DNA of 64,000 nucleotides, from NCBI RefSeq assembly GCF_012516395.1, contig NZ_CP051206.1, positions 1,904,501-1,968,500 of the forward strand. The letters run 5' to 3'. The notes under the pieces were generated by a model. The model did no database searches and had not been told where the DNA came from. It saw only the letters and a list, made by a program, of their open reading frames with translations. The stretch is from Dolichospermum flos-aquae CCAP 1403/13F (lineage in GTDB: Bacteria > Cyanobacteriota > Cyanobacteriia > Cyanobacteriales > Nostocaceae). Shown in pieces: positions 1 to 64,000 of the stretch. Numbering within the stretch: the stretch's first letter is position 1; every line of letters starts with the position of its first letter. A program made the position numbers and the translations under genes.

Positions 1-799
1 CAACGGCTAATTGATTTTGATCTAAAATTGTTTGTTGAACTATGTCAGTAAAATTTTGAATGTCTTGGGGAAATGTTAGCAATGGATACTGACTATGAAC
101 TTTCCCGACACGACTTTGATATCCACTCAGCATTACTGCTAAATCATAGGTGGCTTTATTAATTAATGGCTGCATATTTTTGGCCATTAAAGTGTAGTTT
201 CTTCTACCTCTTTCATAAGCTTCAATCTGTAGCCAAATATCATGTTCTGACCAATAGGCATAAACTGTATTAACTACATCTAACCTTTCCCAATTCACAA
301 ATTTTTCAACGGGGAAATAAAAGTCTCTTTCTGAGTAATATTGAGTGATAACATCAGGACGTTCTAATAGTTTCAAAACTCGTAAAACGGTTATTTCTTG
401 GAGAAGATTCAGAACATAGTCAATGGGAATACTATTACGACTGACAAATTGAACGAGAGGTGTTTCTGTTGTCAAAAAGTCTTTATGGCGATGTTCTGGG
501 GTGAGCATATCTGGTGTAATATAATTCCAATATTTTTGGAATTCACCACGGGTATAATCTGAAGCTAAATTTAAAATATTTGCCCACCAAGCATACTCTT
601 TTCTCGCTAGAGCATCAGCATAATAGCTGACTAAATTAATACTTTTCTGGGTTAATTCTTGAGTATCATGAAATAAAATTTTACCGAAGTATTCCCAATC
701 AAAATCTCTGTGAAATGGCCGCCAACCACTAGATAACAAGTGTTGAAAGTTCTTATTGGTGTTATTACTTTCGTTGGTTCGGAAATAGTCAAAATCCAT
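1..799 (-). CDS. conserved protein of unknown function, 3' end outside window
   Basis: An open minus-strand frame starts with ATG at 799 (MDFDYFRTNES...) and stays open to the left edge, giving at least 266 codons without a stop. I do not recognise the family. The protein is soluble-looking, rich in aromatic and charged residues (for example RPFHRDFDWEYFG, then ARKEYAWWANILNLASDYT), with no signal peptide or membrane segment. The start is the first ATG after a long AT-rich non-coding stretch. The frame is real rather than a shadow: it is long, has balanced composition and no competing frame on the other strand. Its C-terminus is missing, so a domain could lie outside the window. Confidence 0.75.
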   Translation of the reverse strand, partial: MDFDYFRTNESNNTNKNFQHLLSSGWRPFHRDFDWEYFGKILFHDTQELTQKSINLVSYYADALARKEYAWWANILNLASDYTRGEFQKYWNYITPDMLTPEHRHKDFLTTETPLVQFVSRNSIPIDYVLNLLQEITVLRVLKLLERPDVITQYYSERDFYFPVEKFVNWERLDVVNTVYAYWSEHDIWLQIEAYERGRRNYTLMAKNMQPLINKATYDLAVMLSGYQSRVGKVHSQYPLLTFPQDIQNFTDIVQQTILDQNQLAV

Positions 800-1298
800 A
801 GTCAAATTATTCTCTGTTGAAACAGGCAATGATGCACAACTTTTTGATCACACTTATTTATGTAACATACTATAGCATTACACCAAAAAGGTTTTACTGC
901 CTACCGCTGTTGGTGTAGCCTGTCCTTAGGGAACTTGCTAGATTACACAAAAAGAGGTTGTGTCAACTATTTTACACGAGTTATGAATTTGTTGATTTTT
1001 CTAAATAAATTTATTGACAATTTTGCATATAATCAAAATATATCTGCTAAAAGTATTAAAGCTGGATTTTTATTTCCTGTTCAAATTGGTGTCAGGATTT
1101 AGCCGTCAGTTGTCATCTGATACAGCTTTTAATTCAGAAATACAGGATAATTAACACTTCCTCTTTTTTGCTGTTCTGGCTTTTGGCTGATAGCTGAATG
1201 CTTACAAATCGGTTGAGATAATAACCAATGAGGATTTACAAGTTTGTCTATTATGCCCAAAAAAACCACTACTCCCCATTAACTACTCTGGAGACGAG
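800..1298. other. intergenic region, no gene seen
   Basis: About 500 AT-rich bases between two divergently transcribed genes, so promoters for both must lie here, but I cannot point to a convincing -35/-10 pair. It contains a short common cyanobacterial repeat string (ctgatagctgaatgctta, near 1187) and no ORF worth calling. Confidence 0.5.
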
Positions 1299-1757
1299 AT
1301 GTATCTAGCGCATTCATTCATGAGTGATGAGAAACGGAAAAAACATCAACAGCCTTTAATTTTAGTGGTAGAAAATCATGATGATAGTCTACTGCTAATG
1401 GGTTATACCCTTGAGTTACTTGGTTGTCAGTCTATTTGTCAAAAAGAAAGTTCAAAAACAGTATTTATGGCGAAAGAACACCAACCTGATTTAATTTTAT
1501 TAAATATTTTTTTACCAGGTATGAGTGGACTAGACGTTATTCGATATCTAAAGCAAGAATCATTAACTTGTCATATTCCCGTGGTTGCTGTTACCGTTTT
1601 AACTGGGAGTGAAGATAAACAACATATTCTAGAAGCAAAGTTTGATGATTACATCACTAAACCTTATATGATTGAGGAATTGGCAGCAATTATCTACCGG
1701 TTACTAGGTAGAAAATTTGAGCTATGCTCAACTTTAGAAGTGCAGCACATTCATTAA
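1299..1757 (+). CDS. single-domain receiver with Asn at the phosphorylation site
   Basis: A stand-alone CheY-like receiver of 152 residues. The acidic pocket (ENHDDS, residues 25-30) and the conserved Lys (ITKPY) are present, and the loop reads LLNIFLPGMSG. The residue that should be the phospho-accepting Asp is Asn69 (codon AAT), so ordinary phosphotransfer is not expected. Receivers of this kind are known as pseudo-receivers that work through protein contacts. The start is supported by GGAG six bases upstream of ATG 1299; an internal Met at residue 8 is less likely. It converges with the sensor kinase gene ending at 1761, only 3 bp away, and is part of a two-component cluster. Its partner cannot be named from sequence alone. 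Confidence 0.85.
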   Translation: MYLAHSFMSDEKRKKHQQPLILVVENHDDSLLLMGYTLELLGCQSICQKESSKTVFMAKEHQPDLILLNIFLPGMSGLDVIRYLKQESLTCHIPVVAVTVLTGSEDKQHILEAKFDDYITKPYMIEELAAIIYRLLGRKFELCSTLEVQHIH

Positions 1758-1760
1758 TAA

Positions 1761-2879
1761 TTATTCAGTGATTTTAGGTAATTTGACTGTGAATATACTA
1801 CCTTTACCCAGTTCGGAGAAAACTTCTATTTTACCTCTGTGTGCTTCAGCAATCCGGCTGGAAAGGTGTAGTCCTAAACCACTACCTGATCTTTTATTCT
1901 GTCCTTGGTGAAAGCGCTCAAAAATTGTTCCCTGATCTTCTGCCGCAATGCCATAACCTGTATCTTGAACTTCGATGACTACTTCACTTAGATGATTGAT
2001 TGGGGATAAGGTTTCAAAAATGCGAATTTCTATACTACCTGTATCAGTAAATTTGATCGCATTACCAATTAAATTATTAAACACTCGTCGTAATTCTAAG
2101 CGATCGCCGTTAACTATTCCCCCATTATTTCCAGTTGGGCTTAATTCATGGGTATCCAATTTTAAAATTAAGTTTTTCTCCTGTGCTAGGGGAGTTAGTT
2201 CACTGACTACTTCAGCCGCAATTGTTGTTAAGTTACATGATTCAAAGTTGAGGGTTTTTTTCCCAGCCTCAAAACGGTAAACTTCTAGCAATGTATTCAC
2301 CATTTCCAGAAGATTTTGATTACTGCGAATCATCACATGAATCGGTTGTTTCATTTCTGAAGGAATCTGACCAAAGACTTCTTGCAGAAATAAATTTAGC
2401 ATTCGATCAGCGGCTACTAAGGGAGTACGTAAATCATGGGTGAGACGAGAAACAAAGTCTTCTCGCTGTAGTGTCATTTTTCGTTGTTCGTCAATACTGT
2501 GCTTTAATCTTAACAGCGATCGCACTCTTGCTAATAGTTCTTCTGTCTCAAAGGGTTTACAAATAAAATCATCAGCACCAACATCTAAACCTTTAACAAC
2601 GCTAGATTCGTTATAAGCTGTCAGGAGTAAGATCGGAATATAGTTGATTTCGGGATTATTCCGAATCCGTAGTGTAACTTCATAACCATCTATTCCCGGC
2701 ATCATCACATCTAAAATAATCAAATCCGGTGGTAATTCTGCTACTTTGTCTAAAGCTGCTTGACCATTGGTAGCTGAATCAACATGATATCCCTCACTTT
2801 CTAAAAGTGTTCTCACTACATCGAGATTATCTTGGACATCATCAACAGACAAAATTCGGTCTTTTTTTAAATTAGACAT
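1761..2879 (-). CDS. receiver-histidine kinase hybrid (REC-HisKA-HATPase)
   Basis: A soluble two-component protein of 372 residues. An N-terminal receiver (about 8-125) has acceptor Asp57 in LIILDVMMPG and Lys108 in CKPF. It is followed by a dimerisation/phosphoacceptor helix with His148 (SRLTHDLRTPL) and a GHKL ATPase domain with an N box (NNLIGNAIKFTD), a DTGYGI G1 box and GSGLGLHL. There is no membrane segment or sensor domain: the receiver occupies the input position, so activity is probably set by an upstream kinase. The gene lies 18 bp downstream of a second REC-kinase on the same strand, so the two are probably co-transcribed. No close named orthologue can be assigned. Confidence 0.92.
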   Translation of the reverse strand: MSNLKKDRILSVDDVQDNLDVVRTLLESEGYHVDSATNGQAALDKVAELPPDLIILDVMMPGIDGYEVTLRIRNNPEINYIPILLLTAYNESSVVKGLDVGADDFICKPFETEELLARVRSLLRLKHSIDEQRKMTLQREDFVSRLTHDLRTPLVAADRMLNLFLQEVFGQIPSEMKQPIHVMIRSNQNLLEMVNTLLEVYRFEAGKKTLNFESCNLTTIAAEVVSELTPLAQEKNLILKLDTHELSPTGNNGGIVNGDRLELRRVFNNLIGNAIKFTDTGSIEIRIFETLSPINHLSEVVIEVQDTGYGIAAEDQGTIFERFHQGQNKRSGSGLGLHLSSRIAEAHRGKIEVFSELGKGSIFTVKLPKITE

Positions 2880-2897
2880 AGTTAACTTTTTGGTAAT

Positions 2898-4205
2898 CTA
2901 CAACCTGATATGAGGATAATTCATTAAAGCTTTGTTCGGGGAATATACAGAATGAAAATGATGCTGATGAGAACTAAAAACTACATTACCTAAATCTGCT
3001 GCTAAATTGATTCTTCGGGGTAATTCTATTTTAAACGTTGAACCCACTCCTAATTGACTTTCAACACATATTTTTCCTCCCATTATCCCCACTAGTGAAT
3101 CAATAATAGCCAAACCCAAACCTGTCCCTGAATATTTACGGCTGATACCTTGATCAATTTGATGAAATGCTGCAAAAATGTTTTGAAAATCTTGAGAAGC
3201 AATCCCAATTCCTGTATCTTTAACAGTTATTGTAACTTGATTTTTAGGTGTTTCTCGAATTTCTACCCAAATATTGCCAGATTCTGTAAATTTAACAGCA
3301 TTGGTCAGTAAATTAGTTAAAATTTGCCGTAATCGGGCTGCATCATTAAATACTGATGTATTCTCTAAGTCTGTTTTGACTAACAAAGATAACTTTTTGG
3401 CCTCAGCTAAGGGGCGGATTTCTGTAACTACGTTACTAACAACTGCTGATAAATCCAATATTTCTGGCTTTAGTGCTAATTTCCCAGATTCTAGCTGAGA
3501 AAAATCCAGAATTTCATTGATCTTGATCAGTAACTCTTTACCATTATTGAGAATTTTCTCTACCATGACCAGTTGTTGATCTGTCAATTCACCAAATTTA
3601 GGACGTAATAGAATCTGTGAAAATCCAATAATCGCATTCATGGGAGTTCTTAGTTCATGGGATATGGTGGCTAAAAATAGTGATTTTAAACTGGATGCTT
3701 CCAAAATATTGAGGTTTTGTTCTTGAATATGCTGCTGCTGTGCTGTGAATTCTTTCTGCTGTAAAATTAGCTGTTCACGACTTTCTTTAAGCTGTTGATT
3801 TGCTAAATTTAGCTGCATTTCCGTATGGTGAATACGAATTGCACTGCGTAACATTTGAGCTATGGTTTCTGGAGATAATTTAGACTTAATAAAATACTCG
3901 GTAGCACCTAATTTTATCCACTCTTGGGCTATTTTTTCATCTCCTGAATCTATGAGAATTACTAAAGGAACTTTAATCCCTGAAGATTGTAATTTATGAA
4001 TTAATGTTAAGCTGTCTTGATTTGGTAAGTGATAGTCGAGAAATATGCAATCATAGTGATTATGGATTAGGGCAAAGAAGGCTTGACTCCCATCCTTAAC
4101 TTCATCAATTTCCATCTTAATACCTGTTTTAGTCAGAGCTAAACTTACTATTAAGCCGTCTACCTGATCATTTTCTACAACTAAAATTTTTAGCGGTTCT
4201 TCCAT
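2898..4205 (-). CDS. receiver-histidine kinase hybrid with central coiled coil
   Basis: A protein of 435 residues. The N-terminal receiver has acceptor Asp57 in CIFLDYHLPN and Lys in YFIKSK. A glutamine-rich coiled coil (about 128-170) links it to a HisKA domain (phosphoacceptor His in ATISHELRTPMNAIIG, near residue 184) and an HATPase domain (LTNAVKFTESG, DTGIGIA, GTGLGLAI). The last 35 or so residues after the ATPase are histidine-rich (SSHQHHFHSVY) and are not part of the canonical domain. There are no membrane segments. The gene precedes the similar kinase ending at 1761 in a likely two-gene operon. The receiver resembles those that relay from phytochrome- or sensor-type kinases, but the signal is unknown. 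Confidence 0.92.
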   Translation of the reverse strand: MEEPLKILVVENDQVDGLIVSLALTKTGIKMEIDEVKDGSQAFFALIHNHYDCIFLDYHLPNQDSLTLIHKLQSSGIKVPLVILIDSGDEKIAQEWIKLGATEYFIKSKLSPETIAQMLRSAIRIHHTEMQLNLANQQLKESREQLILQQKEFTAQQQHIQEQNLNILEASSLKSLFLATISHELRTPMNAIIGFSQILLRPKFGELTDQQLVMVEKILNNGKELLIKINEILDFSQLESGKLALKPEILDLSAVVSNVVTEIRPLAEAKKLSLLVKTDLENTSVFNDAARLRQILTNLLTNAVKFTESGNIWVEIRETPKNQVTITVKDTGIGIASQDFQNIFAAFHQIDQGISRKYSGTGLGLAIIDSLVGIMGGKICVESQLGVGSTFKIELPRRINLAADLGNVVFSSHQHHFHSVYSPNKALMNYPHIRL

Positions 4206-4511
4206 CGGTTTTTCTTTTTGCTGTTAAATACAGATTTATGTTCAGCATTTCTGTTTTTACAGTCTCTAGATTGTACAAATAATCAACATGATTTTTTGCT
4301 GAATTAGCAGATTTATTCCCAAATAAAATAAAATACTTTATCCAGTTAAAAACATTGTAAATTACTAATTCATTAACTGTCCTCACCCATTAGTGAGAGT
4401 TGCATGGAAACATTATGTACCATTAGCGTAAGTATTTAAACTTAAAGAGTAGGAATAATTGCTAAATAAGGATCACTTACCTCCTGCGGATGAATTGGTT
4501 TTTAGAGCAGG

Positions 4512-4723
4512 TAAGTAGGTGAACGGAAAAAAACCGTAGACGCGGAGCGGCTTCTCGAAGAGTAATATGTAACGAAAAGTAAAATCGCCCAAACCCTCTT
4601 CACTCTTGCCTCTGGTTACTGAGCGAAGTCGAAGTATTGCCTCTTGCCTAGTGCCATAACGACGATTTTCAATGCTAACCTACTTAGTTGCAAAGCTGAC
4701 TTAATCAGCTTTTTAACCTACTT
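4512..4723. repeat. MITE-like element with TAAGTAGGT ends
   Basis: TAAGTAGGTGAACGG at 4512 is matched in inverse orientation by AACCTACTTA at 4677-4686 and again at 4714-4723, so the right end is uncertain. The outer TAAGTAGGT matches the ends of the 130-bp element at 38310-38439. The interior carries other short cyanobacterial repeats and no ORF. Confidence 0.45.
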
Positions 4724-5488
4724 AATTTTTGATTTTTGACCTCCGCATTGCGGAACTGCCGTGTTGAGTCCATTGTAAATTTGGTGATCATGGTGTAACT
4801 GTAATTTTTCTGATTTGTCTCAATAATCTCATTTGTTTTGGGAAAAATATCTATATGTCTTTAGCTAGATTTTTGCATCTATTGAAATTCAAAAATCAAT
4901 TATTCATTATTCCTATTGGTAGATGTTTAATGGTTCACAGATCGTATATGCTCAAGGTTGGGTAAATTGAATACAATTCTTAAAAAACAAAACCTTCTGT
5001 CTATTAGCACTACTTCAGAGGTAGTCTAATTATCATGGGTGTAATAGTCAGTAACTCAGCCCTAAAGGGACTGAGCTTGTAATTTATTACAAGCTGTACT
5101 GACCAGTCTAAGTCTTCACTGACTACGTTTTTTGAGTCACGACACCCTGGAATGCGAAGCTAGTTCCCTGCTCTGTCATTTGCAATTAAACAGTTTTAAA
5201 GTCACTGAAACAGTGTTGCAAGTCTAAAAAGCTCTTAAAACATTGACGAAGCTAACATCACCCCGAAAGGGAGGCTCTTCGGAGCAACACATTATGCGTA
5301 CAGAGTTGGGAAATTTGAATCGGTAATTGTCCCGTTGAAAGTACACCACAAAAGTACCCCGAATTTCTTAACTCCAAGGCGGTAATGAAAAAATATTCAA
5401 AGCGGTTAAAACCGTGGTCAGTGAGCAGTTCGACAAGCTCACTGTAACACTTGTCGAACTGCCCGTGCCGTGGCTGGTGAGCCATATC

Positions 5489-5513
5489 GATAGCGTAGCG
5501 TGGCGTTAGCCAT
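5489..5513 (+). repeat. short dispersed repeat (gatagcgtagcgtggcg...agccat)
   Basis: A 25-bp unit, gatagcgtagcgtggcg followed by ttagccat. Near-identical copies occur at 26069-26093 and 27069-27093. It is intergenic in all three places and of unknown function. Confidence 0.8.
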
Positions 5514-5566
5514 ACCATCCCTCTCAGGGCTAAAGCCGCTGAGTTTCCCACTTACCGGGTATTCTT

Positions 5567-6289
5567 ATGAGTGAGATTAGTATTCTATTAATTGAAGATC
5601 ACGATTTAACCCGCATGGGACTCAAAACTGAATTGCAGTCACACAGCGGCTTTAAGGTGATTGGTGAGGCAGCCAATGCGACTCAAGGACTAAAACTTTT
5701 AGAAACAATCAAGCCAAATGTGGCTGTGATAGATATTGGTTTACCTGATATGAGTGGAATTGAGCTAACGCGTAAATTTAGACGTTATCAGACAGAAACG
5801 GGACAATTTCAGACGAAAATTTTGATTTTGACGATGAATAATACTGAAGATGCAGTTCTAGCGGCTTTTGCGGCGGGAGCAGATTCTTATTATATGAAGG
5901 AAACAAGTATTAATAAATTTACTGAAGCTGTAGAAGCAACTTTTCATGGTAATTCTTGGATTGATCCAGCGATCGCTAGTGTCGTATTACGAAAAATGCG
6001 TCAAGGTGTCCCCGGTGATCATCAATCATTGGACAAGCCAAAAACTGTAAAAATCGAAGCTCTGGAAATAGAATATGAACAAGTTTTAGAAACTTATCCC
6101 CTCACCCAAAGGGAACTGGAAATTTTAGAATTGATTGTGGGTGGTTGCAGCAATGGCCAAATCGCCGAAAAATTATATATTACTGTAGGTACAGTAAAAA
6201 CTCATGTTCGCAATATCTTAAATAAACTCTGTGCTGATGATCGAACCCAAGCAGCCGTGCGGGCTTTACGTTCTGGGTTGGTAGTTTAA
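5567..6289 (+). CDS. NarL/FixJ-family response regulator
   Basis: A response regulator of 240 residues. The N-terminal receiver (about 4-135) has an acidic pocket (EDHD, 10-13), acceptor Asp56 in VAVIDIGLPDMSG and Lys in YYMKET. A LuxR-type helix-turn-helix (about 174-236) reads LTQRELEILELIVGG...TVGTVKTHVRNILNKL. It is expected to bind DNA as a dimer after phosphorylation. It lies downstream of the kinase cluster but in opposite orientation, so it is a plausible but unproven output. The start ATG 5567 is the only one that keeps the receiver intact. The 3' end overlaps the convergent TIGR03492 gene by 24 bp. Confidence 0.92.
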   Translation: MSEISILLIEDHDLTRMGLKTELQSHSGFKVIGEAANATQGLKLLETIKPNVAVIDIGLPDMSGIELTRKFRRYQTETGQFQTKILILTMNNTEDAVLAAFAAGADSYYMKETSINKFTEAVEATFHGNSWIDPAIASVVLRKMRQGVPGDHQSLDKPKTVKIEALEIEYEQVLETYPLTQRELEILELIVGGCSNGQIAEKLYITVGTVKTHVRNILNKLCADDRTQAAVRALRSGLVV

Positions 6290-7603
6290 TTTTTCCTGCA
6301 AACATTCTGCAATCCGTTGTGCTGCACCTGCACGTCCCATGCGCTGCAACCCATTTTCAGCAATCTCATGTAAGAGGTCAGGATTTTTGAGTAGAGATTG
6401 GATAGCGGGGAGAACTTGTGATGGTTGGTTGACGAGGGTGAGAGATATTCCTAAAAGCCGACTTTGAGCTTCTGCAAAAGCGGGGTTGTATTGAGGTCCA
6501 TGACCAGAAATAGCGATCGCTGGTTTTCCCAAACCGATGAATTGTTCTGTTGCTGTTCCAGCCATAGCGATCGCCAGATCACCTAAATGTAAGCATTCAT
6601 TATAGGCTTGTTGGGTCAGGATAAAATAAGCATTTTTTTGGTTAAAAGTCAAGCTATCAGGGTCAGAAATTGCTAAAGGAGATTGATCACACCGTCGCCA
6701 ACCTTGAATGTGTAAAGTTTGGGATAAAATACTACAATCTAAACCAGGAGCGATCGCCCCTAAAAAAATCATCGTCCCCGCAGCCCGAAAGATGGAATCT
6801 GGTTGTCGTAAACTAGCCGTCAGCGCAGATACAGCAATCATGATGATTTCCCAATTGTTGTAAGCTTCCGGCGCACGAGAACCGGGTAACAGAGTCACAA
6901 TCAAAGGCCGAATCACTTCTTCGAGTTCAGCATCAGGACGATAAAACTGTTGTGCGGTAAAAATCTTCTGCAAACCATCCATCATGGGATTCCCCACATC
7001 CACAGCGGGAATTCGCCATTTTTTGAGAATTTCCGTAGTCAGAGCATCTCTAGGAAACACAGCCCGACAACGGCCACGACTCATCAACCATCTTTCCCAA
7101 GGATGGTAAATTGAACCAGAAAAATTTTCCCACCATGCGGACTTTGATTTTCTCGGTAATAATCCCGCTTCATCGCGCACATAGTATTCTGATTTAGCAG
7201 TACCTACAAAGGCATAATTAGCACCACTCACTGCTGCAAACAACAGGGGAACAATATCCCCCACCGCTAGAATAGCTTTGGGATTACCTAACTTGGTTTG
7301 TGAACTTACCCAACTGCGGATAGATTGAATTTGATTAAGAGTCAACTGCACCAACCCACCCCGCAGATCGCGCATTAATTCGCGGCTATCCATATATATA
7401 AAACCACCAGAAGGCATAGTCTGCACCTTACCAATCATAGAAATATCTATTTGTTGATAAGCACGTCCTTCACCTACTATTGGTAAAGCAAAAATATCTG
7501 GTGGAGAAGATAATTGTTGTAGAGCCTGGATAATCCGAACAGCAATGATATCTTCTCCGTGACCATTGCTTAAGACTAATAACTGTAAACGAGAATTGGT
7601 CAT
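6266..7603 (-). CDS. lipid-A-disaccharide synthase-related protein (TIGR03492)
   Basis: A protein of 445 residues belonging to the cyanobacterial/plastid family related to LpxB-type glycosyltransferases. It starts with LLVLSNGHGEDIIA, the N-terminal nucleotide-sugar fold signature, and contains ILAVGDIVPLLFAA, FVGTAKSEYYVRDE, VGNPMMDGL and TLLPGSRAPEAYNNW. It ends with the donor-binding segment AMAGTATEQFIGLGKPAI. No membrane segment is obvious. The reaction is not established for this family, and true LpxB activity should not be assumed. The 3' end overlaps the convergent response regulator gene. The length matches family members I know. Confidence 0.85.
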   Translation of the reverse strand: MTNSRLQLLVLSNGHGEDIIAVRIIQALQQLSSPPDIFALPIVGEGRAYQQIDISMIGKVQTMPSGGFIYMDSRELMRDLRGGLVQLTLNQIQSIRSWVSSQTKLGNPKAILAVGDIVPLLFAAVSGANYAFVGTAKSEYYVRDEAGLLPRKSKSAWWENFSGSIYHPWERWLMSRGRCRAVFPRDALTTEILKKWRIPAVDVGNPMMDGLQKIFTAQQFYRPDAELEEVIRPLIVTLLPGSRAPEAYNNWEIIMIAVSALTASLRQPDSIFRAAGTMIFLGAIAPGLDCSILSQTLHIQGWRRCDQSPLAISDPDSLTFNQKNAYFILTQQAYNECLHLGDLAIAMAGTATEQFIGLGKPAIAISGHGPQYNPAFAEAQSRLLGISLTLVNQPSQVLPAIQSLLKNPDLLHEIAENGLQRMGRAGAAQRIAECLQEKLNYQPRT

Positions 7604-7713
7604 TGATTTTTAAAATACGCTTTAATGGCATAGGTATCACTTGTCAATGTAATAGGACAAGGAATAATAATTCGCTCTAAATCTAAATTTAAGCTCTTTG
7701 TTTATCGGCATTT

Positions 7714-8547
7714 TTAGCCCTTGACTCCACTCCCTGTATCCGTAGGAACAATATATTTTTGTAGAAACAAAAACAATAATAGCACTGGAGTAATAGAAAT
7801 TACTGAACCAGCAGCTACCAACCGCCAATCTAAAGAAAATGTTCCCGCTAACTTAGCTACCCCCAAGGGTAAAGTATATAAACTTTCATCTTGGATGACA
7901 ATTAAAGGCCACAAAAAGTCACTCCAAGCACCAATAAAGACAAAGATAGCCAAAGTAATCAGCGCTGGACGAATGGCAGGTAGCATGATGTGCCACCACA
8001 ATCCTAACTCAGAACTACCATCTAAACGAGCCGCTTCTTCAATTTCCTTTGGCACACCTATTAGAGCCTGCCGTAATAAAAATATACCAAAGGCAGATGC
8101 CAAACTAGGAAAAATTATTCCTAAGTAACTATTTCTCAACCCTAGTTGCACTGTCAAAATATATAAAGGAATCATGACAATTTGGAAGGGAATCATAATT
8201 GTGGAGACAATGGCTATGAAAATCCCATTTCTGCCCACAAATGATAGTCTGGACAAGGGATAAGCCGCTAAGGAACAAAACAACAAATTTAAACCAACTG
8301 TTAATACTGATACTAGGATACTGTTGTATAAATAAGTTGCGAATGGTAAAAATTGCCAAACTTTAGAGAAGTTTTCTAGTGTTGGCTGACTAGGTAATAA
8401 TTGGGGTGGTGACTGCCAAATATTTTCCGTTGGTGATTTTAGTGCTGTGCTGATTAACCATAACAATGGAAACAGCATCACGATAGCGATCGCACTGAGT
8501 ATGCTATAAATAATTAAAGTTTGGATGCGGGAGTTTTTTAACTTCAT
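7714..8547 (-). CDS. carbohydrate ABC transporter permease (MalG type)
   Basis: An inner-membrane permease of 277 residues with about six hydrophobic segments: an N-terminal one (IYSILSAIAIVMLFPLLWLI), then paired helices across the protein. The cytoplasmic EAA loop, which contacts the ATPase, reads EEIEEAARLDGSSELGLWWH followed by IMLPAIRPAL. It belongs to the MalG/UgpE group that imports sugars or glycerol-type solutes. No binding protein, partner permease or ATPase is adjacent, so it is an orphan component in this window. The substrate cannot be deduced. The start ATG 8547 gives a normal length for the family. Confidence 0.92.
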   Translation of the reverse strand: MKLKNSRIQTLIIYSILSAIAIVMLFPLLWLISTALKSPTENIWQSPPQLLPSQPTLENFSKVWQFLPFATYLYNSILVSVLTVGLNLLFCSLAAYPLSRLSFVGRNGIFIAIVSTIMIPFQIVMIPLYILTVQLGLRNSYLGIIFPSLASAFGIFLLRQALIGVPKEIEEAARLDGSSELGLWWHIMLPAIRPALITLAIFVFIGAWSDFLWPLIVIQDESLYTLPLGVAKLAGTFSLDWRLVAAGSVISITPVLLLFLFLQKYIVPTDTGSGVKG

Positions 8548-8662
8548 ATTTTGTTAAAAATGATTAAGTGTAAAGGTTGTTAATATAACTATTTGTAACC
8601 TAAGAAATAAACTTTATCCTATAATTATACACACTAATTTTACCTCAAGTGACAAAAAACCA

Positions 8663-8692
8663 GATCCCTGACTTCTTGAAGAAGTTGGGGAT
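8663..8692. repeat. GATCCC-GACTTCTT palindrome, copy 1
   Basis: An imperfect hairpin, gatccctgacttcttgaaga followed by agttggggat, related to the four other copies in this window (12743, 40600, 48425, 50449). It lies in the gap between the permease and peptidase genes. No T-run follows, so it is unlikely to be a plain terminator. Confidence 0.7.
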
Positions 8693-8782
8693 ATGAATCC
8701 TGACATTGTGTCTTAATAACATAAATTCTAGGAAATTGTGGGATATGATGAAATCGAAATTTTCAAAATAAGTAATATTTTT

Positions 8783-9619
8783 ATGAAACCAATTCTGCAA
8801 ATAGCAGCATTTGTAACTATAATTATTTTTGTGAGTGTTACCTTGGTTTCTGTCCATAAAGTTTTTCGAGATCAGTTAATACTAACTCCCCAAATTGCCA
8901 AAGAATGTTTAACTAATTCCAGCTTACCTTGTGACAATTCAAAGTCATCTATAAATATACCATTTATTCCCGATCAGAAATTAGATGATCAACAACGGTT
9001 TTTAGCAACAATTGCCAAAAAAATCCCCACCATTCCCCAGGATGATACTTTTGAATATACTTTACTACGTTCCTATGGAACAGTATTTATTAATCAAGAG
9101 TCAGGAATTAATTTACCACAAAAAGTGATTTTAGATAACGAATCAGAAACAAAATCTTTTCAGAAGACAATGAGTATAGCTTTAGTAGATGGCACTCAAG
9201 AATGTTATTTACAAAAAACCGCAGCAGCAGCTTTAAATAAGGCGAAAAGTTTAGAAAATATTCCCCTTAAATCAGGTTATGCTGGTGATTGTCTTCGCAA
9301 TTTTGCCACTAATTTAAGATTTTGGAATAAATACGCAAATAGTGAAACATTAGCAAGAGTCAAAGCCGGAAAAGAAACAAAAATTCTCGGTTTAGTTGCA
9401 CCCCCCGGTACGTCACAACATCTGTGGGGATTAGCAATTGATTTACAAGTATCAACATCAACCCAAAGACAGGCTTTAAATGAAAATGGTTGGTTTCAAA
9501 CTGTAGTTAGTGATCTTCCCCATTGGACTTATTTAAGCCAGAGTGAAGATGATTTACCCAAATTTGGATTACAACAAAAAACTATCCAAGGAATTAAATA
9601 TTGGGTAACACCAATTTAA
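8783..9619 (+). CDS. VanY-like D-alanyl-D-alanine carboxypeptidase (M15B)
   Basis: A protein of 278 residues from ATG 8783. A GTG at 8738 would add 15 residues but places extra charged residues before the signal anchor, so ATG is preferred. The N-terminus (MKPILQIAAFVTIIIFVSVTL) is a membrane anchor or signal, placing the enzyme outside the plasma membrane. The C-terminal half carries the peptidase M15 zinc motif SQHLWGLAIDL (pattern SxHxxGxAxD) and the second metal ligand in LPHWTYL. Members trim the terminal D-Ala of peptidoglycan stem peptides. It is a lone gene with no van-type resistance genes nearby, so a cell-wall maintenance role is inferred. Confidence 0.88.
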   Translation: MKPILQIAAFVTIIIFVSVTLVSVHKVFRDQLILTPQIAKECLTNSSLPCDNSKSSINIPFIPDQKLDDQQRFLATIAKKIPTIPQDDTFEYTLLRSYGTVFINQESGINLPQKVILDNESETKSFQKTMSIALVDGTQECYLQKTAAAALNKAKSLENIPLKSGYAGDCLRNFATNLRFWNKYANSETLARVKAGKETKILGLVAPPGTSQHLWGLAIDLQVSTSTQRQALNENGWFQTVVSDLPHWTYLSQSEDDLPKFGLQQKTIQGIKYWVTPI

Positions 9620-9633
9620 TTTGTCAGTTGTTA

Positions 9634-9706
9634 GTAGGGGCGAAGCATTTGGAAGATAAATTATCGGTCATTGCCAAAAATAGTTCTCCAAATGCTTCGC
9701 CCGTAC
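9634..9706. repeat. inverted-repeat element (cgaagcatttgga)
   Basis: The left arm gtaggggcgaagcatttgga (9634-9653) pairs with the right arm tccaaatgcttcgcccgtac (9687-9706) around a loop of about 33 bases. It is flanked by short direct repeats of gtcagtt. It looks like a small dispersed cyanobacterial hairpin element and lies just after the peptidase stop, where it could end transcription. Confidence 0.75.
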
Positions 9707-9798
9707 AGTTGTCAGTTGTCAGTTCTTAGGAGAAAGAAGGAAATTTCCCTGTTCTCTGTTATAAACTAGTAAGATATCCGATAGTTGGAGTTTTAACA

Positions 9799-10380
9799 GT
9801 GAGTTTATTTGATGATTTAAGTCGGTTTTTAGAAAGTCGTTTAGAAGAGTTCTTGCGGAATAACCCTCATTTAGAGTTAGAAGCACTTTTAGAACAACTG
9901 CGGGAACAAGAAGAAGATACATTAAAGTTAATTGCTGAGTTACAATTGCAAGAGAAGCGATCGCAAGATGAAATTCTCAGCACAGCCCAAGAAATCCAAA
10001 AATGGCATATTCGGATTCAAAAAGCCCAAGCCGTAGGTAGACAAGACTTAGCCACCCCAGCCCAAGAACGAGAAGCAGCCCTACTGCGAGAAGGAAATCA
10101 AATGTGGGGACAAATGCAAGGTTTAAAAGAACGCATTAACCAATCCCAAGAACTACTTCGCAAAATTCAAACCCGTCGTCAAGAAGTACAAACCAAAGCA
10201 GCCGAAGCACAAACAGCTAGAACCAAAGCACAAACCCAACAAAAACTAGAAACTGAAACTCATGGCTGGAATACATCTACTAATTCTAATAGTAACTTTG
10301 ATGATTTAGAAAATACATTTCGCCGTTGGGAAACCCAAGATGAATTAGAGTGCGATTCGTTGTTAGTTGAATCACGGTAA
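9799..10380 (+). CDS. TIGR04376 family coiled-coil protein, 5' exon with intron read-through tail
   Basis: A long amphipathic protein starting MSLFDDLSRFLESRLEEFL, almost wholly helical and rich in Glu, Gln and Lys, typical of the cyanobacterial TIGR04376 family (function unknown). The GTG start at 9799 has GGAG eight bases upstream. Family sequence continues to about DELE at 10350; the last nine residues (CDSLLVESR) are encoded by the start of a group II intron. The lost C-terminus (ELKRNMGK and stop) is found at 12707-12730 after the intron. Unspliced message gives a 193-residue protein with a false tail; spliced message restores the normal end. Confidence 0.88.
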   Translation: MSLFDDLSRFLESRLEEFLRNNPHLELEALLEQLREQEEDTLKLIAELQLQEKRSQDEILSTAQEIQKWHIRIQKAQAVGRQDLATPAQEREAALLREGNQMWGQMQGLKERINQSQELLRKIQTRRQEVQTKAAEAQTARTKAQTQQKLETETHGWNTSTNSNSNFDDLENTFRRWETQDELECDSLLVESR

Positions 10381-10902
10381 ACAGCCCGTACATAAGCTAA
10401 CCAACCCAATCCAATCATGGAGAAAGGTTGAACTCTCGGTCTGATATGGGTGAAAGTCCCATCTACCAGACTCAGGTATGACTCCCTACCTACCCACACT
10501 GACTAGACTCGGTTTCTAGAGGGTGAAGCTGGGAACAGGACGCAATCAGACATCCGTTGTGGGGTGACACTTGGCGTTAATGGGGAGTTCCTACGGTGAA
10601 ACAGAGCCTAAAGAAGCAACCTACATCTAAGCAGGACACAATACCAAAACCTGACTTCATTGGAGTTAATTCCCGCCGCACTTTCTAGTGGTAGCGGTAA
10701 GAGTCCAGGGAATCCAATGGTTGAATTGGCTACATCTAAGGGAACGAACAATCTAACCGAGGGAACGAATAAAAACGGATTGAGGGTCTAAGGGCGGTCG
10801 AACCCTATAAGTAGGCTGGACGAGCAGCGGAACTCCCTCAATTCGGGTAGGACAGACCGTAATTGGTCTGAGGTGTTCAGAATACACAAATGGTCGCAGA
10901 GC

Positions 10903-12616
10903 ATGATTAGACACAGAGAAAACTCTAGTGAATCCTGGAAAACGTTACCTTGGAAGAAATTCCGCCGTAACTTATTCCGCCTACAAAAACGCGTGTATAA
11001 AGCTGTTCTTGTTGGAGACAAGCGCAAAGCGAAGTCCTTACAAAAGCTGATTCTGAAATCAACCTCCGCAAGATTACTGGCTATCCGTCAAGTAACACAG
11101 CTAAATGCTGGGAAAAAGACAGCGGGAATAGACGGTCAAACCGCGCTCTCATTCGAGCAAAGGTTTGAACTAAGTGAAAAACTTAGAACCGAAGCTAATA
11201 ACTGGAAACACCAGGGATTACGTGAAATACCCATCCCTAAAAAGGATGGTAAAACCCGGATTTTCAAAGTCCCCACTATTGCAGATAGGGCGTATCAATG
11301 CCTCATCAAATACGCATTAGAACCAGCACACGAAGTAACTTTCCATGCTAAAAGCTATGGGTTTAGGACGGGACGCTCGGCACATGATGCACAAAGACAA
11401 CTGTTCAACAATCTAAACTCCAGCGCAAATGGAATGGATAAAAGGGTTATAGAACTCGATATCGAAAAATGCTTCGACAGGATAAACCACTCCGCCATTA
11501 TGGATAAACTCATCGCTCCTAAGAGTATAAGACAAGGAATCTTCCGATGTCTCAAAGCCGGAGTCAACCCAGAGTTTCCCGAACAAGGAACACCGCAAGG
11601 TGGGGTGGTAAGTCCACTGTTAGCCAACATCGCCTTAAATGGGATTGAAAGTATTCATAGATACCATGAGGACTCTAAAAAAAGAATCACAGACAAAACC
11701 TCAAGGGAAAAGATTATTGAGCCAACAATCCGATACGCGGATGACATGGTAATAATACTTAGACCACAAGACGATGCCACAGAAATACTTGACAAAATTA
11801 GTCAGTTCCTAGCAGAGCGGGGAATGAAAGTCGGTGAGAAAAAGACAAAGCTAACCGCCTCGACAGATGGGTTTGATTTCCTCGGCTGGAACTTCAAAGT
11901 CCAGAAAAACGGGAAGTTTAGATGTACTCCCTCAATGGATAACTACAAAGCTTTTCGTAAGAAAGTAAAACACATCGTCAACAACTCGAATTATGGTGCT
12001 ACCACAAAGGCTGAGAAATTAGCCCCTGTAGTTAGAGGTTGGAGGAACTACCACCGCTTCTGCAAGATGGACGGGTCGCGTAACTCGCTATACCACATTC
12101 AACACAGAGCTTTCAAGGTATTCAATAAGGAAACTAAGCAAAATCGCTACACTAGCAAGCAATTACTAGACAAGGCGTTCCCAGCAGTTCCTTACTCCGA
12201 AAATAAACACATCAATGTTAAAGGTGAAAAATCGCCCCAGGACGGAGATTTGAGTTATTGGAGCGAGCGTAATAGTAAGCTCCATAACAACAATACCTCT
12301 AAAGCCCTCCAACGGCAAAACCATAAATGTGGACATTGTGGATTAAAAATGCTCAGTGATGAGAAGGTACATTTGCATCATGTTGATGGAAACTAAGTAG
12401 AACGGCTTGAATAATTCAAAGTTTGTAGTGAGGAATTTATTCCTCATTTGAGGGCTGAAGCCCTTACTACGAAATCATCTCCAGATTTTTTACATTACTT
12501 AATCTACTTTGATTTATTTTCGTCTACTTACTTATAACAATTGAAAACCTAAAAACCTTCTAGCCATTCATGAAAGCTGCCACGATTATATTCACATGAG
12601 CAAACGCGAAAGCTAA
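10903..12616 (+). pseudogene. ltrA: group II intron reverse transcriptase/maturase, disrupted
   Basis: A multi-domain intron protein from ATG 10903 (an upstream GTG 10873 is possible). It has reverse transcriptase blocks including GTPQGGVVSPLLANI and the catalytic IRYADDMVI, then a maturase X domain (PVVRGWRNYHRF) and an HNH endonuclease with a CGHCG zinc pair and HHVDGN. At HHVDGN the frame is cut by a 141-bp MITE, which supplies a TAA at 12394. Beyond the MITE the missing part is still readable (NN, then TGA where Trp is expected, then KPKNLLAIHESCHDYIHMS, ending KRES-stop at 12616). It therefore carries two lesions: the insertion and a TGG-to-TGA nonsense change. The reverse transcriptase and X domains are intact and may still aid splicing; the endonuclease is truncated. 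Confidence 0.9.
12394..12534 (+). mobile_element. 141-bp MITE, copy A
   Basis: The element begins TAAGTAGAACGG and ends CGTCTACTTACTTA. It differs from the copy at 58923-59063 by only two bases in 141. Removing it together with one TA restores the HNH codons ...GGA AAC TAT AAC AAT, consistent with a TA target duplication as made by IS630/Tc1-type transposases (inference). It has no ORF of its own and an internal inverted repeat (gtagtgagga.../...gcccttactac). Confidence 0.9.
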
Positions 12617-12706
12617 GAACATCGAAAGCTGGGTGCGGTGAAAGTCGCACGCCCAGATTTAACAGAGAGGAGCGAGGGATAATACCCGCCTTCGACTCTA
12701 CCAAAA

Positions 12707-12730
12707 CTCAAACGAAACATGGGAAAATAA
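12707..12730 (+). other. 3' exon of the TIGR04376 gene
   Basis: CTC AAA CGA AAC ATG GGA AAA TAA encodes LKRNMGK-stop, the typical TIGR04376 C-terminus, and is in frame with the 5' exon if the intron is excised at about 10350/12706. It is separated from the 5' exon by about 2.36 kb. Confidence 0.8.
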
Positions 12731-12742
12731 TTATGTATAACA

Positions 12743-12774
12743 AGATCCCCGACTTCTTAGAGAAGTCGGGGATC
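12743..12774. repeat. GATCCCCGACTTCTT palindrome, copy 2
   Basis: The perfect arms agatccccgacttct and agaagtcggggatct surround a two-base loop. It is the same repeat as at 40600, 48425 and 50449 and lies 12 bp after the TIGR04376 3' exon. Confidence 0.85.
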
Positions 12775-12825
12775 TAAATGGCATTGAGCCGAGATCCTTG
12801 CTCAAACGGAAATAGAGTGAATGGG

Positions 12826-12988
12826 GAAAAGCTATTCCCTCCGAGCGCCAAAGGCGTAATTATCAACAGGCAATTCGAGAATATTTAGGTATAAAACCTT
12901 ATGATAAAGCTGCCCAAAAGTTGATAGCAATTGTTGTCAGTTCTGCCGCCGAAGTTAAAGACCATCCTGCGGATTTAATCAACATTAC
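12826..12988 (+). pseudogene. fragment of a DUF4158 (Tn3-type transposase N-terminal) gene
   Basis: The frame reads ERQRRNYQQAIREYLG, then IKPYDKAAQKL and EVKDHPADLINI. This matches, from memory, the DUF4158 domain found at the N-terminus of Tn3-like transposases. It has no start codon: the upstream end is replaced by unrelated sequence and the palindrome at 12743. The downstream end stops at the left inverted repeat of the IS1634-type element at 12989, and no continuation is visible after that element. It is a relic of an older transposon. Confidence 0.65.
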
Positions 12989-15202
12989 AACCCACATTCC
13001 GCACCCCAAACTGTCACAGATCAAAAAAGCCCTTAAAGTAGTACATAATAACTAAAGTCAATTCAAAAATTAAGATGCTTAATGATAATAAATAGCATTA
13101 AAAGCGAAATGGTGTGAGAAAGTGAAACTTGGTAACAAAAGAAAAAAATGAATTGATAACCAAATAAGAAATAATTGATAACAACAGAAGTATGAGAGGA
13201 AACTGTTGTGAAATTAAAACCTCAAGAAATGGAAATTCAGAACATAGACCATCTAGGGATAGTAGCAGGAATCATAGATTCAATCGGAATAGTAGAAATA
13301 ATAAATGAATTAATAGGAGTCGAAAAAGACGAAAAAGTAAATGCAGGTCAAGTGGTAAAAGCCATGATAATAAACGGGTTAGGATTTGTCTCCAAACCGT
13401 TATATATGTTTCCCAAATATTTTGAAACAATAGCCTGTGAGCATTTAATAGGAGCAGGAGTAAAACCAGAATATCTCAACGACGATAAATTGGGGAGAGT
13501 CATGGATAAACTGTTTATAAAAGGCTTAGATACAATCTTTTTTATCATAGCCTTAAAAGCTGCTCAAAAATTTGGAGTATCACTATCAACATCACATCTA
13601 GACTCATCATCAATGCACGTGCATGGGCAGTATAACACTAGCTTACCATTCGTAATATTTGAGAGTCAAAAAGTAGGAAATAACCAAGAATTAGAAGAAT
13701 TAGCAGTAAAATCACCAAAAGAAATAACCATCACCTACGGTTATTCTCGTGACCATCGTCCAGACTTAAAACAGTTTATCATAGAAATGATATGTTCAGG
13801 AGATGGAGACATACCAATATTTTTAAAACTAGCATCGGGAAACCAAGCTGACTCATCATGTTTTGGTAAAATAGCAGTAGAATATCAAAAACAATTAGAA
13901 GTTAATAGTCTCATGGTTGCTGACGCTGCTTTATATACAGAATCAAACCTGAAAATGATGTCAGAATTACGTTGGTTATGTCGAGTACCATTAAGCATAA
14001 AAGCAGCAAAATCATTAATATCAACATTAGCAGAATCAGAATTTATTGATAGTACAATACCAGGATATAAATTAGCATCAAAAATCCAAAATTATGCAGG
14101 GATAGAACAAAGATGGTTAGTAGTGCAAAGTCAAGAAAGAAAAGAATCAGACCTGCATAAGCTCACACAAAAAATTACCAAAGCAGAATCAAAAGCTGTG
14201 CAAGATTTGAAAAAGTTATCACAAGAGAGACTTGCATGTGTTGCAGATGCTATCAAGGCATTATCAAAATTATCAAAACAATTCAAATATCATCAAATTC
14301 ACGAAAGTACGGTGACTCAAGTAAAATCTAATAAAAAAGATACTTCAGGAGAAATATCCTATCAAATATCAGCTACAGTCTCCCAGGATGAAAGTAAAAT
14401 TAATACAGAATTGCTGAGTGCGGGACGTTTTATTATTGCGACAAATGTTTTAGATTCAAAGGAACTAAGCAATGATTCTATGCTCAGGGAATATAAAGCT
14501 CAACAATCATGTGAAAGAGGGTTTGGTTTTCTCAAAGACCCATTATTTTTTGCCGACAGTATTTTCCTCAAAAGTCCTGAGAGAATAGAGTCTTTGGGAA
14601 TGATTATGGGTTTATGTCTACTGGTTTATACTTTGGCTCAACGTCATATTAGAAATGCTCTTTTGGAGTCTAAATCAACAATTAAAAATCAATTAGGCAA
14701 AGCAACTAATCGTCCTACTTTACGCTGGATTTTTCAATGCTTTCAGTGTATTCATTTGGTTACACTCAATCAGGAGAAACATATTTCTAATTGGAATAAG
14801 GACAGAGATTTTATCTTGAGTCTTTTACCAGATGATTGTTTACGTTACTATCAATTAGTCAGCTAATTATCATCTCTATCAATTTAATTTCTATGAGTAA
14901 AGATGAGCTAATCTCTTTGATTTATAGCTCCATTTTACTATGTCTATAATTTCGTTTTTTACTTTAATTGATTAGTCTAACTTATAATTATTTCTTGAAT
15001 ATCTCCTTTCGCTTATTCATTGACCTCTCCAGGTGGTGTGCATTCTTATTGCTTCTTATTGAGAATAGATTTTGATGACATTTTTGGTGATTTACTGTTT
15101 CTCAAATGCCTTTTTTCACTTTATCTGTTTGTTTTGATGCTTCCTTTGATTTTCATCTCCGTAATTTCCCTCTGTAACATTTTGGGGTGCGGAATGTGGG
15201 TT
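12989..15202 (+). mobile_element. IS1634-family insertion sequence
   Basis: The terminal inverted repeats are aacccacattccgcacccc plus aaa at 12989-13011 and its reverse complement ending at 15202. They extend to about 32 bp with two mismatches. The 2.2-kb element encodes one transposase with about 200 bp of non-coding sequence on the left and 340 bp on the right. The flanks ATTAC (left) and ATTAG (right) are a possible imperfect 5-bp target duplication. It is inserted at the edge of the DUF4158 relic. Confidence 0.88.
13208..14866 (+). CDS. IS1634-family transposase
   Basis: A transposase of 552 residues with an N-terminal DUF4277-like region (MKLKPQEMEIQNIDHLGIVAG) and a DDE catalytic core: SHLDSSSMHVHG for the first Asp, VADAALYT for the second and QQSCERGFGFLKDPLFF for the Glu. 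The GTG start at 13208 follows an AGAGGAAA ribosome site. The length is normal for the family and no frameshift was seen, so the element may be active. A charged, coiled insertion lies between the second and third catalytic regions (about residues 310-345), as in other members. Confidence 0.9.
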   Translation: MKLKPQEMEIQNIDHLGIVAGIIDSIGIVEIINELIGVEKDEKVNAGQVVKAMIINGLGFVSKPLYMFPKYFETIACEHLIGAGVKPEYLNDDKLGRVMDKLFIKGLDTIFFIIALKAAQKFGVSLSTSHLDSSSMHVHGQYNTSLPFVIFESQKVGNNQELEELAVKSPKEITITYGYSRDHRPDLKQFIIEMICSGDGDIPIFLKLASGNQADSSCFGKIAVEYQKQLEVNSLMVADAALYTESNLKMMSELRWLCRVPLSIKAAKSLISTLAESEFIDSTIPGYKLASKIQNYAGIEQRWLVVQSQERKESDLHKLTQKITKAESKAVQDLKKLSQERLACVADAIKALSKLSKQFKYHQIHESTVTQVKSNKKDTSGEISYQISATVSQDESKINTELLSAGRFIIATNVLDSKELSNDSMLREYKAQQSCERGFGFLKDPLFFADSIFLKSPERIESLGMIMGLCLLVYTLAQRHIRNALLESKSTIKNQLGKATNRPTLRWIFQCFQCIHLVTLNQEKHISNWNKDRDFILSLLPDDCLRYYQLVS

Positions 15203-15361
15203 ATTAGGATTTTATTAATGTTTTTGATAAATAGATATATGGGGTATAATTGTAATATGTCTTTGACAATTATAATAATTATTTATCAATGCGAAACCTG
15301 ACTCCTGCTTCAATTTTCTTCCTATTCCCTGATTCAAAATCCTCAACTTCAGTAATCCCCA

Positions 15362-16315
15362 ATGTTAATTAAACCTCAAATTAAAACTCCAGAGAAATTA
15401 CCGTTTTTAGAAAAATTATGTTGGCAAAGAGAAGATATAGAAAATCTTACTCCTTTAGAAATGCTGAGAATATATGAACGAGGGTGGCACTACCGGGGAG
15501 TTTTAGGCAACTTGAACCAAATAGAAGCCTTATTTGTGCAACAATTAGCTCAATATTATCATTCATGGTTAGGAGCAAAAATGTTTGAAAGGGAATTTCA
15601 TCAAAAAATTTTAATTGTTCTTAATCAATTAAATGCTAATTTTTTATTAGAGTGTGGCGCGTATTTTGGCGGTGGGACTCTGGTTAGTTTAAATCATGGG
15701 GAATATAGATTAAGCAAGGATATAGATTTTCTCTGTTCCACTGGTACTGGCTACCGATTACTACGACAAAAAATAGCTGAAAATCAATATAATGCCCTTT
15801 TTAATACTCAAAATAATCTCAACCTACCCGGAGAAATTAAAGCTGACCAGTACGGAGTAAGATTTGCCATTGTAGTTGATGAAACTCTGATTAAATTTGA
15901 GATAATTATGGAAGGACGGATTGAATTGGGAGAAGCAGATTATCCCAGTTGGTCGCCTGTCCCATGCTTAAATCAAATTGACAGTTTTGCAGAAAAACTT
16001 TTAGCTAATTCTGACAGATGGAATGATTCCTCGGTAGAGTCGAGAGATTTAATTGATTTGGCTATGCAAAGGCTCAATTCTCCCATTCCTCAAGCAGCTA
16101 TTGAGAAGGCAGAATCAGCTTATCCTGTAATTGAACCTTTAAAAAAAGCGATATCCTTTTTCCAAAATCACCCCAATTATCGAGACAAATGTTTTACGGC
16201 TTTGAGAATTGCCGAACCTAGTAAAATTATTGATGGTATTGATTTAATGGCGGCTGATTTTAATTTAAACAAGACAACTAGAATATTTAGCGAATCTCAA
16301 CAAGACTGGGAATGA
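15362..16315 (+). CDS. AbiEii/AbiGii-type nucleotidyltransferase toxin
   Basis: A protein of 317 residues with a DNA polymerase-beta-like nucleotidyltransferase core: AYFGGGTLVSLNHGEYRLSK and DIDFLC (GG-T followed by S/K-DIDF), then KFEIIMEGR as the likely third acidic position. The family contains toxins of type IV toxin-antitoxin systems that modify nucleotides or tRNA. No AbiEi-like antitoxin lies next to it: the upstream neighbour is the right end of an IS element, and the downstream neighbour is a convergent par-operon gene. Either the antitoxin was lost to the IS insertion or this is a solo enzyme. The ATG 15362 start is preferred for length. Confidence 0.82.
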   Translation: MLIKPQIKTPEKLPFLEKLCWQREDIENLTPLEMLRIYERGWHYRGVLGNLNQIEALFVQQLAQYYHSWLGAKMFEREFHQKILIVLNQLNANFLLECGAYFGGGTLVSLNHGEYRLSKDIDFLCSTGTGYRLLRQKIAENQYNALFNTQNNLNLPGEIKADQYGVRFAIVVDETLIKFEIIMEGRIELGEADYPSWSPVPCLNQIDSFAEKLLANSDRWNDSSVESRDLIDLAMQRLNSPIPQAAIEKAESAYPVIEPLKKAISFFQNHPNYRDKCFTALRIAEPSKIIDGIDLMAADFNLNKTTRIFSESQQDWE

Positions 16316-16326
16316 TGAAACTATAG

Positions 16327-16824
16327 TCACTTGGTTTCTAACAAAGTTGAAGCCACAGAAATATCATATCTTTGTCCAGATTGTTTCACATCAAAGTCCA
16401 TGATTAACCGTTTAATGTGCGAGAAGTGCTGATTTTTTCTAGTAATTAGTTCAGTAATCATTTGTGTAACCCCCTGTTGAGTTTCTGCATCCTGAGACGA
16501 CAACTGTTGTTCCAGGAAAGTATCAAGTATTGTTTTTTGTTCTGATTCAGGCATTACCGCAGCATTCCAGGCTATTGCAGCTAAACTCAATAAAGCCTTA
16601 CATTGTTTCAAATTGTGTACTGTATCTAAATAAGGTTCAACGAACTGTTGGAGAACCTCTGACATTTTTATAGCTCCCTTGGGTTCTATCGGTATATTTG
16701 CAGCCAATTCCCCAAATACACCCCCTTGCATCTTTTCTCTAAGTGCTTCGAGATTTTTATGTTTCTCTTGGGAACTCTGTTTTTGTTTCATCAACTCATT
16801 AAAATCCTTAGACTTTCTCGCCAT
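16327..16824 (-). CDS. unknown protein, third gene of the parAB operon
   Basis: A small helical protein of 165 residues (MARKSKDFNELMKQKQ...), charged at the N-terminus, with no recognisable domain, signal or membrane segment. It follows parB by 33 bp on the same strand, so it is probably the last gene of a parA-parB-orf operon. The Lys/Gln-rich N-terminus could contact DNA or ParB, but that is a guess. It ends 11 bp from the convergent AbiEii-like gene. Confidence 0.7.
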   Translation of the reverse strand: MARKSKDFNELMKQKQSSQEKHKNLEALREKMQGGVFGELAANIPIEPKGAIKMSEVLQQFVEPYLDTVHNLKQCKALLSLAAIAWNAAVMPESEQKTILDTFLEQQLSSQDAETQQGVTQMITELITRKNQHFSHIKRLIMDFDVKQSGQRYDISVASTLLETK

Positions 16825-16857
16825 AATGTATCTCCTGTTTTGATTATTTCTGGGGTT

Positions 16858-17769
16858 CTATTCTAACAATTGTTCTAAATCACCCAACAATTTCTCTAGC
16901 TTCTTGGTTTTCTTCACATCTTCCCACACCTGGGCATTCTTCAACCTTTTACCAAGCTCGGAATATTTAGCATTCAATGTCTCTTTTGGTGTAGTTTTCC
17001 CTGGGGTTAATTCCTTTACTAACTGCTTAATCTCACTTAAAGATAGATTTTCATTAAGAACTTTATCCAGTAGTTCCCTACGTTCACCCTCATCTTTGAG
17101 TTTAGCGATCGCCCTAGCTTTGGTATATTCTAGTTGACCCTGCCGCAATATTTCCAATACATCATCGGGTAAATTCAATAATGGTAAACGACTGGTACGA
17201 AAACTTTCAGCAGTGAATCTCCCCACACCCAACAACACCAATCCCACAATTTCCAGTTGACGGGAAACGTTTTCCGTCAGTTCTAATCCCCGTTTTTTGG
17301 CGTTGGCGACTTGATTGAGAATTGATATAACCTCACCAGAATTTACATCAAGTTCCATACAGAGTAACTCTAAAATCCCCTCAGTTTCTTCAACTGGGTT
17401 TAAATCTTCCCGTTGCAGGTTTTCCAATAAAGCAATTTGCAGGGTTTGGAGGTCAGATAATTCCTTGGTGATAATTGGTACTTCCGTCAACCCCGCTTCT
17501 TTGGCCGCCCGGAGTCGGCGTTCACCAGCGACTAACTCAAATTCACCATTAACAGCACGCACCAACAAAGGTTGTAAAATCCCGTGTTCTTTAACTGACT
17601 GCACCAGTTGATTGAGTTTCTCAGGGTCAAAATACCGTCGGGGTTGTTGAGAAGGTAAACAAATTTTATCAATATTAACGGTGGCAGTTGGTGATTCTGA
17701 TTCCACATCCATACTCAACAAATCTTCCACACCACGCATTTTTGGGAGTTCTAAAGGTTTCTTAACCAT
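16858..17769 (-). CDS. parB: ParB/RepB/Spo0J-family partition protein
   Basis: A DNA-binding partition protein of 303 residues. The N-terminal ParB/Srx nuclease-like fold carries IDKICLPSQQPRRYF, LVQSVKEHGILQPLLVR, ELVAGERRLRAAKEAG and LLENLQREDLNPVEE, which includes the CTP-binding GERRxRA box. A central helix-turn-helix region follows, then a Lys-rich C-terminus (KTKKLEKLLGDLEQLLE). The ATG overlaps the parA stop as TAATG, showing translational coupling. In plasmids and chromosomes such pairs segregate replicons. The three-gene layout is plasmid-like, so this may be an integrated plasmid remnant (inference). No parS site could be identified by eye. Confidence 0.9.
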   Translation of the reverse strand: MVKKPLELPKMRGVEDLLSMDVESESPTATVNIDKICLPSQQPRRYFDPEKLNQLVQSVKEHGILQPLLVRAVNGEFELVAGERRLRAAKEAGLTEVPIITKELSDLQTLQIALLENLQREDLNPVEETEGILELLCMELDVNSGEVISILNQVANAKKRGLELTENVSRQLEIVGLVLLGVGRFTAESFRTSRLPLLNLPDDVLEILRQGQLEYTKARAIAKLKDEGERRELLDKVLNENLSLSEIKQLVKELTPGKTTPKETLNAKYSELGKRLKNAQVWEDVKKTKKLEKLLGDLEQLLE

Positions 17770-18539
17770 TACAGTTTCTCCATCCCCAATGCTATCTTTT
17801 TCAGAACTGCGATTCCTACGGAGCGCTTCGCTATCGCTGGATGTTTGGGGTCATACACAGCCAAGGGTTGACTATTCATGACTGCATCGGCAAAGGCCGT
17901 GGCACGGGGTATCTTCGGATAAACTTTGGCTAGTGGTGATAACTGCTGTTCCAAAGCCTCCAAAATCACTTTGTCTTGGTTGGCATTTACGTACAAGGTT
18001 GGCACAAATCCGGCGATCGCTAATTTCGGATTGATATGTTTCTTCACCTGTTTGATGCTATCCAACAATAACTCCGTTCCCTTGAATGCTTTGTAATGAG
18101 TCTGAACTGGGACTAAAACATGAGTAGCAGCACAGAGTCCGAGAATACTGAGAATACCTAAAGAGGGAGGACAATCAATCAAAATGAAATCGTAGTTATT
18201 TAAAATGGGTTCTAAAGCTTGTTTGAGTCGTAGTTCCCTGGCCATAACCGCAGAGAGTTGTAATTCTACCGCACTGAGGGTAATATTAGCCGGGGCTAAA
18301 TCCATACCGTGTAAATTGTGGTGAATTGGTAATTTAGTCTCTGGTGTGAGTAGTGAGTCAGCAACGATTTCTTCAAGTTCATGGGGTTCAAGTCCCATAA
18401 AAGTTGTCAGGGATGCCTGGGGGTCAGTATCCACCAGTAAAACTTTATGTTTGCGGGAGAGATGATAACCCAAATTCATCGTCAGACTGGTTTTCATCAC
18501 CCCACCGGCTTGATTGAAAATAGCAATAATTTTAGTCAC
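17769..18539 (-). CDS. parA: ParA-family ATPase with atypical Walker A
   Basis: A partition-type ATPase of 256 residues starting at GTG 18539. The P-loop reads NQAGGVMKTSL. The canonical deviant Walker A is KGGxGKT, so here the signature Lys is Ala and the Gly before the catalytic Lys is Met, while the catalytic Lys and Thr remain. The switch motif LVDTDPQASL and Walker B FILIDCPPSLG are normal. Loss of the signature Lys is known in some ParA-like positioning proteins (McdA, for example) and changes how dimerisation couples to hydrolysis. It is coupled to parB by TAATG. The pair could position DNA or another cargo. Confidence 0.9.
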   Translation of the reverse strand: MTKIIAIFNQAGGVMKTSLTMNLGYHLSRKHKVLLVDTDPQASLTTFMGLEPHELEEIVADSLLTPETKLPIHHNLHGMDLAPANITLSAVELQLSAVMARELRLKQALEPILNNYDFILIDCPPSLGILSILGLCAATHVLVPVQTHYKAFKGTELLLDSIKQVKKHINPKLAIAGFVPTLYVNANQDKVILEALEQQLSPLAKVYPKIPRATAFADAVMNSQPLAVYDPKHPAIAKRSVGIAVLKKIALGMEKL

Positions 18540-18687
18540 AATGTAGTTCAGTTCTTGGTTTACAGGCTATGGTAATACTTGAGAGTCAGGAAAAATCAGG
18601 GGTTATTCATTAACAAAATCCTTACTTTATTATTGCATTTTTTTGTCATAAAAACTCTACCTTTAGTTATTGTTTAACGATAAAATC

Positions 18688-20334
18688 ATGAAAAATTTTA
18701 CTCTTGTCGGCAATATAGTAGATGTTCTCCACCGCACCATTTTTCCCGGTACTATCTATATTCAGGATGGACAGATTCAAACCATAGTTCAGGACCAGGG
18801 GCAATACTCACAGTACATTCTTCCTGGTTTTATTGATGCTCATGTTCATATCGAAAGCTCGATGCTTGTACCCACTGAATTTGCCCGATTAGCGACGGTG
18901 CATGGTACGGTGGCCTCTGTCTCTGACCCCCACGAAATCGCCAATGTGTTGGGTTTAGAGGGTATCCGGTTCATGGTGAATAATGCTCTGCAAACTCCCT
19001 TTAAAATAGCTTTTGGTTTTCCTGCTTGTGTCCCTGCCACCGAGTTGGAAACTGCTGGGGCAAAACTGACGGTAAACGATTTCCGTCAACTGTTTAAACA
19101 GGGGATTTCCTATCTGAGTGAGGTAATGAATGTACCGGGGGTGTTGGCAGATGATGTAGAAATGATGGACAAAATTCATCTAGCCCAAAGTCTGGGACTA
19201 CCCATTGATGGCCACGCACCGGGATTGTCTGGGACAGGATTACGTAAATATGCAAATGCTCAAATTACTACAGATCATGAATGTTCCACACTAAATGAAG
19301 CTTTAGAGAAATTAGCGTTGGGAATGAAAATTCAGATCCGGGAGGGTTCAGCAGCTAAAAACTTTGATGCCCTACACAGTTTGATTGATTCCCATGCAGC
19401 AGATTGTATGTTTTGTAGTGATGATAAACACCCTGATGATTTAGTTAATGGTCATATAAATCTACTGGTAAAACGGGCTGTGGCATTAGGTCACGATGTG
19501 ATGAATGTCCTGCAAATTGCCTGTGTGAACCCTGTCAAACATTACAATTTGGATGTGGGATTACTACAAGTTGGGGACAGTGCAGATTTGATTGTTGTTG
19601 ATAATTTACAAGATTTCACGGTGTTGGCTACTTATTGTCAAGGTGTTTTAACAGCAAAAACCGGGTCAACTTTGTTACCATTTGTTCCTGTCAAACCTAT
19701 CAATAAATTTATCACTACTTCAAAAACACCGGGGGACTTTGCAATAACTGCCAAGGGGGCAACAGTCGCAACAGTCAGAGTGATCACCGTTACCGATGGA
19801 CAATTAATCACAGGGGAAAAGTGTGTACCAGCACATATTGAAAACGGTGAGGTTATAGCTGACTTAAACGCAGATATCCTAAAAATCACGGTTGTTAATC
19901 GGTATCAAGACACACCGCCGACGGTGGCATTAGTGCAGAATTTTGGATTGAAACGGGGGGCGATCGCATCGAGTGTGGCGCATGATTCCCATAACATTGT
20001 GGCAGTGGGGACAAGCGATGCGGAAATCTGTGCAGCGGTAAATGCGGTAATCTCACATCAAGGTGGTATTGCAGTAGCAGAAGACAATGTAGTTCATGTA
20101 TTACCTTTACCTGTGGCTGGGTTGATGAGTGATAGCGATGGTTATGAGGTAGCAAAACAGTATGCAGAACTTGATAATTGGGCAAAACAATTAGGGTCAA
20201 AACTGACTGCACCATTCATGACACTTTCATTTATGGCATTGCTGGTGATCCCAGACTTAAAACCAATACCCGTGAATGAAATTGTCAAACTGCTTGTGGG
20301 GGAAGGATTTTCAAGTCTTTTTCTATATCTCTGA
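18688..20334 (+). pseudogene. ade: adenine deaminase, 3' end replaced by an insertion sequence
   Basis: An amidohydrolase of the adenine deaminase family, which converts adenine to hypoxanthine for purine salvage. The metal-binding motif FIDAHVHIESS, SVSDPHEIANV, the GHAPG loop, CSDDKHPDD and the C-terminal signature FMTLSFMALLVIPDLK are present. ATG 18688 is preferred to the upstream TTG 18670. After PDLK at 20262 the frame enters an IS4-type element, and the protein ends with 17 foreign residues (PIPVNEIVKLLVGEGFSS...). The missing native end, LSDRGLFSGKEFRFVSLWID and a stop, lies at 22074-22136 beyond the IS. The catalytic part is complete, so partial activity cannot be excluded. Confidence 0.9.
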
Positions 20335-22065
20335 TTTCAGATTTATGGGAAGAGTTTTTGCGCTTGAATTTGGACATTTTAATTTTGACAACACGGGGAT
20401 TAATACGTTTTCGTCGGGGGCGATCAATTTCAGACTGGGAAATTAATGATAATAAATATTGATGTTGAATTTCTCGTAATTTTAAGGATGAATGGCTGAT
20501 GAGTTGTACTAAATCTATAACTAGTTGCAAAGATTCAAGAAAACTAAGGAGTAAAGGATTTTTATTATATTCGTTAGCAGATTGGTAAATTAAATCGCGG
20601 AGTAGATTATAAGCAATTAACATAGCATAAAGTTCTTGTTCGACTAATTCAGATGTTTTGCTCCGAAAAATAGTGGGCATTTGTCCTTTGAGCGTAGCAC
20701 ATTGATGTGTTTTTATTTCACAGAAACTAATTTCCACCTCCCATCTGCAATGATAGTGAATAATTAATTCTTTGGCAGAAATATTAGGGTCAATAATACT
20801 AGTAACTAAACGACGAGGGAGAAAACCAGGAATTTGATATTCAATAACTCGGACAATGATACTTTCCTGATTCCATTGTTTATGCGATTCTGTAGATTTT
20901 TCTAAATTGAGAATTTTGCCATTAATTTCTGATAAATAACTTCCATCTGGATATCTAGCCATGTATCCATCTGGCAAACGAGAATCAGAGATAACAGGTA
21001 GTTTAACATTAGAAGCTACCCTAAGTAAAAAGTCGCATTCTTTTGTACGAATACTAAAAATAGTTGCAAAGGAATATAAACCAGCATCTAATAAAAATAA
21101 TAAGTTTTTCTGGTTAAATTGTGCCAGTAATTTAGTCATTAAAGTCCTTTCACCAGTTCCTTTACCTTGGCTCGAACCATAGGTAAAATCTAGGATCAGG
21201 CGTGTTGATGCTGATATTAATGTGACTATTCTCAGCATGGGAAAAGCACTTTCTCCTCGACCACATTTAGACTTCCCAAATTTATCACGATTACTTTCAG
21301 TATCAGGTGTCGTACCTGTGGAACCATCAAATATTACTGTAGTCCATTTATGAAAGTCATATTTCAATGTTGTCAAACTAGAAGTGAGTTTTTTAAATAT
21401 TAGTTGAAAAACTGTTAATCCTATACGAACTCTGGCATGACTCATAGCACCTTCAGAAATAAGTTGTTTTGGTAGACAACAGGATAACCACCTCAATCCT
21501 GATATCATCCAATCCATTATTCCTAAATAACTTAAATCACGACGGATAGTGGAGAGAATTACAAACCAAATGACAAACGTTGGTACTAGAATCGTTCCTT
21601 GACGACATTTACTTGATGAAACACTCGCCAAAGATTCTTTGATAATAGTTGATAAATGTTTTGCAATTGGTTGCAGATCATATTCTGTCGTAAACTGAGT
21701 AAGCATCTGATGATGTTCTTTTTGAATTCCCATACAAAACTGTCAAGGATGACTTGAAATAAACTCTTATAAAGCTTAAATATTCTTTCATATTTTGTCA
21801 ATATATACTATCAGGCTACTCATTTTGGAGCAGGAATAAAAATTCTCGACGAAAAAAATGACACATTTATGATTTTTTAAATTTGATTTCAAATAATTGA
21901 CAAGATTGATGATTTATAAATTCAAGAAAAATCTCATGATCATATAATTTTAGATACATTTTGCCTGGAGTTTAGACTAAACTGAAGTTATTTTTATGCC
22001 TTAATATTTGCAGAATTAATATTAGTAATTATTTGTAGGCTATTAATTTCATTCACGGGTATTGG
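20263..22065 (-). mobile_element. IS4-family insertion sequence within ade
   Basis: The 1803-bp element has terminal inverted repeats CCAATACCCGTGAATGAAAT at both ends (20263 onwards and, inverted, ending at 22065). It is flanked by a perfect 8-bp direct repeat ACTTAAAA (20255-20262 and 22066-22073), the target duplication. It encodes one transposase on the minus strand. Excision with one repeat copy restores the ade reading frame exactly, so the insertion is recent. Confidence 0.95.
20285..21733 (-). CDS. IS4-family transposase
   Basis: A DDE transposase of 482 residues. The catalytic regions are visible: VIFDGSTGTTPDTESNRDKF with the first Asp, LLFLLDAGLYSF with the second, and the Y-R-x-R-W-x-E type signature as HYHCRWEVEISFCEIKTH with the Glu. 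A Lys/Arg-rich C-terminus (DRPRRKRINPRVVKIKMSKF) probably binds DNA. It lies only 22 bp from the left end of the element and about 330 bp from the right end. It has no frameshift or internal stop, so it may be functional. Confidence 0.92.
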   Translation of the reverse strand: MGIQKEHHQMLTQFTTEYDLQPIAKHLSTIIKESLASVSSSKCRQGTILVPTFVIWFVILSTIRRDLSYLGIMDWMISGLRWLSCCLPKQLISEGAMSHARVRIGLTVFQLIFKKLTSSLTTLKYDFHKWTTVIFDGSTGTTPDTESNRDKFGKSKCGRGESAFPMLRIVTLISASTRLILDFTYGSSQGKGTGERTLMTKLLAQFNQKNLLFLLDAGLYSFATIFSIRTKECDFLLRVASNVKLPVISDSRLPDGYMARYPDGSYLSEINGKILNLEKSTESHKQWNQESIIVRVIEYQIPGFLPRRLVTSIIDPNISAKELIIHYHCRWEVEISFCEIKTHQCATLKGQMPTIFRSKTSELVEQELYAMLIAYNLLRDLIYQSANEYNKNPLLLSFLESLQLVIDLVQLISHSSLKLREIQHQYLLSLISQSEIDRPRRKRINPRVVKIKMSKFKRKNSSHKSEIRDIEKDLKILPPQAV

Positions 22066-22073
22066 ACTTAAAA

Positions 22074-22136
22074 CTGAGTGACCGGGGGTTATTTAGTGGT
22101 AAAGAATTCCGGTTTGTGTCGTTGTGGATTGATTAG
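22074..22136 (+). pseudogene. ade: detached 3' end of ade
   Basis: Starting immediately after the second ACTTAAAA repeat, the frame CTG AGT GAC CGG... gives LSDRGLFSGKEFRFVSLWID and a TAG stop. This is the usual adenine deaminase C-terminus and continues PDLK of the upstream part once the IS is removed. Confidence 0.88.
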
Positions 22137-22278
22137 GTTTTAACTTGGCACAAATCAATATTTTCATGGGGTATAATCACTGGTTTTGATAACATATTCA
22201 AAATCAAATTTATGCCCAAATTTATGCCAATTTAAAATATTAGGAATAAAATAGAAATTAAGTTTTTCAATTAAAATT

Positions 22279-23109
22279 ATGAATCCAGAACTAGAGGCAT
22301 ATCAAAATGAATTTATAGAAGCCATACCGGGGTTTATTTCAATTGTTGACTTAAATCTGACGTATCTTACGGTTAATAACAAACTATCTGCTTTGTTGAA
22401 CTTAGAGAAAGAAAATATTAAAGGAATGCTGGCTGGTGGAAGTTGCAAAAAGCAAAGTGTGCAAATGCAGCAATTACTTGACTCCCCAGTGGGAACTGAA
22501 ATAACTTGGGAGTATTATTTTAAAGATACTTGTTTAGCTGTTTCCTCCAAACGACACGAGTTTTTTATTGTCAATCAAGCTGTTGATATTACTGAAAGAA
22601 AACACCTAGAGGAAAAACTTAAAGCATCTAATGAGAGAAATGGAATATTACTCAGGGCTATTCCCGAAACTATTAAGTCAGGGGCGGGAAGACATTCTAC
22701 TGATGAGTTTGAGTTTTTGGTGAAATCTTTAACTGAAAATCCCATTGTTGACCGACAATCAATTGAAACATTAATTAGATTAGAAATTCAAGTTAGGGAA
22801 AACTCTGCCAAAATGCAACAAGTTGAAAAAATGCTTTTATGGGAAGATTCTTCATTGATGAGCAGAGTCAAAGCATTAGAGGTTTATCAACAAAACGATG
22901 ATGAGAACTGGGAACAACTTGCAGAAAGCAGAAATAAAATCAATGATTTATCTAAAATTGTGGGGATTCTTACTAGCATTCCCGGTGGTTTGAAATCTTG
23001 GTTTATTATGTTTATAATATTCCAAATGCTAGGAATTTTCGTTATAGATGTAGGTGTTAGATTGTTTGATTTGGAAACCTTGATACCAATTGAAAGAAAA
23101 AATCAATAG
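22279..23109 (+). CDS. PAS-domain protein with coiled coil and C-terminal membrane helix
   Basis: A protein of 276 residues. An N-terminal PAS fold (about 10-115) reads FIEAIPGFISIVDLNLTYLT... and ends with the typical VDITERKHLEEKL. A long charged coiled coil (about 110-235) follows, then one hydrophobic helix (SWFIMFIIFQMLGIFVIDVG, about 241-260). No kinase, cyclase or methyl-acceptor output domain is attached, so it probably senses or tethers through partner proteins at the membrane. The ATG at 22279 lacks a strong ribosome site. It lies just downstream of the split ade gene and is separate from it. Confidence 0.8.
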   Translation: MNPELEAYQNEFIEAIPGFISIVDLNLTYLTVNNKLSALLNLEKENIKGMLAGGSCKKQSVQMQQLLDSPVGTEITWEYYFKDTCLAVSSKRHEFFIVNQAVDITERKHLEEKLKASNERNGILLRAIPETIKSGAGRHSTDEFEFLVKSLTENPIVDRQSIETLIRLEIQVRENSAKMQQVEKMLLWEDSSLMSRVKALEVYQQNDDENWEQLAESRNKINDLSKIVGILTSIPGGLKSWFIMFIIFQMLGIFVIDVGVRLFDLETLIPIERKNQ

Positions 23110-23325
23110 CTCACACCAGTTTTTTGATCTTTTTGATCTCATAAGGCAATAAACCACATCTACTTTGAAACCCATAGTTTTTTCTTAATCGGGTTTTATT
23201 CCCAAATCCTATGCTCTTCTCTGTTCCCGTATCATTATTAATTCCTCACCTCTAATTATGTTGTTTAAAAATCAACAAGCCGAACTATTACCACAGTTAT
23301 CTACAGAAATCTTAGTACCAGAAGG

Positions 23326-23733
23326 TTAGTTAACCTCCATCCAAGACTTTAAATACTGTATAATTTCATCCACAAAATTCTGCGCTCTCTCAAATAAAGC
23401 CATTGCTGACTCCATATCTGGTTCTAACATTTCTCCATAATCACTTGCTTGTCGTTCATCAAATGCCCGATGAAAACTCCGCGATAACTCCTTAGAAAAA
23501 ATTCCTGTCTTCACAAACTCACGATCAAAAAAACTAACTATTCCACTATGTTTAGAACTGCCTAAACCTTTAGTTGCTAAAAGACCCAGTGCCGCATAAA
23601 ACATTGCATAATAAGAACGATTGATAGTACCACGAAAAGCTGATTGATTGAGTAAAATCTTTGCTTCTCTTAAAGTTTCTTCACTTTCGGATAAACGGTA
23701 CTCAATTAATAACTTTAGTTGCTGATTTATCAT
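23326..23733 (-). CDS. HEPN-domain protein (toxin of a HEPN-MNT pair)
   Basis: A protein of 135 residues with the HEPN four-helix fold: ESEETLREAKILLNQSAFRG, NRSYYAMFYAALGLL and LEPDMESAMALFERAQNFV. HEPN-MNT pairs are toxin-antitoxin modules in which the HEPN protein is a potential RNase held in check by the nucleotidyltransferase, often by AMPylation of a conserved Tyr near the motif. The start overlaps the end of the MNT gene (ATG at 23731-23733, MNT stop at 23730), so the two are translated together. The module stands next to a VapBC-like pair. Confidence 0.88.
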   Translation of the reverse strand: MINQQLKLLIEYRLSESEETLREAKILLNQSAFRGTINRSYYAMFYAALGLLATKGLGSSKHSGIVSFFDREFVKTGIFSKELSRSFHRAFDERQASDYGEMLEPDMESAMALFERAQNFVDEIIQYLKSWMEVN

Positions 23734-24050
23734 ACAATAATACCTTCTTGTAATACCTTAGACAGTAAGGGACTAGCCCCCATAGCTCCCCTTTCTACCT
23801 GTGCTTCTGTGACGACAAAGGTGGAAATAACCATATCATATTTAAAACCTACTTCCCACGCCAAATCACTAATTTTTTCTCGGCATGATCTATCTAATTC
23901 AGTAATTTTAATAAACACATCTAAATCTGATTCTTCTGTAGCATCACCCCGCGCTCTTGAACCAAATACCCGTAAATCCAAAATGGGAATTATCGCTTCT
24001 AGTCGAGAGCGAAACTCTGAAACAATTTTTCGATCACTATCCTGTATCAT
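23730..24050 (-). CDS. MNT-type minimal nucleotidyltransferase (antitoxin)
   Basis: A protein of 106 residues with the minimal nucleotidyltransferase signature VFGSRARGDATEESDLDVFI (GSxxRG followed by SDLDV) and a third acidic strand in KYDMVISTFVV. It is the usual partner of the HEPN protein encoded immediately downstream with a 4-bp overlap. Known homologues AMPylate their HEPN toxin to neutralise it. The length is typical. The start ATG 24050 is the first in frame. Confidence 0.88.
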   Translation of the reverse strand: MIQDSDRKIVSEFRSRLEAIIPILDLRVFGSRARGDATEESDLDVFIKITELDRSCREKISDLAWEVGFKYDMVISTFVVTEAQVERGAMGASPLLSKVLQEGIIV

Positions 24051-24184
24051 TTCTATTCCTCTAAAGAAAAACCAATCTTTGCTAAATGTTCCTTAATCTT
24101 TCTATTTAAATAATAAAGCAATTCCTGTTTGTTTATAACCGGGATTTAATTTAAGTTCTAAATCTTGAACAAATCCCTATAATT

Positions 24185-24592
24185 TCATAACTCCATCTCC
24201 CAATCCTCATATTGTAACTCTTCTATTCGGCTAAACTCTCCCACATTATGAGTCACCAAAACTAAATTATTAGCAATAGCGATTGCAGCAATTTGTAAAT
24301 CATAAACTCCTATTGGTGTTCCCTTTTTCTTCAAATCAGAACGAATATAAGCACAAACTTTTGCTGCATCTTTATCAAAACTAAGAATTCTAAACTGACT
24401 CAGAAAACGCTCTAATTTCTTGATATTACTCTCTATTTTTTGGCTACAAAAAGCTCCATAAAAAAGTTCAAATGCAACTACTGTAGACAAATTAATATTC
24501 TCAGGGCTTTGTTCTGACAATTTTTGAACAACTAACTGATTGCTATTATTAAGCAACTTGATGCAAACATTAGTATCAAGTAAATATGTCAT
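24185..24592 (-). CDS. vapC: VapC-type PIN-domain ribonuclease toxin
   Basis: A PIN-domain protein of 135 residues. The acidic active-site residues are visible: MTYLLDTNVCIKLL (first Asp), STVVAFELFYGA (Glu), and GVYDLQIAAIAI (Asp), followed by LVTHNVGEFSRIEEL with the conserved T-x-N. Such toxins cleave tRNA or rRNA when their antitoxin is degraded. The ATG overlaps the upstream antitoxin stop (ATGA), indicating one operon. The length is typical of the cyanobacterial group. Confidence 0.92.
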   Translation of the reverse strand: MTYLLDTNVCIKLLNNSNQLVVQKLSEQSPENINLSTVVAFELFYGAFCSQKIESNIKKLERFLSQFRILSFDKDAAKVCAYIRSDLKKKGTPIGVYDLQIAAIAIANNLVLVTHNVGEFSRIEELQYEDWEMEL

Positions 24593-24846
24593 AACAAAAA
24601 ATCTCTCTCCTGCGCTTCTGCTTGATGCTCCCTAACCAGTGGTTCTCCTTCCCATCCACCAATAACTTCCTCAAAAAAACCAGGAAACCAGCCCCTATTT
24701 TCAGGCGTAATTATAGGTGTATTTTCCGTGACATCTTCAAGAATAGATGTGATTTCTTCTTCTAAAGTCCGTTGATGACTTTGAGCAAGATATTTGAGTT
24801 TTTCAAGAACGATAGGATTAAGCTTTTGCAAAATAACTGGAGTCAT
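24589..24846 (-). CDS. VapB/FitA-like antitoxin
   Basis: An 85-residue protein whose N-terminus (VILQKLNPIVLEKLKYLAQS, then HQRTLEEEITSILED) looks like a ribbon-helix-helix DNA-binding fold. It has an acidic C-terminal tail (GGWEGEPLVREHQAEAQERD) of the type that wraps around PIN toxins. It is co-transcribed with vapC, which starts inside its stop codon. It probably also represses its own operon (family knowledge). Confidence 0.82.
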   Translation of the reverse strand: MTPVILQKLNPIVLEKLKYLAQSHQRTLEEEITSILEDVTENTPIITPENRGWFPGFFEEVIGGWEGEPLVREHQAEAQERDFLL

Positions 24847-25004
24847 AAAACCTATAAAGTAAAACCAACCTTAGCTAACTATATTTTAATCTGCTCATCC
24901 AATAATTGCATCTCTCGCACTCACCTAATATCATTGCAAGCTCACTCATTCTGTCCTTAAAGCTCTCCTCCAATGACCAGCAACCATCTTTAATAACGTA
25001 GTAT

Positions 25005-25941
25005 ATGAAATCCTTAGTAGATCCACAAAGTCAAACAGACCCCAGTTTTAAGAGTACAAAGTTATATACACGCATGACAGCAAGTGAAGTCCGTCGTCAA
25101 CTAATTGCACAATATGGTTACACGGAGGAAGAACTACCAAGATCTGAAACAATTCGCCGAAAATTGAATGATTTAGGCTATACCTTAATGAGAGTCCTGA
25201 AAACTAAACCTATCAAGAAAATTCCCGAAACAGAAGCCATTTTTGAACAAGTCAAGCAGATTAATACTCAAGCTGATCATGACCCTCATACTCTGCGGAT
25301 ATCCATTGATGCAAAGGTGGCAGTCAAGGTGGGAGAATTTGACCGTGGTGGTACAACTCGGATGCCAACAGTCTCATTAGACCACGACTTCCCCACTGAG
25401 ACAACTCTAATTCCCTATAGTATTTTTATCCCTGAGTACAATGAGTTATTTTTATTTTTCGTTACTTCCAAATTAACTGCTGATTGTATTGTTGACTTAC
25501 TCGAAAGCTGGTGGCAAACTGTCAAACACCGTTTTGCTCACATTCAAAAACTGGTAATTAATCAGGATAATGGACCGGAAAACCATTCTCGTCGGACTCA
25601 GTTCATGAAGCGGATTGTTGATTTTTCTAGATCATCTCAACTGAATTTACAACTCGCTTATTATCCGCCTGATCACAGCAAGTACAACCCAATAGAACGC
25701 TGCTTTGGTTGGTTAGAACAACATTGGAATGGTAGTTTACTTGATACTGTTGAAACCGTACTGAATTTTGCTCAAACTCTCACATTTAAGGGTAAAAATC
25801 CTGTTGTCAATTTGGTAGACAAGCTTTACTCCTTACTGAGTTAAACTCACAACTTTAGCGATGGCAGAACTTGAAACACAGATTCACCGCCTCCCTAATC
25901 TCAAAAAATGGTTTGTGGAAATTTTTACTAAACCAGTATAG
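25005..25941 (+). pseudogene. ISAzo13-type transposase, 5'-truncated and frameshifted
   Basis: The open part (25005-25844) encodes a DDE-type transposase region: LVDPQSQTDPSFKSTKLYTR, ELPRSETIRRKLNDLGYTL, RISIDAKVAVKVGEFDRGG (first Asp), VINQDNGPENHSRRTQFM (second) and YYPPDHSKYNPIERCFGWLE (Glu). The N-terminal helix-turn-helix half expected for the family is missing. After LYSLLS the frame stops, while the next frame reads GVKLT... (from 25840: VKLTTLAMAELETQIHRLPN... to TAG 25941), the expected C-terminus. It therefore has one frameshift plus the 5' deletion. I could not define the inverted repeats. Confidence 0.8.
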
Positions 25942-26458
25942 TTATTGGATCATCTTTTTTGTGGAGGTCTCTTACAGGATGTTGTTGGATGATTGTTTGT
26001 GGAAAGTTGGGATTTTTTAGGATGTTGTTTAATGATTGTTTATGGGGATTTTGGAGATGATTTTGTCTGATAGCGTAGCGTGGCGCAAGCCATATTAGGA
26101 TTTAAGGATTTTCAGGATGGGTAATTGGTAATTGCGAAAATGCTGTAAACTAACTATCTAAAGAAGAGCATAAAACAACATCTTTAAAATATCCCAACTT
26201 CCAAAAATCACCACTTCCTCAAAAACAATCTTTCCATCACATCCTGAAAATCCTTAAATCCTGGATATCCTGATTCAGACATAAATGATTTGATAAATAA
26301 AAACCCTATATATGGGCGCACACTTTTCCACCCGTAACATAAGTGTAATCGAAACTGAGAATTTTGTCAAGGGCTGAATCAGGATTTACAGGATAAATTA
26401 TTTGTGTGTGGTCTGCACAATTTCCCAGACATAACATAAGCATGGTGGAAACTGAGAA
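25942..26458. other. repeat-rich intergenic region
   Basis: No gene is visible. It contains degenerate direct repeats of aggatgttgtt-ggatgattgtttgtgg (25975-26050), the 25-bp repeat at 26069-26093, and many ggatttacaggat-type strings. A partly repeated segment (cataacataagtg...gaaactgagaatt) occurs at about 26335 and 26430. Confidence 0.5.
26069..26093 (+). repeat. short dispersed repeat, second copy
   Basis: gatagcgtagcgtggcgcaa followed by gccat, one of three copies of the 25-bp unit in this window (5489, 26069, 27069). Confidence 0.8.
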
Positions 26459-26920
26459 TTAAGGCAAATACTTTTGCACCACAGTCCAACCACTGAGAGA
26501 TACCCAAGCAAATCCTAGTAATAAGCAGAGATTACAACTAAGATGTAATGGTCTAGCCCAAGGCTTTATGGTACTAATTTGAGTGGCACTAAATGCGGAT
26601 ACTAAAACTAATATTACTACTATTAATCCAGCTAATAAATGTGGTGAATGTCCTAATGAACCAAAGTGTCCTAATGTACCCACAATGCCAACAGCTAAAA
26701 GTAGTAATACTAGGCTAACCATCGTGATGCCGATTATATAATGGAGCGATCGCATTTGAGGACGTTGCCAAGGTAGTACAACCCCTAAAGGTGCTTCTCC
26801 AGTGGTTCTGACCCGTAACATCCAAATACCAGTTATGGCTAAAAACAAATAGGCTAGTAAAGATAATCCCATTGACCAAGCGGCTATTTTCCATAACCAT
26901 AGAAAGGAGGGTAGGTGCAT
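26459..26920 (-). CDS. DUF4079 membrane protein
   Basis: A protein of 153 residues with four hydrophobic helices (IAAWSMGLSLLAYLFLAITG, MVSLVLLLLAVGIVGTLG, LLAGLIVVILVLVSAF and LCLLLGFAWVSLSGWTVV). It contains SLGHSPHLLAGL, with histidines in helices 2-3 that recall cytochrome b561-type folds (inference). The family is common in cyanobacteria and of unknown function. It stands alone and lies upstream of ppc in opposite orientation. Confidence 0.85.
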   Translation of the reverse strand: MHLPSFLWLWKIAAWSMGLSLLAYLFLAITGIWMLRVRTTGEAPLGVVLPWQRPQMRSLHYIIGITMVSLVLLLLAVGIVGTLGHFGSLGHSPHLLAGLIVVILVLVSAFSATQISTIKPWARPLHLSCNLCLLLGFAWVSLSGWTVVQKYLP

Positions 26921-27343
26921 AAAATAGTTCAGTGCAGGAAAGTTTACCTATTGAGCTTAACAGGATACATCCTGGATATCCTGATTCTGACAAAATAGAA
27001 ATTCCCATAAACATTCACAAAAAAATTATAAATCACAATCCTGTATATCCTCAAATCCTGGCTATCCTGATAGCGTAGCGTGGCCTTAGCCATTTATGAC
27101 CAAAAAAATACCTAAAAACCCATACACCAAAAGACTTTCAACCCCCTTCCCATTCCCTACTATAGCTTTTCTCCTGTTTGTTCTTGAGTGAAGGCGAACT
27201 TTATCCTAAAATGGCCAGTAGGCATTTGGTGAAGTGGTTGATTTTAATTGCCTCTTCCTCCTAAAAACGAATCAAAAGCAGTTAAAAGTAAGATAAGTCA
27301 CCTGTGAGTAGCTCCTAAACAAAAGCTAACAGCTTGATATTGG
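26921..27343. other. intergenic region between divergent DUF4079 and ppc genes
   Basis: About 420 bases holding promoters for both genes. I see the 25-bp dispersed repeat at 27069-27093 and ggatatcctg-type strings, but no clear -35/-10 pair. Confidence 0.45.
27069..27093 (+). repeat. short dispersed repeat, third copy
   Basis: gatagcgtagcgtggcctta followed by gccat, matching the copies at 5489 and 26069. Confidence 0.8.
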
Positions 27344-30300
27344 ATGCTCAAAAAAGGTAGGTTAGATGTTTTGAGTATCTTAGAGAGTATGATGAAAACT
27401 ATGAAAGCTGAACATATTGATTTTCCAGTGCTACACTCAGAATTATTCTTGCGTCATCGTTTACAGGTAGTAGAGGAATTGTGGGAGTCGGTGCTGCGTC
27501 AAGAATGCGGTCAAGAAATGGTGGATCTTTTGCGTCAACTGCGGGATTTATGTTCCCCAGAAGGACAAGCCACAAATGACCTAGCTGCCTCTGCTGTAGA
27601 ATTGATTGAACAATTGAATATCAATGAAGCAATTCGTGCGGCGCGTGCCTTTGCGTTGTACTTTCAGTTGATTAATATTATTGAGCAGGAATACGAGCAA
27701 AAGCAGCAATTAAATCGCTATACTGGGGAAACTGATGAGGAAATTTTCCCCAGTATAATTTATTCCACTAATCAACGAGATGAAGAATTACCTGTTACGA
27801 AAGAAATAGGTAGCGACTTAATGACAGCAGAAACTCCCCAAAAAGGAACTTTTGCGGCTTTATTTCCCCTGTTATTTAAGTTGAATGTCCCACCCCAACA
27901 AATTCAACGCCTGATTTCCCAACTGGATATCCGCTTAGTTTTCACTGCACACCCGACGGAAATTGTCCGTCATACTATCCGGGATAAACAGCGTCAGGTG
28001 GTTCATCTTTTGCAAAAACTAGATGAAGCCCAAAATCGTGCTAGTAGCTATCCTTGGGAAACCTTGGAGGTGAAGGAAAGATTACTGGAAGAAATTCGCC
28101 TCTGGTGGCGCACTGACGAATTACATCAGTTTAAACCAACGGTTTTGGATGAAGTAGATTATGCTCTTCACTACTTTCAGGAAGTGTTGTTTGATGGTAT
28201 TACGCAACTATACAAACGCTTCAAATATTCTTTGGGGGAAACTTTTCCCTGGTTACAACCACCGACGACAAATTTTTGCTCTTTTGGTTCTTGGGTAGGT
28301 TCAGACCGAGATGGTAATCCTTCGGTGACACCGGAGGTAACGTGGAAAACCGCTTGTTATCAACGAAAAATGGTCTTAGAGCGGTATATTAAGTCAGTTA
28401 AAGAGTTAGTGTCTTTATTGAGTGTATCTATGCACTGGAGTGATGTACTACCAGATTTGCTAGAGTCTTTGGAGTTGGATCAATCACAGTTAAGTGGGGT
28501 GTATGATGATTTGGCCTTGCGTTTTCGCCAAGAACCTTATCGTCTAAAATTATCTTACATTCTCAAGCGGTTGGAAAATACCCGCGATCGCAATTTGGCT
28601 TTATATAATCGGGAAACGCCAAACAATGAAGATGCACCTATGTATAAAACGGGTGCGGAATTTTTAACAGAATTGTTGTTAATTCAACGCAATTTAACGG
28701 AAACAGGTTTAAGTTGTCGAGAGTTGGAAAATCTGATATGTCAAGTGGAAATATTTGACTTTAATCTGACTCAATTAGATATTCGTCAAGAATCATCCCG
28801 TCATGCTGATGCTATCAATGAGATTCTCGAATATTTGCAACTTTTACCCCAGTCCTACAACGAATTATCAGAAGAACAGAGAATCGCTTGGTTAACTTCA
28901 GAATTACAAACTCGTCGGCCATTAATTCCCGCTGAATTACCATTTTCAGAAAAAACCAATGATGTAATTGAAACTTTCCGAATTTTGCGATCGCTACAAC
29001 AAGAATTTGGCATTAAAATCTGTCAAACTTATATTATTAGTATGTGCCGCGAAGTTAGCGACGTACTAGAAGTTTTACTCTTAGCCAAAGAATCGAGTTT
29101 ATTTGATCCTGTAGTTGCTGTAGGCACAATTCGCATCGTTCCTCTGTTTGAAACAGTAGAAGATTTACAACGTTCTAGAGGCGTAATGCGGGAACTGTTT
29201 GAATTGCCTTTATATCGGGCAATGCTGGCTGGTGGCTACGCCGCAATTAATAATGAAAAACAAGCAGCCCCATCTATTTCTACTCTAAATCCTAACTTAC
29301 AAGAAGTAATGTTAGGCTATTCCGATAGTAATAAAGATTCTGGTTTTTTAAGCAGTAACTGGGAAATTCATAAAGCTCAAAAATCACTTCAGAAAATCGC
29401 CGAAAGTTACGGTGTAAATCTGCGGATTTTTCACGGACGAGGCGGTTCTGTGGGACGTGGTGGCGGTCCTGCTCATGAAGCGATTTTAGCCCAACCAGGT
29501 CACAGTATTAGTGGCCGGATTAAAATTACCGAACAAGGGGAAGTCTTAGCTTCTAAATATTCCTTGTTAGATTTGGCTTTGTATCACCTAGAGACTATCA
29601 CCACAGCCGTAATCCAAGCCAGTTTACTAGGAACAGGGTTTGATGACATCGAACCTTGGAATGAGATCATGGAAGAATTATCTCATGCGTCACGTCAGCA
29701 CTATCGTAACCTAATTTATGAACAACCTGATTTCATTGACTTCTTCCACCAAGTCACCCCCATTGAAGAAATCAGCCAATTGCAAATTAGTTCTCGTCCA
29801 GCCCGTCGTCCATCTGGTAAAAAAGATTTAAGTAGTTTGCGAGCTATTCCTTGGGTATTTAGTTGGACACAAACCCGGTTTTTATTACCTTCTTGGTATG
29901 GAATTGGCACAGCCTTACAAGAATTTTTGGACGCAGAACCAGAACAACATTTGAAATTACTTCGCTATTTTTACCTCAAATGGCCATTCTTTAAAATGGT
30001 GATTTCTAAAGCCGAAATGACCTTAGCAAAAGTAGACATGGAAATGGCACGTCACTATGTTGATGAATTGTCTAACCCAGAAGACAAACCCAGATTTGAG
30101 AAAGTTTTCGAGCAAATTTCCAGCGAATTCTTTCTGACCAGAGATTTAGTCTTAAAAATCACCGGACACCAAAAACTATTAGATGGTGATCCAGTATTGC
30201 AACGTTCTGTACAATTAAGAAATGGAACAATTGTGCCTTTAGGATTTATCCAAGTTTCCCTATTAAAACGCCTTCGTCAATCAAAAAATGCCCCCACAAC

Positions 30301-30397
30301 CGGAGTAATTCACTCTCGTTATAGCAAAGGAGAATTACTCCGAGGAGCATTATTAACCATCAACGGAATTGCTGCCGGCATGAGAAATACAGGCTGA
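27344..30397 (+). CDS. ppc: phosphoenolpyruvate carboxylase
   Basis: An enzyme of about 1017 residues that adds bicarbonate to phosphoenolpyruvate to give oxaloacetate, feeding C4 acids to the incomplete TCA cycle and amino acid synthesis. Conserved segments in order: [15 protein letters not shown] (catalytic His), [85 protein letters not shown] and the C-terminal [10 protein letters not shown]. The size fits cyanobacterial PEPC. The N-terminal 25 residues vary between species, so the ATG at 27344 is likely but an internal Met (residue 16) is possible. Confidence 0.97.
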
Positions 30398-30473
30398 TAA
30401 AAACCAAAAAGCAAAAGGCGTAATTTCTTCCTTTGCGCCTTTGCTCCTTTGCGCCTTTGCGCGAAACAAAAAT

Positions 30474-30731
30474 ATGATTAAAAAACGCATTCTTATTTGT
30501 ACCTTTTTGGCACTTTCCTCCGGTTTTTTTACTGCTTTAATAGCTGGACAAATCACCGTAATGCAACATAGCCAAAAATGTCAAAACCAGACTTGGGGAT
30601 TTAAACAAATGTGCAATGCTTTAGTAACTCCGGGTGCAAGTTGGCAAGGAAGCACTGCGGGACTGTGGACAGGGACAATTTTAGGGGCATTTGTGGGTGG
30701 GTTGATTACTCGTAAATCTAGCGATTGGTAG
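30474..30731 (+). CDS. small membrane or secreted protein, unknown
   Basis: An 85-residue protein from ATG 30474 (MIKKRILICTFLALSSGFF...). An upstream in-frame start would translate a TTTGCGCC repeat and is rejected. It has a positively charged N-terminus and a hydrophobic segment (LICTFLALSSGFFTALIAG), two Cys in QKCQNQTWGFKQMCNAL, and a glycine-rich second hydrophobic segment (STAGLWTGTILGAFVGGLIT). It is probably a two-helix membrane protein. It lies 76 bp after ppc on the same strand and may be read through with it. The family is not recognised. Confidence 0.7.
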   Translation: MIKKRILICTFLALSSGFFTALIAGQITVMQHSQKCQNQTWGFKQMCNALVTPGASWQGSTAGLWTGTILGAFVGGLITRKSSDW

Positions 30732-30750
30732 TTGGAGATATGGGTATTTT

Positions 30751-31557
30751 TTACGCTTCTGGTTCCACTCCTAAAGCGCGTAATTGGGCGATGAGGCGAT
30801 AGCTTTTTTCTTTTTCACTTTCAGCCCGTTGGCGTTCATTTTCAGCCCGTTGGCGTTCATTTTCAGCCCGTTGGCGTTCATTTTCAGCCCGTTGGCGTTC
30901 ATATTCGGCTGTTTCATGACCATCAAGTAACAAATTACCGTCTAAATCCCACCACCGTAGCCAAGGTAACTCCATATTTTGATATGTCCCTTGCCAAATA
31001 CCTAATTCTACGCCCATAGGTGTAATCGGATAATGACCTCGTTGATTTGGTGGCAATAAATGATATTGTCCTTCCATGAGATGATATACTTCCACGCTGG
31101 CTTTACTAACTTCATAAATGCCGTAAAAGGCAGGTTTAATCACTTGTTCATAAATCCAAAATTTCCCCTGCCAAGGTGTTTTATCTCTTTCTTCTGTGCC
31201 ATTTCCTGATACAAATTCTAAAGCAATTAATGGGGCAATAAATTCTTGCCAAAGCACATAGGAACGTCGGACTTTACCATCTAATAATGGTGGCACATGA
31301 GGAACATAAAACCAATCAGGGGCTTCTGCACCTCGTTCTGGTGGTTCAGTTATTCGCCAATAAATACCGCTATCTTGACCTATAGCATATTGTCCATCAG
31401 CGTGGATTTTTTGTAATACTGGAATGATAGATTGAGTTAGTAGAATACTTTGAGGATGTTCCTGGAAATTTTTTACAAATTGTCCGTTAGATTCTGGTAG
31501 TTGAGTATGATCTGGAAGGCTGGTTTGTGTATAGGGAGGATCTGCGGTAAAGGTCAT
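30751..31557 (-). CDS. Uma2-family (DUF820) protein with heptad repeat tail
   Basis: A protein of 268 residues of the Uma2 restriction-endonuclease-like family, very expanded in cyanobacteria. The core has APDWFYVPHV, APLIALEFVSGNG (the D-E-x-K-like strand) and KPAFYGIYEVSK, followed by YHLLPPNQRGHYPITPMG and LGIWQGTY. The C-terminus (about 215-255) has four tandem ERQRAEN heptads encoded by a 21-bp tandem repeat (about 30820-30903), predicted to form a coiled coil. The biological role of Uma2 proteins is unknown. A 169-bp MITE ends its upstream region 20 bp before the ATG and probably separates it from its original promoter. Confidence 0.85.
   Translation of the reverse strand: MTFTADPPYTQTSLPDHTQLPESNGQFVKNFQEHPQSILLTQSIIPVLQKIHADGQYAIGQDSGIYWRITEPPERGAEAPDWFYVPHVPPLLDGKVRRSYVLWQEFIAPLIALEFVSGNGTEERDKTPWQGKFWIYEQVIKPAFYGIYEVSKASVEVYHLMEGQYHLLPPNQRGHYPITPMGVELGIWQGTYQNMELPWLRWWDLDGNLLLDGHETAEYERQRAENERQRAENERQRAENERQRAESEKEKSYRLIAQLRALGVEPEA
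30820..30903 (-). repeat. 21-bp tandem repeat, four units, inside the Uma2 gene
   Basis: The unit tcagcccgttggcgttcatt plus t is repeated four times in register with the reading frame and encodes ERQRAEN heptads. Copy number can change by slippage without breaking the frame. Confidence 0.92.
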
Positions 31558-31577
31558 AATGTCCTCGTGTTTTATAA

Positions 31578-31746
31578 GAGGGTGTTTGAAAAGTTATGGT
31601 TGATGTATCAAATATTTTTTACCCCACCCTAACCCTCCCCTTGTAAAGGGTAGGGAACTGGATTTTTATTGTTTCCCCCCTTTACAAGGGGAAAGGGGGG
31701 TAGCAATGTGATGAAAATTACGGAATACCACTTTTCAAACATCCTC
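31578..31746 (+). mobile_element. 169-bp MITE, copy 1
   Basis: The ends are GAGGGTGTTTGAAAAG and, inverted, CTTTTCAAACATCCTC, flanked by direct TAA (31575-31577 and 31747-31749). The interior has a large G/C stem (cctccccttgtaaaggg... ccctttacaaggggaaagg). It is nearly identical to 50847-51015 and to the inverted copy at 58747-58915. The 3-bp TAA duplication suggests mobilisation by an IS5-family transposase of a TNA-duplicating group (inference). Confidence 0.92.
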
Positions 31747-31855
31747 TAAGGTTTATTGTAGGATGACAATGAACAAATTATAACAATAATTTACAGATAC
31801 CTGAACTTACCTAAATTATACTGTACACAGTGCATTATCCTTCATCTTGTTAAGA

Positions 31856-32713
31856 ATGAACAGTAAGTCATCTATGTCGGTAGAGCCAAAACAAGAACTC
31901 TTGTTCTTGTCATCAGAGATGGGAAACAGGAATATATTGCCAAAACAAAGCCAATTTGGCGATAAAACTCCAAATAATTGTCAGGATTTTTGGCAATTAT
32001 GGGACCTACATCAAGGTTATCTTTACAACTGTTGTTTAAAATGGCTCAACGGTAATTACCATGATACAGAAGATGTAGTCAATCAGGTAATGCTTAAAGC
32101 TTGGACTCAATGGACACAATCTACAAATGACATTGAACATCCTAAATCGTGGTTATCTCAAATTACTTATAACTATTGCATTGATGTCTATCGAAAACGT
32201 CAACGAGAAGTTGCAAAAGTTGATAATATTGACGACATTCAATTTGCAGATCATCCAATACTTACTTCTAATTTACAACCTCCTGAATCCTGGCTTTTAA
32301 ATCTGGAAATGGCGGCATATCTCAAGTATAAAATTGCATCTTTACCCGATAGATTACGCCATCCTTTTATTTTACGTTGTTGTCAAAACAAATCCTATCC
32401 AGATATCGCTAAACAACTCACCATTCCTGAAGAGAACCTTCGTAAACGTATTCAAAAAGCGCGAAAGATTCTAAAACAGCAGTTAAAGAAGTATTTTGCG
32501 GGGGAAGATAACACTGCTTTTGATTCCTTTTCACCATTAAACACCGTGATTCCAATAGTAGAAGAATTAGAATCTGAGCAAATATGGAATCATGATGAGG
32601 AATCATCAATACCCACAAAAACTCAACAGCAAGAAATTAACTATAAAGTAACTTTAATATGTCTGGAAGCCTTACCGCATCATTGGTACAATTCACAGAT
32701 TCATCTGGTATAA
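31856..32713 (+). CDS. ECF-like RNA polymerase sigma factor
   Basis: A protein of 285 residues from ATG 31856 (a TTG at 31847 is possible). The sigma-70 region 2 core is recognisable: YLYNCCLKWLNGNYHDTEDV, VNQVMLKAWTQW and SWLSQITYNYCIDVYRKRQRE, containing the D/E-D-V-x-Q-x-x-x-K-A-W pattern. Region 4 reads LPDRLRHPFILRCCQNKSYP and IAKQLTIPEENLRKRIQKAR. A C-terminal extension of about 75 residues follows with no assigned domain, and the N-terminal 45 residues are also extra. The TPR gene starts 2 bp after its stop, so the two are co-transcribed. The TPR protein may sense a signal or act as an anti-sigma-like partner (inference). Confidence 0.88.
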   Translation: MNSKSSMSVEPKQELLFLSSEMGNRNILPKQSQFGDKTPNNCQDFWQLWDLHQGYLYNCCLKWLNGNYHDTEDVVNQVMLKAWTQWTQSTNDIEHPKSWLSQITYNYCIDVYRKRQREVAKVDNIDDIQFADHPILTSNLQPPESWLLNLEMAAYLKYKIASLPDRLRHPFILRCCQNKSYPDIAKQLTIPEENLRKRIQKARKILKQQLKKYFAGEDNTAFDSFSPLNTVIPIVEELESEQIWNHDEESSIPTKTQQQEINYKVTLICLEALPHHWYNSQIHLV

Positions 32714-32715
32714 AG

Positions 32716-34242
32716 ATGAATGCTCAGTTATTCATAGCAGAAAAATCAGCCAGACAAGAGCAAAAACTGATCACTTTAAACAAGTACATTGAAAAATTTC
32801 CTCAAGGATGGAAAAAAAGATTAGAATTAGCTGATTTGCTTTACGAAATAGGAAACTGGTCACAAGCCATTATCGAATATAATCAAGTAATTGAGCGAGA
32901 ATCTCAACTACTTGATGTGCATCTGCAATTGGGGAAAATATTGCAGTTAATGGGACAAAAAAAAGAGGCTTTACAAGTATATGATACAGCCCTATTTTTG
33001 TCTGAAAATCCGGGAACTCAGCATCATATACAAGGATTGATTGCAGTTTGCAAAGGTGACAATGAAAAAGCTCTCACAGCCTTTAATTTAGCCATAAATT
33101 CAGAACCTGATCAAGTATTTCACCGACTGGCTTTGTCACAGGTATATCAAAATGTAGAAAATCCCCTGGGTATTCTCCGCACTCTAGAGCCGGTTTTAGC
33201 AATTAATCCAGATGATGTTATGTCCCTGATTTACAGCTATGATGCCCTGATGGTGGTGGGGGATATACAAACGGCAAAAGAGAGGTTTAACAGCCTTATA
33301 GCCCTAGCTGGTGATGATTTTCGGGTAATACAACGACAAATTGATCAACGTTTGCTGGCGAGAATGGTATCCGGTGAAGAGGGGAAAATCACTAAAAAAA
33401 TGATTACCTCCTTACTAGGAACAATTCCCCATAGTGTTGAAGTTCATAAATCCTTAGCCTACTATCACATTCTACGAGGGGATTGGGCGCAAGGGGTGGA
33501 GGTATTAGCCAAATTTACCACAGAATCCCCCGATTATCCTTATGGTTGGTATTATTATGGGCTGAGTTTATTCAACACAGGGAAATACCAGCAAGGGGCG
33601 GAAATGATGGAGAAAGCGTATTATCTGTATCCCCATGACCGGAAAATTTATCAGGGTTTGTGTGAAATTTTACCCTTTGCACCTCATCCAGAAAAGAGTA
33701 AAACGATTCTTGCTTCCATAGTGGAGGAGATGTTAACGCGCTTTCCTGAATGCTGGAGTATGTGGACGACTGCGGGGCGAGTATTGGTGGAACATTTTCC
33801 AGACATTGAACGGGGTTGTCAGGTTTCCCAACAGGGAACAAAACTACAACCCCAGTTAGCGGATACTTGGTTGCATCATGGCCAGGTGTTGATTTTGGCT
33901 CGTAAACATCGGGAAGCCCTGGAAGCCTTAAAAAAGGCATGGGAGCTTTTACCAGATAGCAGTTATTTGCAATCCGTACCAGCGGCGTTTTGGTTGGGGG
34001 AGAGTTATCGAGTTTTGAAGAATGTGAAGGCTAGTAAACGGTGGTGGGAGGTAGCTGCTCAAGGATGTCAGGAATTGAAGTTATTTAACCCAGCCATGGC
34101 TGATTACTGGTTAGGGAGGGTGATGTTTTGCTTGGGGGATAAATCAGGGTCTAGACAGGCTTATAAAGGGGCTTTGAGCCAGCAGGTGTTGTATCCTGTC
34201 CGTGGGGAGGTGGAGAGAATTTTGGAGAAGCTTAAAAGGTAA
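32716..34242 (+). CDS. TPR-repeat protein
   Basis: A protein of 508 residues from ATG 32716; a farther upstream ATG at 32659 would overlap the sigma gene by 55 bp. At least four to six tetratricopeptide repeats are visible (RLELADLLYEIGNWSQAIIE, LQLGKILQLMGQKKEALQVY, GDNEKALTAFNLAINSEPDQ, YGLSLFNTGKYQQGAEMMEK, LHHGQVLILARKHREALEAL). There is no signal peptide, membrane segment or catalytic domain, so it is a cytoplasmic scaffold. It starts 2 bp after the sigma-factor stop and precedes the secreted fascin-repeat protein by about 150 bp. The conserved partners are unknown, but a regulatory link with the sigma factor is likely. Confidence 0.88.
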   Translation: MNAQLFIAEKSARQEQKLITLNKYIEKFPQGWKKRLELADLLYEIGNWSQAIIEYNQVIERESQLLDVHLQLGKILQLMGQKKEALQVYDTALFLSENPGTQHHIQGLIAVCKGDNEKALTAFNLAINSEPDQVFHRLALSQVYQNVENPLGILRTLEPVLAINPDDVMSLIYSYDALMVVGDIQTAKERFNSLIALAGDDFRVIQRQIDQRLLARMVSGEEGKITKKMITSLLGTIPHSVEVHKSLAYYHILRGDWAQGVEVLAKFTTESPDYPYGWYYYGLSLFNTGKYQQGAEMMEKAYYLYPHDRKIYQGLCEILPFAPHPEKSKTILASIVEEMLTRFPECWSMWTTAGRVLVEHFPDIERGCQVSQQGTKLQPQLADTWLHHGQVLILARKHREALEALKKAWELLPDSSYLQSVPAAFWLGESYRVLKNVKASKRWWEVAAQGCQELKLFNPAMADYWLGRVMFCLGDKSGSRQAYKGALSQQVLYPVRGEVERILEKLKR

Positions 34243-34389
34243 GAGGGGTAAGGGTTATGGCGATTTAGTGTGGTTTTTCTGGGAAAAAATTTGTCCGTAA
34301 CTCGAAAAATTCACAAATGGGGGGAGTAAAACGTCTAAATAGTGTGGGAAGAAAAAACTACATCTTCAGTTAGTCTAGAAGGTAAGCAA

Positions 34390-35586
34390 ATGTTAAAAAA
34401 TTTCAAGACCCTAATTTCTGCAACATTGACAGTTGTTTTTGCTCTTGGTGTTTTCTTCACTGTTGGAGTTAACAATGCTAAAGCTATTTCCCTGCAAGGA
34501 GATAATGGTCAATACTTGAGTCGAATCAGAAGAGGTGGAATTGACGCAATTGAAGTTGCTAAACCAAACCTTGATCCTCCTTTTACTAGCTTTGATCTGG
34601 TCAAACTGCCAGACGGCAAAGTAGCTTTGAAAGCAGATAATGGTCAATACTTGAGTCGAATCAGAAGAGGTGCAATTGACTCAATTGAAGCTGCTAAACC
34701 ACAACTTGATCCTCCTTTTACTAGCTTTAATCTGGTCAAACTGCCAGACGGCAAAGTGGCTTTCAAAGCAGATAACGGCCTATACTTGAGTCGAATCAGA
34801 AGAGGTGCAATTGACCCAGTTGAAGCTGCTAAAACTGATATTGACGTTTTTTCTCAATTCACACTATTAGCTCAACAAGCTCCTCAGCCTCCATCTCGTG
34901 GGATAACCACCCTTTACGTCACTCCAGAACAACAGGCAGAAGGAGTGAACGTGTATAAGAATATCTTGAAATATGATGTAGCTATTCCCAATCTAGACCT
35001 AAGTGCGAGGTTGCCTGAAAATTTAAGCGATTTTCCAGCGGCTTATCAACCAATACTCGAACAGGGTCGAAAGAACAACGGAACTAATGGCTCATTTACT
35101 GAAGGTTGGTTTGATTTCCAAGCTGCAAGTGCTGTAACTCCTGGAACTAACACACTTTTCACTATTGACGCTCCCTTGAACGGCAGAATATACACTGTAG
35201 TAGCTGGAAAACCTTCAAGTCAATGCCCTCTGAAGATTGAAGAAACTGCAATTGCTTTTTTTGATAATGTAGGAGCAGCAGAATCAAAGGCTAATGAATT
35301 AGATGCAAACGGATACTTGGTCTATGTTTCTCCTTCAGATAATTTGACCATCAAGGCATTTTCACAACTTTTCTATGACCAAGCTACTGGCAAGAAAAAA
35401 ACCAACTCAGCTTGTTTCTTAGTTTCAGGCGCTACTGAAAAAGTTACAACTGATTTCCAACAAATCTTCCCTTTACTTCCACGTCAATTACAACAGCCAG
35501 CACGTCAAGCACCATTTCAATACTTTCCTAGAACTGGCAATTTCATCTATCTTGTCAATGCAAGAAAGACTCTCACTCCTGGTTAG
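34390..35586 (+). CDS. secreted protein with three fascin-like (beta-trefoil) repeats
   Basis: A protein of 398 residues from ATG 34390, giving a normal signal peptide (MLKNFKTLISATLTVVFALG...NNAKA). Three tandem units of about 42-44 residues follow (about 38-150), each with DNGQYLSRIRRG, an acidic spacer and PPFTSFDLVKLPDGKVALKA. The pattern resembles actin-crosslinking fascin and other beta-trefoil repeats that bind carbohydrate or protein. The rest, about 240 residues, is unfamiliar and ends with a proline/glutamine-rich segment (LPRQLQQPARQAPFQYFPRT). The repeats are nearly identical at DNA level, so they duplicated recently. A location outside the plasma membrane is predicted. It may be an output of the adjacent sigma factor (inference). 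Confidence 0.82.
   Translation: MLKNFKTLISATLTVVFALGVFFTVGVNNAKAISLQGDNGQYLSRIRRGGIDAIEVAKPNLDPPFTSFDLVKLPDGKVALKADNGQYLSRIRRGAIDSIEAAKPQLDPPFTSFNLVKLPDGKVAFKADNGLYLSRIRRGAIDPVEAAKTDIDVFSQFTLLAQQAPQPPSRGITTLYVTPEQQAEGVNVYKNILKYDVAIPNLDLSARLPENLSDFPAAYQPILEQGRKNNGTNGSFTEGWFDFQAASAVTPGTNTLFTIDAPLNGRIYTVVAGKPSSQCPLKIEETAIAFFDNVGAAESKANELDANGYLVYVSPSDNLTIKAFSQLFYDQATGKKKTNSACFLVSGATEKVTTDFQQIFPLLPRQLQQPARQAPFQYFPRTGNFIYLVNARKTLTPG
34498..34840 (+). repeat. 129-bp tandem repeats within the fascin-like gene
   Basis: Three units share gataatggtcaatacttgag, then tcgaatcagaagaggt, and two units share cttgatcctccttttactag. The third unit is shorter and has diverged at its end. The repeats stay in frame and encode the DNGxYLSRIRRG units. 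Confidence 0.9.
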
Positions 35587-35625
35587 TGTGAAGTAAAACA
35601 ATTTATTATCTAGCAAATTTTAATT

Positions 35626-35649
35626 AAGGAGGGGTTCAGTCCCCTTCTT
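35626..35649 (+). terminator. possible terminator hairpin after the fascin-like gene
   Basis: The stem aaggagggg/ccccttctt has a six-base loop and is followed by a weakly T-containing stretch, 40 bp after the stop. The T-run is poor, so its strength is doubtful. Confidence 0.4.
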
Positions 35650-35745
35650 ATAACCATCTTTGTGACTGCTATGGCTGCAAAATAGCACATTTTAAGTTAA
35701 GACGGATTTAATTTCTTACAAAAAATAAACGGTACAAGTTTAACT

Positions 35746-36810
35746 ATGAAATTCCAACCTGTTTCTCATAGCTGGGTAGCTCTACACCCAAAACCTCAAG
35801 GAGTAATTCAATTTATCGGTGGAGCTTTATTTGGTACATTTTTTCCAATGTTCTTCTACCGTTCTCTACTTCAGCGTTTATTTAATGATGGTTATACGAT
35901 TGTAATTTTACCATTCAATTTTACGTTTGACCATTATGCTGAGGCTGGCTTTTTAATCAGAGAACAGTATGAAATTATGCCAGAACTTGTCAGAAGAGCA
36001 ATATTTGCTGGCTATGAATATGAACCCTATTTGAGTGACCAAAACTTTTCCTGGCTAGGTCATAGTATTGGTTGTAAATATATTGCGCTTTTGGAAGCCT
36101 TTAGTGCCTTACCTGTTGTTGGTGAACCTAGTGATCCTCAATATCCTCATAATGTTCAAAACTTGAGGAAATTTATTGATTCAACAGTTAGATCAGCGAA
36201 TACAAAAGGTTCTCAAGAAAATATTAATGGTAAGGTCGAAAGTATATTTACAGACCTCTTAATTCTGATTAGTGATTTAGAAATCAAGCGTAAAGAGGCT
36301 GAACGATTAATTAAATATTACATTAAGCGAGAAGCCAATTTCGACCAATTGCAAGATAACATTAAAATCACTAGCATCTTTATTAAGAATCAACCCTCTT
36401 TACTATTAGCTCCTGTAAATACAGGTCTTGAGAGTGCTATCCCCCAACCTTTAGCAGGTATAGTTATTAGCTTAGGTGTGAATGTCAAACCAACCCCAGA
36501 TGAAACCTATGCCTTAATTAAAGAAGGTGATTTATTTAATCTCATGGGGTTAACTGCGTTCAAAAAGGATAAACTTGCTGCAACAACTTGTGAATGGTTT
36601 GAAGATAAGTTTAAAAAACCACCTGAAGGTTTTAGAGAAGATTTAAAAAGTGGACATTTAAGACCATTGGGTATGCAATTGGGCAATTTTGTGATCAATT
36701 TTCCAATTCCCACTATTGGGTCTATGAAAAAACGAAATATAGAGTTTGAATCTCCTGTAAGTCAATTATTCCAACGTTTAGAAGATAAGCAAGCTAATCA
36801 TCAAAAATAG
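35746..36810 (+). CDS. DUF1350 family alpha/beta-hydrolase-like protein
   Basis: A protein of 354 residues of the cyanobacterial/plastid DUF1350 family. The alpha/beta-hydrolase nucleophile elbow reads SWLGHSIGCKY (G-x-S-x-G) and is preceded by the beta strand and oxyanion region VIQFIGGALFGTFFPMFFYR. Ser is therefore a probable nucleophile, but the substrate is unknown. The middle (about 150-215) is longer and more charged than in typical members (NTKGSQENINGKVESIFTDL...). It lies 160 bp after the fascin-repeat gene on the same strand but has its own leader, so an operon link is uncertain. Confidence 0.85.
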   Translation: MKFQPVSHSWVALHPKPQGVIQFIGGALFGTFFPMFFYRSLLQRLFNDGYTIVILPFNFTFDHYAEAGFLIREQYEIMPELVRRAIFAGYEYEPYLSDQNFSWLGHSIGCKYIALLEAFSALPVVGEPSDPQYPHNVQNLRKFIDSTVRSANTKGSQENINGKVESIFTDLLILISDLEIKRKEAERLIKYYIKREANFDQLQDNIKITSIFIKNQPSLLLAPVNTGLESAIPQPLAGIVISLGVNVKPTPDETYALIKEGDLFNLMGLTAFKKDKLAATTCEWFEDKFKKPPEGFREDLKSGHLRPLGMQLGNFVINFPIPTIGSMKKRNIEFESPVSQLFQRLEDKQANHQK

Positions 36811-36829
36811 CAAATAAGAGTTTATTTGC

Positions 36830-38158
36830 CTAACTCCTCATTACATCCCCAAAATAATTCCGATATAGTTGACAACGCGGCTCGACTTCATTACCCGTAA
36901 GCTTTACCAAACCCATATTTTTCAAATGATAAGCTGATATTATTTCCAATCGCACTGGTTGAGGAGAATTAATCACTGTTTGAAATGCTGTGATCAGTTT
37001 TGGTTGCTGTTGCAACTTCAACCAGTGTTCGCCTAAATAATGACGATAAATACCTGCATTCGTAGAGGCTTCTGATAACAACTTGTGTAGGGTGATATCT
37101 GGATAATTTTTGAGGTGACAAAATGCCAATTTCAACAAATAAGGATGACCACCTACTAATTGTATTAAGGGGTCTACTAAAAATGAATCTTGTACTAATC
37201 CATATTGTTGGGCAAATATCTGAACTTCCTCTTTAGTTAATTCTGGTAATTCTATGATTAATCCTATACTTAAAGGCAATTGATTAGTATTTGCGTGCAT
37301 ATAAATGTCCGTAGAATAGGCGATCGCTAACCGGAGTTTTTTCCAGTGGGAACGGTTTCTAGCTTTCTCATACCAAGAACGCAACAATCCAAAAAATTCT
37401 TCATAAAGTTCAGGATAGGAAAAAAGCACATCTACATCATCTATATATAAAACTAAAGGACTATCATTTGCTGCTAATAAATATGTTTCTAAATAAGTTG
37501 TACAACTTATTTTAGCACCCATCCCTTCTTCATCCCAATAGTCATCTAAGCGATTGGGTAGGTTGAGTTCTCGACTGAGATTCAGACAAAACCAGCGTAG
37601 AAATTTATTCAAGTTTCCAAAGTGAGTTTTCTTATCTGCCATATCTAAACTTAAACTAACTATGCGATAGTCTTCCTTGGATAACTTCAGTAATACCCGC
37701 TCCATTAAGGAAGTTTTGCCCATTAATCTAGGTGCTTTTAACCAAATTAAAGAACCAGGTTGCAAGAGATTTTCATAGCAAATAAATTCGAGAAAATAGC
37801 GATCTATATATAATTTTGTATTTAGTAAGCTGTGTTTAGCTTGGCTTAGTAAGTAATATTTATCTGTAAATTGCCTATTCCAACATTGCTTTTCCCAATA
37901 TCGTTTTAGGGCTTCTTTAAAATTACTTTTTTTAACTTTCTCTCCTATAGCTTCTGTCAATAATTTCCAAAGTTTGGGTGCAATATCTTGACTAAGATAA
38001 CTGGTTGTGTAATTGTGTTTGCTCGCTATTTGACTATATTCTTGTCGTTCCCAAGCTCCCTTAATGACAATTATTTCTACATCAGTTAATGATCTATAAA
38101 ATTTTGTCAAAACAGCTTGGTTAGCAATTTCAGTTGCCTGATATAATTTTAAATCCAT
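36830..38158 (-). CDS. AAA-like (AAA_35) ATPase with N-terminal vMAP-type HTH
   Basis: A protein of 442 residues. The N-terminus (LTDVEIIVIKGAWERQEYSQ, IASKHNYTTSYLSQDIAPK) matches the helix-turn-helix domain of vWA-MoxR-associated proteins. The ATPase part has Walker A LIWLKAPRLMGKTSLMERVL, a Walker B strand SPLVLYIDDVDVLFS and a sensor-like LRLAIAYSTDIYM, with a winged-helix tail (IISAYHLKNMGLVKLTGNEV). Such STAND-like ATPases are fused or linked to effectors in cyanobacterial conflict systems. Here no effector domain is fused and none is adjacent, so its output is unknown. It converges with the DUF1350 gene, 19 bp apart. Confidence 0.85.
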   Translation of the reverse strand: MDLKLYQATEIANQAVLTKFYRSLTDVEIIVIKGAWERQEYSQIASKHNYTTSYLSQDIAPKLWKLLTEAIGEKVKKSNFKEALKRYWEKQCWNRQFTDKYYLLSQAKHSLLNTKLYIDRYFLEFICYENLLQPGSLIWLKAPRLMGKTSLMERVLLKLSKEDYRIVSLSLDMADKKTHFGNLNKFLRWFCLNLSRELNLPNRLDDYWDEEGMGAKISCTTYLETYLLAANDSPLVLYIDDVDVLFSYPELYEEFFGLLRSWYEKARNRSHWKKLRLAIAYSTDIYMHANTNQLPLSIGLIIELPELTKEEVQIFAQQYGLVQDSFLVDPLIQLVGGHPYLLKLAFCHLKNYPDITLHKLLSEASTNAGIYRHYLGEHWLKLQQQPKLITAFQTVINSPQPVRLEIISAYHLKNMGLVKLTGNEVEPRCQLYRNYFGDVMRS

Positions 38159-38309
38159 GTTAAGTAAGTTGGCGTTAAAAATTGTCTTTATGACAAGGGA
38201 ATAGGGAATAGGTTTTGATAATTTTTACTTTTTGTTACATATTTTGTTTTTTTGTGCTTTTCTACTTATTTTATTAATTAGCACCCCTTTGAAAAGCTTG
38301 GTTGTGGAT

Positions 38310-38439
38310 TAAGTAGGTAAACAAAATAAAAATGAGGGGTATTGCGTTTTGTAAAATGGCTGAAACTCAATCAGAATATTGCATTGAGACAACTTTACAT
38401 ACCGTTACATACCTTTAAATTTTCCTGTTTACCTACTTA
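38310..38439. mobile_element. 130-bp MITE with TAAGTAGGTAAACA ends
   Basis: Perfect 14-bp terminal inverted repeats TAAGTAGGTAAACA (38310-38323) and TGTTTACCTACTTA (38426-38439). There is no ORF. The ends resemble those of the 141-bp MITE (TAAGTAGAACGG) and the element at 4512, suggesting one transposase family with TA-type targets (inference). Confidence 0.75.
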
Positions 38440-38490
38440 CTTCAATTTTAATAGTATCATATAGTGCGATCGCCTGATCTTGTAGATCTT

Positions 38491-38820
38491 GTAGGGTGCG
38501 TTAATGAAATGTAACGCACCTTATGTGTGTTTATTTACTGATTTTCGGTGGGTTACGCTGTTGCTAACCCACCCTACGTTTTTGTCCGTGGTTGATAAGT
38601 GCGATCGCTTGTTTCCTCACAAATAGATCAACCTAATATTGTAATATTACTTACTCCAATCTCGAATTTATAAGGTTTCTATTTTTCCAAAATCTCTGAT
38701 ATTAACGGAAGAAAAACGATAAGATGTGACGCTACCGAAGATCCTGTAGGGTGCGTTAACGGAGTGTAACGCACCAACCTTATGATTAAATTCGGTGGGT
38801 TAGGGATAGCGTAACCCAAC
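38491..38820. repeat. two gtagggtgcgtta hairpin repeats
   Basis: tagggtgcgttaatgaaatg plus taacgcacc near 38492 and tagggtgcgttaacggagtg plus taacgcacc near 38748 are each followed within about 30 bp by cggtgggtta...aaccca sequences. They form paired hairpins, a repeat type seen widely in bacteria. Confidence 0.7.
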
Positions 38821-38927
38821 AAATAAAGTTTTCTACCACTAAAATAGAAGTATTATAGATGCGATCGCTCAGTTACACTAATTTTAGTATTAAGACAATA
38901 TGCTAAAATGTGGTGAGGTGAAAGCAA

Positions 38928-39185
38928 ATGCCAACAGTTCTATATATAAGGGGATGGCGATTTTTCTTTTATTCAGACGAGGGAAATGAGCCGATTCATA
39001 TTCATGTGCAGAAAGGAGACAGTGAATGTAAATATTGGCTAGACATCGATCTGTACGAGATTCGTGAGGCTTATTCATATCAAATGTCATCACGAGACAC
39101 GCGGGAAGTCAAGAAGATCATCTTGCAAAACTTTGATGAAATAGTAGATGAATGGCAAACATTTAGGAATTGGCAAAATGGATAA
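38928..39185 (+). CDS. DUF4160 protein
   Basis: A protein of 85 residues starting MPTVLYIRGWRFFFYSDEGN, with EPIHIHVQKGDSECKYWLD, the DUF4160 signature. The ATG has GAGGTG upstream. It overlaps the following DUF2442 gene by 8 bp. DUF4160-DUF2442 gene pairs are frequent in bacteria and are suspected toxin-antitoxin-like modules, but no activity is established, as far as I know. Confidence 0.88.
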   Translation: MPTVLYIRGWRFFFYSDEGNEPIHIHVQKGDSECKYWLDIDLYEIREAYSYQMSSRDTREVKKIILQNFDEIVDEWQTFRNWQNG

Positions 39186-39423
39186 GCAATACAACATATC
39201 AAATATTGACTTTAATGGAGAGGTGATGATTCTATCAGTAGATGGAAAAACTTATCAAATCCCAATTATTCAAGCATCTAAGCGACTTGCTCAAGCAACA
39301 GATATGGAGCGCAAAATGTATCGTATTTCGACCTCTGGTTATGGTATTCATTGGTACGCCATTGATGAAGATTTGACAACTAAAGGACTAATCAAACTAG
39401 CAGAGATCGCCAAGACAGCTTAA
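39178..39423 (+). CDS. DUF2442 protein
   Basis: An 81-residue protein from ATG 39178 (MDKQYNISNIDFNGEVMILS), containing the typical DUF2442 segments SVDGKTYQIPIIQASKRLAQ and SGYGIHWYAIDEDLTTKGLI. A longer in-frame start would lie inside the DUF4160 gene and is rejected. It is coupled to the DUF4160 gene by an 8-bp overlap. Confidence 0.88.
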   Translation: MDKQYNISNIDFNGEVMILSVDGKTYQIPIIQASKRLAQATDMERKMYRISTSGYGIHWYAIDEDLTTKGLIKLAEIAKTA

Positions 39424-39472
39424 AGTGCGATAGTGAAGCACTGCTCTAAGCAGATCGACCCTCATCCTGAAT

Positions 39473-39853
39473 CTATGAAATCAAGGGTGGGATTTGTTCT
39501 AACGAAACTAAACCATTCTCTTCAAAATCAATCTCCAGATGATATCCTGCCATCAAAGCCGTTCCCAATAAAGGTTTAAAACCAGATGCTAAAATAGGAA
39601 CTACTTTTTCTCGATTGTCCCAAACAATTGTTGCTAAATGTATAGATAACAACGTCTCCCTACCATCGGCTAATCTAGCAAGCGTAGTGGAATATAACGG
39701 CAGATTCATCGCGCTGACGGCTTGTGGTGGTAAGGTAAGATGGTCGTTGAATCCAGTATCAATAATAAAATTAATAGAAAAATCTCGTTGTGTCGGTAAA
39801 CGGAAAATTACTGGCACAATCGCTTTGCTATCAATCAATCTCCCGTAAATCAT
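39473..39853 (-). CDS. clan AA (retropepsin-like) aspartic protease
   Basis: A protein of 126 residues with the single-domain aspartic protease motif INFIIDTGFNDHLTLP (D-T-G) and the second hydrophobic-glycine motif in FKPLLGTALMAGYHLEIDF. Such small proteases work as homodimers. The start overlaps the stop of the gene upstream by 4 bp. The substrate is unknown. The tight pairing with a small partner suggests a module in which the partner is regulator or substrate (inference). Confidence 0.85.
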   Translation of the reverse strand: MIYGRLIDSKAIVPVIFRLPTQRDFSINFIIDTGFNDHLTLPPQAVSAMNLPLYSTTLARLADGRETLLSIHLATIVWDNREKVVPILASGFKPLLGTALMAGYHLEIDFEENGLVSLEQIPPLIS

Positions 39854-40128
39854 TTGACAGTACGCTCAATCGCTCCCCCAAAGCTGACAGCAACATCATA
39901 ACCAATCCGCATCGTAAATAATCTGGCATTTGGTTTCTTTTGCTTTAACTTTAATGCAGTTTCTACGCCAGTTTTATCAATTCCGTATTCGCCGGTTTCC
40001 GCATCAATTACAATCATTTTGCCAATGTGATCATCACATTCCACTTGTTGACGAATGCCATTTTCGTAAAATTGTTTAGCCCTTTGGGCAACTTCTTCTA
40101 TGGTCCAAAAAATAGCCTGCATGATCAT
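39850..40128 (-). CDS. small partner protein of the aspartic protease
   Basis: A protein of 92 residues (MIMQAIFWTIEEVAQRAKQF...) with an alpha/beta composition and CDDHIGKMIVIDAETGEYGI in the middle. The family is not securely recognised; similar proteins accompany clan AA proteases in cyanobacteria. A strong AAAGGAGGTGTAA ribosome site lies upstream of the start, and it is translationally coupled to the protease gene (ATGA-type overlap). Toxin-antitoxin-like behaviour is possible but unsupported. Confidence 0.75.
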   Translation of the reverse strand: MIMQAIFWTIEEVAQRAKQFYENGIRQQVECDDHIGKMIVIDAETGEYGIDKTGVETALKLKQKKPNARLFTMRIGYDVAVSFGGAIERTVK

Positions 40129-40285
40129 TACACCTCCTTTATGCTGTTTAATTATTTTAAATGTAAATTAATCAAGCGATAAGTTAATTATATAGCAGAA
40201 ATAGCGGAAAAATTTATTCTAGCTGAACCGTCCCTGTTCCCTATTCCCTGGTAAAATATTTCAACATCTCTGAAAATACGTTACC

Positions 40286-40573
40286 ATGACTACTGAAAAT
40301 ACCACGGGTGCTGATGCTATTGATAGAGCGATATCAAGGGGAATTGATTTTGATGGTTCTCCTATTCCCATAGTTAAATTAGACCTATATGAACAAATTA
40401 TGGGTTTAGAATCAAGCAGACAACGCAGCGGTGTATCCAATACCATGCGTTCTCGCATTGTTCGCATTGGTGCTAAACACATCCCCCAAGCTGAACTTGA
40501 TCAAAAGCTGGTTGAAGCTGGTTTTGCACCTTTAAAAGAAAAGGAAATTGCTTTTTTCTACGGTGGTAAATAA
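40286..40573 (+). CDS. conserved hypothetical protein
   Basis: A protein of 95 residues (MTTENTTGADAIDRAISRGI...) with no recognised domain, signal or membrane helix. The composition is that of a real soluble protein, mixed helix with a C-terminal KEKEIAFFYGGK. It stands alone and is followed by a palindromic repeat at 40600. Confidence 0.65.
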   Translation: MTTENTTGADAIDRAISRGIDFDGSPIPIVKLDLYEQIMGLESSRQRSGVSNTMRSRIVRIGAKHIPQAELDQKLVEAGFAPLKEKEIAFFYGGK

Positions 40574-40599
40574 AAGACAAAGAATTCCGTGCAAAAGTC

Positions 40600-40632
40600 A
40601 GATCCCCGACTTCTCTAAGAAGTCGGGGATCT
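40600..40632. repeat. GATCCCCGACTTCT palindrome, copy 3
   Basis: agatccccgacttctctaag followed by aagtcggggatct, 27 bp after the stop of the preceding gene. The position favours a transcription end or mRNA-end role, but there is no T-run. Confidence 0.85.
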
Positions 40633-40801
40633 GGTGGTTTATAGTAAACCTAAAGATATCTAGAATAAATTTAAGTTCTCATCAAAAATGCTGCTAATTT
40701 ATAAATAATTGGTTAAGCTACAAAGATTTTTAGATCAAGAAACCAAGTCAACCAGGTAATTTATCGTCATATCAACATTCACGTTTTGTGGGGTTCTGGT
40801 A

Positions 40802-41164
40802 ATGGATATTACGACGCTGTTAATTGTTTGGTTAGTCACGGCTGTTAGCTTGTGGATTATTAGTAAATTACCTTTAGGAGTGGAAATTGATACTCCAGAA
40901 AAGGCAATTTTTTCCGCCGCAGTTTTAGGTATTATTACAGCACTAGTTAAGCCAGTTCTCAAAGTTTTGTTTGTGATACCAAATTTAGCCACCTTTGACT
41001 TATTATCTGGTATCTTCACTTTCATGATTGCTGTTGCTTGTTTTAGTATTGCTGCTTGGTTAGTAGATGGTTTCCGGTTACGTTATGGCATTTGGAGCGC
41101 AATTTTAGGTGCTTTTGCGCTTACTCTTGTCAATAACATTATCTACAAATTATTAGGTGTTTAA
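40802..41164 (+). CDS. phage holin family / four-helix membrane protein
   Basis: A protein of 120 residues with four predicted membrane helices (TTLLIVWLVTAVSLWIISKL, AIFSAAVLGIITALVKPVL, DLLSGIFTFMIAVACFSIAA and IWSAILGAFALTLVNNIIY). It matches the family annotated as phage holin (PF04020), mostly chromosomal bacterial proteins of unknown role. There is no lysis gene nearby, so a holin function is not implied. Confidence 0.82.
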   Translation: MDITTLLIVWLVTAVSLWIISKLPLGVEIDTPEKAIFSAAVLGIITALVKPVLKVLFVIPNLATFDLLSGIFTFMIAVACFSIAAWLVDGFRLRYGIWSAILGAFALTLVNNIIYKLLGV

Positions 41165-41183
41165 TTGGTAAACAATTGACAAT

Positions 41184-42332
41184 TCAATTTGGGATTAATC
41201 TCTGCAAAATCTGTTTCAAAACCATTCCAGTCCAATCAATATCGGCTGCTGTTGTCTGTTTCCCTAAAGTTAATCTAATTCCTCCTAAAGCCGCTTTTTG
41301 AGAATATCCCATTGCTAGTAAAATGGGACTAGGGCTTAATTTTCCACTATTGCAAGCCGCACCTGCACTAATACCAATTCCGGCTAAATTTAACTGTCTT
41401 ACTAAGGTTTTACCGCTGATTTTTTCCCCGTCGGCTGCTTTTAAATAAAAGCTGAGATGATGGGGTAAACGATGAATTTTGTCACCTGTGGGTATTAAAC
41501 CGGGAACATCTGCTAGAATGGTGAAGAGGCGATCGCGCAATAGGATTAATCTCCCTGTTTCCGTCTCCAATTCCTGGGCTGCTAACTCCGCAGCTACTCC
41601 AAATCCAGCAATAGCGGGCGTTGCTTGCGTCCCTGAACGCAGTCCCTTCTCCTGTCCACCTCCACCCAACAGCGGCATTAATTCCACTCCAGTCCGCACA
41701 TATAACGCCCCTGCACCCAAACCGCCATAGATTTTATGACTGGATAGACTCAATAAGTCTACGGGTAATGTCTGCACATCTAGCGGTAAACGTCCAGCAA
41801 CTTGCACTGCATCTGTGTGAAATAAAGCGCCGTGTGTTTTCGTGATTTTCCCCAATTCAGCAATTGGTTGAACTGTTCCTATTTCACTTTGTCCATAAAT
41901 CACAGATACTAAAACAGTATTATTTCGTAAAGCTGCGGTTAAATCTTCGGGGTTGACTCTTCCTTGATGATTTACACCTAAACGGGTAATTTCCCAACCC
42001 CAATTTTCTAACATTTTCGCCGGTTCTGAAATGGCGGAATGTTCTACGCTAGAAATGATCATATGTTGGGGAGTAGTGTAACATCGTGCCACTCCCATAA
42101 TCGCTAAATTATCCGCTTCTGTTCCCCCAGACGTGAAAATAATAGATTCGGGAACTGCGTTAATTAATCCTGCTACTTGGATTCTAGCTGTTTCCACAAC
42201 CAAGGCGGCACGGTTGCCCCATTCATGTAAACTGGAAGGATTACCCCACTGTTGTGTTAAGATTTTTTGGATAATTGCGATCGCTTCTGGACGAGTTGGG
42301 GTAGTTGCACTGTAATCTAGATATATTTGCAT
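41184..42332 (-). CDS. cysteine desulfurase (NifS/IscS-like)
   Basis: A pyridoxal-phosphate enzyme of 382 residues from the internal ATG 42332 (MQIYLDYSATTPTRPEAI); the longer frame adds 15 residues from a repeat-rich leader. It converts cysteine to alanine and delivers sulfur for Fe-S clusters or thionucleosides. Landmarks: FTSGGTEADNLAI, SVEHSAI (cofactor-stacking His), HTDAVQVAG, SLSSHKIYGGLGAGAL (PLP Lys) and the mobile-loop catalytic Cys in ISAGAACNSGKL. No Fe-S scaffold gene is adjacent, so its pathway is not fixed. Confidence 0.93.
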   Translation of the reverse strand: MQIYLDYSATTPTRPEAIAIIQKILTQQWGNPSSLHEWGNRAALVVETARIQVAGLINAVPESIIFTSGGTEADNLAIMGVARCYTTPQHMIISSVEHSAISEPAKMLENWGWEITRLGVNHQGRVNPEDLTAALRNNTVLVSVIYGQSEIGTVQPIAELGKITKTHGALFHTDAVQVAGRLPLDVQTLPVDLLSLSSHKIYGGLGAGALYVRTGVELMPLLGGGGQEKGLRSGTQATPAIAGFGVAAELAAQELETETGRLILLRDRLFTILADVPGLIPTGDKIHRLPHHLSFYLKAADGEKISGKTLVRQLNLAGIGISAGAACNSGKLSPSPILLAMGYSQKAALGGIRLTLGKQTTAADIDWTGMVLKQILQRLIPN

Positions 42333-42459
42333 AAAAATTAATAAATAAGAGTTTCGCGCAGAGACGCAAAGGGGCAAAGACGCAAAGGAAGAAAGAAGTT
42401 AATGCAGGGTGTGATATAAATACATTAAAATCGCTGTAATTTACTTTGATCAGATTACT

Positions 42460-44100
42460 GTGTTTATTTTCCCACAAATCCGCTATTTTTCTTATATCTT
42501 TTTATTGCTATTCACTTTAGGTGGTTGTCAACAAGTGCAATCATCAAATCAGCGTTTAGCACCTTTACCTCAAGATTCTTTAATTCAAGTTTACTTCAAT
42601 AATTCCCAATCTTCGGAATATCAAGAGACTTATCGTCAGCAAACCCGCTTGGGGGATGATTTAGAAAAGCAGATTGTTGACACTATTTCTCAAGCTAAAT
42701 TTACTGTTGATATTGCTGTCCAAGAGTTACGTTTACCAAAAGTTGCTCAAATATTAGCACAAAAACAAAAGGATGGCGTAAAAATAAGGTTGATTCTAGA
42801 AAGTAATTATTCTCGGACTTGGAGTAGTTTTACTGCTGCGGAAATAACTAAGTTAGAAAAAAAAGAACAGGAACGATATCAAGAATTTCGGAAATTTGTG
42901 GATATTAATCAAGATCATCAAATCACACCGGAGGAAATTAGTCAACGGGATGGTTTAGCTATTGTTCAAAATGCCAATATTCCTTGGATTGATGATACTG
43001 CTGATGGTTCAAAGGGTAGCAGTTTAATGCACCATAAGTTTGTCATTGTTGATCATCGGTTTGTGATTATTACTTCTGCCAATTTTACTTTAAGTGATAC
43101 GTCTGGAGATTTTAGTAATTCTAGTAGTTTAGGAAATGCCAATAATTTACTAAAAATTGATAGTTCTGAATTAGCAAGTTTACTCACGGAAGAATTTAAT
43201 ATTATGTGGGGTGACGGAGTAGGAGGAAAACCAGATAGTAAATTTGGTGTTAAGAAACCTGTCCGCGCACCAAAAACAATCATATTAGGTAACAGTAAAG
43301 TTACAGTTCATTTTTCTCCAATTTCTCCCACTCAACCTTGGAGTATTAGCAGTAATGGATTAATTGCTAAAACTTTATCTAAAAGTACAAAAACTGTTGA
43401 TTTAGCATTGTTTGTATTCTCAGATCAACAACTTGCCAATATTCTAGAAGAACGTCATCATCAAAATGTCCAAGTTCGGGCTTTAATTGCACCACAATTT
43501 GCTTATCGTCCCTACAGTGAAGCTTTGGATATGATGGGATTTGCTTTAAGTGATAACTGTAAATATGAAGTTGATAACCGTCCTTGGAAAAATCCCATTT
43601 CTACAGTGGGAGTGCCAATTTTACCTAAAGGAGATTTATTACATGATAAATTTGCCGTCATTGATAACAAAACTGTTATTACAGGTTCACATAATTGGTC
43701 AGAAGCTGCTAATCATGGCAATGATGAAACATTAATAGTGATTGAAAATCCCACAGTATCAGTACATTATCAACGGGAATTTAATCGGCTTTATGGTAAA
43801 ATAAAACCTGGCCTACCAGCAAATGTTAAATCTAAAATAGATGCAGAAGTTAAAAAATGTCCTCAAATTAAACAACCATCATCTTTCGTAAATCCAATTA
43901 CCACTAAAATTAATCTCAATACAGCAAGTCAAGCAGAATTAGAAACTCTTCCTGGTGTGGGTGAAAAGTTAGCACAAAGGATAATTATAGCCCGTCAACA
44001 GCAAAAATTTACTTCTTTACAAGATGTAGATAAAGTACCGGGAATTAGTGATAAGATTTTAGCAAAATGGGAGGGAATGATAATACTAACCTCAGATTAA
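42460..44100 (+). CDS. phospholipase D-like lipoprotein with EF-hand loop and helix-hairpin-helix tail
   Basis: A protein of 546 residues starting with GTG. A lipoprotein signal peptide ends LFTLGGC, so it is tethered outside the cytoplasm. Two PLD catalytic motifs are present: HHKFVIVDHRFVIITSANFT and LHDKFAVIDNKTVITGSHNW (HxKxxxxD then N/S). Within the first half is DINQDHQITPEE (residues 148-159), which fits an EF-hand calcium loop. The C-terminus has two helix-hairpin-helix motifs of the ComEA type (LNTASQAELETLPGVGEKLA, then VPGISDKILAKW) for DNA binding. This points to an extracellular nuclease, perhaps calcium-dependent (inference). It does not look like a lipid-degrading phospholipase. 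Confidence 0.88.
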   Translation: MFIFPQIRYFSYIFLLLFTLGGCQQVQSSNQRLAPLPQDSLIQVYFNNSQSSEYQETYRQQTRLGDDLEKQIVDTISQAKFTVDIAVQELRLPKVAQILAQKQKDGVKIRLILESNYSRTWSSFTAAEITKLEKKEQERYQEFRKFVDINQDHQITPEEISQRDGLAIVQNANIPWIDDTADGSKGSSLMHHKFVIVDHRFVIITSANFTLSDTSGDFSNSSSLGNANNLLKIDSSELASLLTEEFNIMWGDGVGGKPDSKFGVKKPVRAPKTIILGNSKVTVHFSPISPTQPWSISSNGLIAKTLSKSTKTVDLALFVFSDQQLANILEERHHQNVQVRALIAPQFAYRPYSEALDMMGFALSDNCKYEVDNRPWKNPISTVGVPILPKGDLLHDKFAVIDNKTVITGSHNWSEAANHGNDETLIVIENPTVSVHYQREFNRLYGKIKPGLPANVKSKIDAEVKKCPQIKQPSSFVNPITTKINLNTASQAELETLPGVGEKLAQRIIIARQQQKFTSLQDVDKVPGISDKILAKWEGMIILTSD

Positions 44101-44203
44101 CGCATATACGGATAATCATGTTACCATTCATGATATCATGGTAGAGAAAACGGGTTAGTATTTTAGTAAATGCCTTAAAGTTAAAATATTGCTAGGAGAA
44201 CTT

Positions 44204-45652
44204 ATGAAATTTTACGATAAATTGAATGGGGCGATCGCTCAAAATCAGAGTTTACTATTTGTAGGACTAGATCCTAATCCAGAAATGCTCCCTGAACGAT
44301 ATTCCCAGAAATCAGATCCCAAAAGTATGATTGATAGTCTGTGGAATTGGTTAGAATTTACTATTTCCCAAACCAGTGATTTAGTATGTGCCTATAAACC
44401 AACTCTGGGATTTTACGCAGCTTTAGGTATTCCGGGATGGGAATTACTACAACGAACTTTAAAAGCTATTCCTGCCCACATTCCGATTATATTAGATGCT
44501 AAACATAGCGATCTTAATACTAGCACAATTTTCGCTAAAACTGTTTTTGAAGAATGGCAGATTGATGCGATTACATTGAGTCCTTATGCAGGACAAGATC
44601 ACGTAGCACCCTTTTTAGTTTATCCCGATAAAGCCGTTTTTATTTTGTGTACAACTTCTAATCCAGGTGCGGCAATTTTACAACAATACCCTACAACCGA
44701 ATCACCTTTTTATTTACAAGTAGTCAAAGAAGCAAAAAACTGGGGAACACCTGAACAACTAGGTTTAGAAGTAGGAACTATTCAGCCAGATATTTTAGCA
44801 AAAATTCGCAAAGAAGCACCAGAAAGAACAATTTTAGCCCGCAGCATCTGGTCTGAAGGTGGTAATCTTAAAAACTTGCTATCAGCGGGATTAAATTATA
44901 ATGGTGATGGGTTACTTCTTCCCGTTTCTCAAGATATGTTAGGGAGTGAAAATCTATCTACACAACTGCAATCTTTAAGGGCAGAAATTAATCATCTCAG
45001 AACTGAAATTTCCCAAGAAAACTCCACTTGTTCCGTCTGGTTTCCTGATGTTTGTTTGTTAAATAAACACCCGCTTTTAGATTTAATTCTACAACTTTAT
45101 GACATTGGTTGTATCATGTTTGGTGAATTTGTCCAAGCTTCTGGAGCTACCTTTCCCTATTATATAGACCTCCGTAAAATCATTTCCAATCCCCAAATAT
45201 TTCATCAGATAGTAATTGCTTATGCAGAGATTCTTAAAGACCTAACTTATGATAGAATAGCTGGTATTCCTTATGGTTCTTTACCTACTGCTACTGGATT
45301 ATCATTACATCTAAATTCCCCGATGATTTTTCCCCGCAAAGAAGTAAAAGCACACGGAACCCGCAAGGTAATTGAAGGTAATTTTAATCCTGGAGAAGTT
45401 GTTGTCATTGTTGATGATATTCTGATCAGTGGTAAAAGCGTAATGGAAGGAGCAGAAAAGTTAAAATATGCAGGATTAAATGTCAATGATATTGTAGTAT
45501 TTATGGACCATGAGCAAGGTGTAAAAGACAGATTGCGAGAAAATGGTTATCAAGCACACGCAGTTTTAACAATTTCTGAAATTACAGAAACTTTATATGC
45601 AGCAGGACGTATTAGTGAGGAACAATTTAAAACCTTAGAGACTTCCAAATAA
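44204..45652 (+). CDS. pyrF-pyrE: bifunctional OMP decarboxylase / orotate phosphoribosyltransferase
   Basis: A protein of 482 residues from ATG 44204 with a strong AGGAGAACTT ribosome site (an upstream TTG is rejected). The N-terminal domain is the PyrF type 2 barrel: FVGLDPNPEMLPERY, CAYKPTLGFYAALG and the catalytic IILDAKHSDLNT. The C-terminal domain is PyrE with the PRPP loop VVVIVDDILISGKSV. It catalyses the last two steps of UMP synthesis. The fusion order F-E is shared by cyanobacteria. Both active-site regions look complete. Confidence 0.95.
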   Translation: MKFYDKLNGAIAQNQSLLFVGLDPNPEMLPERYSQKSDPKSMIDSLWNWLEFTISQTSDLVCAYKPTLGFYAALGIPGWELLQRTLKAIPAHIPIILDAKHSDLNTSTIFAKTVFEEWQIDAITLSPYAGQDHVAPFLVYPDKAVFILCTTSNPGAAILQQYPTTESPFYLQVVKEAKNWGTPEQLGLEVGTIQPDILAKIRKEAPERTILARSIWSEGGNLKNLLSAGLNYNGDGLLLPVSQDMLGSENLSTQLQSLRAEINHLRTEISQENSTCSVWFPDVCLLNKHPLLDLILQLYDIGCIMFGEFVQASGATFPYYIDLRKIISNPQIFHQIVIAYAEILKDLTYDRIAGIPYGSLPTATGLSLHLNSPMIFPRKEVKAHGTRKVIEGNFNPGEVVVIVDDILISGKSVMEGAEKLKYAGLNVNDIVVFMDHEQGVKDRLRENGYQAHAVLTISEITETLYAAGRISEEQFKTLETSK

Positions 45653-45854
45653 AAAAATGTCCCAAAACTGATGCAGAAATTCTCTCTCTGTGTACTCTGT
45701 GCCTCTGTGGTTCGTTTCTTAGGATAATTTATTTCTTGGAAGTCTCTTATCTGAAATAAATTAGACATTTATTCTCAAGATAGTGATACAAAACTAATTC
45801 AATAATTAGGATTTTGTAGTAAACTGTTTATTAGTTTGACTAGGGATTTGATTG

Positions 45855-46985
45855 ATGATTCCCACTATTGCAACTATTCCCCTTTTTCAACTTGCTTCTG
45901 GGGAGTTTCTTTCTCTCCAGGTATATAAATTTATTGGTGCTAAATCTGGTAAAAAAGTATATATCCAATCTAACTTACACGGTGCGGAAATTGTTGGTAA
46001 TGCTGTCATTTACCAAATCATTGATTTCTTAACGACATTAAATAATACTCAGATAATAGGAGAAATTTGGCTTGTACCTGTTTGTAATCCCTTAGCTGTT
46101 AACCAGCGAACTCATAATTTTTCAACAGGTAGATTCAATATTTATGATAGTCAAAATTGGAATAGAATTTTTTGGGATTATGAAAAACAACATGATGACA
46201 TAGAAGAATTTGCCCGTTCTCAAATTGGTTTAGATATAGGTACAATTAAATATAACTTTTCCCAAAAAATTAAATCTAGTTTCGATAGTCTTTTAGATAA
46301 AATCAATGCCCCTAGTAGTGTACAACTAACTGATAAATATCGCTACAAGCTGCAATCTCTTTCTTTCGATGCAGATTACGTCATTGATTTACATAGTCAC
46401 ACTGGAGAAGGAATAGAATACCTTTATTATTTCCGAAATCGAGAAGAAAGTGCTAATTTATTTCTCCTTAATTATAGCATTTTATTTGATGAATATGATG
46501 GTGATGCTTTTGATGAATCATTCATGAAACCCTGGTTGGCTTTAGAGAATGCTTTATTAAAATTAACCGGACAAAAAATGATATTTGATAAAGAAGCATG
46601 GACTTTAGAATTAGGAACAGGAATGCAAATGAATCCAGATTCAGTAACTAAAGGAGTGAGCGGAATTAAAAATTATTTAACTCAAAAAGGTATTTTAGCA
46701 ATACAGGAATTTACCCAATCAAAAACTATATCTCATCAAACCAACTTTCGTTCACTTAGTCAACTAAAAAAATATTGGAGTCCCGTAGGAGGAATGATTT
46801 TATCTAAAGCTGAATTAGGTACTTCAGTAAATCAGGGAGATTTGCTATATCAAGTTCTGACATTCAATAAAATTGGTGAATTACCCATAACTATTCATGT
46901 TCATGCAGAGAAAACAGGCTTGGTTTATGATACATCAATAAATAACTCTGTTAACGAAGGAGAATTTGTATTAGCGACTATGTAG
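45855..46985 (+). CDS. succinylglutamate desuccinylase/aspartoacylase family hydrolase
   Basis: A zinc-dependent amidohydrolase-like protein of 376 residues from ATG 45855. Metal ligands are visible: SNLHGAEIVGN (H-x-x-E) and DLHSHTGEG (His), with the catalytic Glu in TLELGTG. An insertion with acidic and aromatic residues lies between the ligands (about 115-170). The C-terminal beta domain (SPVGGMILSKAELGTSVNQG) is typical of the family. Substrates in this group are N-acyl amino acids or peptides; the specific one is unknown. It stands alone between pyrF-pyrE and the oxidoreductase. Confidence 0.88.
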   Translation: MIPTIATIPLFQLASGEFLSLQVYKFIGAKSGKKVYIQSNLHGAEIVGNAVIYQIIDFLTTLNNTQIIGEIWLVPVCNPLAVNQRTHNFSTGRFNIYDSQNWNRIFWDYEKQHDDIEEFARSQIGLDIGTIKYNFSQKIKSSFDSLLDKINAPSSVQLTDKYRYKLQSLSFDADYVIDLHSHTGEGIEYLYYFRNREESANLFLLNYSILFDEYDGDAFDESFMKPWLALENALLKLTGQKMIFDKEAWTLELGTGMQMNPDSVTKGVSGIKNYLTQKGILAIQEFTQSKTISHQTNFRSLSQLKKYWSPVGGMILSKAELGTSVNQGDLLYQVLTFNKIGELPITIHVHAEKTGLVYDTSINNSVNEGEFVLATM

Positions 46986-47205
46986 TTTGTCATGGAAAAC
47001 ATTTAACACAGAATTATTCAATCTATTAATTCATCTGCGTTTATTTGCGTTTATCTGCGTTCAAATCTTGATTCTTAAATAAAATTACCATTTGTCTTGA
47101 TTTGCATGAAGATAGATATCAGGATTGTCGGTTAATGGCAAGAAACCGTAATAAAACATTACACTAAAATAAATATCTGACTGGGATTTAGCGCCTAAAA
47201 AAATT

Positions 47206-48399
47206 ATGACTCAAGCAACTACAAAAATTTGTATACTAGGCGGTGGCTTTGGTGGACTCTACACCGCGCTTCGTTTAAGCCAATTACCCTGGGAATCTAC
47301 ACCCAAACCTGAGATTATTTTAGTAGATCAGAGCGATCGCTTTGTCTTTTCTCCCCTGCTTTACGAACTCCTCACCAGAGAACTCCAAACCTGGGAAATC
47401 GCCCCACCCTACTCAGAACTACTGCAAGGAACCGGAATCCAGTTTCACCAAGCCGCTGTTTCCACAATAGACATTAACAAGCAAACAGTTCAATTACAAG
47501 ATAAATCAGAACTAAATTATGACCGCTTAGTCTTAGCCTTAGGTGGCGAAACCCCCCTAGACTTAGTTCCCGGTGCTGTCACTCATGCTTACCCTTTCCG
47601 TACTATTACTGATGCCTACAAATTAGAAGAACGGCTGCGAATTCTCGAAGCAGCAAATCCCGAAAAAATCCGTGTCGCCATAGTTGGTGCAGGTTACAGC
47701 GGCGTAGAATTAGCCTGTAAACTAGCAGATAGAATCGGTGAAAAAGGACGTTTCCGCCTGATTGAACTCAGCGACCAAATTCTCCGCACTTCCCCAGAAT
47801 TTAACCGTGAAGCCGCCAAAAAAGCCTTAGATAGTAAAGGCGTATTTATTGACTTAGAAACCAAAGTAGCAGCAATTGATCAAAATAGCATCTCTCTGGA
47901 GTATAAAAATCAAGTAGATACCATTCCCGTAGATGTAGTCATTTGGACAGTGGGAACAAAAGTTTCTCCAGTTGTCACAGCCTTACCCCTCAAGCAAAAT
48001 CAGCGTGGACAAATCACCACCACACCGCAATTACAGGTGCTAGAACATCCTGAAATCTTTGCTTTAGGAGATTTAGCCGACTGTCTCGACGCAGAAGGAA
48101 AACAAGTCCCCGCCACCGCCCAAGTTGCTTTCCAACAAGCTGATTATACCGCTTGGAATATCTGGGCTACCATCACCAATCGTCCCCTCCTCCCCTTCCG
48201 CTATCAACCATTAGGAGAAATGATGGCTTTAGGAATAGATAACGCCACCCTCACCGGGTTAGGTGTGCAATTAGATGGATCTTTTGCGTACTTAGCCCGT
48301 CGGCTGGCTTATCTGTATCGTTTACCAACTTTAAATCATCAATTAAAAGTCGGTTTTAATTGGTTAGTTAGCCCCATAATAGAAGCCATTTCCAAGTAA
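47206..48399 (+). CDS. NDH-2-type NAD(P)/FAD oxidoreductase
   Basis: A flavoprotein of 397 residues. An N-terminal FAD-binding Rossmann motif reads KICILGGGFGGLYTA (GxGxxG), a second nucleotide-binding GxGxxG is IVGAGYSGVELA, and the FAD-contacting C-terminal motif is IFALGDLAD. No transmembrane segment is obvious, but the C-terminal RRLAYLYRLPTLNHQLKVGF and NWLVSPI recalls the membrane-associating tail of type II NADH dehydrogenases. One cyanobacterial member of this group is a demethylphylloquinone reductase (NdbB); whether this is its orthologue needs alignment. It transfers electrons from NAD(P)H to quinone in the thylakoid or plasma membrane (inference). Confidence 0.9.
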   Translation: MTQATTKICILGGGFGGLYTALRLSQLPWESTPKPEIILVDQSDRFVFSPLLYELLTRELQTWEIAPPYSELLQGTGIQFHQAAVSTIDINKQTVQLQDKSELNYDRLVLALGGETPLDLVPGAVTHAYPFRTITDAYKLEERLRILEAANPEKIRVAIVGAGYSGVELACKLADRIGEKGRFRLIELSDQILRTSPEFNREAAKKALDSKGVFIDLETKVAAIDQNSISLEYKNQVDTIPVDVVIWTVGTKVSPVVTALPLKQNQRGQITTTPQLQVLEHPEIFALGDLADCLDAEGKQVPATAQVAFQQADYTAWNIWATITNRPLLPFRYQPLGEMMALGIDNATLTGLGVQLDGSFAYLARRLAYLYRLPTLNHQLKVGFNWLVSPIIEAISK

Positions 48400-48424
48400 T
48401 TAAATATCCCCTAATTAAAGATAA

Positions 48425-48457
48425 AGATCCCCGACTTCTCAAAGAAGTCGGGGATCT
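48425..48457. repeat. GATCCCCGACTTCT palindrome, copy 4
   Basis: agatccccgacttctcaaag followed by aagtcggggatct, 26 bp after the NDH-2-like stop. It is the same repeat as at 12743, 40600 and 50449. Confidence 0.85.
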
Positions 48458-48533
48458 GAAATGGTAAACTAGACGAATTCAGATATTATGGCTATGTATT
48501 TAGCGACTGCTGCGGACTAAAGTATTAATTCTT

Positions 48534-49187
48534 ATGAAAAGGCCTAAAGTTATTTTTGTAGATGCTGTGGGGACATTATTTGGTGTTAAAGGTAGTGTTG
48601 GGGAAATTTACCGACAAATCGCCCAAGAATTTGGTGTGGAAGTTTCCGCCCAAATTTTGGATGAAAACTTTATGAAAAGCTTCAAAGCATCACCACCACC
48701 GATATTTATTGATGCAGATATCAAAGATATTCCCCAGCGTGAATATGATTGGTGGCAGATAATTGCTTTAAATACCTTTGAAGGTGCAGGAGTTCTCCAA
48801 CAATTTACCGATTTTCCCGCTTTTTTTACCGAACTTTATATTCACTTTGGGACTCCCGAACCGTGGTATGTTTATCCTGATGTTAAGTTAGCTTTAATCA
48901 ACTGGCGACGCTTAGGAATTGAATTAGGAATATTATCTAATTTCGATTCTCGTTTGTATTTAGTATTGCAAGGTTTAGGACTTAAAGAATATTTTACTTC
49001 TGTGACCATTTCTACTCAAGTCCGTGCTGCTAAACCAGATCCAGAAATTTTCAAAATTGCCTTAAACAAGCACAAGTGTTCACCGGAAGCCGCATGGCAC
49101 ATTGGCGACAGTATAACAGATGATTATTATGGGGCAAAATCCGCAGGAATAAGAGGTATTTGGATTAACCGTAATTCCACTGAATAA
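48534..49187 (+). CDS. HAD-IA family hydrolase (HDHD3-like)
   Basis: A haloacid-dehalogenase-like hydrolase of 217 residues. Motif I is VIFVDAVGTLFGV (nucleophile Asp, DAVGT as in HDHD3 relatives rather than DxDGT). Motif II is LGILSNFDSRL, motif III Lys is in RAAKPDPEIF and motif IV is HIGDSITDDYYGAKSAG. The cap is alpha-helical. It is probably a phosphatase with an unknown small substrate. Immediately after its stop the same frame stays open for another 69 codons, which are not homologous to HAD enzymes. Confidence 0.9.
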   Translation: MKRPKVIFVDAVGTLFGVKGSVGEIYRQIAQEFGVEVSAQILDENFMKSFKASPPPIFIDADIKDIPQREYDWWQIIALNTFEGAGVLQQFTDFPAFFTELYIHFGTPEPWYVYPDVKLALINWRRLGIELGILSNFDSRLYLVLQGLGLKEYFTSVTISTQVRAAKPDPEIFKIALNKHKCSPEAAWHIGDSITDDYYGAKSAGIRGIWINRNSTE

Positions 49188-49397
49188 TACCGTAATTGTC
49201 CGGTTAATAGAGGTTTATGGGTAAATTTTTCTGGCAAAGATTCTATATATAGTCATATTCATAAGTTATCGCTGTTACCTCTAGAAATTAGATGGTTAAA
49301 TAAAAAAACTAATTGGCAAAATGCAGAAGGTTTAGAAATGGCGAAAAATCTGCTATTGGCTTTAAAGAAACGATTTTTGAGAGATTCTTATTCTTAA
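49188..49397 (+). pseudogene. possible gene remnant in frame with the HAD stop
   Basis: An open stretch of 69 codons (YRNCPVNRGLWVNFSGKDSI...WLNKKTNWQNAEGL, ending RDSYS-stop) directly after the HAD stop, without its own start. The composition is protein-like. I do not recognise it. It is probably the C-terminus of a deleted gene, and the shared frame may be chance. Confidence 0.35.
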
Positions 49398-49618
49398 CTC
49401 CTTCTTTCTACCTCGGTGACTCTAGAAGTTCAAATGGCATGATATGACGATATATTTAAATATCTGGCGTTGCTGAATTGAGAGATGAAAAGCAAAAATT
49501 CCATGTCTGAAACTCTTAAACTTTGCGCCTTTGCGCCTTTGCGTGAGGCAAATTCATACTTTCATTCACCAATGCCAAATATCTACATTGTCTCAATTTA
49601 TCGTTTGTTTTTGAATCT

Positions 49619-50431
49619 ATGAAGTCTTATTTAGCCGCCGCTATTCAAATGACCAGTGTGCCTGATTTGCAAAAAAACCTGGCACAAGCAGAAGAATTAA
49701 TTGATTTGGCCGTACGTCAGGGTGCGGAATTGGTGAGTTTACCAGAAAATTTCTCTTTTATGGGAGAAGAAAAAGATAAACTAGCACAAGGAAATGCGAT
49801 CGCCCAAGAAACGGAAACATTTCTCCACAAAATGGCACAACGCTTTCAAATTACCATTCTCGGCGGCGGCTTCCCTATCCCTGTGGATCATAACGGTAAG
49901 GTTTATAATACAGCATTACTTATCGGTGCTAACGGTCAAGAACTCGCCCGTTACCAAAAAGTCCATTTATTTGATGTCAATGTTCCTGATGGTAATACCT
50001 ACCAAGAATCAAGTACCGTCATGGCTGGACTGGAATTACCTCCTGTTTATGCTTCCCCTGACTTGGGGAAAATTGGCCTTTCTATTTGCTATGATGTCCG
50101 TTTTCCCGAACTGTACCGACATTTATCAAGTCAGGGTGCAGATATTTTATTTGTTCCCGCCGCTTTTACCGCTTTTACTGGTAAAGATCATTGGCAAGTA
50201 TTATTGCAATCTAGAGCCATAGAAAATACCTGTTATGTGATTGCACCTGCCCAAACTGGTACTAACTATGACCGTCGCCAAACTCATGGCCACGCCATGA
50301 TTATTGACCCTTGGGGTGTCATTTTAGCAGACGCTGGGGAAAAACCGGGAGTGGCGATCGCCGAAATCAAACCTACCAGACTAGAACAAGTCCGCCGACA
50401 AATGCCATCCCTACAGCATCGCGTATTTTAG
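49619..50431 (+). CDS. nitrilase-family amidohydrolase (Nit1-like)
   Basis: A carbon-nitrogen hydrolase of 270 residues with the complete catalytic triad: Glu in VSLPENFSFMGEE, Lys in ARYQKVHLFDVN and Cys in LSICYDVRFPELYR. The closest characterised families are deaminated-glutathione amidase (Nit1) and omega-amidase, which repair deaminated glutathione or 2-oxoamides (family knowledge). The ATG at 49619 starts MKSYLAAAIQMTS, as in relatives. It is monocistronic, followed by a palindromic repeat and then tRNA-Gln. Confidence 0.9.
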   Translation: MKSYLAAAIQMTSVPDLQKNLAQAEELIDLAVRQGAELVSLPENFSFMGEEKDKLAQGNAIAQETETFLHKMAQRFQITILGGGFPIPVDHNGKVYNTALLIGANGQELARYQKVHLFDVNVPDGNTYQESSTVMAGLELPPVYASPDLGKIGLSICYDVRFPELYRHLSSQGADILFVPAAFTAFTGKDHWQVLLQSRAIENTCYVIAPAQTGTNYDRRQTHGHAMIIDPWGVILADAGEKPGVAIAEIKPTRLEQVRRQMPSLQHRVF

Positions 50432-50448
50432 CCACTCAGACCCCCGCA

Positions 50449-50480
50449 CATCCCCAACTTCTTCAAGAAGTCGGGGATCT
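50449..50480. repeat. GATCCCCGACTTCTT palindrome, copy 5
   Basis: catccccaacttcttcaaga followed by agtcggggatct and a short T-rich stretch (ttctt), 17 bp after the nitrilase stop. One arm has a mismatch. It could act as its terminator. Confidence 0.8.
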
Positions 50481-50511
50481 TTCTTAAGTAAAATCTTTTT
50501 TCCCAAAACAC

Positions 50512-50541
50512 TTGACATTATCCCAAGAGAACTGCTATATT
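50512..50541 (+). promoter_or_regulatory. promoter of tRNA-Gln
   Basis: TTGACA (50512-50517) and TATATT (50536-50541) are separated by 18 bp and lie 17 bp upstream of the mature tRNA 5' end. This is a strong sigma-70-type promoter, the clearest one in the window. Confidence 0.75.
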
Positions 50542-50558
50542 CTCTATAGTGAACTCAT

Positions 50559-50630
50559 TGGGGCGTAGCCAAGTGGTAAGGCAGTGGGTTTTGGTCCCGC
50601 CATCCCTAGGTTCGAATCCTAGCGCCCCAG
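50559..50630 (+). tRNA. trnQ: tRNA-Gln (TTG anticodon)
   Basis: A 72-nt cloverleaf with acceptor arms TGGGGCG/CGCCCCA plus discriminator G, a D-arm with AGCCAAGTGGTAAGGC, an anticodon loop TTTTGGT carrying TTG, and a T-arm CTAGGTTCGAATCCTAG. CCA is not encoded. It is preceded by a good promoter and followed by a terminator hairpin, so it is a single-gene transcript. Confidence 0.95.
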
Positions 50631-50639
50631 TTATATAGA

Positions 50640-50670
50640 AGGCAAGTTTTTAACGCTTGCCTTTTTTGTT
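50640..50670 (+). terminator. Rho-independent terminator after tRNA-Gln
   Basis: The inverted repeat aggcaag/cttgcct (ggcaagtttttaacgcttgcc) is followed by a run of T, 10 bp after the tRNA. Confidence 0.85.
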
Positions 50671-51273
50671 TTTACATTGCACCAAGCTGGAAAAAGTTCT
50701 TCTTCTGTCGCTTGGATTCAACAAAGCAAAACCCAAGGCATTTATTAAGTCATATATTAGGCTCTCGCAAGGGATAAGCACTATCACTACGCAACTTTGA
50801 CGCGAACAACCCAACCTAAGAATTAAAGCTTTTTTAAATTTGCTAAGAGGGTGTTTGAAAAGTTATGGTTGATGTATCAAATATTTTTTACCCCACCCTA
50901 ACCCTCCCCTTGTAAAGGGGAGGGAACTGGATTTTTATTGTTTCCCCCCTTTACAAGGGGAAAGGGGGGTAGCAATGTGATGAAAATTACGGAATACCAC
51001 TTTTCAAACATCCTCTAAAGGTATTGCTGGTACCTCCTCCCAAGATAAATATTTGCAGAAAATTTATGTTCCTCACACTGATTAGACATATATCTAGTTG
51101 AAGGTATTAGCCAAGAACTACTTGCTGAATATTTTCTGTTAAGTATATCTGTAATCAGAGGAAGAATAAGTATTGATTATTAAACAGAAAACATTGAGTA
51201 TCAAATATCTCTAAAAGTTTTCTAATTATCATCTTCTTCCAGATATATTATTGAATTTGAGAGGAATATAATT
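50671..51273. other. intergenic region with a MITE, leader of the tyrosine autokinase gene
   Basis: About 600 bases without a gene. It contains the second 169-bp MITE (50847-51015). The remaining 250 bp before GTG 51274 must carry the promoter of the polysaccharide gene; I see no clear motif. Confidence 0.5.
50847..51015 (+). mobile_element. 169-bp MITE, copy 2
   Basis: The same length, ends (GAGGGTGTTTGAAAAG/CTTTTCAAACATCCTC) and interior as the copy at 31578-31746, apart from a gggtaggg/ggggaggg difference. It is flanked by direct TAA (50844-50846 and 51016-51018). Confidence 0.93.
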
Positions 51274-53478
51274 GTGGCTACAAATGCGATAACGTTAAAA
51301 AAATTGCTTAATAGCTATACACATAGTGTAGTTGATATCAAAAAAATAACTGCGATTGCACTTCACCACCGTTGGTTTATTCTAGGGATTTCTTGTGCGG
51401 TTATGTCAGTAACAAGCCTCTTAGCTATTACTAGTAAACCAACTTATCAAAGCTATATGCAAATATTGGTAAGTTATAATTCAGATAAATCTTTACCAGC
51501 TAGTAAGCCAGAAAAAACGACAAAAGACTTACAAAAACCACAGTTATCATCTATTGACTACAGTAGTCAAGTGAAATTAATGCTGAGTGCTAAATTAGTG
51601 CAAAAAGCTGTAAATTTACTTCATACTGATTATCCACAGATGACCATAGAAGATATTTATAGTAACAGCAAAATTGATAAAACTTCATCTTTATCACTAA
51701 CTCAGTTACCAGTAGATACAGAAGTTAATCAAAATTTAAACCAAGTATTTTCAATCTCTTTTACAGACAAAGATCCTCTGAAAAGTAAAAGAGTATTACA
51801 AGCTTTAGAGAAAGTATATCAGGACTATAATACCGATCAAAAAAATCAGCGGATTAATCAAGGGTTAGTATTTGCTAATAACCATCTACCGCAACTGCAA
51901 AAAGATGTATTAAAAGCCGAGAAAAAATTAGAAAAATTTCGTCAACAGAATAATTTAATTGATCCAATTTTACAAAGTAAAATTTTACTACAGTCTTTAG
52001 CAGATATTCAAAAGCAGCGACAAAAAACTCGCGCTCAACTGCAAGATGTACAGACTCGACATAACAGTATAGAAGAAGCAATTGCTTCTTCTCATCAAAA
52101 GCAAATAAATATTGATGATTCCCTTGAATCTCGCCAATATCAAGCCTTAATTCGTGAACTTAAGCAAACAGAAAAGGAATTAACTCAAGCTCGGATACTT
52201 TACACAGAAAAATATCCAATTATTGAACAACTGAAACAAAAAAAACAAATTATCGTCACACTATTACAACAACAAGGACAAAATAAAGCCGTTGATATCA
52301 ATAGTAAATCAAAATCATCAGGACAAATAATACCTAAGTTAGAAAATGATTTAACTCAATTAAAAGTGAACACATTAGGACTAATTGCTCATGATCGTGA
52401 TTTGGCAAAATCCGAACAAGAAGTTCGTTCCTTGCTGAGTAAATACCCAAATTTGATTACAGAATATAAGAGGTTAGTTGCAAATGTAGAAATTTATCGC
52501 AAAACACTGCAACAATTGACGCAAGTGCAAAATTCATTAGGTGTAAAAATTGCTCAAGAAGGTTTTAATTGGCAAATTTTAGAAGAACCCGCTTTGGGAA
52601 TACATATAGGAAATTTGCGCTGGTTGCTAATTGTTGGCGGCATATTAATTGGGCCAATATTGGGTTTAGCAGCAGCTTTAATTTGGGGAAAATTTAATAA
52701 TGCAATTTTCTATACTCAGGACTTACAAAATCTCACAAATATTCAGTTATTGGGGTCAGTACCAAGATTAGGAAAACGTAAAGATAGTTGGACAAGCCAA
52801 CTCCAATCTATAGTTAGAGATAAATCTAAAAATCTGGATATTTCTCATCAGGAAATTATTAAGAATTTACCTAATCATCAGAACTTAGATATTATTTACC
52901 AGAATATTCAGATGTTAAATAATTCTCTACCTTTAAAATCATTGATGTTAACTTCTGCACTACCAGGAGAAGGAAAAACAACTTTGGCTTTAGGGTTGGG
53001 GTCTAGTGCGGCTCGAATGCACCAAAGAGTATTAGTAATTGATGCTAACCTGCGTTCTCCCAGTTTACATAAAACTCTAGGGCTGACCAATGATTGGGGT
53101 TTATCTTTATTACTTGTTGATGATATTAATACATCATTTCATAATTATATTCAACCCATTCACCCAGCTATTGATGTTTTGACTGCTGGACCCATACCAG
53201 AAGATGTGGCAAATTTGTTGAGTTCTGAGCGAATGCAAGAATTAATGGATTTATTTGCCCAAAATTATGATTTAGTGCTGATAGATGCGCCCTCTGTTTT
53301 AGATACAGTTGATGGTAGAATTGTCGCTTCTTTATGTAATGGGATTATTATGGTAGGACGCATTGGTAAAGTTACTCCCAATAAACTGATGGAAGCTACA
53401 GAAATTTTAAGCAAGTTAAATCTAATTGGTATTATTGGGAATGAAGTTTATGATGCTCCCCAAATATTGACACCATGA
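51274..53478 (+). CDS. Wzc-like polysaccharide chain-length / tyrosine autokinase
   Basis: A protein of 734 residues starting GTG with GAGAGG upstream. An N-terminal Wzz domain begins with a membrane helix (WFILGISCAVMSVTSLLAIT), followed by a long periplasmic coiled coil (about 190-400) and a second membrane helix (WLLIVGGILIGPILGLAAAL). The C-terminal BY-kinase domain has Walker A TSALPGEGKTTLAL, Walker A' VLVIDANLRSPSLH and Walker B LVLIDAPSVLD. The Tyr-rich autophosphorylation tail found in enterobacterial Wzc is absent (the C-terminus ends NEVYDAPQILTP). It probably governs export or chain length of an exopolysaccharide. No polymerase or flippase lies nearby. Confidence 0.9.
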   Translation: MATNAITLKKLLNSYTHSVVDIKKITAIALHHRWFILGISCAVMSVTSLLAITSKPTYQSYMQILVSYNSDKSLPASKPEKTTKDLQKPQLSSIDYSSQVKLMLSAKLVQKAVNLLHTDYPQMTIEDIYSNSKIDKTSSLSLTQLPVDTEVNQNLNQVFSISFTDKDPLKSKRVLQALEKVYQDYNTDQKNQRINQGLVFANNHLPQLQKDVLKAEKKLEKFRQQNNLIDPILQSKILLQSLADIQKQRQKTRAQLQDVQTRHNSIEEAIASSHQKQINIDDSLESRQYQALIRELKQTEKELTQARILYTEKYPIIEQLKQKKQIIVTLLQQQGQNKAVDINSKSKSSGQIIPKLENDLTQLKVNTLGLIAHDRDLAKSEQEVRSLLSKYPNLITEYKRLVANVEIYRKTLQQLTQVQNSLGVKIAQEGFNWQILEEPALGIHIGNLRWLLIVGGILIGPILGLAAALIWGKFNNAIFYTQDLQNLTNIQLLGSVPRLGKRKDSWTSQLQSIVRDKSKNLDISHQEIIKNLPNHQNLDIIYQNIQMLNNSLPLKSLMLTSALPGEGKTTLALGLGSSAARMHQRVLVIDANLRSPSLHKTLGLTNDWGLSLLLVDDINTSFHNYIQPIHPAIDVLTAGPIPEDVANLLSSERMQELMDLFAQNYDLVLIDAPSVLDTVDGRIVASLCNGIIMVGRIGKVTPNKLMEATEILSKLNLIGIIGNEVYDAPQILTP

Positions 53479-53483
53479 AAAAA

Positions 53484-53511
53484 GGAGTCAGGAGTCAGGA
53501 GTCAGGAGTCA
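53484..53511 (+). repeat. heptamer repeat (ggagtca)
   Basis: Four tandem units of the 7-mer ggagtca between the autokinase and SpoIID genes, a typical cyanobacterial short tandem repeat. The same unit recurs at 54770-54802. Confidence 0.85.
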
Positions 53512-53615
53512 GAAGAAGGAAGAAGAAAGAAAATTACCGAGTTTCCAGTTCTCAATCTGTCTGTTTAGAGAATTGCTGAACTAGAATAGTAGACGCTTGT
53601 GATCAAACAATTAGT

Positions 53616-54761
53616 ATGAAATTCCCACTGTTATTAGGCAATTTGTTTTCTGAGATTAAAGGTAGACATTGGTGGATAGGTATCCTGATGTGGTTTGTAT
53701 TACTTGCTCCTGCACAAGCATCTGTAATTCTGCGTGTGGCAATTGAAAGAGAAGTCAAACAGGTAAAAGTCGGCGCTTCCACAACCGCTATTGTCAAAGA
53801 TAGTAGTGGTAAGACTCTGGGAGAATTACCAGGAATGAGTGCCTTTGCGGCTCAAGCAGTTCCAGGAGGTGTAGCTTTAGATAGATGGCAATCCGGGTTA
53901 TTTTGGATAGAACCCACCAATAAGGGATATGTTTATATTGGCGATCGCTGGTTTCGTGGTAGAACCCTAGTAGTACCCACAGCCAACGGTTTAACTGCTG
54001 TGAACTGGGTAGATTTAGAAGAATATCTCTACAGCGTTATTGGTGGGGAAATGGACACTAGCTGGCCACAAGAAGCCCTCAAGGCCCAAGCCATTGCTGC
54101 CCGTACCTATGCCCTTTATGAACGGGAAAGACAGCGGAAAAATCCCGTTTACGATTTAGGGGATAGTCCAGACCGTTGGCAAATTTATAAAGGTGTAAGT
54201 AGTGAATCTCCTAAAACTTACACCGCAGCAGATACCACCGCAGGCAAAGTCTTAACCTACAATAACCAAATCATTCTTTCCGTCTTTCACGCTTGTTCTG
54301 GTGGACACACTGAAAACGTTGAAGATGTTTGGGTTAGCAAAGAACCTTACCTGCGGGCTGTTCCCGACTTTGACCAAAAGATCAAAGAATGTAACTGGGT
54401 AAAAACCTTCACTCCAGGAGAAATTAGCGCCAGAATTTCCGGTGTTGGTAATGTCAAAGACATGATTATCGAAACTCTTTCACCTTTCAAAAGTGTCAAA
54501 TCCTTAAAAATTATTGGTGATAAAGGGACTAAAGTTCTCCAAGGTGAAGAAGTTAGAACTGCACTCAAAATTAAAAGTACCCGGTTTATTGTTAGTAAAG
54601 ATGCAAATGGCGGTTTTGTTCTTCAAGGATTAGGCTTTGGTCACGGTTTAGGAATGAGCCAATGGGGAGCTTACGAATTAGCAAAACGTGGTGCAAACCA
54701 CCTGCAAATTTTAGGATATTACTACAAAGGTGTAGCCCTGACACCCATTCAAGCAAAGTAG
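53616..54761 (+). CDS. SpoIID/LytB-domain protein
   Basis: A protein of 381 residues with an N-terminal hydrophobic signal (WWIGILMWFVLLAPAQASVI), so it is exported. The SpoIID domain (about 125-340) contains WVDLEEYLYSVIGGEMDTSW, PQEALKAQAIAARTYALYE, FHACSGGHTENVEDVW and the C-terminal GLGFGHGLGMSQWGAYELAK. SpoIID proteins are lytic transglycosylases acting on denuded peptidoglycan glycan strands (family knowledge from Bacillus). In cyanobacteria the role is probably wall remodelling, perhaps at septa (inference). It is flanked on both sides by heptamer repeats. Confidence 0.92.
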   Translation: MKFPLLLGNLFSEIKGRHWWIGILMWFVLLAPAQASVILRVAIEREVKQVKVGASTTAIVKDSSGKTLGELPGMSAFAAQAVPGGVALDRWQSGLFWIEPTNKGYVYIGDRWFRGRTLVVPTANGLTAVNWVDLEEYLYSVIGGEMDTSWPQEALKAQAIAARTYALYERERQRKNPVYDLGDSPDRWQIYKGVSSESPKTYTAADTTAGKVLTYNNQIILSVFHACSGGHTENVEDVWVSKEPYLRAVPDFDQKIKECNWVKTFTPGEISARISGVGNVKDMIIETLSPFKSVKSLKIIGDKGTKVLQGEEVRTALKIKSTRFIVSKDANGGFVLQGLGFGHGLGMSQWGAYELAKRGANHLQILGYYYKGVALTPIQAK

Positions 54762-54768
54762 CAGAAGA

Positions 54769-54802
<34 letters not shown>

Positions 54803-54842
54803 AATAAAGAAAGAAGAAAGAAGAAACAAGCAAATTTCTCTT

Positions 54843-56126
54843 CTATTCCCTGTTCCCTGTTCCCTGTTCCCTGTTCCCTATTTGCTTATTCTGAAATTCC
54901 TGTTCTAACAAATCTGCTTCTGTAGAATAAACAGAATCTTCTTTACCAATAACTTTTTCTGTGGCAAATTCACGAGCAAAAGCGATCTTCTTCTGCAAAG
55001 AATCATCTGCACCTGCTAATAATCTAGCCCGTTCTTGACGTTGAAGATTGCGAGTAGAAACCTGATCATTGCGTCGTTTAATCCAAAAATACCGGATTAA
55101 AGGAATAGCTAAAAAACCAATACCATAAGCTAATAGAAGTCCATAAATTCCTTGCACAAAAGCGACTAATCCCCCAATTTGAGTCGCAATTGTGCCATTT
55201 TTCAATAAATTACCCAGGATTAAAGCCCCAACAAAATTCACTCCTCCCAAACCAGCACTGAGCATAAGTTGTCCAGAACTGGCAGAACTAAACTTCCAGG
55301 AAAATTCATGCAAATATTCAGATATTGAGCGCCGCTGTTTTTTACTTGCTCTTACCTGTAATTCTGGGAAATAATAAACTATTTGCCCGTCAGAACTTAC
55401 CTGGGGCATTCCATTAAATCTTACCAACACAGGCAGCATATAATCCTCATATTCTTGTTGATATTTTGCGCCAATATCATCTAAATAAGGAGCAATTTGT
55501 TCTGCTGCTACTGCACCTTGATTATTACTAATCACAGCCCCAATTTCTTCCCAGCGACGTTCTTCCAAATTGGCGTTAGGATCACCATCACCAAAGAGGA
55601 ATGAAAACACAGCTTCAAAAGAATTCATTTCATTATTTTCACCCCGTTCCCTCCGTCGTTCTTGGTAGCTATCACGATGATTTGGGCTAAAATACCAGAA
55701 TAAATCTGGAAAGAAAAAGAAATTAAAACCTCTAGAATTATTACTGCGATTGTCATTATCCCGATCTGAACTAGCAGTCATGATAATGATAATAGTCAGA
55801 GTAATCAGCAAAATAGAAGTAACTAAAAGAATGCCAAAGGAAATCCGAATTAGATAAAATAGCACAGACCAAACTTTTTTCCACCATTCTTGCAACCGGA
55901 TTTGCAAGTATTTATTGCGGATAATATCCCGAAAATTTTTGGGAAATTGGTAAACAACATCACCTGATTCTGCAACCTGTAAATGTCCCCCAGCGTCAGC
56001 AGCAAGGGCTAATAAACTTTGGTTGACTTCAGCTATATTTAATCCTATCTGGGTGGCTACATCACCAACTGTGACTCGGTAGCCCAGTTGTTCCACAGAA
56101 AGCATAATGGCGGGATTGGGAGTCAT
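54843..56126 (-). CDS. conserved membrane protein of cyanobacteria and plastids, unknown function
   Basis: A protein of 427 residues. The N-terminal 60 residues resemble a winged helix (VTVGDVATQIGLNIAEVNQS). A strong membrane segment follows (VLFYLIRISFGILLVTSILL, then ITLTIIIIM), then a polar, partly disordered stretch, a second domain (ISNNQGAVAAEQIAPYLDDI) and two more hydrophobic segments (GLGGVNFVGALILGNLL and LVAFVQGIYGLLLAYGIGFL). It resembles plant and cyanobacterial proteins annotated loosely as Fe-S cluster biosynthesis-like; I would not trust that function. The C-terminal GNREQGTGNRE is encoded by a ttccctg heptamer array, so the tail is repeat-derived. Confidence 0.78.
   Translation of the reverse strand: MTPNPAIMLSVEQLGYRVTVGDVATQIGLNIAEVNQSLLALAADAGGHLQVAESGDVVYQFPKNFRDIIRNKYLQIRLQEWWKKVWSVLFYLIRISFGILLVTSILLITLTIIIIMTASSDRDNDNRSNNSRGFNFFFFPDLFWYFSPNHRDSYQERRRERGENNEMNSFEAVFSFLFGDGDPNANLEERRWEEIGAVISNNQGAVAAEQIAPYLDDIGAKYQQEYEDYMLPVLVRFNGMPQVSSDGQIVYYFPELQVRASKKQRRSISEYLHEFSWKFSSASSGQLMLSAGLGGVNFVGALILGNLLKNGTIATQIGGLVAFVQGIYGLLLAYGIGFLAIPLIRYFWIKRRNDQVSTRNLQRQERARLLAGADDSLQKKIAFAREFATEKVIGKEDSVYSTEADLLEQEFQNKQIGNREQGTGNRE
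54845..54880. repeat. heptamer repeat (ttccctg) inside a coding 3' end
   Basis: Five consecutive ttccctg/attccct units (ttccctgttccctgttccct...) that lie within the last codons of the membrane-protein gene and provide its stop codon. Confidence 0.9.
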
Positions 56127-56253
56127 AAATTTGCCATTTTGTTATATTTTGGTTTACCTTTATTCAGTATAATTGAACTAAAATTTCTTTTCTTTGCAAT
56201 TCTTAATTGCAATCATACTTTTCACAAATTAGCTAGGATTTATATATACACCT

Positions 56254-56730
56254 ATGGTTCAGTACAGTCTCGCTCAAAGCCCGGAACTTATCCTGATTGT
56301 TCCTGGTAAAGATTCCGCTAAAGCCCGTGATAAAGCCATGGATCAACTAATGGAACTCATGGAGGCTGGTGAATTACCAACGGAACTAGAAGAGGGATTT
56401 GGTCCGCAACAATTAATTGAGGTGAAAGAACCAACTACAGATACTTCTAGTCGTGAAGACGAAATTACCCAAGCAGTGCAAATTCTCAGTAATTTAGCTT
56501 CCCTGAAGTTAAAAGTCCAAGAATCACGCACTGAAGCCTTAGAAATTCGTCAAGCCATTGATGTGCTGTTTTCCGATAAATCTGTCACCGAGGAAGAAAT
56601 AACCCATCTTAAAGAAGGTTTTAAAGTTCTCAAAAATTTTGCTCAAGCTAATCTGCGTTACCAGGAAGCGAGGGGAAAAGCAGAACAAGCTAGACAAGTT
56701 TTAGATCAAGCTCTCAAATCACCGGAGTAA
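56254..56730 (+). CDS. conserved helical protein, unknown function
   Basis: A protein of 158 residues. It begins MVQYSLAQSPELILIVPGKD, with a short hydrophobic strand, then SAKARDKAMDQLMELMEAGE and a long Glu/Gln-rich coiled-coil region to the end (LKLKVQESRTEALEIRQAID, QANLRYQEARGKAEQARQVL). It is seen in other cyanobacteria as far as I recall, but no domain is assigned. It is divergent from the membrane-protein gene, sharing a 127-bp promoter region. Confidence 0.75.
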   Translation: MVQYSLAQSPELILIVPGKDSAKARDKAMDQLMELMEAGELPTELEEGFGPQQLIEVKEPTTDTSSREDEITQAVQILSNLASLKLKVQESRTEALEIRQAIDVLFSDKSVTEEEITHLKEGFKVLKNFAQANLRYQEARGKAEQARQVLDQALKSPE

Positions 56731-56936
56731 TATTAGATTCGATTCAAGATTTAGCAACAGCAGCAAAAACACCGTCTCTCTCCTCAATATCTTCGCCAAA
56801 AAAAGAGTGCTGATGATCAAATTTGTTCTCTTTCTGTTGGACTATCTCTTCTTGAGGATTGAGATTGAATCATGTTCAGATAAGATATTTGCATAACCAA
56901 AGACTTCTGTAGTAACACACTATATAAAAGGGAAAT

Positions 56937-57092
56937 ATGATTAATCTAATTTGGACGGCTGCTGTTGTCCTCTTTGTCCTCTGGCTGTTAGGGTTCTCAA
57001 TTCATGTCGGAGGAAGCTTAATTCATCTGCTTTTAGTTTTAGCTCTAATTGGAATAGTTTACAATTTACTAATTGGTCGCCGCATAGTCTAA
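56937..57092 (+). CDS. lmo0937-family small membrane protein
   Basis: A 51-residue frame from ATG 56937 with AAAGGGA upstream: MINLIWTAAVVLFVLWLLGF, then SIHVGGSLIHLLLVLALIGI, ending LLIGRRIV. It has two hydrophobic helices and the W-x-x-G-F...GG-x-x-I-H-L-L-L pattern of lmo0937/DUF5670 proteins, which are stress-associated in other bacteria (family knowledge). It lies 80 bp upstream of yggT on the same strand. Confidence 0.8.
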   Translation: MINLIWTAAVVLFVLWLLGFSIHVGGSLIHLLLVLALIGIVYNLLIGRRIV

Positions 57093-57172
57093 TTTTTGAG
57101 GATGCAAGGCTGTATCTGAGGTTTGAATACAAGCACTGAAGTTATAGCCATATTAATAAAAATCCCAAACTT

Positions 57173-57583
57173 ATGAATAGAAATCCTCATGAACGAAGCA
57201 ATTCTGAGCGAAGGCAAGAACTTCGCAGTGAAGAAGAAAGTTTCCGACTGCAACAGGAAGAGGGACGACTTGAATCTGGCAAACGGAGATCTATATTTGC
57301 CTGGATTATCAATAGCATTTACCTGCTAGTGGGAATGCTGGAAATCCTGCTGATGTTACGCTTCTTTCTGCGTTTTTCCGGGGCAAATACGCAAAATACT
57401 TTTGCCCAGTTTATTTACAATCTTTCTGCTCCCTTCATTGCGCCATTTTCCACCTTGTTAATTAGTCCTGTTGCTGGTGGTGGAGCGAATGTTTTTGATG
57501 TCAATGTCCTAATTGCAATTATCGTGTATGCTCTCTTAGGCTGGCTCAGTGTATGGCTAGTCAAATTTCTCTCTGGTCGGTAG
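57173..57583 (+). CDS. YggT-family membrane protein
   Basis: A protein of 136 residues. A charged N-terminal extension of about 40 residues (SNSERRQELRSEEESFRLQQ) precedes two membrane regions: IINSIYLLVGMLEILLMLRF and VNVLIAIIVYALLGWLSVWL. Between them is the typical YNLSAPFIAPFSTLLISP loop. YggT homologues in chloroplasts and cyanobacteria (CCB3/YlmG group) function in cytochrome maturation and membrane organisation (family knowledge). The length and topology fit. The long charged N-terminus is unusual for the core family. Confidence 0.88.
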   Translation: MNRNPHERSNSERRQELRSEEESFRLQQEEGRLESGKRRSIFAWIINSIYLLVGMLEILLMLRFFLRFSGANTQNTFAQFIYNLSAPFIAPFSTLLISPVAGGGANVFDVNVLIAIIVYALLGWLSVWLVKFLSGR

Positions 57584-57737
57584 AGAAAAGTTGAAAAATG
57601 AACGGATTTAATTTAATTACTATTGTTAAGCCCTGAGAGTGTCAAGAGTTCTAGAGAAATTTGCCACAGCAATGGATGGGTGTGATATTATAGGAAACTG
57701 CTACACAAATTTAAAAACAATCACAATTTAAGCGACC

Positions 57738-58007
57738 ATGGCTCTGACTCAACAGCGCAAACAAGAAATAATTTCTGGCTTCCAAGTTCATGAAACCGAC
57801 ACCGGTTCGGCTGATGTTCAAATTGCCATGCTAACTGACCGCATTAACAAGCTCAGTCAACATTTGCAAGCTAACAAAAAAGACCATTCCTCCCGCAGAG
57901 GACTGTTGAAGATGATTGGTCAAAGAAAGAGTCTTCTGTCTTATATCCAAGCAGGTAGTCAAGAAAGATATAAAGCTTTAATTACTCGTCTCGGTATTCG
58001 CGGTTAG
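57738..58007 (+). CDS. rpsO: 30S ribosomal protein S15
   Basis: A protein of 89 residues with the S15 signature throughout: [60 protein letters not shown] and QRKSLLSYI. It binds the central domain of 16S rRNA. The length is exactly typical. It is followed 12 bp later by the PAM68 gene. Confidence 0.97.
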
Positions 58008-58019
58008 GAACTAATTCTT

Positions 58020-58490
58020 ATGGCTGCTGAAGAATCGGAACGTAGTCCATTGCCTTTTGAGCCAAACAAAAAGCGTCCCAAACCCGCTAAGACTGTAACT
58101 AAGTCCGTCATTAAAAATCAAGCACCCCAGGAAAAACCGCAACAGCAACGTCGTTATTCTAAACAAGAAATGGCGATTCCTGAAGTAGTCAGCCAGCGAA
58201 TGATTCGCAGAGTGGCTGGTTTTTGCGGTATTCCCACAGCCTTAGGGATTACTAGTTTGATAGTTAGCTATCTATTAGTTACCTTGGCTGATATCCAACT
58301 TCCGCCTATCGCCGTTTTATTGGTGAATATGGGATTGTTTGGGTTAGGTGTGGTGGGAATTACCTATGGTGTTCTTTCTGCTTCTTGGGATGAAGAAACA
58401 CCGGGAACTTTTCTAGGTTTTGATGAATTTAGCACCAACTGGGGAAGGATGACCGAAGTTTGGCGTGATACCCAGAAAAAGAACGTCTAA
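58020..58490 (+). CDS. PAM68-like (DUF3464) membrane protein
   Basis: A protein of 156 residues: a basic, disordered N-terminus (PNKKRPKPAKTVTKSVI), then EMAIPEVVSQRMIRRVAGFC, and two membrane helices (GIPTALGITSLIVSYLLVTL and PIAVLLVNMGLFGLGVVGIT). It ends with the family motif VLSASWDEETPGTFLGFDEF. In plants PAM68 assists early photosystem II and ribosome-associated chlorophyll-protein assembly; the cyanobacterial homologue plays a similar PSII assembly role (family knowledge). Proximity to rpsO, 12 bp away, suggests co-transcription. Confidence 0.92.
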   Translation: MAAEESERSPLPFEPNKKRPKPAKTVTKSVIKNQAPQEKPQQQRRYSKQEMAIPEVVSQRMIRRVAGFCGIPTALGITSLIVSYLLVTLADIQLPPIAVLLVNMGLFGLGVVGITYGVLSASWDEETPGTFLGFDEFSTNWGRMTEVWRDTQKKNV

Positions 58491-58746
58491 CAAGCAGCGT
58501 CCAGGTAATAACTGTAATGTGGGGTAATTTGGAAAATGAGTTTTGAAGTGGAATTTATATCACTTTAACTTCAAGTTTAAAAGACTGTATTTTTCTAGTT
58601 TATACCCAATATTCAGCAAAAAATACCTGGCGCTACATTTGTATTTATATATTTAACCACAGATATTTTTGACCCATTGAAATGGCTTGATTCTAGAAAT
58701 AGCAGAAATATATGAAGATATTATTAATATTTAATTTTCCAATTTA

Positions 58747-58915
58747 GAGGATGTTTGAAAAGTGGTATTCCGTAATTTTCATCACATTGCTACCCCCCTT
58801 TCCCCTTGTAAAGGGGGGAAACAATAAAAATCCAGTTCCCTCCCCTTTACAAGGGGAGGGTTAGGGTGGGGTAAAAAATATTTGATACATCAACCATAAC
58901 TTTTCAAACACCCTC
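58747..58915 (-). mobile_element. 169-bp MITE, copy 3 (inverted)
   Basis: The reverse complement of the 31578 and 50847 copies, also 169 bp, flanked by direct TTA (58744-58746 and 58916-58918). Confidence 0.93.
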
Positions 58916-58922
58916 TTAGTTA

Positions 58923-59063
58923 TAAGTAGAACGGCTTGAATAATTCAAAGTTTGTAGTGAGGAATTTATTCCTTATTTGAGGGCTGAAGCCCTTACTACG
59001 AAATCATCTCCATATTTTTTACATTACTTAATCTACTTTGATTTATTTTCGTCTACTTACTTA
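58923..59063 (+). mobile_element. 141-bp MITE, copy B
   Basis: It differs from the copy inside the intron maturase (12394-12534) at two positions only. The ends are TAAGTAGAACGG and CGTCTACTTACTTA. It lies 7 bp from the end of the 169-bp MITE. Confidence 0.93.
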
Positions 59064-59200
59064 GAAAAAAATAGCAGATAGATTAAACCACAATTCAGAC
59101 AGGACTGCGTTGAGGAATATATAAGGTGTAGTGAAGCGTTGGCAAAAAAGATGTATCATAAATCATGAGGAGAAAAATGATACCTTAACCAATATTACAA

Positions 59201-59479
59201 ATGGAACCATTCACAACTGTTGCTATTGCTCTTGCTACCATACTCGCTACCAAAGCCACAGAAAAAATTGGCGAAAACATCGGAGACGCTTTAACTCACA
59301 AAACTCAGCAGTTTTCGGAATGGTTGAAACAGCGACTACCTGGAACTTTCGCAGCTATTGAACAAGCACCAGAACAACCCCTTAATTATGGTCAAGCTGT
59401 ACTGGACATAGAAACCGCAGCGATACAGCTACTAATCAAACGTATCATTATCTTTTCCTGGCGTTTGTTTCGACGTTAA
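59201..59479 (+). CDS. conserved hypothetical protein, probably truncated
   Basis: A frame of 92 residues. The first 75 or so (MEPFTTVAIALATILATKAT, EKIGENIGDALTHKTQQFSE, APEQPLNYGQAVLDIETAA) resemble the N-terminal domain of larger cyanobacterial proteins that I recall starting MEPFTTAAIAL. The last 18 residues (LLIKRIIIFSWRLFRR) look unrelated and basic. The gene is therefore probably a decayed fragment with a new stop. The N-terminal hydrophobic stretch could insert in membranes. It is surrounded by MITEs. Confidence 0.6.
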   Translation: MEPFTTVAIALATILATKATEKIGENIGDALTHKTQQFSEWLKQRLPGTFAAIEQAPEQPLNYGQAVLDIETAAIQLLIKRIIIFSWRLFRR

Positions 59480-59666
59480 CAACAGCTTACTCAACTTTAA
59501 TAGAGTATCACTATGCAGTTTTATTGTATTGCATTACAAAGATAAATTTTTATTTAACAGTTAAATTAGATTAATTTGCAATCTTGCTGCATCATATTAC
59601 AGAATTGAAATTTTACTTTGCAATTTTATTGTATTGTATTAAACTAATAACGTAAGTTGCTAGTTA

Positions 59667-59817
59667 GAGGATGTTTGAAAAGTATCAGAATTAATCGAGA
59701 TCCCCCCAACCCCCCTTACAAAAGGGGGCTAAATTCCTTAAAGTCCCCCTTTTCAAGGGGGATTTAGGGGGATCTGCGGGTGTCAGATACCACACGAAAA
59801 AGTTTTCAAACAACCTC
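59667..59817 (+). mobile_element. 151-bp MITE related by its ends to the 169-bp family
   Basis: The ends GAGGATGTTTGAAAAGT and AGTTTTCAAACAACCTC match the 169-bp MITEs, and it too is flanked by direct TTA (59664-59666, 59818-59820). The interior is different: a large palindrome of cccccaaccccccttacaaa and cccccttttcaagggggatt type. Confidence 0.88.
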
Positions 59818-59934
59818 TTAGACACATTGTCAGAATCAGGTGGTTATCGAGCGAAGTCGAGATAATGTCCAGGATTAAAAGATGAACAGGATTAAGATCA
59901 ATTTGATTTTAAAGGTAGGGGTAAAGCAAGAGCT

Positions 59935-60166
59935 TCATTGGTGTCAACTTAACGCAAAATCTTCATCCCGCAAGAAACTCAAGTTCCTTGCTAATAGCGA
60001 AAGTCATCTAAAAGATGACTAAATACTAGGAAAATTTATTAGTCCGTTTTAACGGACTTGAGCTATGAGACAGGGAATTTATTCCCTGGCGGGTGTGGAA
60101 GCCAAACAAATAAGCCACTTGTACTGAGCTTGTCGAAGTATCTGTAACCTAAGTTGACACCAATGA
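59935..60166. mobile_element. 232-bp element with 17-bp perfect terminal inverted repeats
   Basis: TCATTGGTGTCAACTTA (59935-59951) is repeated inverted as TAAGTTGACACCAATGA (60150-60166). There is no ORF. The interior has hairpins gtcatctaaaagatgac and tccgttttaacgga, and a gagcttgtcgaagta string. It is probably another non-autonomous element. Confidence 0.7.
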
Positions 60167-60222
60167 GTACTGCTAAAATATTTATGCTAAAATATAGTCA
60201 AAATGTCTAAAGTAGCCATTCT

Positions 60223-60492
60223 ATGCAAACCTATACTCTTACAGATGCGCGAAATAAACATGGTGAGGTTTTTGACAAAGCCGCTATTGAACCAGTATTA
60301 CTAACTAAACAATCACGTCCTAGTCATGTCATTATTTCCGCAGATAGCTACCAAAAATTAATTAATAGATTGCAAGAATTAGAAGATATGCAGTTAGTTC
60401 AAAATGCTGAAACTGCTTTGAGTCAATCAAAAATGGTAGGTACAGAGGCTTTTACATCTGCATTGGAGCATTTAGCTAATGGCGCGGCTTGA
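60223..60492 (+). CDS. Phd/YefM-family antitoxin
   Basis: An 89-residue protein with the Phd/YefM N-terminal DNA-binding fold: TYTLTDARNKHGEVFDKAAI, EPVLLTKQSRPSHVIISADS and YQKLINRLQELED. The C-terminal tail (VGTEAFTSALEHLANGAA) would bind the toxin. The following toxin gene overlaps it by 14 bp, so the pair forms one operon, probably self-repressed. Confidence 0.9.
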   Translation: MQTYTLTDARNKHGEVFDKAAIEPVLLTKQSRPSHVIISADSYQKLINRLQELEDMQLVQNAETALSQSKMVGTEAFTSALEHLANGAA

Positions 60493-60760
60493 TGGTTTAG
60501 CAACTGTTCTTGATTTCCTCAATGGGTTACAACCTAAAATAGCAGCGCAAATAGCAAAAAAGGTTTTGGCTTTGAATGTTGAACCTTTACCAACTGATAG
60601 TGAACAACTATCTGGTTATCAGGGTTTTTATCGAGTAGATAGTGGTGAATATCGAATTGTTTATAAATACTTTCCAGATCAAGATTTAGTGGAAGTAATT
60701 TTAGTTGGTAAGCGCAATGATGATGATGTTTACAAAAGATTAAAACGGTTATTAGGATAA
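60479..60760 (+). CDS. RelE/ParE-family toxin
   Basis: A protein of 93 residues with the RelE/ParE fold: AAQIAKKVLALNVEPLPTDS, GYQGFYRVDSGEYRIVYKYF and LVEVILVGKRNDDDVYKRLK. The pattern GxYRxxYxxxDxxxxVxxVGxRxDxY is clear. The protein is a probable ribosome-dependent mRNA endonuclease or gyrase poison (family knowledge). The start lies inside the antitoxin gene (14-bp overlap), indicating translational coupling. Confidence 0.9.
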   Translation: MARLDGLATVLDFLNGLQPKIAAQIAKKVLALNVEPLPTDSEQLSGYQGFYRVDSGEYRIVYKYFPDQDLVEVILVGKRNDDDVYKRLKRLLG

Positions 60761-61025
60761 ACTCTTGGTTCTTCCACCAAATCTAATCCCAACATAGATA
60801 TAAGCGTAAAAAATTAAGTAATGGGATAGAATTAATTACCGATGAGATTGGTTAATTTAGCGTTGCCTTTGGCGGGCGCAGCCATCGCTTCTGGTATCTC
60901 AGTCAACACCACCACTTTTTATCGCTTATTGAATAAAACTTTTTATCGGATATTCTTTTGTGCTTGAAATTTTTACACTAATAAGTTAACATGAAATGTC
61001 ATGAGAATTTCATGGAGAAGTAATA

Positions 61026-61313
61026 ATGCTTGATGCACGGGAAATTTACCCCCTTTCAGACTTTCAACGCAATGCTAGACAGTTCATTGAACAAATACAG
61101 TCAAGTCACAAACCAATTATTCTCACCGTTAATGGTAAAGCATCCGTGATCATGCAGGATGCAGCATCTTATCAAGAATTACTCGATGAGTTAGAATTAG
61201 CAAGGTCAGCCGCAAAAATTCGCCAAGGCATAGCTGAATCTGCTGCTGGAAAGACAAAAGATGCGGTAGAAGCATTAGAAGAATTACGGTTAAAGCATGA
61301 AATACCCCGTTAG
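61026..61313 (+). CDS. Phd/YefM-family antitoxin, second pair
   Basis: A 95-residue protein: YPLSDFQRNARQFIEQIQSS, KPIILTVNGKASVIMQDAAS and YQELLDELELARSAAKIRQG, the Phd/YefM layout. GGAGAAGTAAT precedes the ATG. The C-terminus is acidic and helical (DAVEALEELRLKHEIPR). It overlaps the toxin gene by 17 bp. Confidence 0.9.
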   Translation: MLDAREIYPLSDFQRNARQFIEQIQSSHKPIILTVNGKASVIMQDAASYQELLDELELARSAAKIRQGIAESAAGKTKDAVEALEELRLKHEIPR

Positions 61314-61656
61314 AATTACTCCAATAGCACTAGAAGATGCGGAGGAATTTTACTTGTGGATGTCTCAAGATTCTCCTGTAAATGGGGCTAATTGGTTTAA
61401 TGGATTACTTGCTGCAATTGATACTCTTTCTTCCATGCCTCACCGTTGTCCGGTTGCACCAGAAAAGGAAATAGTAGGCCAAGAAATCCGATATCTTCTC
61501 TATTCCAAACGCTATCGGATTCTTTTTGGCATTGAAGGTGATGCTGTTGTAATTTATCACATCCGGCATACATCCCAACAATGGATGACACGAGAAGAAT
61601 TTTTGAGACAACCTTATAGAAATATCGAAAATACCGAGCCAGAAAAATCAACTTAA
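61297..61656 (+). CDS. RelE/ParE-family toxin, second pair
   Basis: A protein of 119 residues: VRITPIALEDAEEFYLWMSQ, PHRCPVAPEKEIVGQEIRYL and YRILFGIEGDAVVIYHIRHT, the ParE fold with a C-terminal Arg-His strand. It is co-transcribed with the Phd-like antitoxin, with a 17-bp overlap. It differs clearly from the RelE-type toxin at 60479, so the two pairs did not arise by recent duplication. Confidence 0.9.
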   Translation: MKYPVRITPIALEDAEEFYLWMSQDSPVNGANWFNGLLAAIDTLSSMPHRCPVAPEKEIVGQEIRYLLYSKRYRILFGIEGDAVVIYHIRHTSQQWMTREEFLRQPYRNIENTEPEKST

Positions 61657-61716
61657 GCTACAAATCGGTTATCAGCAAAAGCAAATAAAACATTTACTTA
61701 AAAAAGGAACTTGTAA

Positions 61717-62757
61717 ATGATTATCGTCATGAAAGTTGGTTCCCCACAGGAAGAAATAAATCGGATTACCACAGAATTATCAGGCTGGGGACTAACACCA
61801 GAAAAAATTATTGGTCAACATAAAGTAGTCATTGCTTTGGTTGGGGAAACGGCTGATTTAGACCCGCCCCGCATTCAAGAATTGAGTCAATGGATTGAGC
61901 AAGTATTACGAGTGGAAGTACCCTACAAACGAGCCAGTCGCCAATTCCGTCATGGAGAAGCTTCTGAAGTGGTGGTGAATAGTCCTCAAGGTGATGTGGT
62001 GTTTGGTGAACATCATCCTTTGGTAGTTGTCGCTGGACCCTGTTCTGTGGAAAATGAAGAAATGATTGTAGAAACAGCACTGCGGGTAAAGGCGGCAGGA
62101 GCTAAGTTTTTACGCGGTGGGGCATATAAACCTCGTACTTCACCTTATGCTTTTCAAGGTCATGGTGAAAGTGCTTTGGAATTGTTAGCTACAGCCCGGA
62201 AGGTCAGCGGACTGGGGATTATTACGGAAGTAATGGATACGGAAGACTTGGAGAAAATTGGCGAAGTTGCTGATGTGATTCAGGTGGGGGCGAGAAATAT
62301 GCAGAATTTCTCCATGTTGAAGAAAGTTGGAGCGCAACCCAAACCAGTCCTGCTAAAACGGGGTATGGCGGCGACTATTGAAGATTGGTTAATGGCGGCT
62401 GAGTATATTTTAGCGGCGGGTAATCCCAATGTAATTTTGTGTGAACGGGGAATTAGAACTTTTGACCGTCAATATACTCGCAATACCCTAGATTTATCCG
62501 TTGTGCCGGTGTTGCGGAAACTGACGCATTTACCCATCATGATTGATCCTAGTCATGGCGTGGGTTGGTCTGAGTTTGTTCCTGCTATGGCGAAGGCAGC
62601 GATCGCTGCGGGTACAGATTCGCTAATGATAGAAGTACATCCCAACCCAGCTAAAGCCTTATCGGATGGACCCCAATCTTTAACCCCAGACCTGTTTGAT
62701 AAATTAATGTCAGAATTATCCGTAATTGGTCACCTCATGGGACGGTGGCCAAATTAA
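61717..62757 (+). CDS. aroF: 3-deoxy-7-phosphoheptulonate (DAHP) synthase
   Basis: An enzyme of 346 residues making DAHP from PEP and erythrose-4-phosphate, the first step of the shikimate pathway. An N-terminal ferredoxin-like regulatory domain (about 1-70, MKVGSPQEEINRITTELSGW) precedes the type I-beta TIM barrel. Barrel landmarks: VVAGPCSVENEEM, FLRGGAYKPRTSPYAFQGHG, DVIQVGARNMQNF, LLKRGMAATIEDWL, RGIRTFDRQYTRNTLD, IMIDPSHGVG and MIEVHPNPAKALSDGPQSL. These include the metal ligands Cys, His, Glu and Asp. The ferredoxin-like domain indicates feedback inhibition by aromatic amino acids (family knowledge). Confidence 0.96.
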   Translation: MIIVMKVGSPQEEINRITTELSGWGLTPEKIIGQHKVVIALVGETADLDPPRIQELSQWIEQVLRVEVPYKRASRQFRHGEASEVVVNSPQGDVVFGEHHPLVVVAGPCSVENEEMIVETALRVKAAGAKFLRGGAYKPRTSPYAFQGHGESALELLATARKVSGLGIITEVMDTEDLEKIGEVADVIQVGARNMQNFSMLKKVGAQPKPVLLKRGMAATIEDWLMAAEYILAAGNPNVILCERGIRTFDRQYTRNTLDLSVVPVLRKLTHLPIMIDPSHGVGWSEFVPAMAKAAIAAGTDSLMIEVHPNPAKALSDGPQSLTPDLFDKLMSELSVIGHLMGRWPN

Positions 62758-62817
62758 CGCCCCCATTCGCTTTTTAATATCCAATCCAAGACAATTCAGG
62801 GCGCAGACCCTGCGCCC

Positions 62818-63123
62818 CTACAGTAGGATATCACTATTTTCTAGAACTGTTTCATCTAGGCTTTCTTTAACCCTACGGATTGGTAAATTAGCAATTAAAG
62901 CCGTGGTCCGTTGGCTGCTTTCTAGGGAAAACTCCAAACCATCTGTTTCTATTTCGACATAGCGACAAACGATTTCCAGGATTTCCTGACGCATTTTTTC
63001 TAAAGTTTGGGGGTCTAAGTCCGCACGGTCATGGGATATTACCACTTGCAGACGACGTTTAACATCATCGCGGCTGTTATCGGGACTACGAGCAAAAAAT
63101 TTTTCTAAAATTTCAAGAATCAT
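62818..63123 (-). CDS. minE: cell division topological specificity factor MinE
   Basis: A 101-residue protein from ATG 63123 ([20 protein letters not shown]); a longer in-frame start at 63168 adds residues encoded by the minD-minE gap and is rejected. The N-terminal helix that binds MinD and the membrane is [20 protein letters not shown], and the C-terminal domain is [20 protein letters not shown]. MinE stimulates MinD ATPase, and the Min system places the division septum. It lies 37 bp downstream of minD. Confidence 0.95.
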
Positions 63124-63160
63124 TGCGGGTATGTGTAAGGCAGAAACACTGGCAAGTAAA

Positions 63161-63967
63161 TTAAACAATTTTTGACCACAACATCTTTCTCAACCGAGAG
63201 AAGATGCTTTTACTAGATGAGTCAAGCTCCAGAAATTCGACAGTTTCCCCTTCCAATCTCCGAGCAATATTCTCAAAAGCGGTGGCAGCTAAAGAGGGAG
63301 TGTCTGATAATACTAAAGGTTCGCCCCGATTGGTAGAGACAATCACCCGCTCATCGTCGGGGATGACTCCAATTATGGGAATGGCGAGAAGTTCCTGAAC
63401 GTCCTGTACAGACATCATATCATTTGCCTCTACCATTGCCGGTCTAATTCTATTAACTATTAAGTTAATCTTTTTGACACCTTGGGCTTCGAGTAATCCT
63501 ACTACCCGGTCAGCATCACGGACAGCGGAAATTTCGGGAGTGGTGACAATCAGGGCTTCTTTGGCTGGTGCAGTCGCATTTTTAAACCCCATTTCAATTC
63601 CTGCGGGGCAGTCAATCATTACATATTCGTACTTTTGTGCTAGGGCATTTACTAGTAACTTCATTTGGTCAGGTGTGACGGATTCTTTATTGCGATGTTG
63701 GGTAGCTGGGAGGAGTACCAAATTAGGTTGTCGTTTATCTTTAACCAAAGCTTGTTCTAGACGACACTCCCTAGCCAAAACTTCTACCGCTGTATAAACA
63801 ATCCGATTTTCTAGTCCTAGAAGTAAATCTAAATTTCTCAGTCCAAAATCTGCATCAATTAAGGCTACTTGTTTGCCTATTTTGGCTAAAGCCATCCCTA
63901 AATTAGCTGAAACTGTGGTTTTACCCACTCCCCCCTTACCGGAGGTAATGACAATAATGCGGGTCAT
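63161..63967 (-). CDS. minD: septum-site-determining ATPase MinD
   Basis: A protein of 268 residues. The deviant Walker A is [17 protein letters not shown] with both the signature and catalytic Lys, followed by [20 protein letters not shown], Walker [17 protein letters not shown] and the C-terminal amphipathic membrane-targeting helix [14 protein letters not shown]. MinD binds the membrane with ATP and recruits MinC to block FtsZ at the poles. Gene order minD-minE is standard; minC would lie just beyond the right edge. Confidence 0.97.
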
Positions 63968-64000
63968 GATAATGCTTTATGAGAGTTCAGGGAACAACAA

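What the first reader, a model, noticed from the sequence alone, without database searches (positions are those of the whole stretch)
9799..12730. Group II intron splits a TIGR04376 gene eight codons before its end
Intron ends, domain V and reverse transcriptase are visible. The 5' exon stops matching the family at GTGCGATTCG, and the family C-terminus (LKRNMGK-stop) reappears right after domain VI. Most bacterial group II introns sit between genes or in mobile elements; one inside a conserved gene that must splice to give the native protein is uncommon. The unspliced form still makes a nearly full-length protein, so the intron may be tolerated either way.
Basis: partly seen in the sequence, partly recalled or inferred. 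Interest (0 to 1): 0.72.

Follow-up and report, generated by a model that had tools for sequence, protein, structure and literature searches.

The report
Self-splicing intron inside cyanobacterial Vipp1-like gene
A self-splicing RNA element, probably once mobile, sits inside a conserved, single-copy cyanobacterial gene just before its end, so the cell most likely has to cut it out of the RNA to make the normal protein; the kind of element is known, and many of the related copies examined in the same genus also sit inside genes.

Summary
Confirmed and sharpened. A 2,353-nt group II intron (10350-12702) interrupts the only TIGR04376 gene found in a Dolichospermum-like genome (exons 9799-10349 and 12703-12730). 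Seventeen homologue loci carry the exact empty site; joining the exons restores the family C-terminus DELEKLKRNMGK. The ribozyme is well supported: 38 of 145 predicted pairs in its 5' part show compensatory change, and EBS1, EBS2 and EBS3 covary with the exons over 45 insertion sites (EBS3: 44 of 45).

New member of a known kind; splicing itself is not shown.

The parts
9799..10349 (+). 5' exon of the TIGR04376 gene (183 codons plus GA of the split Glu codon)
   Evidence: NCBIfam TIGR04376 271.9 bits, profile 1-183; homologues align up to the junction
10338..10342 (+). IBS2 (AGATG)
   Evidence: pairs with CATCT at 10624-10628, five Watson-Crick pairs
10344..10349 (+). IBS1 (ATTAGA)
   Evidence: pairs with TCTAGT at 10684-10689, five Watson-Crick pairs and one G-U
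10350..12702 (+). group II intron, 2353 nt, GTGCG...CTACC
   Evidence: empty sites, 49 family copies with both ends, Rfam domain V, consensus fold
10350..10872 (+). 5' part of the intron RNA (domain I and following domains up to the ORF; domain limits not assigned one by one)
   Evidence: RNAalifold over 32 copies: 145 pairs, 38 with compensatory change; single-sequence fold z -1.65
10624..10628 (+). EBS2 (CATCT)
   Evidence: covaries with the 5' exon over 45 distinct sites
10684..10689 (+). EBS1 (TCTAGT)
   Evidence: covaries with the 5' exon over 45 distinct sites
10726..10726 (+). EBS3 (T, pairs with IBS3 A at 12703)
   Evidence: 44 of 45 sites pair, 21.4 expected from shuffles
10873..12396 (+). 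intron-encoded RT/maturase ORF, 507 aa from GTG; C-terminus cut short by the MITE
   Evidence: TIGR04416 299.3 bits (cut-off 300), RVT_N, RVT_1, GIIM; 42 of the 48 other copies go on to H[EK]SCHDY.H
12394..12534 (+). 141-bp MITE-like element with imperfect terminal inverted repeats (TAAGTAGA/TCTACTTA)
   Evidence: four near-full-length copies, 97-100% identical, elsewhere in the same genome; ends by comparison of these copies
12624..12701 (+). intron domains V and VI; candidate branch-point A at 12695
   Evidence: Rfam RF00029; fold z -2.67; A invariant in 25 aligned copies; branch point inferred
12703..12730 (+). 3' exon: A|AAA CTC AAA CGA AAC ATG GGA AAA TAA
   Evidence: differs from L008 and L009 by one synonymous change (Arg CGA versus CGC)

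Best explanation
A group IIB intron retrohomed into the single-copy TIGR04376 gene of this lineage at a site matching its EBS1, EBS2 and EBS3 (pairing shown, retrohoming inferred). The pre-mRNA folds into the ribozyme; its own RT/maturase, or that of another copy in the genome, helps it excise itself; the joined exons encode the normal 192-residue Vipp1/PspA-like protein ending DELEKLKRNMGK (inferred). A small MITE inserted in the intron ORF and cut off the end of the presumed HNH endonuclease domain (insertion and truncation shown, function inferred). This should leave splicing possible but impair retrohoming, so the intron is probably now a resident splicing-only element (inferred). Unspliced mRNA would give a 193-residue protein with a foreign tail.
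For: Exact empty site in 17 homologue loci; 56 of 56 other over-cut-off genomes and 80 of 80 named loci uninterrupted. One copy of the gene in its genome. Exons otherwise intact; one synonymous change in the 3' exon against the nearest relatives. Ribozyme fold with covariation. EBS1, EBS2 and EBS3 fit this junction and covary with their exons over 45 sites. RT and maturase domains intact; nearest solved relative 6me0_C, E 1.6e-68. No + strand terminator-like site in 9600-12900. A copy with a longer, MITE-free ORF lies elsewhere in the genome (L122). Sense bias of the copies that interrupt open frames.
Against: No RNA evidence. The intron protein is truncated, scores 0.7 bits under the TIGR04416 cut-off, and its few private substitutions (3 synonymous, 10 non-synonymous; opportunity ratio 3.8) show no purifying selection. 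A MITE in the ORF region might disturb folding. The intron at this site is private to this genome among those searched, so there may have been little time for selection on splicing. Fold of the single window sequence is only mildly better than shuffles in the 5' part (z -1.65).
Confidence: 0.82

Rival explanations
1. The intron is spliced poorly or not at all; the cell lives with the 193-residue unspliced protein with an altered tail, or with loss of the protein.
For: Truncated intron protein with private substitutions at a near-neutral ratio; the unspliced frame keeps 184 of 192 residues.
Against: The tail is strongly conserved in the family; EBS/IBS pairings at this site are strong; RT and maturase domains are intact; copies that interrupt open frames are mostly sense.
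Confidence: 0.13
2. Splicing is partial and gives two C-terminal forms of the Vipp1/PspA-like protein (ending KLKRNMGK or CDSLLVESR), with a regulatory use.
For: The split codon encodes Glu in both forms and the unspliced frame ends nine codons further on; the cut falls in the predicted terminal helix.
Against: The early stop lies in the intron start, which is much alike in all aligned copies, so it is not special to this site; the arrangement is not conserved in relatives.
Confidence: 0.05

Closest known systems
Group II introns of Thermosynechococcus elongatus (TeI3/TeI4; PMC2882425, passages read)
   Same: Cyanobacterial multi-copy group II introns that recognise sites by EBS1, EBS2 and EBS3; closest known relative said to be the CL/IIB1 intron EcI5; a small number are in genes, one near the 3' end of a gene; one intron ORF there (TeI4g) is broken by an insertion element. 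The nearest solved maturase to the window's is 6me0_C, which I recall to be from T. elongatus.
   Different: There only a small number of copies are in genes; here 18 of 45 sites interrupt an open frame in sense and 4 in antisense.
Group II introns in protein-coding genes of Trichodesmium erythraeum (PMC4649490, passages read)
   Same: Cyanobacterial introns inside protein-coding genes; 17 documented to splice in vivo, with splicing that may depend on trans-encoded maturases.
   Different: Other genus and genes; splicing shown there, not here.
Housekeeping-gene introns: heat-shock operon intron (Adamidi et al. 2003) and recA of Geobacillus kaustophilus (Chee and Takami 2005); only the titles seen, in the reference list of PMC4424553; that the first is Azotobacter groEL near its stop codon is recalled
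   Same: Intron in, or at the end of, a conserved bacterial gene.
   Different: Other hosts and genes; here a Vipp1/PspA-like gene.

Membership tests
Group II intron | 5' end GUGYG | tested here: met
   GTGCG in the window and in the 51 rows listed with a 5' end (rows were chosen by a match at the intron start)
Group II intron | Domain V | tested here: met
   Rfam RF00029, 53 bits against gathering 40
Group II intron | Domain VI with bulged branch-point A near the 3' end | tested here: met
   Fold leaves A 12695 unpaired, 8 nt from the 3' end, invariant in 25 copies; branching itself not tested
Group II intron | 3' end AY (recalled consensus) | tested here: inconclusive
   Ends ACC (AAC in some copies); end fixed by the empty site and by 49 copies
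Group II intron | Large 5' domain fold supported by covariation | tested here: met
   38 of 145 pairs with compensatory change over 32 copies
Group IIB intron | EBS3-IBS3 pairing at the 3' splice site | tested here: met
   44 of 45 sites pair, 21.4 expected
Chloroplast-like (CL) intron class | Intron protein groups with CL proteins in a tree | not tested
   No reference tree built; nearest solved relative 6me0_C at E 1.6e-68, against 1.7e-25 for LtrA
Mobile (retrohoming) group II intron | RT with YADD and maturase domain | tested here: met
   RVT_1, GIIM; YADD; TIGR04416 at 299.3 bits, just under its cut-off of 300
Mobile (retrohoming) group II intron | Complete C-terminal endonuclease | tested here: not met
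   ORF stops at HLHHVDGN where 42 of 48 other copies go on to H[EK]SCHDY.H; the HNH label is recalled, Pfam finds none even in the L122 copy
Spliced gene-resident intron | Spliced mRNA in vivo | not testable with these tools
   No RNA data
TIGR04376 (host gene) | Score over curated cut-off 125 bits | tested here: met
   271.9 bits for the 5' exon part alone
PspA/Vipp1 (ESCRT-III-like) fold of the host protein | Structural match of a predicted model | tested here: met
   Model of the uninterrupted homologue L008 (pLDDT 78.7, pTM 0.56); the first 17 Foldseek hits are all Vipp1 or PspA, 8 of them at E <= 0.001, best 1.7e-5, TM about 0.6 with large rmsd for full-length targets; sequence profile E 0.0033

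The most novel reading that the evidence does not exclude
In Dolichospermum-like cyanobacteria a group IIB intron family behaves much like organellar introns: it settles in host genes in sense orientation at many sites, including NAD kinase, SSB, CobO, HsdM and this Vipp1-like gene, and is spliced well enough to be tolerated, with some copies (as here) losing mobility and becoming splicing-only residents served by trans-acting maturases.
Probability: 0.3. Interest if true: 0.62.

Novelty: new member of a known kind. Interest (0 to 1): 0.42.

Why it matters
It gives a clean natural test of whether bacterial group II introns can live in conserved genes: exact empty sites, mapped EBS/IBS pairings, a truncated intron protein, and a host protein whose lost tail is strongly conserved. 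The sense bias of the copies that interrupt open frames in the genus suggests that splicing in vivo may be routine there. That bears on how mobile introns became the resident introns of organelles and nuclei.

Tried and rejected
Considered and rejected: (a) intron end at 12701 (recalled consensus AY): it would leave an extra C and shift the frame, and relatives lack that C. (b) A terminator inside the MITE that would cut off the 3' exon: no + strand terminator-like site in 9600-12900. (c) A second TIGR04376 copy that makes splicing needless: none found. (d) An intron shared with relatives at this site: none of the 56 other over-cut-off genomes is interrupted. (e) That the interrupted SSB of G013 and NAD kinase of G002 are sole copies: not so, each genome has a second uninterrupted paralogue, so those insertions do not prove essential splicing. 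(f) HNH by Pfam: not recognised even in the L122 copy, so the HNH label rests on recall of the motif.

Led nowhere: single-sequence folding of the 5' part is only mildly better than shuffles (z -1.65). A search for TIGR04376 found no paper; 'group II intron' with Dolichospermum found one paper, on IsrB structure, that does not treat introns of this genus in the passages I read; 'reverse transcriptase' with Dolichospermum and intron found none; searches with Anabaena and with Nostoc listed nothing that by title treats this intron family. Private-substitution counts in the intron protein are too few to decide on selection.

Rows dropped or doubtful: L118 and L124 have no 3' end and are not among the 49 copies. 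One search cut its list of matches, so further copies may exist; its query held the MITE, so some genomes there match by the MITE alone. Two of 34 distinct 5' segments (L115, L116) were left out. In the sense/antisense count L101 and L115 show an IscB frame only on the 3' side; without them the count is 16 to 4 (hand calculation, two-sided p about 0.012). The window's own site is not in the count, because its 3' side has only eight codons. Some sites are in related genes or come from related copies, so they are not fully independent.

Full report
OBSERVATION. The ORF at 9799-10380 matches TIGR04376 at 271.9 bits over profile 1-183 of 189 and then departs from it at GTGCGATTCG. The rest of the family C-terminus, KLKRNMGK-stop, is at 12704-12730, after a domain V found by Rfam (12624-12701, 53 bits). 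Of 59 genomes searched besides the window's own, 57 have the family at E <= 0.001 and 56 over the cut-off; all 56 run to profile position 187-189 in one frame, while the window's own stops at 183. Its genome has no second copy. A scan of named genome contigs found 214 relatives and kept 80; in 80 of 80 the tail is intact and of the form [LM][KR]R[NK][MLI][GQSK][KR], sometimes with one more residue. A further 30 of 30 loci are uninterrupted. The exact empty site GAATTAGAAAAACTCAAACG is in 17 of these 110 homologue loci (206 loci of all kinds were searched). The nearest named relatives are Dolichospermum and Anabaena, so the host is a Dolichospermum-like cyanobacterium (inference).

BOUNDARIES. 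The intron runs from 10350 to 12702 (2,353 nt). Its 3' end is ..CTACC, one base beyond what the recalled AY consensus would suggest. Relatives have five A after TTAG at the site; the window has one before and four after the intron. The 49 family copies with both ends found finish in ACC or AAC, and one genome holds two copies head to tail..CTCTACC|GTGCG.. (L116). The insertion splits a Glu codon as GA|A; the intron's own first G also completes a Glu codon, so 184 residues are common to both forms. The spliced protein would have 192 residues, the unspliced one has 193.

RIBOZYME. RNAalifold on 32 copies of the first ~525 nt gives 145 pairs, 38 with compensatory changes in at least one copy. The window's last 82 nt fold into the domain V and VI hairpins (z -2.67), with a candidate branch A at 12695 (inferred). 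EBS1 (10684-10689, TCTAGT) pairs with IBS1 (ATTAGA), and EBS2 (10624-10628, CATCT) with IBS2 (AGATG). Over 45 distinct sites the mean pairing score is 5.14 for EBS1 (shuffled exons 3.33, sd 0.13, highest of 200 3.73) and 4.32 for EBS2 (2.86, sd 0.10, highest 3.21); 35 and 32 of the 45 sites pair perfectly or nearly so. EBS3 (10726) pairs with the first base of the 3' exon at 44 of 45 sites, 21.4 expected. The fit with this very junction indicates that the intron sits at a proper target site.

INTRON PROTEIN. The ORF has RVT_N, RVT_1 and maturase (GIIM) domains and YADD. It scores 299.3 bits to TIGR04416, just under that model's cut-off of 300. The nearest solved relative is 6me0_C (E 1.6e-68), ahead of LtrA (1.7e-25). 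The ORF ends ..HLHHVDGN because a 141-bp element (12394-12534) with imperfect terminal inverted repeats lies there; four near-full-length copies 97-100% identical, and several partial or more diverged ones, lie elsewhere in the genome. In 42 of the 48 other copies the frame goes on to H[EK]SCHDY.H; in the other 6 it shifts just before that motif. This looks like loss of the end of an HNH endonuclease (motif recalled; Pfam finds no HNH even in the L122 copy). Endonuclease loss is expected to impair retrohoming more than splicing (general knowledge of such proteins, recalled). Another copy in the same genome, L122, has a longer ORF that could help in trans. Private substitutions of the window's protein are 3 synonymous and 10 non-synonymous against an opportunity ratio of 3.8: no sign of purifying selection, but the numbers are small.

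HOST PROTEIN. A model of the uninterrupted homologue L008 (mean pLDDT 78.7, pTM 0.56) has an N-terminal helix, a long two-helix hairpin and a terminal helix at residues 169-191. Its first 17 Foldseek matches are all Vipp1 or PspA (8 at E <= 0.001, best 1.7e-5; TM about 0.6, rmsd large for full-length targets), and a sequence profile finds Vipp1 first (E 0.0033). The terminal helix is modelled with low confidence (mean pLDDT about 60 over residues 171-190). The intron cuts this helix at residue 184; K187, R188 and G191 of the lost tail are invariant among 28 aligned homologues. The tail therefore probably matters, which makes a merely tolerated unspliced form less likely.

THE INTRON FAMILY IN THE GENUS. 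The intron's DNA has matches in 15 of 16 genomes of the genus, the window's own included, but the query held the MITE and some genomes show only partial or MITE matches; long copies were listed in six genomes (G000, G002, G005, G011, G013, G014), and the list was cut. I fetched 48 stretches with copies that looked long and, with the window, found both ends in 49 copies at 45 distinct 5' junctions. With one rule for both strands (at least 20 open codons on each side, at least 150 in all), 18 sites interrupt an open frame in the sense direction and 4 in antisense (two-sided p = 0.0043; at 100 codons 22 to 4, p = 0.0005; at 200 codons 17 to 4, p = 0.007). I scanned 18 sense sites with Pfam: 16 of those 18 (not L101 and L115) plus L082 and L123; both halves for 12 of them and the 5' half alone for 6. 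In 9 of the 12 both halves hit one family or neighbouring domains: NAD kinase, CobO (in a protein with two CobO domains), HsdM/N6-methylase, IscB (RRXRR 1-26 and 29-172), DUF2887 (1-128 and 132-200), an IS607-like resolvase (its 5' hit is under Pfam's cut-off) and three TnpB genes. The other three (SSB, nitroreductase, DUF4145) hit over the cut-off on one half only. Of the six scanned by the 5' half alone, three hit (a relaxase and two TnpB) and three did not (L082, L096, L105). Of the four antisense sites I scanned three: one is an oxidoreductase on both halves, one an NB-ARC protein on one half, one gave only a weak hit; the fourth (L112) was not scanned. NAD kinase and SSB have second paralogues in the same genomes, so these insertions need not be in sole copies. 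About half of the sense hosts with a family are themselves mobile-element genes (TnpB, IscB, resolvase, relaxase). The sense bias is what one expects if sense insertions are spliced and tolerated and antisense ones are not; a bias of the insertion process itself is not excluded.

COMPARISON. That most bacterial group II introns lie outside housekeeping genes is stated in PMC4424553 and PMC6003770; [quoted passage not shown] PMC8919778 reports cyanobacteria with more than 100 group II introns per genome (passages read). Trichodesmium has many introns in protein-coding genes, 17 documented to splice in vivo (PMC4649490, passages read). In T. elongatus only a small number of copies are in genes, one near a gene's 3' end (PMC2882425, passages read). 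The window's intron is therefore a new member of a known kind. I found no paper on group II introns of Dolichospermum in the open library with the searches.

VERDICT. The likeliest mechanism is self-splicing with maturase help that restores the native Vipp1/PspA-like protein; this is inferred, not shown. The wider, sense-biased residence of the intron family in genes is the more interesting lead.

Noticed in passing
window 5047-5261: HEARO RNA (Rfam RF02033, 156 bits). Among the open frames of at least 60 aa listed for 4000-6300 I recognised no IscB or IsrB by eye; looks like a solitary copy.
   Followed up: partly
window 12394-12534 and about 58923-59069: 141-bp MITE-like element; a second copy lies in the same window, and further full-length, partial and diverged copies lie elsewhere in the genome.
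   Followed up: partly
window 13208-14866: IS1634-family transposase gene (415.5 bits) shortly downstream of the interrupted gene.
   Followed up: no
L116:1501-5866: Two copies of the intron head to tail with no exon between them; the intron's 3' end offers four pairs to its own EBS2 but no good EBS1 match, so homing or recombination are both possible.
   Followed up: partly
L104, L101, L115-L117, L090, L092, L121, L123, L126: Relatives of the intron sit in or just before IscB genes and in TnpB genes: introns nested in genes of OMEGA-type nucleases.
   Followed up: partly
L105:1501-6035: Two intron copies in the same orientation, 112 bp apart, in what looks like one gene; the second lies five codons before the stop, much like the window's case.
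   Followed up: partly
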